Source: Salminus brasiliensis
Lineage: Eukaryota > Chordata > Actinopteri > Characiformes > Bryconidae
Length of the DNA stretch: 64,000 nt
Direction of reading: 5' to 3'
Assembly (NCBI RefSeq): GCF_030463535.1
Contig: NC_132878.1
Location: 20,832,925 to 20,896,924 of the forward strand
The notes beneath the pieces were generated by a model. That model was not told where the DNA came from. It made no database searches and worked only from the letters and a program-made list of their open reading frames with translations. Positions 1 through 64,000 of this stretch are shown one piece after another (positions within the stretch are counted from its first letter, which is position 1; every line of letters starts with the position of its first letter). A program made the translations under genes and the position numbers.

Positions 1-329
1 TCCTTGATCCAACACATAGTTTTCTAAATGTCATTTATTCAAGTAATTCAAGTGAGCTGCTGGTGGAAACGAACAAATCCATATAATGTCTCTGTGAAGT
101 TCACAGAGAAGCCAGCAACCAAACCTGTGCTCTTTTAATCAGAATGTGTATAAATACAAATAATCTTACTCAATAAAAAATGTTTCACAGCCACAAAAAA
201 CAATTACTGCTGAGATAAAATTTACATCAATTTAATACAGCCAATTTAACAGACTTCCAACCACAGACGGCTTTCCTATTTACATATCTGGCACTTTAGA
301 CAACTATGCCACTCAGGAGTCTCATATAT

Positions 330-790
330 AGGGCCCTATTTTAGGGGTCGAGCCGCCAGCTGTGCACTGCGCATCTTTGCTATCGTAACGGGCCTGGAAG
401 GCTTGCCGAAGTGGTGGAGCGCCTTGTTATTATTTTATTTATGTTTATTCCTAATGTAAAAGTTTGCATAGCTGCCAACTGGCTTGTGATATGAGTTTGT
501 GCACTGCGTGTCCATGTGTGCATAACAAGCAGGAGTGTACGCGCCTAGGTTGTTTTCAAGTTAGTGGCGCACCTGTGTTTTCTGTTGCCAAAATAGCAAT
601 ACGCCAGAAATTTACCTGAACACACCTCATTTCGAGATCTCCACACCCATCATCGTAGATATTTTCGCAAGCACCGCTGCTATTTAAGCGGCACAGGCGG
701 AATGTGTAAGAATAGACTATTGGCGGGGTGTAAGGTAGCAATTAGCATCGCAACGTGCCTTGCGCAGGCTGTAAGACTGGGCCCATAAAG
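330..790. mobile_element. Probable non-autonomous DNA transposon relic
   Basis: Moderately GC-rich island in AT-rich DNA, bounded by gggccctatttt at 331 and tgggccca near 778, resembling the GGGCCC-ended repeats common in fish genomes. It contains no coding frame and lies downstream of mrm1 exon 3. The second border is weak; class not determined. Confidence 0.35.
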
Positions 791-1073
791 TTTTACATTT
801 GGTAAGTGGCCCCACTCACAATGTTTAGCAACATTTGTTATCCACATCTCTTTAACTAAAATGAATATTTTGTCAGTGTGACACAGAAACAAGAAAACGT
901 TCTCTGCACCTTAACACACTATGACCTTCAGCTGTCTTGGCAAACACTGTGTGTAGGTCAAGATGTCAAACACTGTTTGTCCTCTCCTGACACTGTGCTA
1001 ACCAGCCCCACTCCCTCATATACATGCATAACATGCCATTCACGGTTCAAACCTAAACCTAAAGGACACATAC

Positions 1074-3107
1074 CCATCAGCAGCAGTGTAGGTTTGGTAA
1101 TCTTGAAGTCAGAACACGGCACAACAGAAACTCCAGGAGTGTTCTCTTTAGACCCAACAGTGCCAATCACCTGCCAACCTTGCTCTAGTTTCGCCTGTGA
1201 AATTAGAGAGCAGCAGAATAAGCAGCAGAAACAGCAGCATGTGAGTTATCTAATAGTAGAATCTATCTGATGCAGATGCAATAAATGGTCTGGCTGATGC
1301 ATAGTGTCACTTACGTCACTACTTCATCAGGGGTAAAGTATAGAATAACATAGCATGCAGCATGTGGCAGCATTAATTTACAGTTAGGTTAATGGGGGAG
1401 GGGGGGGGGGTTACAGCAGACTCCACATACTGTTGGAATTAAGGGGTAAAATGTTAAAACCGATTTGTGTCTGCCGCCTAGAGGCTAAAACTGGAACAGC
1501 TGCTTAGAACCTAATGGCATGCAGGCTGGAAATGAAGGGCAAAACCTCAGTACCTTTATTATCCCAGCCAGGTTGTTGTAGCCAAACACGTCCATAAGCT
1601 CCATTACACCAGAACTGGCTTTGCTCACCACAGGGGTTAATGGGCAGCTAGGAAACACAGAGAACACATTTAAATGCCTTTATATCATATATCAGAATAC
1701 AAATATATATCCAACAATCATTAATAATCAATCAATTTCAGAGACTATATATATAAAAGTTTGTGGACACCCTCTTTTTTTTAGTGCGGTAGCTCAGGTT
1801 GGTCTCATCTGACCTCACTAATGTGGCTGAATGCTATCAAATCATCACAGCAATGTTCCAAAAGCCTTCAGTGAAGGGTGGGAACACTTACTATGGAAGA
1901 GGGAGGGCAAGAAATACTGGTGTCCACAAACGTTTAACTAGCACACACTACTTTCACATGTCAAGATCATATGTTAAGCATAACTGTATCCATGTCGATT
2001 GCATGTCAAGCACATATCAGACCATAAGACACTAATAATCTCTATCTCAGGCAGTCAATCTCAGTGGTAAAGCGGATTAACACAGTGTTACACAGCATTT
2101 AATGCTAATTAATAATTGGGAATTGCATAATAAAGAGCAAATTCAATACTTTCTCAAAAAACATTATTTTTCTGTGTTCAGTCCAATTAAGATAAAGACA
2201 TGTTTTCTTTGCCTTTCAAGCACTGTGGTACAATTCTCTGTATCGGATGCCAAATTAAATTTCTGGTAGTGTGACAACCCTACTAACGGATTTACCTATT
2301 CTGAATACTACTGGCCACTCTGTCCACTCCCAGAAAATAGGCACAGCGCAGAATGGATCCAAGGTTCATTGGATCCTGTACTCCATCCAGGACAAGCCAC
2401 AGGGGATTAGGGTGTCCACCATACTGATGTCTCGCAGATGTCTCCTCTGTGACAAACCTTAGAGGACTGGCCCGAAGGCACACCCCCTGATGGACCATTC
2501 CACCAGTCATCTTGTCCAGTTCTCTCTTACTGACCTCCTGGATCACAACACCACATCTGTGGGCCTCCTCACAAACTTTCTGCACAGCTTCTCTCCGACC
2601 TCCTTCAGTGGTCTTCACAAAGAGCAGGAAGGCTTTCCGCCTGGCCTGACTTAAGGCCAGTAAACACGGGGCCACGCCAAACACCATATCATGTTCTTTG
2701 CCTCCTCTGCGATGGACCTGAGGGGCCTTGACCTTTAGGGAGCCCTTGTGGAGTTTCTGAAGGTCTGCTTCTGTCAAGTCCTCCAAACTGAGCTTCTGGA
2801 TCTCAGAAGACACCCTCCCAGCAGGGTATGGTGCTGTGGGCTCTTTAGCTTTCAACTTCTTTGCAAAAGCAAAATTAGGAGACCTTGAAAGGTTACACAG
2901 GGATGTGATAAAGTGACATTTCTGCTGCTCAGCACGTTTAAAGACAGTGTCTTTTGGCCTAAGGACAGTTCTGGAGGGCTGATATGAAGAATATCGTGGT
3001 CCACCCGAGCACAGGACTGTTAGTAATCCCTCTTTTGGAAAATATCTGTTATTCCCAATTAGTCTTGAACATCTGCATGCTGTCCTCCACTGAAATAAGT
3101 TCCACAT
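1074..3107 (-). CDS. mrm1: mrm1: mitochondrial rRNA 2'-O-methyltransferase 1 (3' end off window)
   Basis: SpoU/TrmH-family (SPOUT) methyltransferase that 2'-O-methylates a guanosine of mitochondrial large-subunit rRNA; it acts in the mitochondrial matrix. Minus-strand exons: 3107-2296 (start ATG to AG|gtaaat), 1647-1554, 1194-1074; joined they give 342 codons plus one base. The N-terminal ~90 residues are basic and Ser/Arg-rich, as expected of a mitochondrial presequence. Next comes the SpoU substrate-binding domain ([10 protein letters not shown], then [14 protein letters not shown]). The first motif of the catalytic domain is [19 protein letters not shown], followed by FLGVDRV and, across the splice, [18 protein letters not shown], typical of MRM1. 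Exon 3 carries [12 protein letters not shown] and stops just before the expected GNEGxGL SAM-binding motif. That motif and the C-terminus are not found in positions 1-1073, so the last exon(s) should lie left of the window. Divergent from mks1. Confidence 0.93.
1752..1942. mobile_element. Tc1/mariner-type MITE in mrm1 intron 1
   Basis: Inverted termini aaagtttgtggacaccc (about 1757) and ggtgtccacaaacgttt (about 1919) enclose about 150 nt with the phrase found in deleted Tc1 elements (tgctatcaaatcatcacagcaatg). No transposase remains. Confidence 0.7.
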
Positions 3108-4638
3108 GATTTAACTAAGCTACTGTAGTAGAATAACTGCGTCTTGTGCGTCCACTCTTCAACTCTCAAGACTGACCAGAGCTTGTTGGCTAGACTAATG
3201 CAGTTAAGAAACGTAGCTCTAGCTAAATAACGGCTCTATAGCTCTATGGCCATCATTGTAGCTAGTTAGCAATTAGCATTTCAGTAGCTATCAACAACCT
3301 TTAAGCATAGGTCACTCATCGTAGTCGCAAAAATATAAGTACAGTTGGAGGCAGTAGCTACATAAAGTGCATACAGTGTCTCAAAACAAGCATTAACTCG
3401 TTTACTAACTAACTAACTCTCCTGTTACAGGAGCTTCAGCTCAAACGCATGTGGCAAGCTGTTCCGGTGATCTCCTGCATGAGCAACGCTGGTTACTGGG
3501 CGCGTCTCGAATCGATTCCCTGTCCCCTACATAGGTTACCTACATAGGTTACCTACATAGGTCAACCAGCTCCCGGCCAGTATAAACCATTTTTTACATG
3601 CTGGTGTAAATTGGTATTTTGCAGTGTCAGCATCTGTGTCTCCACTTATGACATAAAGAAGTGTCCGAAACTATGCTCTATCCACTATATAGTGCACTAC
3701 CTTGGGGTTCCGCCATTTTTTTTGCAGTGTCCGAAAAAGTAGATCCGAATATAGCTAGCTAGTGTACAATCGAATAATCCACAACACTGGCAGGGAGTAG
3801 ACATGCAGTATGACTAGTGATGCTTCAGTGCTTATAATGCTTTTCATATGTATGTGTAATTATACTACTTTCATTCCTTACAAGATTATTCTTATTTATG
3901 AACTTTTCGGATTACATAGGGCACATAAAAATGCATAAAACCATCCTTTGAAAACATTTGAGCAAAAACTATAAATTCTAACATATATACATAATATATA
4001 CCTTCTTAATGTAAAATGTATTAAAAAATGTAATACATTTTAAAGATATCAACAGTTTGTTTTTTAAGGTTTTTAAGGTTCACTTTTTATGATTTTTCAG
4101 GCATTTTGGTGGATTTTGAAACACAGTTTGACTGAAAACGACTGTAGCACAGCAAATGAGCTCACACACAAAACTACGTGTCCGAAATCGAGTTGTCTTC
4201 CCTATAATTGTGCTCTAGCTATATAGTGACCGGCATCTTCGCATGTAGGCGGTAGGGAATAAGGCACGGTTTCTAACACAGCCCCAGTCCTTGCCCGTGT
4301 TTACGGTGCAACCATGAGCCGAGCATGCGCACTAGTCATCACTAGCTACGTTCTGTTACCAAGCAACACGACGCTACCGTAAGATTAGCCCCTTAGCTAA
4401 CTGGTGTATTTCTCAGCGAAAATGTTTCTGTGAACGGAATGTGTGTATTACAGTGTCGGTGACTGAACACTAGCTAGCTATATTCTGCACCACAACCAGA
4501 GTTACAGCACTCAGCAGTGATCCGGCCGGTGTTATTTTCCTCACAGCAGTGGCTAATTAGCTATAGCTAGCTAGCTATCTACGCGTGCTAGCAAGCCAGA
4601 GCCAGCTATCAAGCATTTAGCGAAGGAACGCGGCTGGT
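3108..4638. promoter_or_regulatory. Divergent intergenic region between mrm1 and mks1
   Basis: The two start codons face away from each other across about 1.5 kb, so this segment must hold both promoters (5' UTR ends are not visible). The part nearest mks1 (about 4250-4640) has more CpG than the surrounding AT-rich DNA and many GCTAGC/AGCTAG repeats. No clear TATA box was seen. A triplicated 13-base unit (acataggttacct type) lies at about 3528-3561. Segments at 3655-3720 and 4180-4240 share 'gtgtccgaaa ... tatatagtg' and look like ends of a dispersed fish repeat. Confidence 0.45.
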
Positions 4639-7600
4639 ATGGCTGAAGTGTGGTGCACCGACACTGGGGAAGCCGTCTATCGTTCCCGCGATGCTGTCAA
4701 AAACGTAAGAATAAGGTAGGTCAACGTTTCCAACCAGTAGCTAGCAGTAGCTAGTGCTACATTGCTAGCTGGCTACAGCTTCCAAAAGAGTTTACTGGAA
4801 GCTGGCCACCACAGTTCACCCAGCCAGACATAGCTACAACTGCCAACACTGCCAGCTAACTTTAGCTAGCGTTAATCCTAGCTATGCTATGTATAACGGG
4901 ATTCTTGTCCAAGTCTGGGCATGTACAGGATTTAATAATCGCTTTAAATACTCTTAATCGTACTTTTCTTGTTAGCCAAAGCACCTTTAGCCAGTGCTAA
5001 CTTCTTTTCCTATGACTTTTAGGAGGGTTTTAGGCCACAGTGCTGTAGCACATGGTATTTGATAAGTCGTTTTATGGCTCAGTTTTTATGTTCAGCTACT
5101 TTCTTCATATCTGACACAGATGTGCAAATGCACTCACACAGTTCCTAGTACCTGTAGAGAAGTATCGCCAATAGAATAGGACTCTCTGTAGCAGATAAAC
5201 ATGAACCTATTGGCACCATGCTGCCTAATGCCACTCGTGGGCTAGAGGGGCATAAAGCCCCCAGGCCTTGAGCAGTGGAACTGTGTTCTCTGGAATGATG
5301 GATGGCGCTCCGTCCAGTACTTTGGGCTGGGGAGATGGAGAGGAGATGGGGTGGTGATCATCCAACATCATGTCCTCGCTAACACTCTTGTTGCTGAATG
5401 CAATAAAATCCTTACTGCAATGTTCCAAACTGTAGTGAAATGCCTTTCCTGGAACAAAAAATAAAACAGCTTATACTTTTTCATATTTTTTAATACCCTT
5501 GATTTTGGAAGAAAATGTGAATCAACGAGTTCACTAGCAATTTAATCTTAACCACCAAACGATTCCTAAATGTAGCAGTGTAAAGATTTAGTCTCCCATC
5601 TATTTAACTGGCTAAAACATTGAGTTGGGAAGCTGTGCTACATCTTTAATAGAAAAAAAATGAATTCAAGACAAGGTCAAAATTACACATACACCAACTT
5701 AGGTTATTAATTCAGTGAGGCTAAAAGCTCCAAAATGTCTTTTAACTTACCATGGCTTCTTAACGTTCTCTGTGCTGACATAACCATGGTTTGTGTAGCA
5801 GCACTCATTGGCTTGACCAACACACAGTACAATGGGAAAGTCCAAGGATATCAGTGCACGTTGGAGATGGGTGATCGTAGATTCACTTAAGTCAAGAAAG
5901 TCTCTTGAAGCCATTTCTTAATGCAGATACCAATACCACCAGTGATCAACTGTACGAGTGCTTTTTATTCATGATTATTATCAGCAGGCAAAATGATGAG
6001 CATTTTAAAATCTTTTCCCTTGTCATTTCTGATGCCACTTATGCCATTTGCTGTCCTAGAGTCCGAATCCAGCGAGTGACCTCAACAGCAGCCCTTTCGC
6101 ACCATCTTCAGCAGCAAGTGTTGAGCCAACAGGAGCGAGGCATCATTGAGCTTGACACTTTCGTCTCTCAAACACGACCAAGTGCAAGTATGTGATGAAC
6201 GGAAGAGATCATTGTAAAATCTACCAGTGAACCCTAACGTCATGAGCTTCACTACCTTTCTATTTCTGATTCCTGGACAGCTAGCGACGAAGAAGAGCTG
6301 GTGATTGGCTGGCAGGAGAAGTTCTTCAGTCAGGTACGAGTTTGTGGAACGCAGTTGTTTGTGTTTTCTCCACTGATGTGCTTATACGTTTTCATTGTTA
6401 TCTTTGTATAGTATGAAGTGGACTTGTACCAGACAGAGTCCTCATGTCAGACTCCTCTGGAGAAGCAGTATCATGCAGAAATTGTGGCATTGGAAAAAGC
6501 GAAGAAAAGGAAGAATCAGCGTATTTTCAGCTACACAGACTTCGATCGCTTCACTAACTGGGAGGAGGTGCGTACTGCCTTTTACTTTACTTTTAACCTG
6601 TAGAAAAACACTGTGTTGTTAATAAGCTGCACAATGTACAGATTGGCACAGTGTGATTTATCATCACTTTGAAGACAGATCTTCACTATAAAAAGCTTTT
6701 GGGTTGCATTAGTTATGCACAAGTGTCTGTTTAATTTGTGTGTGTGTGTGAAGTCTTAACTAAGTTCTTAGTCAATACTTGTTAGTTTCCATGTATTGTT
6801 AAGTTTAGTTGCACCACTAATTCAGGACTTAGTCCTGACTTAGCTAGTATAAACTGAGTATTATCACTGTTGCTTCGCATTAACTTAAGGATAACAAGCT
6901 CAGTAGACACCCTGCCTTGCAAAGGTACTTTTTGCATTTAGCACAGTTCACAGCTTAGGCTATTACCTAAGTAGAACATTATTCTTATGAAACACATGTC
7001 TTTGTTCTCTTTGTGCTGTCTTTGTAAACATTTATGCTAAGAACATGCCTACATTTGCAGCCAGATTTGCTTCCATTTATTTAAGCAAAAAAGACAAAGA
7101 CAACTCAATTCACCATTTGTGTTGGACACAGCTTGGTTGAAATGTGAACATTTGATAGATAAATTGTTATTGTTATTTGAGAGCAGCAGGCTCAGAGTCT
7201 GATGACTCCGACTCAGTCCAGGCCAACCTTCCTAGCAGACCGCATGGCCAACGTAAGACACAGACGGCAAGAAAGACGCCCAGTGTAAGTACAGTTCTAA
7301 AGTAGATTGTGCCCATTTTCCAAAGTTTCCATTTTTAAGCCTTCTCTTATGCCTTTTATGTTTCTTTCATTTTTTCTTTTCTTTTCTTTCTTTTCTTTGT
7401 TGTTGTTGTTGTTGTTGTTGTTTTTTAATTTTTATTTTTTATTTTTTAAAGAGATGCCAACATCCCGAAGACCCGTTTGGTAGTATGGGAGCCATCCACA
7501 GAATTTATGAAGAACAGCCACATTGTCAACACACCGATGCAGACCATGCACATCATGGCAGACCTCGGCCCCACTGGAAAGTGAGTGAAACAACGCAGCT

Positions 7601-10600
7601 CATTCTGCATTTAATCAGTTCAGCTACATTTGCACTGTTTGATTGAGTTTCTGATTTTACAGACTGGGGTTGAAGGAGAATGAATATGTCTTATGCACCA
7701 TAAGAGCAGACAGCAATGGAGTAATTACAGTGAAACCTGATTTCAACAACAACAGAGGACCCTACAGGCAAGTCCCCTATTTCTTCACCTTTCATGAAAT
7801 GCGTGTATTGGGCCTAAATGTTATTTAAGCCACTTTGTTTCTAGAGGTTAAAGGAATACTCCAGTATATTTCAGTATATTTTTGTCTGTCAGATTTACAG
7901 TGTATGGTCCGGTACCACAGAAAATAATTTCCACACATTTCTCTTTACTTGGGAAAAACCATGTAGATCAGACATTCCACATTACAATATTGTTGAAATA
8001 CCGCAATGTGGTTTTGCTTAAATTCAGGCTGGAGACGGAGGGAGAAAAGAGAGAGGTGTGGCGCCTCTATCTGGAGAATGCATCCGCTCCAATTCCTGCA
8101 GAGGAGAAGCAGCGAGAGCAGCGCATGTACAGAGATGTAAGCGTTAAAGCATTTTTACCTTAAAAGAACAGCTTCAAAATCCTTCACTGACCTGTAGTCT
8201 CTGTTGTTGCTAATCAAGCCTCGGCACACTGTCAACTGCGCTACACTCGCAAGAACTGCTTAATGCTGTATAACCCAAGTTTTCAGTGTTCAAGTTTTCA
8301 AGGTTTCTGTATCTCCCAGCATGTCAACAAATGCTGTGCACAGCGTGTCCTTTAATGCTGGCTTAAGGTCATATTCCACTTCCCGACTGTAGGGGGAGCC
8401 CAGCAGCAAATAATACAGTTCTTGCATAAGAAGACTTACTGCTTTAAGAAGGAAAATCTCCTTCAGGTCTTATATGGAGTTCTCCTAATGAGTGAATTAC
8501 ATTTAGCCCCTGTGAGTAATGCGTCCTGCATCAGACATCTCAGGGACAGTGCATTTATCTGGATGTTACTGAAATCAGTAAAAACTATTCTTATACAAAT
8601 TCAGTAAATATCCTAGTACAGTATACCCATGGATGGGGCCACAGATTGTGAGATCTGATGTGCAGTCTTACTCTCAGATTCATGACCAGGGAGGCCTGTG
8701 GTTTTACACTTATGATCTCCTGTCTCTTGACAAGCAAGCAAGTTAGTGCCACTCCAGAGCTTTGAACTAGTGCAGAGTGCAGAACTAAAATAAATGAGCT
8801 AGGAGCTAAGCAGAGTTGCAACACTGTAATAATTGGATTGCAATTTATCATGTTATATTGTAATATGCCTACTACTGTATTGAAAATGTAATACTCTCTC
8901 TTGATTCTTCCTTCTGTAGCTCTACAGTCGCCATAAAGATTATCTCAACAGCCTCGTTGGCCAGGACTTTGAAATGGTAGGGAGCAGTTTGCTTGTTTAC
9001 TAGGCTACTATTTATTGACAGTTAAATTCAATTGAAATTTAATTACATTTAAATAGTCATTTCTGTAATACTAATTCTGTTTAAGACTCACATCTGCCTT
9101 GGTGGCTTCAACTACATTTTATAGATATGTTAACTCGATATTCGTTAACATAAATACTGGATTATTCTGTGATGAATTTCTTTCATTGCAGCCACCTCCA
9201 GGGATTCTCCGCCTGATGGTTAATGGGGAGATAAGTAGGAGTATTACCAGAAACAGAACACACATTTTATAAACACAGTACCAGTAAATTCCTGCTTTTG
9301 CATGCAAATGACTCACAAACCCTATTTTTATTTTACAGTTTCTGCACAGGGCTATGAATATGACAACCTGTATGTTAACTTCTTCCTGGAGTTGCCAAAC
9401 AGTAAGTGAGTTCGCAAAAAAATAAACTACAATTCAAAAGTTTGGAATTGCATATGTTGTTATTTAAATCAATATTTGTATATCATTGCTGTCACACAAA
9501 AAAACCTGTATCTCCAAAGTGGCAACTTTACAGTAGAAGTAGAAAACTAAAACTAAAAGGGCAAAATTTTTGAATACCAAGTCATTCTGGAACATTTCTG
9601 TTGGTCCATTCATCATGACATTTTGATATGACTAATGTTTTTAAGCGACAGCGCCAACATGCAGTGTGGATCACAGTATTATACACCACACACCAAAAGT
9701 ATTTAATGTGGTATTCAAGCCATAAAAAGTAATAATGTAAATGACATTATAAAAATATCTAAATTATTATTAATTATTCAATTATTAGTTATTAAATTGT
9801 CTGCCTTATTTGATTTTACAGACTGGGGATATTTCACTTTTAAATATGAGATATTCTAGCTATGAATTAATTGTCAATTATAGTAAATGTAGTTCTATGA
9901 CTACATTCATCTTTCTCAATGATTAAGAAATTATCAATATCTTTATTAAAGCATCTACATTTTTGTACTATAGCCTTTGCAATTGAACAGCATCAGCATC
10001 AAATAACTAGAGCTTGTATCTGTAACTAAGTTTGGTTTTTACCTTTTTTGATAATAACTGGCTGAGTTAGTTATGTATGAATGCTCTTCAGGTTGGTTCA
10101 GTGTGCCATTCCAGAGCCTTTCTGGTGTGACCCAGACATGCCGAACTCGTACACTAGGGAAGGTAAGAAAAATAAATCACAGACTGGATGAATTTGATGT
10201 TTGGATTGCTGACAGACTTACAGAGGCATATACTTTTTGTTTAGGACAACGTGGCCTTCTTCTCCTACCCCTTCAGCTTTGAGTGCTTCTTCAGGAAAGA
10301 GGATGAGTCAGAGGGTGAGAGTTATGTTTTTTTTTTATCTTTTTTTGAGACATTGTTGGCTTGGAGAGAGTTTAATGATAAGATTGGAAAAAAATGAAAA
10401 CAGTACAGTTTTCTTCTTATCCCAGATGAAGTTAATTAGAATGCAGTTTCCCAGACTTCCATTGAACCTCTATTACTTGTTAGCTGCATTGGGCAAGTAG
10501 TTTGAAAAAGATTCAAACTTTAGTCTTAGCATGGTTTGTTTAAATCAAAAACAAAAATTTGTTCATAAAGTAACACTTATCCAGTCATTGGCAGTAATTG

Positions 10601-12572
10601 TTTTTATTATTTGATTTTTTTAAGACTCACTCCTTCAGTGGCCAGTGCTGTACTTCAAGGTCCTTTCCTTGGACTTCTGGCAGCGGTATAGAACTGAGGG
10701 TTACGGATACCTGGTCATACCCTCAACACCTGGTAGGAGATCAGTTCTAAAATAATACACTATAAAATTTACTTGCTAATTTCTTTGCAACAAATGTAGT
10801 TGATGAGTAAGGATATGTTTGTTATCTTAAGCTGAATGAGATTTAAACACTTGGATTAACAAGGAGTAGGTGGCTCCAAATACAAAAGCATACATACATT
10901 TGTGTGTGTGTGGTGTCAGGGTACCATAGGTTGACATGCCACACATGGAGGCCCTTGCAGACGGGCACGGTGGCCGAACTGAGACGCTTCTTTATCGGTG
11001 GAGCTCCTGAACTAGAGGACATCAGTGATGTGAGAGTACCAAGTACATTTAAGGTCAGTCAACCCAGCATTATCCACTGATGAAACAAATGTGACTGTGG
11101 TGAACTGGAGAATTGCTGACATTCCAATATCTGTGATCTAATTTATTTTCCCAAGGGTGATCGTCTCAGCCGTTTCGGGTTTCGCACACAGACAACTGGG
11201 AGTGTCACTTTCAACCTAAACTGCATTCAGCATGCCAGGTTGGCTAAACGCTCATTGTATTTGAACTTTTCTAGTGTTCCAGTATTATTCTGATCTGGAA
11301 TAAATATGTTGCTGTTTTATCATAGGGCATTTGTGGATGCCAACACTTTGAAGAAGAGGAGGCAGACTGTTTTAGACCAACTAGGAGGCCACAGTCAGCA
11401 AGGATCTGTCTATAATGTGTTAGGTAAGAACTGAGATCTTGAAGTACTTTAAAATAAGTCATATCATAGAAAAATCATGTTGTGTTTTTTTAGCCCTCTG
11501 GAGTCTAAGGAAGTTGATTCACCTTTAAAGGCACTTGCAAATAAGATACTCATATGTTTTATACCAAAATGTTCAGAACAATCTCATCTTTCTATAATGA
11601 GACCCCAGGTGACTTGAAGCACTGTGTGAAGAGATATTCTGACCCCAAACCTGAAAACTTTAAGTCATGTTATAGAAAGTTTTCATATAATGTTAAAAAT
11701 GTGGACTAATTGTTTTGGTGCTTGAAATGTTGAGTCTCAGGGTTACAAAAGTAGTGGAATGTATAAATAAAATAGTTTATAAACCGCAGTAGGCAGGCGA
11801 CAAGTTTTTGAGTGCCCATTGTTCAGTTTTACACAAAAATGTAGAAGGACATAAGAATCTACCAGTGTGTGGCAGATGACAAACACACAAATCCACCAGA
11901 AAGGCAGAGAGGAGTATCTCAAACCGTCTTCATAGCCTCTTTACTCAGAATGTACATCACATATAAAACGGATAAAGACATGCAATCGAAATGACAGACT
12001 CTACAGATTCAACAAATGTTTGAAACATGTGTGTGTCTGTGTGTGTGTGTGTCTGTGTGGGGGCGGGGGGGGGGGTCTAAAATTAATACATGGGCAAAAA
12101 CGAAAGGGGCAGGGGCAAAACACATACAAAAAACATAAGAATTTTGGAGGTGGAGAGACATTGTAAGGTATGAAAGAATGTTTCTCTATTCCTACTTAGT
12201 TTGCTAACCCATCATGTATAAATTTGGGAGGCGGAGCTTCTGAAGGAGTTCTGCAGGGGGGGGTTGTTTTGCTGCTGTTTAAATATCAACAGTTGTTCTC
12301 CAGGATTACATACAGCGCCTTTAAAGGCACATTAACAGAAGTAGCCTATTTAATTCTAAGAGATGAATGGCGGCATAAAAATATCTATATGTTCTGAGTG
12401 CATTTCAGGGAGAAAATGAAATGCATAAAAATGAAAAATAAATCCTGTTTTTGTGTGTGTACCTGCAGAGGCATTTCAGAGGGCTCGTAAGCGAATGCAG
12501 GAAGCTAGAGAGAGTCTACCCAGAGATCTAATCAACACTACTGCCCCACTCGCCTCAGAGTCCTCAGCATAG
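4639..12572 (+). CDS. mks1: mks1: Meckel syndrome type 1 protein, B9-domain transition-zone component
   Basis: Component of the tectonic/B9 complex at the ciliary transition zone, needed for ciliogenesis and membrane-protein gating. Eighteen exons: 4639-4715, 6060-6187, 6281-6333, 6412-6567, 7184-7284, 7452-7580, 7663-7767, 8028-8136, 8920-8976, 9192-9234, 9339-9401, 10092-10162, 10245-10314, 10625-10732, 10920-11053, 11156-11238, 11326-11423, 12469-12572. Total 1689 nt, 562 aa; human MKS1 is about 559 aa with the same exon count. Start [20 protein letters not shown] matches the family N-terminus. Further landmarks are [36 protein letters not shown] and [15 protein letters not shown], where the B9 domain begins. 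B9 then runs through [25 protein letters not shown] and [14 protein letters not shown] to the C-terminal [15 protein letters not shown]. Intron 7 has a GC donor (7768). The exon 5 start could be 7184 or 7187 (CAGCAG). The frame is intact throughout, so the gene looks functional. Confidence 0.96.
5165..5450. mobile_element. Deleted Tc1-like element in mks1 intron 1
   Basis: Contains gagcagtggaactgtgttct and ttgctgaatgcaataaaatc, sequence typical of fish Tc1 transposase-derived MITEs. A 67-codon open frame on the minus strand (5225-5428) is a by-product, not a gene. Confidence 0.6.
7375..7440. repeat. TTTC-rich tract and (GTT)n microsatellite in mks1 intron 5
   Basis: Repeated tttct units followed by about nine gtt/ttg trinucleotides and a T-rich tail, ending about 10 nt before the acceptor of exon 6. 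It forms an unusually long polypyrimidine tract. Confidence 0.85.
11480..12345. mobile_element. Possible DNA-transposon-derived insert in mks1 intron 17
   Basis: The 1 kb intron 17 is larger than its neighbours. It contains ctctggagtctaagg at 11498 and cctttaaaggcac at both 11522 and about 12318, plus a GT/G-rich low-complexity run at 12028-12077. The near-identical 'tttaaaggcac' edges suggest an inserted element. No transposase frame was found. Confidence 0.3.
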
Positions 12573-14320
12573 AGTCCACATGTGCTAATTGGCAAAAAAT
12601 CTGTCCTGTTCTGTTCAGGATTTATACAGGTGTTTTATCTGGATGTATATGTGTAATTTGTGTAAAATTAATGATATTTGTATGTACATTTGATATGTTT
12701 ATGTTGTTGGAGTTCATACATTGGATTGTTTTCCTTTTTTTTTCTTCTTCAGCTGTATTATGTTGTTTTATAGTGATGATACCTTTTTATGCAATTCTCT
12801 TAACCAGGAATGATAAGTAATAACACTTTTAAAATAACACTTCCTGTTGGTTGTTACAAACTGAAGAGAAAATGAATCTAATAATCAACAAAGCACCAGG
12901 TAATTAGCTGTAAAAAAAAAAAAAAAACATTATTTTTTTTACCACATCGCTCTGTTTTGCATGTAGCAACATCTTACAAATCACTGATTTGTGGATAATC
13001 TTTATTTTGCATTGTGCTGGCACAAATGCTGAAGAATATTGCTGTCCTAAAAGGATTCAAATTGAGTGTAAGCCAGCATTATATTTTATACACTTTGTTT
13101 TTTTTTAACTGTAAGTACAGGTTGTCATTTAAAGCATTAAAAGGTGTTGAATATAATGTATATGGTGCCTTTCTAATCCCAAATCAGTTATTAAGAATAC
13201 AAAGATAAGAGATTTAATTTTGACTGGAAAATAAGAAAAAACTCTACCCTATATTACTACTGTGGAGACACATCCAATTAATCCAATTAATTGTGGCCAT
13301 GACTTAAGGCTCTGTTATGCTTTTGCTTCAGAGTGGGGTCATGACTTCGCACATGGCATGCAAACAATTTAGGCATTTATACTTAACGTTTCAGTTGTTG
13401 CAGCGTCCCCTGAAACAACAGGTGGCAGTACAAAGAAATTCCCATGGAAAAGAATGAAGTGCAAAAATGAAGTTCAGACGTGGGCACAACCCCACTCTTG
13501 TGCCAGGTGCTATTAGTTAAGTAGAGTCCTGGCTTTAGAAAGCCATGGGCCCATGGCTTAATTATCTTGCATCCATGCTTTACACGCCTTACTTACTTAT
13601 TTTATTTAGATGGGATGTTACCAGTGGCTCTACATATGGTACTGTTAAAGAAGCAACTGGCTGAAATGAGCAAAAAGGAAAATAAGGAATCAGTCAATGT
13701 GCAAGCAGTTGTAGTATTGCAACCACCAACACTAGCATGTGAACATCCCTGCCTCAGCAAGCCTTTGTACAAGATTTGTACAAGGTCTGTAAAAATGCTT
13801 TTGGTCTTAGGTCTTCTTTTGTCCAAAAGCCACAGGGGGCAGGAGCTTCTTTCCACAGCCAGATCAATAAATAGGCCTACTGAAAATTTGCACATTTATA
13901 TTAGCATAGTTACGTGCAAAGAGAACAAGGACTACAACTAAGCTGACACAAGTCTTCCACACTAGGCTAATTCACCTTGCTATTCATTATTAGTGACCGT
14001 TTGTTTGTTAGGTGTACAAGGTACGAGCTGATTGATAAAGAAGATATGGCCAAACCGCAAAGTGTAGAGGAATGATGATGATTTATGAGGCCGCTTCAGG
14101 GAGTCCCTTTGTCCTTTCAACAAATATCAAACCAACTTTGGAGGCACAATATTTTTTTTACCATCTTGGCCAATCCCAGTGTGTGCTAATATCCTAATAT
14201 AGGCTTAAGAAATGCTCTGCTTTAAGATTTAGCTTTTTCATGCATCTCCAGCAGGATACTTTCCGCAATAGTTGAGTGGTTCCTTGTAAAATAATTTTCA
14301 ATGTTTAACTTTTTTTGAGG
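12573..14320. other. mks1 3' flank, no gene seen
   Basis: AT-rich DNA after the mks1 stop, with poly(A)/poly(T) tracts near 12913 and 13101. Open frames at 13567-13941 (both strands) show no recognisable domain, splice context or conserved motif, so I treat them as chance. Confidence 0.5.
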
Positions 14321-14321
14321 G

Positions 14322-14462
14322 TGAAGTTAGCTTCTCATTCACCAGCTTCTCGTTTGATTTTTCCTGTCCCACTTTAATGTAACTGAATGTAACTGCTGTA
14401 CCTTTTAAGGTGGAATGGGAAAATTCGAGCAAGCAGCTGGTGAATGAGAAGCTGACTTGCGT
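14322..14462. repeat. Long imperfect hairpin (MITE-like)
   Basis: agttagcttctcattcacca at 14325 is inverted as tggtgaatgagaagctgact at about 14439. The arms extend about 55 nt (gatttttcctgtcccacttta versus aaggtggaatgggaaaattc) around a loop of about 30 nt. Non-coding, foldback-type element. Confidence 0.75.
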
Positions 14463-15008
14463 TTGATAGTTTCTTCTTGTAATTAAACATATCAGGGAAC
14501 CAACTGGAGTGCTTACGTACATGCAGTACATGCAAATGAGTCTGTTCATTGGTCTCTAACTTGTCGATGTGCTTAGATCTTTTCTCTTTTTTCTTCCCTT
14601 TCATGAGCTACTTCCTGGGTGAGATTGATGTCTGCTTTGCTGTGTGACCAGCAGTCTAGTGCAGATAGTCACTGTATTCTGCTTAAAATTATGCTGCGTT
14701 CCTGTGCTAGTCGGAAAAACCTACTTTCCACTTGTGAAGCACATGGAGCGATAAATAACATTGTTCTATTATTGTTATAAGTAAGTATTGTTATAAGTAA
14801 TCTGCACTGTTACAAAATAAAGAACTATGTTCCACCCAGTACTGATTCTGTCTTCTCTGTCATGGTTAAAGGTCGAAGGACGTCTCAACTTCTCATGTTT
14901 CACAGATACAGGGTATCAACACATAATTTCCCACTAGAAATTATGACTTGTCAGGAACCGCCTATGATTGTGATAGCATGTGAAGGCAACACTAGCACAA
15001 AAGTATCA

Positions 15009-15115
15009 GTAAAAGTCAAGTCAAGAGGATTTATTGTCATTTCAACTATATACAGACTACACAGTGAAACAAAACAATGTTCCTCCAGGACCATGGTGCA
15101 GTGCATACCCTGTAA
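15009..15115. repeat. Dispersed fish repeat (copy 1 of 2)
   Basis: Shares tttattgtcatttcaac, acacagtgaaa and gttcctccaggaccatggtg with the segment at 45240-45340. It is a tail-like conserved repeat that I do not assign to a class with confidence. Confidence 0.6.
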
Positions 15116-15229
15116 ACCAAAAACTGAATGTTTGTTCCTTGTTTCCCACAACTTTTCTGGAATAACATTTTTTTTTTGGGGGGGGGGGTGTTTGTTTTTT
15201 TTGGCTTTTTTTTTGTAAACATTGGTACC

Positions 15230-16340
15230 ATTTGTAATCCCAGTTGTCCACAAATGTGTTACCAAACCAAATTATTTTTTTTACATAAATTCCTAGATTT
15301 TGTGCATGTGTGCTTAGCTTGGTCCCTGCTAACACTTTGTATATTTAGAGCTGATACTGAGCCATGATTGTACTCACATGTGGGATGTCTCAGATTTTGT
15401 AACTTTCATTTTCTTGGAACTGCACTGTTTTTTCAGACTCAAACTCACAAACACTTTTCCCCACTTCCTTTGCAGCACCATTCTGTTCAGACGTCCCAGT
15501 CAGTAGTCCAGAACTCTTCTTCCACTCAGAACACCACCCTGTAAGCATCTTATTTATGATCTATGACCAAGGTTTTGTTTGTTGTTTGTTTGTCCATGCA
15601 CTGTTTGTGATGCTATTCTAGTTATGGTGATGCTATTATTGACAAGTTACTTGGATTGTCTTACTGTCTGCTTTATGTCTGTCATGACAAACTAGGAGAG
15701 AGGCTGGAAAACTGTGTAGATCAGAGAACTGTGTGTTCCTGTGTAAAGCAGGAAATAATATGTGATGATCTGACTTTCTTCAGCATCAAAGACAATGTGT
15801 GAGCATAAGGGATGTTATTAGATGCAGATGCTTTGTTTTTTAGGGAGCTGGTTAACCAGGAGTAACCATGGAAAACTGAAACTAGCAACACTCCTTCCAT
15901 ACTTGACAATTGAGAAGATGTTGCTACTATTGTCAAGGAACTGTACTGTCTGTTTTCGTCTAGTTATCACACTGGGTTACCCGAACCATTTACATACATT
16001 TCCAGATTTAGTGTATGTGTGTTCAGATCTCAAACACTGCCAATACTTTGCCTAAAAAAAAAAAAAAACTGATCCTGAGCCATGGATCGTGGTCAAATGG
16101 GGAAGGTCTCAGCATTTCTCAGAATTGCTATGTTTCCAGACTACTAGACTCAGTTGATGACACACAGGATCATTTTGGTTAGAAGTCACTGTAAAGATCT
16201 TATTTATGATCTATTATTAATGTAAAGATTTTGCTTGTCCATACATTGTGGTGATATTTTAGTTAAGGTGATGCTGGTATTGTCAAGTGACCACCTTACT
16301 GTCTGTTTTAAGACAAAAAGAGAGGCTGACCCTTTATTTT
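15230..16340 (+). repeat. Tandem upstream module of the SLIP-GC-like gene (units 1 and 2)
   Basis: A block containing 'ctgatactgagccatg...', an exon-like piece and 'gtaagcatcttatttatgatctat...gtccatgcactg' at 15350-15710 recurs in degenerate form at about 15965-16335 ('ctgatcctgagccatgg', 'atcttatttatgatctatta', 'gtccatacattg'). Related blocks occur upstream of copy 2 at 43550-43900 and 44100-44290. Only the first unit here keeps the exon and donor. Confidence 0.65.
15476..15540 (+). CDS. nuggc-like: Probable N-terminal coding exon of SLIP-GC-like copy 1
   Basis: Flanked by ttcctttgcag and gtaagc. Read so that it ends on a codon boundary it encodes a segment ending PELFFHSEHHP, which joins in frame to the 28-nt exon at 25208. 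The equivalent exon of copy 2 (43697-43745) reads SELFFHKEQNST in the same phase. That agreement supports coding status. Acceptor choice and the true start codon remain unresolved, and the intron to 25208 would be 9.7 kb and full of transposon relics. Confidence 0.5.
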
Positions 16341-17424
16341 ATTAATCCACTCATTTAACCCTGGTTTTTACATCTAAATGTGAACTATGACAATTTAACT
16401 CTATTTAACTAGTAAAATGCTAGAACTGCTTGTGTCAAATAAGTAAATGAAATATGATTATTAGTATGTTTTTTTGGCATCAAAACTCACAAACTGTGAG
16501 CATAAAAAAGGGATAACAGGATGCAGATGCTTACTGCGGTCACACCATCTGCAATCAGAATAGGCTCTGTCACACTGTCCACACCCTGTTTTCCGTATGT
16601 GTCTCTCGTGGTCCATTTGTGATGCAGCAGAGGGGTAAGGCTCGTATGGAGATTGAACACAACACATTTGTCTTACAGCTTAATGAACATATCTTACAGA
16701 GGTTTAATGTGCATAAGTGTACCAGAAAGGAAATGTGCTGCGACCTATATGTAGAACAGTTAAAAATGTTGGAAAATCAAACCTTTCAGTGTTCAAAAAT
16801 ATGTTTTAATATTTATGTTTTCCGATAGACTTTTTTATGTTTAGTTTTAAAATGGATGGCTAATTTTAAAATTCCATAACATAAGAAAATCAAATGATCA
16901 AAGCACTGCACTGTGTTCATTCATGTGGATTTCAAGTAATTTGGTTCTGTATACACTGTAATTTAAAGTTCTATAAAACAAAAAAATCAATGTATTAAAT
17001 CACTCTGCTTTACTATTAAAGAACATGTTAATTTACGTGATAAATCAAAATATCAAATTACTCCACTACACATTATAGATTATACATTTAGAGTTTCAGG
17101 CATTTTTACTGTACGAATGTGGAGTAAAAGGATGGCACTATGATATTCAAATGTTTTTACTATAGGTTAGTGTGATGGCAATCTTATGTAAAATGCCTTT
17201 TTGGTTTTGGTTATACACAGCATAGTTTTAAGTCCAATAACATAAGCAAATCAAATTTATTATCAAATCACTCACAGTATTTTGAAGGCTTGAAGGCTTG
17301 AAGCTATTCTCATTCGTTGTACGTTGAACATATTTAAAATCTGTAGCTAAGAATAAGTAATATGTGTAAATATTTATTAAAGAAAAAATAGTTTTTCAAC
17401 TAGTTTTACTATTAAATGATGAGT
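16340..17424. other. AT-rich spacer, nothing recognised
   Basis: Low-complexity AT-rich DNA with no supported gene, repeat family or RNA. Confidence 0.5.
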
Positions 17425-19020
17425 GCTATTCTACAATGAAAAAAAACTTTTTAATGTATTGTGTGCTGATGTTGAGGGACCAGGTGAGGTTCTCTATGAT
17501 GTGAACACAGAGGAACATTTTCCACTGCAGAACTAATGACGTCCAGCAGGGTGTATCACCTCTTACTCTCCTGAAGTTCATTCTCAGCAGGCTCAGTTTT
17601 TCAATTAGGTGCTGAACCGAAGTCAATGAACAGGACACTGGTGACTTGGCACAGGGGCGATGGTGCTGGTCTTGAAGCATGTATGGACGACTGTTGAAGA
17701 TGTCAGTGAGAACATCTGCCATCTGCACATTCTCTGAGCACTCTACTGGGTATGCTATCTGATCCTGGGGCTTTTCGTGGGTTGACTCTATGTAGAGTTC
17801 TCCACACAACAGCTGTGGACAGACACATCTACAGTACATGGTAATTAGTAGGGGGTGTGATCCTCCTTGCCATGCATGTTGTTCTGTTCTTCAAACCGGG
17901 CCTAGTAGTCATTCAGCGCATATAGAAGGGAGGCATCGCCACCCTAGTTGGTAGTGGCCTGGATGTCCTGCCACATGAGCCATGTGTCAGCAGTGTCCCG
18001 AAAGTGTTCATGGATTTTTTTGCGTAATTTGCCCCTTTTTGATGGCCCTGGAAAAGCTTGGCCCTTGCTGTTTAGAAGCCCACCTTATCCCATGATTTGA
18101 AAGCCCTCAGCAGCATGTGCACCACCTGTTGTGGTATATTATGACGTGTTTGGAGACGGTAACATCATCAATGCCCTTGTTTATGTAGCCAGTCATTGAT
18201 TCTGTATACTCCTCCAGGTTGTCCCCTGAAGTCGCTGCCTCTCTGAACATGTCCCAGTCAGTGTGATCAGAACAGTCCTGAAAAGCAGAGATCACCCCTG
18301 GGGGCCAGGTTTTTACTTGCTCCAGGTCCGTTTTGGCACGTCTGATGAGTGGTCTTTGTGCTATAATAAGCATATAATAAGGGTGATGCTGTCTGGATGT
18401 TTCTTTTGCAGCTCACTGATAGTCACAAAAATGTTGTTCAGTGCGGCATTAGCATTAGCCCTAGGAAGTATATAGACTGCTACTATGTACACTGTAGTCA
18501 GCTCCCTCTGTAAATAAAAGGGTCTGCCTCTGACAATTGCAAACTCCAACATTGTTGAGCGGTGACTGGAAACTAGTGCCATGTTTTTACCCAATTTAGG
18601 CCCCCCAAGTCTTACCAAGCAGAGCAGACCATCATGCTGAATCTGGCTAAAGTGTCTAAAGTGGAGGTCACCATCTATGTTTCTGTAAAAACACAAAAAC
18701 ACAGAGATAGTCCAGTTTGTTCTCCAGGGAGCAAACATTAGAAAGCAGGATCGACGGAACTGCTGACCACCTGGATGTGGCCTTAACCTAGCGCATACTC
18801 TGGCTCGCTTGCTGCGTTCCACCTCCCTGCACACTGCTTTCAATGTCCCTTCTCTCGGCCAGCAGTTTCATGCAGCGCCGTGGATCATAGCAAGCCTAGC
18901 GTGCAAAGCTCTTCATGCACGTCCATCTGAAAAGCAAATCTTGTGGCTGATTTCTCATCTATAGCAGGGTCTGACATTGGAAGATGTTGGTAATAGTTGT
19001 AGAAGCCATGATTTCAAGTA
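17425..19020 (-). mobile_element. L2-clade LINE relic, internally deleted
   Basis: Minus-strand fragments in several frames. The endonuclease-domain region includes HRSTMLEFAIVRGRPFYLQR and [20 protein letters not shown] (18361-18843), followed by [20 protein letters not shown] (18107-18373). A region ahead of reverse transcriptase at about 17840-18100 runs into ADVLTDIFN. The frame then jumps to a C-terminal stretch (HIIENLTWSLN) at 17426-17560, so most of the reverse transcriptase is missing. Stops and frameshifts make it inactive. Confidence 0.85.
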
Positions 19021-21120
19021 TGTGTGGGGTTGCAACAGATATAAAACATAAAAAAATGCACTGCTTTATGGTTTCTGGAGTTGATGCTGCAGCTATGTGC
19101 CCTGGTTGCTAGAAGTAAAAGGTCACTAGATGCAGCTATCTTTTATTAAGCCACTTTGTTTCACCTCATCGTACTGGCAGCTAAACGCATGTTCTTTCTC
19201 TTGTTTTGGCTTGCTCTGTGTCAAGACTACGCCTTGAATGGGTGGATTCTGTTAAAGTAATGTGAGCTAAAGGGATAAATCTCTGTGAAGCTTTCCAAAC
19301 TCACTGAATGATGACACAGTTAACCCTAAATACTGATGTCATGTTCTTGCCCATGTTCTCATGTCTCGTATGTCAGATACATGGTATGTAAATCACACAT
19401 TTTTTACAAAGCCTCTCCCACACCCTTTCTCTTATAATCAGGTAGGTACCAAATGGGTGAAAATGTATTAACAACCACTACACCCTTACACTAGGGGCCA
19501 TACCTGAAAAATATTTACTGTAACCTGCATGCATAAACCCCATCTGATCAACCTGTGCCCAGAAGGTTGCTACTAGAGTTGAGCAGTATATGGTAATAAG
19601 GTTTACCAGAGTTTTTCAAAAAATATAACAATATCTCCAACTGGACCAGTATGACTGTATGAAAAAAGTGGATACAGACCATCTGTAGTCAACACTAAGG
19701 TGCAACGTTTTGTACCAGGCTGAACTTTAGAGAGTGGTACTGTTTAGTTGCAAACAAGGGGATTAACTAGGCAGGGACAGGCTGTAGGGCACATTTAGGG
19801 TTCCTGAACTTAAATTGTATTTTATGATTGGCACACTCAGTGTCAGCATAAAGAAAAGCAATACATTCTATTTCAGACAAAAGCATACATTTCTGTTTGC
19901 TTCTGTACTCCACAGTTCAAATGTTGTAGAGAATACTGCATTTTTAAATATTTAAAAAAAAAAACATTTTATAAGACCACTGCTATGTCCCAAGGTTTGG
20001 CAATGTGTCTTTGGAGGAGTTTGTGAAATGTGCTGCATTTAATATGCCATGGTTTCTTGGTGTCATTTCACACTTGGTGAATAGAACTGGGAAGTCGAAG
20101 GGGAGGAGGTGAGGGCAGACCCGAAGAATGTAACAAAAAGGGAACAGCATGTTCCTTCAATAAAAACAGCATTAATGGCAACTCCCAATAAGTGAGTAAA
20201 CTAAATAATAATAAACAATAAACTATTTAAAAAGATGGAGAAACAAGTAACAGATTTAGAGAGTGAATGGCATATCAAATATAAAACTGTAAAAAAAAAA
20301 AAAAACAAACAAAAAAGTTTACTCTCCACTGCATCCCTGGCAAAGGACAGACTGTACAACTGCATACAAATGAGGAACAGGCTAAAACACGATTGGTTGC
20401 CTTCAGCAAATTGGAATGTGGTAATCTTGCCAGAGACAATTTAGGCTTTATGCCGAGCCCCTAAGAAAAGGGGTGTGACCACTGTGACCTGATAGGCAGC
20501 GGGGCTCAGAGACAACATTAACACAGGGCTCAAGTGACACAAATACCTTTATTTTGAAAGGCCTCCAACACACCAAACGAAACCTAACATAACATAGCAG
20601 CCCTGGTAAGAGCTCTACCAGTCTCAACACACATGCATATTCATATTTAGATTCATTGCTCACATTTTGTTGTCCTGTGAAATATGTCACAGTGGTCTCC
20701 ATCATCTCAATTACATTTCACATTGTTCTGTTTTAACCACAGTAAGACAAGCAGTGTTATTAGGTCATAGATATGCCCCAGACTCACACAACAGCAGGGA
20801 CTCTGTGAGACTTAGATCCAGATCCTACAACCAGAACATCTGTGGTATGCAGAGAGCCTATTCAAGACCTACTCCATCCCCTCAGTCGGCTGTAAGGTTG
20901 TAGGGTCAGAAGCTGAAGCTGAAAGTGAGAAAAAGTGTCAGGGATGACCCAGTGCATTAGCAATACATACTTCCACCGCCATCTTCAGAAGAGGATCATA
21001 ACTGTCTGATCAATTTCTTAGCTGAGATACTGACAGAACATAATGTTACAGTCCAGAAACTGAAAGTTCAGTGCTTAGTTGTTTCCTGGCAGGCCATGTG
21101 TCATTTCCTGATTTTATTAA
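19021..21120. other. Spacer without supported gene
   Basis: Contains A-runs at 19957 and 20290 and a GC-richer patch at 20440-20560. No conserved coding frame or splice-bounded exon could be supported; short open frames here are treated as chance. Confidence 0.45.
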
Positions 21121-21122
21121 TT

Positions 21123-21347
21123 TATTTACATTTTTGGCATTTAGCTGACACTCTTATCCACACAGACTTACAAGCTTACTCGTATTACAGAGGTGAGCCA
21201 ATGTAGTGTTAGGAGTCTTGCCCAAGGACTCCTATTGGTATAGCCCAGCCTAGTCACTCAGACTGGGAATCAAACCCCAGTCTCCCACTTGTGTGGTAGC
21301 TCACTGGCGGGTAGTTGGGTTATCTGTTGCACCACACCAACCATATA
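21123..21347 (-). mobile_element. tRNA-derived SINE, family B
   Basis: On the minus strand the head carries a promoter B-box-like sequence (ggtttgattccc, complement of gggaatcaaacc at about 21268). The body ends in the widespread tail complementary to catttagctgacactcttatcc at 21139. A second good copy is at 52855-53070 and a tail-only piece is at 46785-46850. Confidence 0.75.
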
Positions 21348-21512
21348 TCCATTATCTATTATTTATCTATTATTTCTAGACTTGACTCTGGACCTCTGAC
21401 ACTGTAAAAACATATTGCTATCAATGGTTGCTGCCTAAGTTGTTGTATGCTGTAACTGAAACATAAACATTAATTTATTACTATAAGACACCATATGTGA
21501 ATGGAGAATGTT

Positions 21513-21710
21513 GTCGCTGTCCAATGAAAAACATGTATCTCCAAAATAGTGACTTATATAAGTAATTCAGAGCATTTCTATTGGTCAAATCATCCAGAAT
21601 TAGTGACACAGAGTGACTCTAGTGTTCAGAGCAGCTGCAGGGTTCAAACTGCGGAGAAAACTAAAAACAGACAACAATGGAGATACATGTTTTTCATTGG
21701 ACAGCAGTGA
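21513..21710. mobile_element. Palindromic MITE, best copy of a local family
   Basis: Terminal inverted repeats gctgtccaatgaaaaacatg (21515) and catgtttttcattggacagc (21688), perfectly matched over about 27 nt including tatctcc/ggagata, with a 140-nt non-coding core (aacatttctgttgg-type phrase). Degenerate relatives are at 9487-9640, 22736-22850, 38221-38390, 40580-40745 and 44395-44490. Confidence 0.8.
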
Positions 21711-22860
21711 TATTCTGTATAACTTATCAAAACTAGGCTCTTAATAGCTAATAACATTCTCAAAAGGAAGATCATCCTAAAATAATCCTAATCCATTATG
21801 ATTGGCAATAATGTAAGGAGAATCATTTCTTTCCCACAGAATCCCACAGATTTTCTCACTGCAACATTAATCTTTAGTCTGTGATATCATTGATTCTTAA
21901 TTTGTACTGCTAAACATATCACACCAACCTATTTACCCAGTGAACACACACATTCTAGACATTAGACACACAAATCTAATCAGCATGTTCATTTGACACC
22001 AATCTAAAGCAATGAGTTTTATTGATGATGTTTATGAGCAGTGCACCCTTCAGTACTGAAACGAAACCTACAGCTCTTGGAAATGAAACTGATACTGCAG
22101 AATTATGCTTTGCAGTGCAAGGTCTTTACCCTTTAGCATTGTATATGGCTCTTTACTTCAGGCTAATTCATGTCACATTAATTACAGTTATCTAATAATC
22201 TGGTAGGTGCTTTGTATTACTTTGACTTGATATTTGCAAGGGCATGTATTCTGAAATCTAAATTAGATAGCACTGATTCTGTTGAAGACTGCCATGTCCT
22301 AGACTCCTACTCAGTTACCACACCCTTTATTATGATTGGTTTCATAGTAAGCTCACCTATCTGAACAGCACCATTCATGTAGGTGGCACTCCTCCAGTCA
22401 TACCCTCCAGTCAGAGCACAGCCTCCGTCTCACTTATCTCCTATTCACACACACACTAGCTCAGCCTTTTTAAACCTGGACCCCTTTGTGTTCCATCTTT
22501 GACGATTTGGTGATTTGGACTTTAGTGTGTGTTTTTTATGGTTTTCTTGGTTTTTGCCCCTTCACAATCCTGTTTGCTCTCTTAGTTTTGATCCTGGATT
22601 TTGGGGATTTTGAATCTCAGAACACCATTTAGCGTAAGTATGCTATTCATGACTACTTCTTTATTTAAAAAGCATGGAAAGTCTTGGACACTGCACAATA
22701 TTGCGGTCACATAACCTAGTATCTGCAGCAGTGCTTTTGGAGCATTTCTATTTGTCCATATATCATGAAATTATGACACAATGTAAAGAATAACCAGCAG
22801 GTTAAACATCATGCAAAAATTGAGGTTTTAATGGGTTTTTCTGATATAAAGTGATTTACA

Positions 22861-22925
22861 GGGGGAAACGGTGGCTTAGTGGTTAGAGCACTGGGTGGGT
22901 TGTGGGTCTGCTAAGCTGTCCAGGA
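22861..22925 (+). mobile_element. SINE head fragment (tRNA-like)
   Basis: acggtggcttagtggttaga at 22868 fits an A-box region of the tRNA-derived SINE family A, followed by gggttgtgggt. The rest of the element is absent. Confidence 0.5.
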
Positions 22926-23674
22926 CATACAGATAGAAAAAAGAGGTGTACTATACAAGTATAATAAAAAGCTATTGTATAGGCAATGTTACCTTCCCTA
23001 TTTCCAAACCTTGGTATCATTTTGTACAAAGGCTGCCCTTATAAAGGGCATCTGAATGGTTAAAAATGTGTTCATTAATAGTTATTAATAAACACCTTAA
23101 ATATAATTTGTAAGCATTGTAATTAAAATCAACAAAGCTACACTAATATATTATAATACATTAAAAAACTCTAGTTCCTCTAGTTTAAAAAATACAAGGA
23201 AGTACCCTGTTGAAAAAAACTGGTCAAGCTGTTACAGTGTGGTGTGGTCGAGTGCAGTTAATTAATTTATTTAATGATACTACCCCTTTTGTATGGTGCG
23301 TGTAACTGATGGTGAATGTCTTAAGTCAATACAAGATTGCTTGGTGCTTGGTGAGACTGTGGCTGTGGTGGGGCTTGAACTCCAAAGGAAACAAAGGAAA
23401 CACCATGAGTGGTGTGTACTCAAACAAAGGACAATCTAAACATTTCAACTCAAACTATTTTCTTTTTCTAGTTTTCCTTTTCTTCACTGATCACAACAAA
23501 CTCTTTCTTTATTTCTAACTTCAGCTTTTCTTCACTGCTTACAACTTAAACTCTTTCTTTTTTGCTCTTGCTTTTCTTCACTATTTGTAGCACGAACTCT
23601 TTTCTTTTTCAGCTCTTGCATTTTTTTTCTGACTGTTCACAACTTAGAACCACTGTTACCATAAAAATTAAAAG

Positions 23675-24580
23675 GATTTGCATGGACCTAAAGCACCTCA
23701 ACAAGGCTGTCTAGTGGGATAAGCTCATGCTACATATGCTAGAGGACATAGCCCCAAAGCTGACTGGGGTGAGTATGTTTTTCACCCTTGATGCTTCTTC
23801 GAGATTCTGACAAATACCATTAGATCCAAGGAGTGCAACGTTGACCTTGTTCATCATACCCCAGCAACTGCCTTTTGGAATGACCTGTTGAGATTTTCTA
23901 AAAGAGCAACCTAGTGGAGAGTCATGATAGTAGTGGTAGTGGATGAATTACTTGGGTAGGTCTCCACTTAGCTCCACTTATGTACCATTCTACTGAGGAA
24001 AGACTGGGGGTGGGACAACCCACAAATGCAGGCATTTGACCGATTAAAGCCGATAAAGCTGAAGCTGGGGTCTGCCTTGTTGCAGATGCATGGGGACATG
24101 GGAACTGTTACCAGGCCCCTGTGGTCATTCATGCAAGCTTTCAGCTAAATATTTTTTGACTGTTGTTGACTATTATAGAGAGATTGAAATTGCACACTTG
24201 CAGTTTACAACAAGTCTCCATATCACTGATGGGTATGGGTAAGGGTGGGGTGCACCATCCTCCCTGTTCTTCAGAAAAGTCTGTGGCCAGGGCTCTTCTG
24301 CTCACAGGAAGTGGCCAAAAAGAACAGAAACGCTAAAGCAGCCTACAAGAGTATTGAGTCCAACAAAGGAAACACGAGTCAAACCAAGTACAGACACAGG
24401 ATGGCTGTGCCTTCAACAGAATTGGAACAGGGACAAAATTCAGACCACCTACCTCAACAGCAAGAGAACCAAAGCTTACTCGGAAATCCTCCTCCTGCTA
24501 GATGTTCTGAGACTGACTCATCAATACCCCTTTCAGGCTTTCCAAAACGTGAGCCCACATTCATCCATACTGATTAACCC
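23675..24580 (+). mobile_element. Gypsy-type LTR retrotransposon pol relic
   Basis: Broken frames read as reverse transcriptase (RICMDLKHLNKAV, FFTLDASS.F.QIPLDPRSA, then QLPFGM at 23680-23900). After a deletion they read as integrase and its C-terminal region (FLTVVDYY at about 24155, then 24245-24577). Stops, a missing catalytic YxDD region and absent LTRs show it is dead. Confidence 0.75.
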
Positions 24581-25207
24581 CAAATAGTTTTGGTTACTTT
24601 TGGTTCTATCTTCTCCAACAATCCCTGTTCTACTGGTCAGCTTCAGCAGATCTCTGATAATAAGTTGCTAATAATACAACAGGCAGATATGTTCTTAGGT
24701 CAAAAAAAACAAGTCCAAGTTAAGTCATAAGTCTTTGGCTATTAGTCTTAGTCCATAAGTCAATATAACATACACAAAGCAAATATGGGCAAATATGGTA
24801 CAAATATATGGAAAATATAGCAGATGTGAGAACACAGTTCCACTGCTCCACAGCTCAACTCTGGGGGGCTTTATACCTCTCTAGCCCAGGTCTGGCATTA
24901 TGCCTTGTGCCAATAGGTTTATGTTTAGCAGAGTGTGTCCTCAGAGGCCATATGAAGTCTGGTGTGGTAAGTTCAGTGTAGCTGAAGGCTACCACATACG
25001 CTGCTCACGCAAGCCGGATGTTGTGGTTCATCACAAGAAAAGGGGCAGTGTCCCAAATCGCCAAACTTTCACACGTATCACATGTTTCACAAGTATCTGT
25101 CTTTCTGGAACTACTGTTCATCTAAACTGGTACGTCTCTGCATGAATAAGTCGCCTATTAGTTAAATAAAATATCTTCCATTCTGCTTTTTCTCCTTTCT
25201 TCCTCAG
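24580..25207. other. Spacer upstream of the 28-nt exon, nothing supported
   Basis: AT-rich then mixed composition. An 81-codon open frame at 24900-25145 has no family resemblance. A weak exon-like piece (tcctcag...gtaagt, about 24933-24968) was noted but lacks support. Confidence 0.4.
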
Positions 25208-38461
<13,254 letters not shown>

Positions 38462-39031
38462 GATTAGTCATCTACAGAAGAGCCACAAGAATGTGAAAGT
38501 GAAACCACCTGGTGCTCACTTGAGTATGTTCTCAGTCGCTTTGGCATTACACCCCACAGTGATATTTCAAATGTTGATGTTTTCACTTGGGGTTTGAGGT
38601 TTGACATTATTATGCATATGTTTATGTTTTTTTGATCACATACTGCTTGTGTTTTATCCAACAAAATGTCTTTAAAAATGTGATGAGCTGACACTGGCCT
38701 CCACAATAATTGTGATATAGTTTTTACTGCAAATTTTTAATCATTTACTCACTTCACTGCTGCCAAAAAAGTCATTTTCCAAATTTTAATGTGAAGTGTT
38801 TTTTTATTTAGCTGTTTGAAAATGCTGTCTGTCTTCATATTAGTGTCACAAAAATATGTTTGAGTGTAGTACCTTCAGATTATTGACTGTATCTTTTTAT
38901 ATATGTAGCTTTGGTATACATATATGTTTTGTATGTAATCTGCTGGGTTTGGATTTTTTTTTATCTGACATGGTTAAGAATCATAAAGGTAAAAAGAGAG
39001 CCAGTTTGATTTGAATGATGTTCATGAAAAA

Positions 39032-39065
<34 letters not shown>

Positions 39066-41076
39066 TATATCAAAAAGGCATAATAATATTATATACTATT
39101 ATATAATAATAACAACATAATAATCAATAATTACTTTCAGTAGATAAAATTTGACATCAATTGCCTGTTGTTAGGTGGACCGCAGCGTTGTGCACACTAC
39201 ACAAGCAGCTTACACACCACATTCTTTACAGCAAATTTTTGAATTGATGTGAAGTGTTCATAATTTTTACTTTTTAAGGTAGTACAGGACCCAGCATTGC
39301 AGTCACTGCTGTCTGTGTTTGATTTATATTATAAACATTATTGATAATGTTACCTTGTTATTATGGCCCTAAACTCAATATAGATGTATATATAGTCCAC
39401 TCCTTATCCTCACCACACAATTCATGCATTTTACACAAATGGCTTAATATGTTGCATATAATGCATCGTTTAGTGTGTAAGGTACTACATTGGGTACTTT
39501 GTAAAAAGCATGGATGTTTTTCAGCCCCTGATGGGTAATGGCACTTCACAGGCACCCTAAAACATTTGACCTTACAACATCTGTATTACATCCAGTGGAA
39601 TAGATTATTCATACCTGTGAATAACACAACCACTTATTATTCTGTTTGATACATTAGGCATTACTTGTGAACAAAATACTTATATTATCTTATGTTATCA
39701 GTTATTATACATATCATTTTAGCATGTTTTTTATATAGACAGGTTATCCATATAATGAAAATAATTCCTAGTAAATTTTATAATATAAGGCTATTACAAC
39801 TTTTAGTATATGCTTACACAGATACATCCAAGCAAACATATTCTGGGCAAGACTGCATTAATTTCATGGTTTTCCTTTTTTAAGTAAATTGTGCTATGCA
39901 ACTCCTACAAACAGTATTGCTTGAACGGTGCACCAGAGATTTGCATCATGCTGGTGTATGTGTAGTCTCTCACTTTCAAGTTAATCAATGCATGAGGAAG
40001 TGACACGATTATACTGTCTAAATGGAAATAAAGGTGCAAAAACACTGTATTTTGAAGTCACTGTGCCAGCGATGTCACAGTCAATAGCTGTACATACTGT
40101 ATGTCTGTCTAGTCAACTCACAGCAATTTAACCTATACATTTACAGTTAAAGTTAAGGAGTGCACAGCCTGGACTGCTTTTTAGGCAGCCAATCAGAACA
40201 GATGCCATTTCTAGCCCCTATATTAATCGTAAAGGCAACAAAAACATCTGACTGTTTTTGATACATAAATCACACAAGTATGTTTTGAAATGTACAGTAC
40301 AAATAAGGAAAACTCTTCTATATGTTATATTAGTTTTAAACTGTAACTAAGAGGCTAACAATAAGGCACGCCCACATTCTCTCAATCTGCTCAAAGTGCA
40401 CTCTGTAACTTACTCTGAATTATAAACATGCACTATGAAGTTAATTCATGCTTATATTTAATAATCTGTAAATGTGTTGTAAACCACAACCAGTCTGCAC
40501 CACCTTAAAGAAGAGCTGGATGCAATAATACAAGTTTAGAGAGATGTGTGTGCACATGATTGCCGCCCTGCCCATTTCGCTGTTGTCCAATAAAAAAAAA
40601 ACATGTACCTCCATTTTTGTCCTGATTATAATTTTCTTTATCATTTGAACACTGAACGCTGCTCTGTACACTGTGTGAATAATTCCGGATGAATAGAAAG
40701 GCTCTAAAATATTTGACACTGACTTTTTTTCCTTCTCCCGTAAAGTCACCATTTCAGAGATGGATCCCCCACTGATTCGATAATGGATAGAAGTAGCAGG
40801 ATAATTCTAAAGTGTGTAAAGCTATACTTTATGCTCCAGTTCAATCAAATGAAGCAAAAAAGGAAAACTTGTAAGACAGCGCATCACTGTATAAATAGCT
40901 CAAGATCATCTCAAGGCAAAGAAATGTTATTCTTTAAAGCTGAAAGAAGCTGAAAGAAGCTTTATTGAATGAGTCAGTCACCAAACATTAATTCAGATGA
41001 GCAAACATTTCAGTTACTGAAGACAAAACTGAAGGTAGCTACAATAAAGGCTTAAAAAAGCTGTGAAAATTCACTA
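38462..41076. other. Intergenic DNA between the GTPase copies
   Basis: Likely holds the copy 1 3' UTR. Contains an A-run plus (TA)n at 39029-39070 and a degenerate palindromic MITE at 40580-40745. No supported coding exon. Confidence 0.5.
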
Positions 41077-41348
41077 AAGGTGCACGTATTTGTCACTGTA
41101 CAGTGTACAGCGAAATATGTCCTCCACATTTAACCCATCTGGTAGTGAACACACACTCACACACACATGTGTTAGGGGGCAGCAAGTACACACACACACC
41201 CAGAGCGGTGAGCAGCCAACTCCAGCGCCCAGGGAGCAGAGAGGGTAAAAGGCCTTGCTCAAGGGCCCAACAGTGGCAACTTGCCAAGCCCGGGAATCGA
41301 ACCCCCAACCCTGTTATCGATATCCTGGCGCTCTAACCGCTGAGCCCT
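41077..41348 (-). mobile_element. tRNA-derived SINE, family A (copy 1)
   Basis: Minus-strand head at the right end: A-box-like ggctcagcggttagagc and B-box ggttcgattccc (seen as gggaatcgaaccc at 41292). The core has ttgctcaagggcccaacagt, resembling the conserved core of V-SINE-type elements, then a CA-rich stretch and the tail ggtgcacgtatttgtcactg. Other copies are at 49720, 51745 and 61664. Confidence 0.85.
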
Positions 41349-41496
41349 AAATGCCCTAAATGAACCAATATTTGTATTAAATCCTTTGCCAATTAAATCC
41401 CTCTGTGCAGTCAGAAGTTTTTCTAAGAAGTCCAGTTCAAGAAGTCAAGGTGATATAGCACACTGCAACACAGCCTTTTCACTCATAATTGCTGCT

Positions 41497-42190
41497 GTTT
41501 GTCAGCCCCCTGAATAGCAAGCCCTCCCCTGGGGCGTTTCCGAGCCGCCGCCCACAGGCCCAAATAAGGACTTCCACCTCGTTTGGTTCATGTGTTTGTT
41601 TCTTTTCATGTGTCAAGTCATGTTGATCTTGTTCATGTTTTTCACCTGAGACTGGGGGTACTTAAGGAGCCTCGACGTCTGGGTTCGGCGCTGAGAATTG
41701 CAGTGCATTGTATTGTCGGAACCTTGAGGTCGCCGGAGGTCGTTCCCTTTACTGCTAGCGGTGTGTTAAGGTCAGCTTCTGCTCGACTTCCTTGTTCTCA
41801 AGCAGGCCACCCGGCCATTCAAGGATTCAGCGAGGCTCGCTCGCTCTCAGCCAAGATTTACCAGAGACTCACGTTTCAGCTAGGCGACCCACACTCACGC
41901 AGTGCCAGGTTTGGTCAGCCGTTTTTTGTTCTGCTGCTGGTTCCCCAGCTCTCTTCCTCTCCTTGCTAGCTCAGCTCCCAGTGTTCCCCAGCCTCAGGTG
42001 TGTTTTGTTTTTATCCTCTGGTTTGTCACGTTTGTGTTGTGTTCACCTTTATGCCTTGTAGCTGCTGCTTCTTTTGCTTTTTTTGCCCCCTTGTATTATC
42101 TTGAGTTTTGTTAATAACTGCTTGCATTGGACCCATCTCTGTGAGTGTTCATCCCTCTGTGTCTGGCCTAACCCGCCATTAAACTGTTTA
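41497..42190 (+). mobile_element. Possible solo LTR or other GC-rich repeat
   Basis: A GC-rich block of about 700 nt in AT-rich DNA. It starts near gtcagccccctgaatagc and contains a TATA-like ggtacttaaggagcctcgac; it ends near ggcctaacccgccattaaac. Overlapping open frames (41583-42114) show no protein family. LTR status is inferred only from composition and promoter-like layout; no target-site duplication was identified. Confidence 0.35.
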
Positions 42191-43230
42191 GCTTTAAAAT
42201 GTTTCTTTTGAATATAACTCAAATATAGTTATCTTCAAAAAGTAAAGCTTACCAGCTTTAGTTTGGCTAAAAAACGACCTTCTTTGTTTCTTAGACAGCC
42301 CTTAAGAAGCAGAGATGTTGCCATCTTCAAATCTCCTAGAAAGAAAAGAAATCTGGAAACACAGACACCTGAAAAGTGTAAAATGAGTAAATGATTAAAA
42401 TGTTCAGAGATTTTGAATGAATACCTCTACTATTCATTTGCAGATTGTCACCCAGAGAAAAAACAAATACATTAGAAGCCATTTTCAAAAGGAGTTTTTA
42501 CTGATAGAAAAAAACTCTCATACTTACTAAATTATTTTAAAACAATTAATGAAACAAATAAAAGAAATAAAAAACACATGAACTAGAAAACAGTTTTATG
42601 TAGCATCATAAACATGGTATTTACAGTAAAAGGAAAGAAATTTAGGAAAATTCAGGAAAGAAGAGCTGTTGTTAACTATTGCCATGTCTTTTCAAATTAG
42701 TGCTATGCGATATGTGAACTGTAATTAACTTTTATAGCATAAATAACATTTATAGTATTTAGATTAGCTACAGGTTTAAAAGGCTAAATCCAGCTCTGAA
42801 AATCAACCAATCCTTTTAACTTAAGTACTTTAGTTTAAACAGTAACTGTGCTTGATTTTTTTAAATGTACAATTATTTAAGAACAGAGCCTAGAAACAAA
42901 ACTAAAATGCAAAAATAGCTTCACTATTTTCTCAAAGTTTCTCAATGTCAGAACAAAAATTTAATTTTTAACTTACAGGGTTGCCTTGTGACCATAACTC
43001 TGGAAAAGCTGGGTGTTGATGTTATGGTCTGACTAAAGAAGTAACATCTAAATGGTGCTATGCCACACATCCTGTTATCAAGTTTAAAATATCAATAGTA
43101 CATCATATCATTTATATGTACATTTTGGAAAACAATTATACCACTTGACCACTGCTACTCCCCCTCTCAAACAGGAGCAGCCCACCATCAGGGAGGTTCA
43201 TTTCTGTTTGGACCAATCAGACTCTATCTT
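42191..43230. other. Spacer with a doubtful exon-like piece
   Basis: AT-rich. At 42297 a good acceptor (tttgtttcttag) precedes a frame reading SRDVAIFKSPRKKRNLETQT then a stop. It is basic like the N-terminal exons of the GTPases but unsupported by a homologous partner. Confidence 0.3.
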
Positions 43231-43400
43231 CAGATACACCAGGATGAAGGAGAATAAAAAAAGACAGCTATGCTCTCCGTAAGACTGTGAAAGCAGTCAA
43301 ATGTGGGTATGGAGCCGAAGTGGAGGCACAGATCAACTCCACCAATGCCAGAAGCTTGTGGCAGGAGTTAAACACAATCACAGATACACTCACTCCATGT
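43230..43400 (+). mobile_element. L2-type LINE fragment
   Basis: Reads LRKTVKAVKCGYGAEVEAQI then NARSLWQELNTITD, the conserved linker preceding reverse transcriptase in fish L2-type LINEs. A short stray fragment. Confidence 0.6.
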
Positions 43401-43549
43401 TTAACAACAGTGCTTTTACAGAAGTACTAAAGCTGCTTTTACACTTGTTTCAAGGAAAAATGCGATGCACCCCCCGAAAAGAGTGTGTGACAGGGGCTAT
43501 GGGAATGTAAAACAGTGCTGTCTCCTCCATCAACTGCCAACCTTTTGTT

Positions 43550-44290
43550 CAGCTGATACTGAGCCATAGTTTGTGGTCATATTTTGTGGGTTGTCTCAGT
43601 CTTTAACTTTTTTTTTGGTTTTTCAGTAGATGCCACACCCCTGTTTTGACTGTTTTTATATGAGCTCATCTTCTTACACAACACCATTTTGTTCAGCTGC
43701 TGCAACGATTCAGAACTCTTCTTCCACAAAGAACAAAATAGTACTGTAAGTATCTGTGTATGATCTATTATTAATGGTGTAAGCATGTGCTTGTCCAGAC
43801 ATTGCTTGTGGTAACATTCTAGTTTAGATGTTAATATTGTCAAAATACTGCCTGTTTTATCAAATTATTTTAAAGGGTTTACAAGTTCTTCATGTTAATA
43901 CATGGCCAGAGAGAGGGGAGGATGTTGTTTCCACCCAATGTCTGTGGGGGGATATGCTATGCACCCCCGGCAATATTCCTAAATAGCGCTTGGCTTTTTA
44001 ATAGGGTATGATGATTACTTTTGGTTGTTAACATTGACAAAAGAGTATTTTATAGGAGGTGTATGATTTTCATTTATATAGAATTATATTATTTTAAATA
44101 TAATTTTGGTTTAAAATTAACTTTGGTTTAAATCAGCTCAGCTGTTTAGCTGTTCAGCTGTTGCAATAGTTCAGAACTCTCAGAACAAATAATACTGTAA
44201 TTGCCTTAGATATGATTTATTATTAATGCTTTAAGTATTTGCTTGTCCAGACATTGTTATCCAGCAGACAGCACTGAGTGGTACATTGGA
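43550..44290 (+). repeat. Upstream module of copy 2 (two units)
   Basis: Unit at 43550-43900 (ctgatactgagccatag, ttcagaactcttcttccac, gtaagtatctg, gatctattattaatg, gcttgtccagacattg) and a shorter unit at 44100-44290 with the same order. Both are homologous to 15350-15710 and 16065-16335 upstream of copy 1. Confidence 0.65.
43697..43745 (+). CDS. nuggc-like: Probable N-terminal coding exon of SLIP-GC-like copy 2
   Basis: Between ttttgttcag and gtaagt. In the frame ending on a codon boundary it encodes NDSELFFHKEQNST and continues into the 28-nt exon at 44571 (DDTVQMDYR). Its counterpart in copy 1 is 15476-15540. The 5' boundaries of the two are offset by a length not divisible by three, so start or acceptor usage must differ, or one copy is untranslated here. 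Confidence 0.5.
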
Positions 44291-44570
44291 ACAGATGGAA
44301 CTGGCCATCTCAATACATGGGAAAGAGAGAGAAAGAAAAAGGAGGGTTAGAAGGAGCACAGCTTAATTTGGTGTGTGTGTGTGGGGGGGGGGGGGATTAT
44401 TGTCCACTGTCCAGAGCAGCTAAAGGTTTAAACAAACAGACGAAAATGGAGATTCATGTTTTTCATTGAACAGTAGCAATATTAATCCTTTCATACAGTG
44501 AAGTTTTTTGTACAGCATATTATGTTTTGTAATGCATTAATCATATCTGTCCATGTTCTTTCTTCCTCAG

Positions 44571-45484
44571 GATGATACTGTACAAATGGATTACAGAGGT
44601 ATTTGTTAGGTTCAATAAGTACATCTTTATATGAACATTTTAATGTATATGTACATACACTATACTGCCAAACGTATTCACTCACCCATGTCCCATATTA
44701 GGTTTATAAGGAATATTTACAACTTTCCAGCTGTTTGCAATAAACCAATAAAATAAGAGCAATTTAAATAGCTCAGCAACACTAATAGAGGTGCTTTCTC
44801 CAAATTCAACACAAAATGACACTTTTAATGACAATTTCACAGTGATTCATCCCCCGGAATAGAATTCCTCATAAGAGCACACATTTATGAGGGCAAATCA
44901 CGTAGCAAATTAGTTGCATCAGGTGTGCTTCAGATCAAACTTCAGGTGGCTAGGGCTTTGTTTACAGTGATGTTTGATTGCATGTTAGAAATATTCAGAG
45001 AAGAGATCACTGCCTTGCATAAACAAGGAAAAGGATACAAAATGAGAATGTTCTTAGAAAAACTGTTGGAAGCATAGTTTGCGTGGAGGAAGAAGAATGA
45101 AGCACCTGTTTACAGTAAAGCACGGCAGTGGCTCAGTGATGCTTTGGGGCTGCTTTGCTTCCTCTGACACTGGAAACCTGCAGTGTGTGGAGGGCAAATT
45201 AGATTCAGTTAACTGTCAGGAACACCTAACATACCCTTCTCAAGTGTCAAGTCAAGTGGGTTTTATTGTCATTTCAACTACATACAGAGTACACAGTGAA
45301 ATTAAATGTTCCTCCAGGACCATGGTGCAACACAGACACAGTGCATACAGAACACAAGTGCAACACAATACAAGTGCAGACAGACAACACAACACAGTGC
45401 AGACAAAGAATAATAAATTCTGTGAGGAAGCTGAAGCTTAGGCATCACTAGACCTATTAACAGGATAATTATCCCCAAGCATAC

Positions 45485-45551
<67 letters not shown>

Positions 45552-48500
45552 TGTTGTTGTGGATTATTCTACACTATTAGGTTGGTCACATTTTTTCTGC
45601 CATTTAAGAAACCTACTCTGCCATAATAAATTCTTGAATTGCTTACACAGCATGCTTTGGATTATTATCCATTTCCAACAAATGAATATGAATATGAAAC
45701 AGAAAGTACAGATTTCTATGCTTTATAATTAATCCTGACATATCCTGATAATTTCTATCAGCAGTCAAACCAGTGACCCAGTTCCATTGTCAGTTATACA
45801 AGTGCATGCCATAATAGTACCTCCACCATTTTTGACAGTTGATGTATAATACTTCAGATCATTAATCTTTCCTTTCCTTCTCCTTACTCACAGTAACCCT
45901 GTTTGTTTCTGTCCATAATATCCTATGCCAGAACTTTGCAGGCTTTGGAAGATGGTTTCTAACAGTCTAATCTGGTCTTTCTGTTCTTCACTGTTACCAA
46001 CAGTTGGCATCTTGAAGTTCCCCTTTTGTATTTAAATTTGTGAAGGCATCTTTTGATGGTAGACTTTGATAGGGATACTTTGAAATTATTGAGATTGTTT
46101 TTGATTTGACTAGATGTTGTGAGGAGTTTTTCATCATCAATGAAAGAATACCACTTTCATTCACTTTAGCTGTCCTCTTTTGTCTTCAACTTTTTTTTAA
46201 TTTTAAGAATATTCCATATTGTTGATATAGCCACTCCTAAAGTTTATGCTCTCTCTGATAAGTCATGTTTTTTTGTTTTTTTTCTGGCTAATGATGGCTT
46301 CCTTTACTTGCATTGTCACTTCTTTGGACCAAATATTTCCCATTAAAAATTAAAATACATTCATTGAAATCAACTCCAGACCTTTTATCTGTATAATTCA
46401 GATTTCTTTAGTATTTTCAGCTTTGTTGTTATGTTGTGTGTTTAACTGTGACTCTGTTTGTGTGTGTCTTAAGTTTATACTAATATGTGAATTCGGAAAA
46501 ATGTCAAACTTGAAGAATGGGTAATGCAGTCAGTTTACAATTCATACATTTTTATCTGCAGGAAGTAAAAGACCATGCCTGAACATGCCAGACAAAGCAA
46601 ATACTGGTAAGATTTACAATTAATTGACATTGTTGAATTCTGCAATAAGAAGTATGGCTGTGATGACTGGTCACAGGTTTGCTTAAACTGTTTATTTGTT
46701 AATTACTTGTAAGCCTGTAAAAATGGGAGGAGATGCTATGTAAAATATGTCTTGTTAAACCCCTTAAATTAAAGCTGAATATCTACATTTACATTTACAT
46801 TTACGGCATTTAGCAGACGCTCTTATCCAGAGCGACTTACAAAGTGTCTACACAATACACAATACACAATAAATATCTACACAATAAATTACATATTGAT
46901 AGTTTCATTTTAAATCCTTTCTGGTGGTTTACAGGGGCAACATTAGATTTTTGGTCACTGTCTAAATACTTATGGACCTGACTGTGTATTAATTTAATTT
47001 TTTATTTAATTTTAACCAGGTAAAAAAATAGCTCCTGAAAATGACAACCTTTCAAAAAAAAGGTTGTGTACCAGCCATGAGAAAACAGGACCTGGTGAGA
47101 GTGGTCATTTGCTCCTGTTTTCAAATCTGTTTGTGTGTGTCTTAAGTTTATACTACAAATATGTGCATTCATACAGGAAGTAAAAGCTTACAATTACAAA
47201 AGATTACAAAATTTCCAATTATTTGACAGTGTTCAATTCTGCATTGAGAAGTGGCTGTGATGACTGGACTTGTTTGTACTAATTTGTTTATGCTCTCTCT
47301 CTCTCTGATAAGTTATGTTTTTTTTTTTCTGCCTAATGATTTTTTTCCGACTTTCCTTTACTTGCATTGTCACTTCTTTGGGCCAAATATTAAGAGTCCC
47401 CATGACATAAAAATGCCACCATTGAAATCAACTCCAAGACCTTTTATCTCTGTAATTTGCCATGAAATAACAAGAGAACAGGCCACACTTTGCCATGAAA
47501 TTGCTTATCTGTTAACTGTCCAATTACTTTCAAGCCTGTAAAAATGGGAGGGGAGGTGGTTATGTGAAATATTTCTGTAATTTCTAAATGGTCAACTAAA
47601 TCTTAAAGTTAAATGACAACCTTTCAAAAAAAAGGCGGTGTACGAGCCATGAGACAACAGGGCCTGGTAAGAATGGTAATTAGCTCTTGTTTTCAAATTC
47701 AGATTTTTTTAGTATTTTCAGCTTTGTTGTTATGTTGTGCATTTAACTATGGCTCTGTTTGTGTGTATCTTAAGTTTATGCAAAAAATATGTGCATTCAG
47801 AAATATGTCAAGCTTAAAGAATGCGTAATGCAGTCAGTTTACAATTGATACATTTTTATCTACAGGAAGTAAAAGACCATGCCTGACCTCAGACAAAGCA
47901 GATACTGGTAAGATTTACAATTATTTGACAGTGTTCAATTCTGCATTGAGAAGTATGGCTGTGATGACTGGACTTGTTTGTACTAATTTGTTGTTTAAGA
48001 ATACCAAACCAAACCTATTTAAAAATAATTAAAGACAGATCAAAATAATAAAGTTGACAGGCTGCCAAAAGTGTCAGTGGGCGAGTCAGTTAAAGTCAAG
48101 CTTGGAACACTAAATATTAAACCCTGGCAAATTCAGTATAGATGAAGCTCCAAAAATAGAAACCTTTTTGAAATAAGGTTTAGAGTCCAGGAAAAAAAAA
48201 CAGGGCTTCCCAAACATCTAACAAGTTTTCTTAACAATTCTATTTGCCATGTCACTGTTTTTTTTAACATTTTTGTAGTAGTGACGTATGTATGGAATGT
48301 AGGAATTATGATGTGATTTGAAACAGGGCTGATAGTCTCTCCTCCCCAGAAAGAGTAAACAATGCAGATTAGTGGTGAAGAGAGAACTGCGAGTTTCATT
48401 GGTGAGATTAAACTTTAGGGCAACTGTTAACTAAGCTGATTTTAGAGATTCAACTTCAGAGGGATGTGAATTAGAGTTTAGTTTTACAGTCAGTTTACAC

Positions 48501-51500
48501 TTGATTCAGTCCTCCTGCCAACTCAAAAACTTTACAAAAACCATCTGGTAACTTATTTGATCTTTTTTAGAACCCTGGCCTTGGACCACGAAAGTGTGCA
48601 TATGAAGGCTAAGGACCACAAATGATCAGCTCATACAGTTCTGTTAAAGTTTTTTAATATTTAGCATATTCACATCTTTCTGATCTTTACTTGAACAATA
48701 CCAAGAAATAGGAGAGGTAATATAACATTTATATAAAAATTAGGACATCCCCTCATTTATTACTACTAAATGCTTAAAATTAGAATCAGGGGCACCACAT
48801 TAGCTGCAGATGATTAAAACATCATTAATGGGGATTTTGGAGGAGCCTGGCTTTAAACCTCAGACATTTACTGTGGATTACTCTTGATGTAAAGTGGGTG
48901 TTATTACTATGGAGAGGTCCAAATAGCTTTATGATGCCTCCAGAGAGAAGGTTGTAGATGTATACGAGTCTGGGAAGGGATTTTAAAAGATCTCGGAACA
49001 CTTAATAATCAGCTGTTCTAGCACGTTCAGTCCCACAGCAGACTACAAAATGCGTAAAGAAGTCTCCTACAATCCTTTGATGTCAACACAGGATCTATAG
49101 TTAGCTCTTGCCATTGCTGAAGCCAAAGTACAGCATCTACCATCAGAAAAAGACTACACACGTTTGATTTTCATGGGAGGTGTGCAAGGAGGAAATGCTT
49201 GCTGTCATAAAAAAGCTTTTCAGAGAACACCTAGACCAAGATCAGGACATCTGGAACAATGTGCTTCAGACAAAACAATCCAAAGTTTAATTAGTTGGAC
49301 ACAGTAACAGAGGACATGTTTGGTGTAAACCAGACACAGCATTTGAGCACAAGAACCATGTGAAGCATGTGGAGGTGGACATGTCATGGTTTGCGGCTGC
49401 TGTTCTGCAGTAGGGCCTGGAGAGCTCTCCAACATGGAATTCACAAGGAATTCTTTATTGTATCAGAGGGTGCTTGAGTAAAATGTGAGAACATCTGTCT
49501 AAAACCTAAAGCTGAAATGTCACACAGCTGAAACAAATCTGCATGGAGGAGTAGGAAAAACTTTCTCCCAGTTGATGTCAGAGACAGGTAGATGGTAGAA
49601 GGTAGAGGTAGACAGGAAACATCTAAATGAAATTATTTTTGCTAAGGTTGGAAATGTTAGCTATTAGGGCATAGGGTGTCCTAACTTTTTCCACACAAAG
49701 GAATTCCCAATTAAGATAAAGGTGCACGTATTTGTCACTGTACACTGTACAGCGAAATGTGTCCTCGTCATTTAACCCATCTGGTAGTGAACACACACTC
49801 ACACACACACATGTGTTAGGGGCAGTGAGTACACACACACACACCCAGAGCGGTGGGCAGCCAACTCCAGTGCCCGGGAAGCAGAGAGGGTAAAGGGCCT
49901 TGCTCAAGGACCGAACAGTGGCAGCTTGCCGAGCCCGGGAATTGAACCCACAACCCTGTTATCGATATCCCGGCGCTCTAACCGCTGAGCCAATAAATTA
50001 TATTATATCATATTATATCAATTACGTTTTACAAATTATTTAAAATACATTTATTCTGTGTTATTAATTAGTAATAGTACCTCCAATTCCCTAATATTGT
50101 TTAAGTAAATATCAAATGTCCATATGTTTAAATTTATAAATTTAAAAAAGACAAAGATTTTCATGGGGTGTTCTAACTTTCTCACATGACTGTATGTGTA
50201 CATTTGATACTTGTTCTGTGCAGATAAACAAAAAAGTACATTTTTAACTAATTAGTTCTTGAAATTTGGGTTAATGACCCCAGTCTAATACATGACCAAA
50301 TAAACTCATTCCCCCATGTGCATGAAAGCCACAGGCTGAGGGTGCTGTGGGAGCTCACTGAGATTGATTAAAAGGGAGAGCAAGCAAATCTGTATGAACA
50401 AGTCTACTAAATGTGCCTGAAAACAGTTGAAAATACTCCTAAGACCATTTACTCTCGATTTACTGACTTTGGGCTCTCAGATATGAGTCTTTATCCTCTA
50501 AAGGTGTACGATTTGAGCCTCAGTTCACTGGAACATGATATGTGCTGTGACATGCCTAGATTGCCAGCTATGAGTCCAAACATGTCAGTTTATTGTCAAC
50601 ACTTGTGTCAGTAACTCAGCAGATATGTTGTGTTCACATGTCCTAGTCAGAAGATCCTATTTCTCACGTGTGAAGTCAGAATTACAAGCACATCATGTTC
50701 AAGGGCTTTGATGTTGAAACAAGCTAGCTATCGGTTCTTTCAACACCAGTTGCTGGATCTGAGTCATTCTCATTTAAATGTTTATTGTTGGCTGTTTAAC
50801 CAGACGTGAAGTTGTTCTTGTGGTGAGCAGATTTCTAACCAGCTTGTCTCTTCTTATTCACAGCAATTTAATATTTGTAGTTGATGTCACACTGACAATT
50901 TAACATTTATTGAATTAATAATCTAAAAATGTGCACAGTGTTCACTTTTTCTAAGACCCTGTGAGCAAACAGAACTTTGTATTTGAACATTTTATGTTTA
51001 AAAAAAAAAACGCAGGATGAGATTGCATGGGAGCCATATAATGGCTTACACCATGCCCCTGGTAATACCACATATAGCTGTAATATTGAGATAATATAAC
51101 AGTATGAATAAAGTGGATATCGCGAAACTCTTCTAAGAACACCAAATTCTAATGTACATTAATTACTCAAACAAAACTTTTTAACTTGTTTTAATTCTCA
51201 ATTATTATTTTCCTATTGTATAACTGTTTAGTGATGAATGTCAGCAAAGCCAAAGAAATTATGACCAAAGTTGATGATCAACTCAATAACCTTGCCAAGT
51301 TCATTGAATACATCAGGTACAGTGATCTTAATAATGGCACCTTATACTTATATACAATAGTAGCAAAATTGATAAGCCCTATACATTTAGAAATGTGTTA
51401 TTTTTATGCCTTTGTGCACAGGGAAAACATTACAAAATTGGATGCTGGTATAACAAAGAAAACTACCGTTGGAGTATTTGGGAGGACAGGGGCTGGCAAG

Positions 51501-54500
51501 AGCTCTCTGATAAATGCTATCCTGGGAGAAGACCTGTTGCCATCAGGAACCCTCTGTGCCTGTACTTCAGTCATCATACAGATTGAAGCCAATGTAACAG
51601 ACTCCAGCTACACAGCTGAAATTGAATTCATCTCAAAAGAGGTACACAGACTATACATTTTTCTAAGAGCACATATGGAATTTCAAATGAAATTGATCAT
51701 TACTGTAATCTTTAAAGTTACTAGGGTGTAGTGGTATAAAGGATAAAGGTGCACGTATTCGTCACTGTACAGTGTGGACTGTACAGCGAAATGTGTCCTC
51801 CGCATTTAACCCATCTGGTAGTGAACACACTCACACACACACACGTGTTAGGGGCAGTGAGTACACACACATACCCAGAGCGGTGGGCAGCCAACTCCAG
51901 CGCCCGGGGAGCAGATAGGGTAAAGGGCCTTGCTCAAGGGCCCAACAGTGGCAGCTTGCCGAGCCCGGGAATCGAACCCACAACCCTGTTATCGATATCC
52001 CGGCGCTCTAACCGCTGAGCCACCACTGCCCCACTTCAGTATGTGTATTCATACTGAACTGTCATGGTATGGGGGAATACACAGTACAAGCTATTAGAGT
52101 AATGTCACAAGCATGTGTTCCACTTGGAAAACAAGCTGTAATCTAATGGAATTGCATGGTGGTGTGGGAACTGTAATACGTTCAGGAGTACCGCTATGGT
52201 AACCATAGTCTTATTTGTCCCCCCTTTCTCTCACTTGTCTCTCTCCCTCTTGCTGCCATGTGTAGATGGAGAGAATGCTTGTTTTTATCTCTCTTTATTT
52301 TTTATTTCTTCTTCCTGAAAATAGTAATCCATAGTTACAACCCATAGCTACAATACTTTAAGAGTGACTGGGCACACATTATTTGTTAGCTCTTTTAGCC
52401 TTGTAGATCCTGTGCAAAATATGGAAAGGAACCTTGAATGCATAATGACTCTATTTACAATAAATTACTAAATTGTGTCCCTGCAATTCTTAGCTGAACC
52501 ATCATTTAAATACATCAGACATGAAGAAGTAGTTAGTAGTTCTGTAGAGGAACAATGTTAGTGTTAAAAAAACATAAATTATAACATTCAGTTCTTTTAA
52601 ACTCTGGTACTGCAATTGAATGGGAAAGTAAATCATTTTGTAATAAAAACTGCAGCTTTACTTTCGCAACACTGCTCTTACTACGAAATTCATGTAGTAT
52701 ACCCAAGGCTTAAATGAACAAAATCAAACAGACAGTGAATATTTTAGATCAGAGATATTTCAGAGAATTTCATAATTCACTTAACACTTAATTTTGAGAA
52801 GAAGTCTTTGCTGGGTGCAGTGTGACTGGAGTGTTCCTGTAAGTAAACGTTTAATGAAATTTACTGCATTTAGCAGACACTCTTATCCAGAGCGACTTAC
52901 AAGGTTACTCATATTACATAAGTGGACTAATGTAGTGTTAGGAGTCTTGCCCAATGACTCTTATTGGTGTAGCGCAGCAGTCACCCAGACCAGGAATTGA
53001 ACCCCAGTCTTCCATGTGGTGAGGTAGCTCACTGGTAGGTAGTGGTGTTATCTGTTGCACCACACCAATCACCACTCTCATGAAATCTTGTTGTGTGAGG
53101 CTTCTGACTGTAAAAGTTTCTATCTGTCCTTCAGGCTTGGGAAGATGAACTCAAGACCATTCTTAATGTGTTATCGAATGATGGCGAGGAAAAGGACAGT
53201 GCAGTGATCGACACAGCAAAAAACAAGATTTCAGCACTGTATGGAGAAAAAGGTCTTTCCATGACCCTAAAAGACCTCATGAAAGCTGACAATTTCTCTG
53301 ATATTCCAGAGTTTCTCAACTGTAAACCTAAAAAGATAATTTGTAAAAAGGTAAGACGATGTAGGCTTTGTTGTTAAGAATGGGAATTCTGAGTACAAAG
53401 AGGGAATCATTCTACTTACCGTACATATAGTACAAGTTACTTCTTTCTTGTTAATGTCTGTACATTATGTGTTTAACACCAGGCCCTAGATCTTGCAGAT
53501 GAAACTCAGTGTTACGTTCAGCATGATCGGTCAAGTCCAGGAGGATGGTACTGGCCAGTAGTGAAGAGTGTGACCATTAAGGTTCCAAACTGTAAAGACC
53601 TTCTGGAACACACTGTTTTAGTGGATCTGCCTGGACTTGGAGACTACAACAAGAGCAGAGATCAGATGTGGAGATCGGTGATTATTGCTATTATTTCATT
53701 ATTAGTCAGGGTCTCCTTTCCCCGTCATGAGAGTACTGCAAAGTACAGTTGATGAGTTTGCAAACAGTGAGCCAAAATAAGTTTAATATGAACTTAAGCT
53801 TAAGTTAATTAAGCTGGTTAATTGTTTTAGTTCAACACTACTTCACAACAATAGAATCTAATGTAGCCTAAATCACCACATGTTTCTGTCACAAGTTCTC
53901 AAACCTCAAACAGACATTGTGTAGTTTGTTAAATGATGTGATTATTAGGCATGCAGTTGACATAGTACTGTAAGCTATTTGTCATACACTTTTTTTTATA
54001 ATCATTATATTTGATAAAAGATGTTCTGACCCCAGAAACCTCACTTTAAATAAAATTACTTACTAACCAATGCTGTAAATAGTATTTGAAAATATATATA
54101 AATAATCATCTCAAGAACAGCCATGGCTTAAATCCCAGCAACTGTTCACAGTTCACTGTTGCTGATTACATTTCCTTGTAATGTTATGAATTATAATATT
54201 CTCTGATGTTCTGCAGAAACTGAGAGATTGTTCTACAGTGTGGATTGTAAGTGAAATAAACCGTGCTGGCTCTGACGATGACGCCTGGAAGATTTTAACT
54301 AGCAGCATAACAGACTTGGCACAAAGAGGAGAGTGTAGGAGCCTCTCCTTTATCTGTACCAAGACTGATGACATCGACCCACAGAACTACATGCGGTTAG
54401 TTAATTTATGATGGGATTACAACAAAATTAAAAATAAACACAAGCAGGGTATGTAACAAATCATGACCAAACCATGAACAGATGATCAAAGAGATTACAT

Positions 54501-57500
54501 ATACATACATACAAATTACAAGATACACTTGGGGGGGATTATAAAGGGACAGGGCTCGGAATGAATAACACCTGGAGACACGACAAAGCAAGTGTTATGC
54601 TTTAAAATGTATCTTGCTCAAGGGCCCAACAGTGGCAGCTTGTTGAGCCCGGGTATCAAACCCATAACCCTGTCATATATATACACACGTGGACAAAATT
54701 GTTGGTACCCCTCAGTTAATGAAAGAAATACCCACAATGGTTACAGAAATAACTTCAATCTGACAAAGTAATAATTAATAAAAAAATTTATGAACATGAA
54801 CAAATTAAAATCCGACACTGATTTTGAACCATGCTTCAACAGAATTATTTTCAAAAGTAAACTCATTAAACAGGACTGGACAAAAATGATGGTCCCCCTA
54901 TAAATAATGTGACCAAAGGGACATGTTAAATCAAGGTGTGCCCATTAATTAGCATCACAGGTGTCTACAATCTTGTAATCAGTTAGTGGGCTTAAATATA
55001 GGGCTACAGGTAGTCACTGTGCTGTTTGGTGACATGGTGTGTACCACACTCAACATGGATCAGAGGAAGCGAAGGAAAGAGTAAAGTCTCAGGAGATTAG
55101 AAAGAAAATTATAGACAAGCATGTTGTAAGGGGTGGCTCTAGGGCAAGGCCTCCTCCTGCCACCAGGGGGAGGCCCCGAGTCACCCCAGCCAGTAATCGA
55201 GCCCAATTCCCTACACCTGGGCAGTAGGCTATATAGGCACACAGATCCAGTTGCCCCACTGCTGGATCTTTTGATTCTGGTGGTGTGTGTATCTGTGTGC
55301 CTGTGTAGGTTTCGAGTGGAAGGCTGAGTGTGTGTCACTCCCCTTCGTGTGTCTCTCCCGAGTCTGTCTCCCTGTGTCTGTGCAGTGTGTGTGTCTGTGT
55401 GTGTGTGTGCGCGTAGCACACATACACTCGTGTACCAGAGGAAAGCAGGAGTGTCTGTCTTCTCTGGTGTGTGTGTCTGTGTGTGTGTGTGTATGTGTGT
55501 GTGTTTGCACACATACACTCGTTTTACAGAGGAAGGCAGGAGTGTCTGTCTTCCCTGGTGTGTGTGTATGTGTGTGTGTTTGCAACATCAGTGTAAGATC
55601 ACACCATCCGTCGTTGTTTGGGCCAAAGTAGACTTCATGGGAGACGACCAAGGAGGACACCATTGTTGAAAACAAATCATTAAAAAGCCAGACTGGAATT
55701 TGCCAAACTACGTGTTGACTCTTCATCATAGAATCTACTATGTTATCAGAGGGTGCTTAAGGAAAATGTGAAACCATATATCCAAACTGAGACTAAAGTG
55801 GAGATGGTATTTATTAATGAAGATCCTGTTTATGAAGACAATATTTAATTTGGCGCGGGGGGGGGCTGTATTTAATGACTGTATGTCTAACAAACATACA
55901 TTTTTGTTGTAATGCAGACTGAAAAAACTGAAGCATGACAACTTGCAGATTACACAAGAGGAAAGATGCATTATGCACAGAAATGAAACAGCCAAGGAAA
56001 TGGTGAAGAATACTTTTCATCAAATACATACAGTAAAGGTATGCTTTCATACATTATTTTTTCTACTGTAAGAAAGCCATGAACAACAATTTGTTCTTTG
56101 ATTACCTGTGATCCGACCAGTATTGTGTGTCATTCTCAAAACAGCAAAAATACAAAACATATGAAGTGTTTTTGATTTATGGAAATACAGTACAATATTG
56201 TAATAGCTACCAAGTCCTTATAAACACCAGACACTGATATGTTTCCAGGTAGCTGGCTGAAGAACCATGGAAAAATACTTAAACCTACACCACTTTTATT
56301 TAGCAAAATACTAGTCATTTTATTTATTTCTTTTTATTTTCATTTTCATTTTAATTTGAGGCTTATGATTAAGTGCGCTGTCTCCCAACTGCACAAATGC
56401 AGTGCAGTTCAAGTGCTGTTGTTCATGCCAGCTTTAAAATCTTGCACTATGTTGCTCTCAACCAATATTCGCTGAGCGGGCTTCCAGGCATTTGTAATTT
56501 TGCAATGGTGATCACACACCAGCTGCACATTTTTAGAGTGATAGTTCTTTCTGTTCACATACTGGTCTTCGTGCATCTGAGGCGCCTGTATCCTGATGTG
56601 TGTTCCATCAATAACACAACAAACGTGTGGAAAGCTGGTTTATAAAAAATCTTAATGACCCCTTGCTCCTGACAGGACAGGAACTTAACCCCCCTGTTAT
56701 GTTCATTTGCCAGGAACAAATGCTGTTCCTGGGTCAGTTCGACCCAGTGTGTGTTTAATTATCCAAAATATGTCTGAAACCAAAAGAATCCTAACAAGCA
56801 GTGTGAATATTTAAGTACTAACTCCCTTACTAATTATTCTATAAAAATTTAGTGCAATGGTGTTCCTTACCTCTAACAGGTAATGGTTCAATTAGAATAA
56901 TTCACCTGTTTTTGATTACCAACAGCTCAGCAGATGAGCCCTGTTCTTTTGGACAGTTAGTTCCGACCATTGTGAGCTTTCTCTTTAGAAGCTCCTGACC
57001 GATATTGTAGTTTGTGAAAAAATTGTCACAGGTTATGTTGTGCCCCCTGAGACCCTGTGCCATGTCGAGCACGACCCTTGTGCCCTGATTCTTTTTTTGG
57101 GGCTCCTTCAACCGGCTTTCCAGTGTAAATCTGCATGTTCAATGCATAGCTGGTGTTTGCATCACATGCTGCCCAGATTGTTATCCCATATTTAGCTGGT
57201 TTGGAAGGCATGTATTGCCTAAATGGGCAGCGACCTCTGAATGCCACCAGCCTTTCATCCACTGTGATATTAGGGCCTGGGTTGTAGAGTACTGGAAGTT
57301 GCTCTACCCACTTGTCCCAAACTGTCCTAATAGCTGCCAGCTTGTCTCTCTCCAGTCTACCAGCCCTAGTCTCTCGATTACCAAACCAGATTACTCTGGA
57401 GAAAATGTGAAAAGTCTCCAGAGACATTGTGGCTCGAAATATAGCCCTGCCTGTCTCTGCATCCCACAGACTGGCTGTCGATTCATCCTTCGACTTATAG

Positions 57501-60500
57501 ACCCTAGCCAGGATGAGGAGCCCCAAATACGCATCTTAATGTGTTTTGTCCAGCTCCTTCCACTTCTCCCCAAAAACACGCCTCTCTTTTAGATGAGTTA
57601 TTTTCTGTATTGAATCTGGCATGACCAGCTCAAAAGCTGACTTGATGTCAGTCACACAACTCACTGCCATCCTAGTGGGCCCTGGCACTGTCTTTATCAT
57701 GTTTTCTGCTGACAGTTTTGCCTGATGCATATTTGGGGATGAAGACCACTGTATTTAAACATTTTTTTACATGAATGTCTTGCTTGGAGAAATACAAATA
57801 GCAATTCCCTCATCTGGTTCAAAATCAGAATCATTAGAATCAGAATTTAGCTCAAGATAGTCTTCGTCTTCAGACACATCCTCCTCTATTTCACTGTCAT
57901 GATCAATGATGACTTCCAGAGCCTCCACAGTCAATACCAGGTCCTGCTGCTCATTTTCATGAATGTAGTTTAAAATTAGTTTTATGTTCTCTGTGAAATG
58001 CTACACTAATTTACCATACAATGACTCAGTATATACCTTATCACTATAAAGTGATAGCTAATCGAAGAGTGAAATGGTGACTAAGCGTCTTCCAGTGCTT
58101 GATTCACAGCAACCTGGTTGCAATGACCCCAAGGGAAAACAGCCCTCCAGTGTCCATTGATAAAAAAAGTCTAATCACAATTTGTTTTACATTTAGTCAC
58201 TGTGCAATCGTGTGTTATTTTAATGTATTAAAGTTTTTACAACATTAAGGAGACAGGAAATATGGAAAATAAGGAGAACCTATATTTAAGCAAATTTGTT
58301 CGAACACAATGGTTATACACATTGAGGTTAAAGTTCATTTTCTTCTTTGTTTTTTCCCCACTAGAAACACTTCAACTGTGATGATGATAATTTCTTTTCT
58401 GTGTACACTGTAAGTTCAAGAGAATTCACCAAGACAAATCCAATTCTCAACCCAGAGCAAACAGGTAATCCATAACACATGTTAAATATAATATGATTAT
58501 TTTGATTGACAAACTTATGCAATAATATATAATATTATGCAATAAAACCTCAGCAAACATTTCATGAAATGTTTTTTAAATAAAGTTTGAATTGAGTGGT
58601 TATGTGATTTCTGTTGTTTACATTGCACTAGAACAACAAAAGATACAATACAGTGCCTGAATGATCAATTGTACATTTAAAAAATAACCATAAGAATAAT
58701 CTATTTGCATGACATGTTCTAATCTAAATGTATGTAGAGATACCCAAACTAAGGGAACTCTTGAAGAAGTACAGCAAGAGTCATACAAATGAAATACAGC
58801 ATCACTACATCTCTGGAGCAATCGGAATCCTGTCTTTAATTGAAGGTTCCAAGGAGAGCAACGATGATATGGTACGTCACATCATAAATTTAAGAGTTTC
58901 TTCATCTGTTAATTTTTTTTTCCATTATTCTTTTTATGTTCTTTTTTTTTTTATACTGAAATCCCCAAAAGGCTGTTGTATTTGAGAAGACCAAAACATA
59001 ATAGAGGGCTGGGCTGGAAAAATGGGCTTACATGTTTTTTTTTCTGGTCAACTATAAAACTTAATGATTTCATAACACACAATGCCTTAAATTTAAATTT
59101 AATGTAAATTGTCAGTGCTCCCACAAGACCCAAATACCCAAATAAATTCACATTGATTGATCATGTTTTAACCATTTAGAAAGAGGGACTTTTTAAATTG
59201 AGGCATAATTCTTGGCTAATATGTACTTGGGAAAAATATTTTTAACTCCTAAAATTCCTTATTTCTGTTTTTGTTTTTTATGGGGGCGTTTAAGGAGTAT
59301 GAAGTGAAAGGGCGGGGCAATGATTGGTTCTCTGATATATTCTGAAATAATTTATTCTTAAAAGTCTTAGTACATTAAAATCTAGAACCAGTTTTAAGCT
59401 TGCTGCACATGTAATTGTTGACCCACTTGTCCCTGAAGAATTCTGTACCTATGATTTGTAAATCTATGTTAATTCCACCGCTCCTAAAAGGGGAAGATCA
59501 GAACTTCTTTAGTGTTTAGTCATGTGTTCTCTGGAGTGACGAATCATGCCTTTCTGTCTGGCAATCCATTAGAAGAATGGTCAAAAATTCCCATAAACAC
59601 ACTCCTTAACCTTGTGGAAAGTCTTCCCAGAAAAGTTGAAGCTGTTATAGCTTCGACGACGGCTCAACATGATATTAAACCCTGTGTGTGTTTGTTTGTG
59701 TGTGTGTGAGTGTGTGAGAGTTGATGTTAAGAAATTTTAATTGTATGACCATGTTTTTTCCTTGTCTTTCCTTTTGATTTTCAAATTCCTTCAATTCAAA
59801 AAAGAATATCTAGACAATCTTGTGTGAAACTGATATACAATCAGCTCATTACTGTCTTATTTGAATAAAAGGCCTTTGTATTTAAAATACAAATTCAGAA
59901 TTTATACACTAAAATATGTTTTTATAAACATTTATGTTTTAGATGGAAGAGAAGTCAAAATTATACAAGAACTTAGAAAATAAGTTTCGGAATGCACTAC
60001 AACACTTGGTTCAATACTGTGGAAAAATCCAAAGCTCCCTGGAAGAACTTCTCTTAAAAGGAGCAAAAGAATCTGAAGAAAAATGCCTTGCAATTGCAAA
60101 AAAAATAATATCACCAGTAAGTAGTTTTCTTTGAATGTACAATGTATAATCTATGCAATTTTTTTAATCAGTTAAATTGTTTATACTTAAAAGGACATAG
60201 ATGGTCGAGAATTTCACCGAAAACTGACAGCATTGTGCGAAAATGATGGATACTACAGGTCTAGGACGGGGGAAACGCAAGATCTCAATAGGAGTTTGGC
60301 CGAACCAATGGAACAGCAAATTAGTCAAACATACACTGATTTTTTCACGTGAGTAAAAGCAATAGTTTTGGTAAAGCTTACCATTAGTTAAAGTTAGCTT
60401 AACAGATACTGAATACTTGTTTTGGTATAGCAAGAACCCCCATGTAGCTATTAATAACCTAACACATTAATCAACAGCATGTCATCTTCCAATTGACACG

Positions 60501-63500
60501 ACACTTGATCGACCAGTTTGTCAGACGTCTTGTAGACGTTGCTGGTCACAGCACTGCGCCCATTCCTTAAGGGATTTTGTTACTCTTCTCCATAAACTTT
60601 CCATAATCATGTCACACTGCTCCTGTGTCTGATCTTCTCGTTCCAGATGCAATCTATGAATCAATCAATGAAATTCCCAACACTGACTGTTCCATAGCCC
60701 TCTGTGTAGTTATTAGTTATTGTTCCTCCCTCTTTGTGGTGGCCCAAGTCTTCCCTGCATACAGCATTGCAAGCAAGACTGTGCCATTGACATGTGCCAC
60801 TTCAGCACATCCTTCACCTAGTTGAACGCTTTCCATCCTGATTCTGAGATTTCCTTCGCCAAGTCGCGTCTCATGATCACCTCCTGCCCGAGGTACACAT
60901 AGCCTTCCACCTCCTCTATTTCATTGCCACTCTATAAAGTACTTCCTTTCACATTGCTTGAGGCTTCTGGTCCTATGCGACCTTCAGGAGCTTTTCCTTC
61001 CTGAACCTCTCCTCCAGATGCCTTGCAAATGAATACTTAACCATCTGATCCATCATGTTTCATATTTGTGCACTTTTCCATCATCTTCTTAGTCTCCTCC
61101 AAGAGTCTTTCACTTTTCGTGGCCAGTCATTCACTTCTCAGATTCCTTTCACAGAGCCCGAATCTTCCTACAACCTTTGGATCTTCCTACAAACTTTGGA
61201 GACTAAAATGCCCTCTAGCTCCTGATAGCACTTCCTCGTCGTCACTGTTAATAGTGGGAGCATACACATGGATGATTTTTAAGGTGGTCTTTCCTGAGAG
61301 TCAAAGATTCAGCACATCTATTCTCAAGGACACAAGCTGGAGGTAATCTTCAAGGCCCATTTCTTGCTGATGATGAACCCGACACCTCTGACAGGTCTTT
61401 CACCTTCTCCACACCCTACTCTCACAATGCTACCATCTCACATTTATTTCATTTCTCTGACGTGTTTTGCAGAGTCCCAGAACAGGTTCGTCTTTTTCCT
61501 AGACAGCTTCTTGACAACTGAGATTCTTTGCAGCCTCTCGTCACACATATTACACCATGTTGTCCTGGAATGGTCTGACTGACGTGCAGGGTACTGGGGT
61601 CCTTTTTCCAATGCCATGTTTTAGCCTTGTGCTACACAAAAAGTAAATCCTTTTTAAAGGTAAAAAATGTACAGCGAAATGTGTCCTCAGCATTTAACCC
61701 ATCTGTGGTAGTGAACACACACTCACGTGTGTTAGGGGCAGTGAGTTCACACACACACACCCAGAGCGGTGGGCAGGCAACTCCAGCGCCCGGGGAGCAG
61801 AGAGGGTAAAGGGCCTTGCTCAAGGGCCCAACAGTGGCAGCTTGCCAAGCCCGGGAATCAAACTCACAACCCTGTTATCAATAGCCCGACACTCTAACCG
61901 CTGAGCCACCACTCCCCAAACTACCTTTCCAAACTAGAGTGGGGCATATCATCACAGTTTTCTCTCTTTCTGGTGTTTGTATGTTTTTAACAATGAAATA
62001 TATGCATTTGTCACATTATATGATGTCACACACCACCCCCCCCCCCGAACACAATGGTAGTAATGGTAAAATGGCATTTAGCTAAATGTAATGTATTATA
62101 CATCATTTATGTGTTAAACTACATATTTGTTTTCTTTTAACTTACTGATTCATTTCTTGGATTCATAGACAGCTGATGACCTATTTTAAATGCCTCTTTT
62201 TTTAGAGTCCAAGTAACTGAGAAATCACTGTTAGCATGCATTGATAAGTTCATCATCATTCCAGATGACTTGATTACAAACTATAATAATTCTCCAGTGC
62301 TGAGACACATGCTGAAATTTCTTCAAACTCAGGTAAACAGAACATTGCGTTATAATCTGCATTTGGTTTATGTGATAGCTGCTATACATCAGTCATGTGA
62401 CAGTTTCATATGATCTCCTATTATTTGTCATTTATTTATTTAGAAAAAGTACAGTTTCAAGCCTCTATTATAGTTTTGAATCATTTTGCAACCAATTATG
62501 TACAAGCTATTGTAGATGTTTCATGAAATCATTGTTCTCTACTAACTGAGTTTTTAATATGTTTTAATGAAAGTCATTCATCAATTATATACATTGTTAT
62601 ATTTGTACATGAATTATGTACTAATATATTTTGGCTTTTTAATGTCTTACAAACAGGAAATGAAACTGAAGACAGAGCTCACTCAAACAATTATTGAGCG
62701 AAAGAAAGAAATATACGATATTCCTTCTGCTCACATTAAAGAAACGATGCAGCAAGCCTACAAATGTAAGTTATTGCTCATGATATTTTCAAGATTAATT
62801 TGGCCTAATCTAACTCTAAAATGCAAATGTGAACAACTTTGCGCTGTATTAGGTGCTGCTGACATTACTGGACCCGGCTCTATGAAAAAGAAGCAGGACA
62901 TGCTGTTGAATCACATAGAAAGATCAAAAAGTACAATGTTCCAGAACGCAAGGAGAGAGATGCTTGATGAGCTGTATAAAATACTGGTTTGTATTTGTAC
63001 AATATTGTGCAACGGTCTTAGGGAAGAAAGAAGAAAATTATTATAAACTTTATATCAGCAGTAACTGTATTTATGTCAGTAAAAAAACAGCAGAATAAAT
63101 ACAAACATAAATAAATATAGTTTTAAAAAGTTTAATTGTCCTGTTTGTCAAGTTATGTAGGTTAAAAAAAAAGAATTCTGGAAGATTGACTGCTGACTTC
63201 TCTGTGAACTCCAGCCACTGTATGGATTTATTTAGTTTCATCAGCAGCTCACCAAATTTACTTTAATAAGGGACTGATACACTAGGTGATAGAATAGGTG
63301 TTGGATGGGAACTGTAATATAGTTAAGAGTACTGTTAAATATAGTTACTACCACATACACTTATTGATGTTGCTTATTTGTTTTTCTAAATTCTAAATTA
63401 AAAGTTTATTAAATTTGCTTTTCACATTATGGTCTCATTCTCTTTAAAAGAATTTCACAATGGAGATCCAAACAACATTAGAAAAGTCAATGGAATATGC

Positions 63501-63724
63501 CCTTCTTAATGCAAACACCTTGCCTACAATAGGTGAGTAATTTTAAGTTTGACATGTGTTCATGCATGTTCATGTCCCATTATTTTAATTCCAAAGGATG
63601 ATTTAGATTCACTGCTTATAATCTATAAGTTACCAACAGATTTGTTTTAAAATGTTATTTCTTTTGTGTCATAGAAATCAGCGCAAAGCTAGAAAAACTG
63701 AAGAAGTTCTCAAAAGTTCTCTAA
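44571..63724 (+). CDS. nuggc-like: Nuclear GTPase SLIP-GC-like, tandem copy 2
   Basis: Paralogue of the gene ending at 38461. Exons: 44571-44598, 46562-46606, 47020-47094, 47866-47907, 51232-51316, 51422-51641, 53135-53350, 53483-53677, 54217-54395, 55918-56038, 58365-58464, 58738-58871, 59943-60116, 60194-60348, 62206-62332, 62657-62765, 62853-62986, 63451-63532, 63675-63724 (TAA). Sum 2271 nt, 756 aa. Three small phase 1-1 exons encode basic segments (GSKRPCLNM; LSKKRLC; GSKRPCLTS), NLS-like. G1 is GVFGRTGAGKSSLINA, G3 is VDLPGLGDYNKSRDQMW and G4 is CTKTDD. One codon is missing after the P-loop relative to copy 1 (GEDLLPSG versus GEKDLLPSG). Exon 55918-56038 replaces two exons of copy 1. 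All junctions are GT-AG and the frame is intact, so it is probably functional. Confidence 0.88.
44655..45236 (+). mobile_element. Tc1-like transposon, deleted
   Basis: Starts with the terminal phrase tatactgccaaacgtattca. The later part encodes KHGSGSVMLWGCFASSDTGN (within 45079-45235) of a Tc1 transposase. The remainder is deleted and abuts the dispersed repeat at 45240. Confidence 0.8.
45240..45345. repeat. Dispersed fish repeat (copy 2 of 2)
   Basis: Homologous to 15009-15115. Followed by short cacaacacagtgca-type direct repeats and then (TA)n. Confidence 0.6.
45488..45547. repeat. (TA)n microsatellite
   Basis: About 30 ta units. Confidence 0.97.
45880..46985 (-). mobile_element. Old Tc1-type element split around an N-terminal exon of copy 2
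   Basis: Positions 45990-46375 read, on the reverse complement, like an eroded Tc1-type transposase region. Positions 46700-46985 match the expected element end (aaaaatgggagg ... ggtttacag ... atttttggtcactgtctaaatacttatgg). Between them, 46385-46690 is the host segment carrying exon 46562-46606. A shorter, uninterrupted relic of the same element is at 47270-47570. Confidence 0.55.
46385..47990 (+). repeat. Microduplicated exon array in copy 2 N-terminal region
   Basis: Exon type X (gaagtaaaagaccatgcctg) occurs at 46562 and 47866 with about 280 nt of matching flank (tcagattt...tttagtattttcagctttgttg to gtatggctgtgatgactgg). A truncated third copy (acaggaagtaaaag, about 47174) has the same right flank. 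Exon type Y (aatgacaacctttcaaaaaa) occurs intact at 47020-47094 and decayed at 47612-47667. Order: X, Y, truncated X, transposon relic, decayed Y, X. Confidence 0.85.
46785..46850. repeat. SINE family B tail fragment
   Basis: catttagcagacgctcttat at 46807, followed by ccagagcgacttacaaag. It lies inside the Tc1-type relic, so it was inserted later. Confidence 0.75.
48745..50197 (+). mobile_element. Tc1-like transposon interrupted by a SINE
   Basis: Left end aaaattaggacatcccc (48747) and right end ggggtgttctaactttctca (50165) are imperfect inverted repeats. The interior reads as an eroded plus-strand transposase (phrases around ctatggagaggtcc, aagtttaattagttgg, gtgaagcatgtggaggtgga). A family A SINE sits at 49720-49992. 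Many stops; inactive. Confidence 0.8.
49720..49992 (-). mobile_element. tRNA-derived SINE, family A (copy 2)
   Basis: Full-length copy inserted in the Tc1-like element, same boundaries as at 41077. B-box region gggaattgaaccc, with one change from the consensus. Confidence 0.85.
50198..51231. other. Intron of copy 2, nothing recognised
   Basis: AT-rich intron sequence up to the acceptor at 51231. Short open frames on both strands lack support. Confidence 0.45.
51745..52037 (-). mobile_element. tRNA-derived SINE, family A (copy 3)
   Basis: Best-preserved copy, including the complete tRNA-like start (complement of gctgagccaccactgcccc) and tail ggtgcacgtattcgtcactg, with a small cagtgtggactgtacag expansion. 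Confidence 0.88.
52038..52854. other. Intron of copy 2, nothing recognised
   Basis: AT-rich, no repeat family or exon identified. Confidence 0.4.
52855..53070 (-). mobile_element. tRNA-derived SINE, family B
   Basis: Close relative of 21123-21347, ending 64 nt before the exon at 53135: catttagcagacactcttat tail, gtagtgttaggagtcttgcc core and gttatctgttgcaccacacc head. Confidence 0.8.
54606..54674 (-). mobile_element. SINE family A fragment truncated by a Tc1 insertion
   Basis: cttgctcaagggcccaacag through cccataaccctgtca, then abruptly the Tc1 terminus at about 54682. The remainder of the SINE head is not found on the other side. Confidence 0.75.
54680..55770 (+). mobile_element. Tc1-like transposon with its middle replaced by foreign DNA
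   Basis: Left terminus acacgtggacaaaattgttg, then the 5' region to 55127 (with the MDQRKRRK start of a transposase). At 55590 sequence typical of the transposase middle resumes (gacttcatgggagacgacca, cattgttgaaaacaaatcat). The block at 55128-55587 is unrelated to Tc1, and about 0.6 kb of expected transposase sequence is missing at the junction. Confidence 0.8.
55128..55587 (+). mobile_element. LTR-like insert with internal GT-rich tandem repeats
   Basis: Begins tgtaaggggtggctctagg and ends tttgcaaca, giving TG...CA ends as in LTRs. It contains a TATA-like ggctatataggcac. About 80-nt units (cacacatacactcgt ... gcaggagtgtctgtctt ... gtgtgtgtgt) are repeated two to three times. A solo LTR is a reasonable guess; no target duplication could be verified. 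Confidence 0.45.
56400..56645 (-). mobile_element. PIF/Harbinger nuclease (HARBI1-like) fragment
   Basis: The minus strand reads FPHVCCVIDGTHIRIQAP then QYVNRKNYHSKNVQLVCDHH in one frame. VIDGTHI holds the first catalytic Asp and the second run matches the conserved HARBI1 nuclease core. Only this piece remains, in the intron of copy 2 after 56038. Confidence 0.85.
56685..58010 (-). mobile_element. piggyBac (PGBD4-like) transposase relic
   Basis: A TTAA at 56685 abuts cccccctgttatgttc, fitting piggyBac TTAA targeting at the 3' side of the coding strand. The minus-strand frames are: an acidic N-terminal region (about 57800-57960), 57730-57536, 57526-57026 (LLILARVYKSKDESTASLWD, PGPNITVDERLVAFRGRCPF, QYMPSKPAKYGITIW) and 57111-56902 (GLRGHNITCDNFFTNY). 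The DER motif includes a catalytic Asp. Frameshifts separate the pieces and the C-terminal cysteine-rich domain is absent, so it is inactive. Confidence 0.9.
59490..59700 (+). mobile_element. Tc1-like 3' remnant
   Basis: tgttctctggagtgacgaat is joined by an internal deletion to the C-terminal coding end (EEWSKIPINTLLNLVESLPR), then tattaaaccctgtgtg. Confidence 0.85.
60480..61625 (-). mobile_element. RTE-clade LINE relic
   Basis: Minus-strand broken frames. Positions 60640-60830 read like the RTE C-terminus (LQCCMQ/AMLYAGKTWATTKREE, then TTQRAMEQSVLGIS). Positions 60830-60900 precede it (GGGRLCVP, YLG-like region). Further right (61070-61500) are eroded endonuclease pieces such as RGVGFIISKKWALK. 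Large internal deletion; inactive. Confidence 0.7.
61664..61920 (-). mobile_element. tRNA-derived SINE, family A (copy 4)
   Basis: Same head and core as the other copies; the distal tail starts at tgtacagcgaaatgtgtcc, so the ggtgcacgtat end is missing. Confidence 0.85.
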
Positions 63725-64000
63725 AGTTTGAGATTACATATCTGCAAAATAACTGCAAGACGGCTTTATGAAAATTTAAATAAGCCCCACTAATGCTGGC
63801 TTGCCTAATAATGTTATGTAAACAAGTCTCTTCAGAGTTGAGTATATTGTGAACCATATTTCTCACATATCTCACATTATGTAATATGGCTAAAAAAAAA
63901 TTATTGTTCTCTGCATATTCATACATGAAATCTGTGTTGTTACTTTTGATGCATTGTACTGTTTGAGGCTTATAGGATTGTCATTTTCGAACCTGATGAG
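63725..64000 (+). other. 3' flank of SLIP-GC-like copy 2
   Basis: Presumed 3' UTR and downstream AT-rich DNA. No canonical polyadenylation signal could be assigned with confidence before the window ends. Confidence 0.4.

Follow-up and report, generated by a model that had tools for sequence, protein, structure and literature searches.

The window analysed here is a stretch of 64,000 nucleotides from Salminus brasiliensis. It covers part of a cluster of three dynamin-like, probably SLIP-GC-like GTPase genes; SLIP-GC/NUGGC is the putative name for this cluster. A search for gene copies (E<=1) gave 12 exon matches, with four exons matched per gene of the cluster, and a single-exon genome search gave three matches. 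No further copy outside the cluster was found among the best-scoring candidates, a search in which distant relatives may be missed. Copy 3 is a tandem gene outside the window (C1:20909469-20922874, window coordinates ~76,545-89,950); its GTPase exon lies at C1:20912048-20912269 (window coordinate 79,124).

The gene that holds the exon array is copy 2. Its model matched the Pfam family Dynamin_N (E=1.2e-18, residues 103-323), a dynamin-type GTPase domain, and DUF7605 (E=6.2e-8); other P-loop families were matched more weakly. Among solved structures, the matches were weak throughout (best E 2.4e-4) and included ABC transporters, mitofusin-1 and a GTP-binding protein. A profile search with DUF7605, a domain that is split over exons here, found one match under the curated cut-off; this match lies outside the cluster, and the cluster itself was missed. 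The copy 2 core showed a dN/dS of 0.39 against copy 1 (634 codons, dS 0.54) and likewise 0.39 against copy 3 (617 codons, dS 0.52), with codons left out where the other copy had a gap or a stop. Weak tblastx alignment rows with stops in both sequences were set aside. The core dN/dS and the Dynamin_N match were counted in favour of the reading preferred below. With X1, Y1 and X3 included, the model has no stop over 735 codons, up to and including exon C14, an openness that is partly built in because the starts of exons C7 and C10 were set by alignment to copy 1 and by the open frame.

The array is located in the first coding intron of copy 2, which is 6.6 kb long. The features of copy 2 are as follows.

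44586-44598, + strand: start exon of copy 2, coding part (MDYR G, phase 1 donor), from splice scores.
46003-46394, no strand assigned: TE1 left part (left edge provisional), a dispersed repeat interrupted by the X1 block, from genome matches of its duplicate and the part order in other copies.
46395-46681, + strand: X1 block inside TE1, 89% to 47696-47971; right edge approximate, by eye.
46562-46606, + strand: predicted exon X1, 45 nt, phase 1-1, SKRPCLNMPDKANT, from splice scan and frame.
46682-46990, no strand assigned: TE1 right part, from genome matches and comparison with other repeat copies.
47020-47094, + strand: predicted exon Y1, 75 nt, phase 1-1, KKIAPENDNLSKKRLCTSHEKTGP, from splice scan and frame.
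47126-47290, + strand: X2, a truncated X, from alignment to X3 and splice scores.
47286-47610, no strand assigned: TE2, the duplicated part of the TE1 repeat, uninterrupted, from BLAST and genome matches (which reach 47595).
47611-47666, + strand: Y2, a decayed Y, 89% to Y1, from this match and an acceptor scan.
47696-47992, + strand: X3 block, homologue of the X1 block, from BLAST.
47866-47907, + strand: predicted exon X3, 42 nt, phase 1-1, SKRPCLTSDKADT, from splice scan and frame.
51232-51316, + strand: C1, the constant exon that comes next in copy 2 (phase 1 in), from alignment and open frame.
51422-63532, + strand: exons C2-C14 of copy 2, introns included, with the Dynamin_N and DUF7605 matches; model open through C14.

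The start exon of copy 2 probably begins at 44571, and a 45-bp stretch at this place matches copy 1 at 25195-25239 (89%). This exon (44571-44598) also contains an extra upstream ATG, which is out of frame with the main start and absent in copies 1 and 3. When its frame was joined to X1, Y1, X3 or C1, a stop followed within six codons of the junction; the ATG would thus open a short overlapping upstream reading frame.

Five units are arranged in 46,395-47,992 in the order X1, Y1, X2, Y2, X3. A preliminary description of this DNA had listed them as X, Y, truncated X, decayed Y and X within ~1.6 kb, and both the order and the coordinates were right; the lengths (45, 75 and 42 nt) and the phase 1-1 that it gave for the intact exons are exact. 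It had also proposed a self-comparison of the flanks. In BLAST of the region against the window, self-matches were counted if they started after 45560, in one direction per self pair. X1 and X3 were homologous including their flanks, which leaves the claim of flank homology standing (46395-46670 vs 47696-47971, 89% over 279 columns, E=2e-102). Y1 and Y2 matched at 47039-47126 vs 47611-47698 (89%, E=6e-27); X2 and X3 shared a 3' flank at 95% with gaps (E=3e-31) and a 5' flank at 91%; and the blocks upstream matched at 46249-46398 vs 47299-47457 (78% with gaps, E=9e-31). The similarity within the array is far beyond chance. X2 lacks three stretches in comparison with X3; it retains the acceptor and has lost its donor along with the greater part of the exon. 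In Y2, the acceptor and the first part of the exon are gone, and the donor is retained.

For the splice-site weight matrices, 33 donors and 34 acceptors were taken from constant exons in all three genes, the X and Y exons being excluded; some training sites of copies 1 and 3 were placed at the nearest AG/GT within 4 bases. The acceptors of X1, Y1 and X3 scored 10.9, 9.9 and 10.8 (training median 8.3). For the donors, the scores were 7.0, 6.0 and 7.0, against a lower quartile of 7.0 and a minimum of 5.6 in the training set. In X2, an acceptor (9.0) is present and a donor is lacking; Y2 has a donor (7.0) and no acceptor of its own. The whole 6.6-kb intron was scanned for symmetric stop-free exons of 27-120 nt. 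Five candidates were obtained. X1, Y1 and X3 ranked highest among them by acceptor score, and one of the remaining two has 4 K/R. Four control stretches of equal length, two of which overlap by 1.6 kb, yielded 1, 1, 2 and 1 candidates, none with >=3 K/R. Looser cut-offs gave eight candidates in the copy 2 intron (including X1, Y1 and X3), three in copy 1 and three in copy 3. X1, Y1 and X3 thus look splice-competent as predicted exons, and X2 and Y2 are dead. A rescue of Y2 through the best other acceptor, at 47535 (132 nt), was rejected, with stops in all three frames.

The claim that each intact unit can be skipped in frame was confirmed over the stretch that was read, as all seven skipping combinations were open over the first 330 nt. 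This pattern might suggest that the predicted exons are alternatives, chosen by tissue or stimulus under regulated splicing, with differing N-terminal tails as the outcome. However, the three exons together are also in frame, and nothing seen enforces exclusivity. Such regulation appears extremely unlikely.

The N-terminal exons of copy 1 were located at the corresponding place.

25208-25235, + strand: start exon of copy 1, from alignment to copy 2 and splice scores.
25335-25415, + strand: Y-type exon of copy 1, 81 nt, phase 1-1, 26 residues, from alignment and splice scores.
25726-25767, + strand: X-type exon remnant of copy 1 without a donor, from alignment and splice scores.

The single basic exon of the same phase that had been described for copy 1 is therefore present at 25335-25415. 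The X remnant of copy 1, the existence of copy 3 beyond the window and the repeat that holds X1 had been missed. In copy 3, a Y-type exon of 93 nt and then an X-type exon come after the start exon; in this N-terminal region, copy 3 resembles copy 1 more closely than copy 2. Between the Y exons of copies 1 and 3 there is an in-frame length change of 12 nt (81 vs 93 nt), and both carry RSPSPER after the basic cluster. The original donor of the copy 3 X exon reads GA, and a donor six bases upstream yields an exon of 39 nt in phase 1-1. The classification of this exon as dead, based on the old donor, was dropped in view of the alternative in-frame donor, through which the predicted exon may be alive.

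Relationships among the X and Y exons were compared by pairwise shuffle tests (1000 each), and the z values are inflated because the shuffles kept base composition only and included the donor bases. With Xc, Yc and the copy number denoting the exons of copies 1 and 3, the X exons gave z 6.8 for X1-Xc3 and 9.8 for X3-Xc3 (each 0/1000), 6.5 for X3-Xc1 (0/1000) and 3.5 for X1-Xc1 (12/1000). The Y exons gave z 4.4 for Y1-Yc3 (0/1000) and 3.1 for Y1-Yc1 (13/1000). Across the two types, the X and Y exons of copy 3 gave z 12.3 (0/1000), and X1-Yc1 and X3-Yc1 gave 5.0 and 7.8 (each 0/1000). Other cross-type pairs were reached by shuffles: 106 of 1000 for X1-Y1, 44 for X3-Y1, 76 for X1-Yc3 and 392 for Y1-Xc1.

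Genome-wide searches stayed within the locus. Y1 with its flank found two matches (DNA search, E<=1), both in the array, and the X3 block found four, all inside the array. An 18-base X pattern with up to two mismatches occurred at 56 places in the genome vs 53 for the reversed control, and only X1 and X3 were exact. The copy 3 Y peptide (E<=5) matched copies 3 and 1, and Y1 was not among the matches. There was no sign of a genome-wide family of X/Y exons in these DNA, pattern and peptide searches. Sequence searches tie the copy 2 exons only weakly to those of the other two genes; the link is drawn from position, phase and the pairwise shuffles. Since Y-like and X-like exons occupy the corresponding place in copies 1 and 3, the Y-X pair probably predates the copy 2 array. 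X and Y themselves are probably old duplicates of one exon, a common origin drawn mainly from copy 3, and the copy 2 array would then be a second round.

The array is interwoven with repeats. The block at ~47,275-47,595 matches at least many places of the 1.07 Gb genome at 71-84%, and is therefore a dispersed repeat. A second short dispersed repeat is located inside TE1 (~46791-46886), with matches of 96-100% elsewhere in the genome. The array was set against six other genomic copies of the first repeat. In four (L002, L003, L005 and L008), the part left of X1, the TE2 part and the part right of X1 follow one another in that order, with the matched parts falling within 46,003-46,394, 47,297-47,591 and 46,754-46,989, respectively. 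L004 has the left and middle parts only, and L006 the middle part only. Since four of the six carry the TE2 part at that place, the X1 block sits inside TE1; judged by eye, it replaces roughly 35-40 bases of the repeat. TE2 is uninterrupted at the site that matches the X1 insertion, so the arrival of X1 would be later than the tandem duplication. Two junctions, read by eye, carry short overlaps: GTT at X2/TE2, common to the X downstream flank and TE1, and 4-bp AATT at the left of X1, common to the TE and the X upstream flank.

Two further observations concern the surroundings. A repeat of ~275 bp occurs within the cluster at 41075-41346, 49717-49991, 51744-52021 and 61668-61907, with 88-92% identity. 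The stretch 49000-49480 resembles what we take to be a remnant of a DNA-transposon coding region.

The simplest order of events that we infer has four steps. A dispersed repeat would have been present just upstream of a Y-X pair. The TE-Y-X segment would then have been duplicated in tandem, with the short GTT overlap at its junction. A block of ~285 bp around an X exon would have been copied into the first TE (TE1), and deletions would finally have disabled one X (X2) and one Y (Y2). The origin of the array as symmetric exons that were gained and lost inside a repeat-rich intron is well supported.

The preliminary description regarded the expansion as ongoing, which the divergence does not bear out. 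Differences were counted at aligned sites; gapped sites were omitted, and hence also the 3-nt and 12-nt length differences of the exons. The counts were 21/231 for the X1/X3 flanks, 4/46 for the X2/X3 5' flank, 7/60 and 5/62 for the 3' flanks of X1/X2 and X1/X3, 14/139 and 7/52 for TE left and right, and 5/56 and 5/32 for the Y1/Y2 exon and flank. Most duplicate stretches of the array thus differ at 8.1-15.6% of aligned sites. This is about the same as the intron flanks of copies 1 and 3 (47/394, 11.9%, a count that includes the start exon and the X remnant), and two of the five units are dead. Two stretches count against old age: the X1/X2 5' flank (46453-46494 vs 47126-47170) differs at 1/42 sites (2.4%), and the X2/X3 3' flank (47208-47288 vs 47910-47992) at 2/81 (2.5%). 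The latter differs from the pooled TE and Y pairs (31/279) at an uncorrected p=0.015. These near-identical stretches hint at later gene conversion or uneven rates, and they are the best point for recent activity of the array. Later gene conversion, to which they would hint, is an event left out of the simple order above.

Excess conservation of the X exons over the flanking intron was not found for X1/X3 (3/42 vs 21/231, Fisher p=1), a comparison of low power because the exons are short. The Y-type exon of copies 1 and 3 differs at 2/81 sites vs 47/394 in the flank (p=0.008); being constrained between these copies, it cannot drift freely. The counts favour a basic Y exon that is conserved in copies 1 and 3, and a repeated tail in copy 2 that would evolve loosely.

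These results bear on whether the array might be intronic debris, the start exon being spliced to Y1 alone or directly to the core, with X1 and X3 never used. The lack of extra conservation in X1 and X3 agrees with this, as do the two dead units, the X-type exon without a donor in copy 1 and the loss of the old donor in copy 3. However, in X1 and X3 both splice sites have survived, along with the frame and the phase, despite ~9% divergence and a frame-keeping difference of 3 nt. Their acceptors score above the training median and their donors at its lower quartile, and the X exon of copy 3 has its alternative in-frame donor. We consider pure debris rather unlikely.

Classical nuclear-targeting signals follow the pattern K[KR]x[KR] or a bipartite pattern with a spacer of 10-12 residues. 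None of the eight exon combinations of copy 2 matches either one (first 95 residues at most), an absence that is weak evidence because 68% of shuffled tails lack the first pattern. Shuffled full tails of copy 2 show the first pattern in 31.6% of cases and the second in 14.4%. Y1 falls one spacer residue short of the bipartite pattern, which it matches with a spacer of 9 residues. The start exon with the single Y exon carries both patterns in copies 1 and 3; each alone occurs in 9.0-13.6% of 5000 shuffles, and the two co-occur in 1.6% and 1.2%. Of the units in copy 2, only the dead Y2, which reads SKKRRC, has the KKRR cluster; the live Y1 reads SKKRLC and has KKRL. Each X exon contributes one KR pair and a lone K.

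The preliminary description interpreted the array as the ongoing, selected expansion of a modular nuclear-targeting N-terminus. Several features would fit: symmetric basic exons have multiplied in copy 2, the Y-type exons of copies 1 and 3 carry the two classical patterns, Y1 comes within one spacer residue of a bipartite match, and two short stretches of the array are only 2.4-2.5% apart. However, no combination of copy 2 matches the standard patterns, whereas copies 1 and 3 match both with one Y exon. An added X brings one KR pair and a lone K, the KKRR cluster lies in a dead unit, most duplicates are 8-16% apart, and two units are dead. A better nuclear-targeting signal does not clearly appear to have been built through the array, and selected expansion is very unlikely. 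That symmetric, skippable exons were duplicated at the N-terminus of a GTPase gene is supported; that this is ongoing, and that it expands nuclear targeting, is not supported.

A related idea is that the exon set tunes where the three GTPases work, copies 1 and 3 with a strong signal in one conserved Y exon and copy 2 with weak basic exons. Copy 2 would have lost the consensus (KKRR in the dead Y2, KKRL in Y1), and splicing of several weak basic exons might grade or switch its nuclear entry. If true, a division of labour would have arisen via exon duplication in a repeat-rich intron. This appears quite unlikely.

The reading that we prefer, with a probability of about 0.65, is a local tandem duplication of the Y-X pair in copy 2, whose predicted exons would form a loose basic tail and whose spread would be mostly a by-product of tolerance. 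The predicted exons X1, Y1 and X3, one at a time or in combination, would be spliced in after the start exon and ahead of the constant core. The resulting tail would be short, loosely constrained, mildly basic and N-terminal, and its length could vary by 14-25 residues per exon with the GTPase untouched. Since the introns flanking each unit are phase 1, the tail should tolerate gain and loss. The array would then be mostly a by-product of that tolerance and of the repeat-rich intron, and not the selected growth of a nuclear-targeting region.

The array is an ordinary exon duplication, a small case of a known kind. The general class is tandem exon duplication, a subject to which PMC9013439 appears to be devoted. 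As in that class, whole symmetric exons with their flanks were duplicated side by side; adjacent homologous exons have homologous flanking introns, and the symmetric phase (1-1; 45, 75 and 42 nt) keeps the frame. The copy 2 array differs from simple tandem exon duplication in that a two-exon unit was duplicated together with part of a mobile element, and in that one extra block was inserted into that mobile element.

The gene resembles the nuclear GTPase SLIP-GC/NUGGC in its Dynamin_N domain, its later DUF7605-matching region and its multicopy state. According to excerpts of PMC5638112, NUGGC is variable and multicopy in Cottus, likely in tandem since stickleback shows a tandem arrangement, and excerpts of PMC7316828 cover SLIP-GC expression in salmon. 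N-terminal exon repeats were not found in the titles and abstract openings of part of the SLIP-GC/NUGGC literature.

A similar layout is found in the fish NLR-C (NLR-B30.2) genes. In the excerpted text of two papers, zebrafish NLR-C, a large family of immune genes, has N-terminal repeats of ~30 aa, of two main types, on separate exons and in a number that varies from gene to gene (PMC4852459, PMC11192531). As described there, the likeness consists of short N-terminal repeat exons of two types upstream of a conserved nucleotide-binding domain; it is a likeness of layout. The NLR-C repeats of ~30 aa belong to NACHT-domain NLR proteins, whereas the copy 2 units of 14-25 aa belong to a dynamin-like GTPase. 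NACHT and Fisna were not among the nine Pfam families matched by the copy 2 model at E<=0.01, and Dynamin_N was found downstream instead.

A tally of basic exons cannot stand in for the detection of nuclear-targeting signals. A parallel may be drawn with the repeat exons of the fish NLR-C genes, as far as those excerpts describe them. The locus would show, in readable form, how exons can be added to and removed from the N-terminal tail of a duplicated fish GTPase family when the intron that holds them is rich in repeats and in phase 1.
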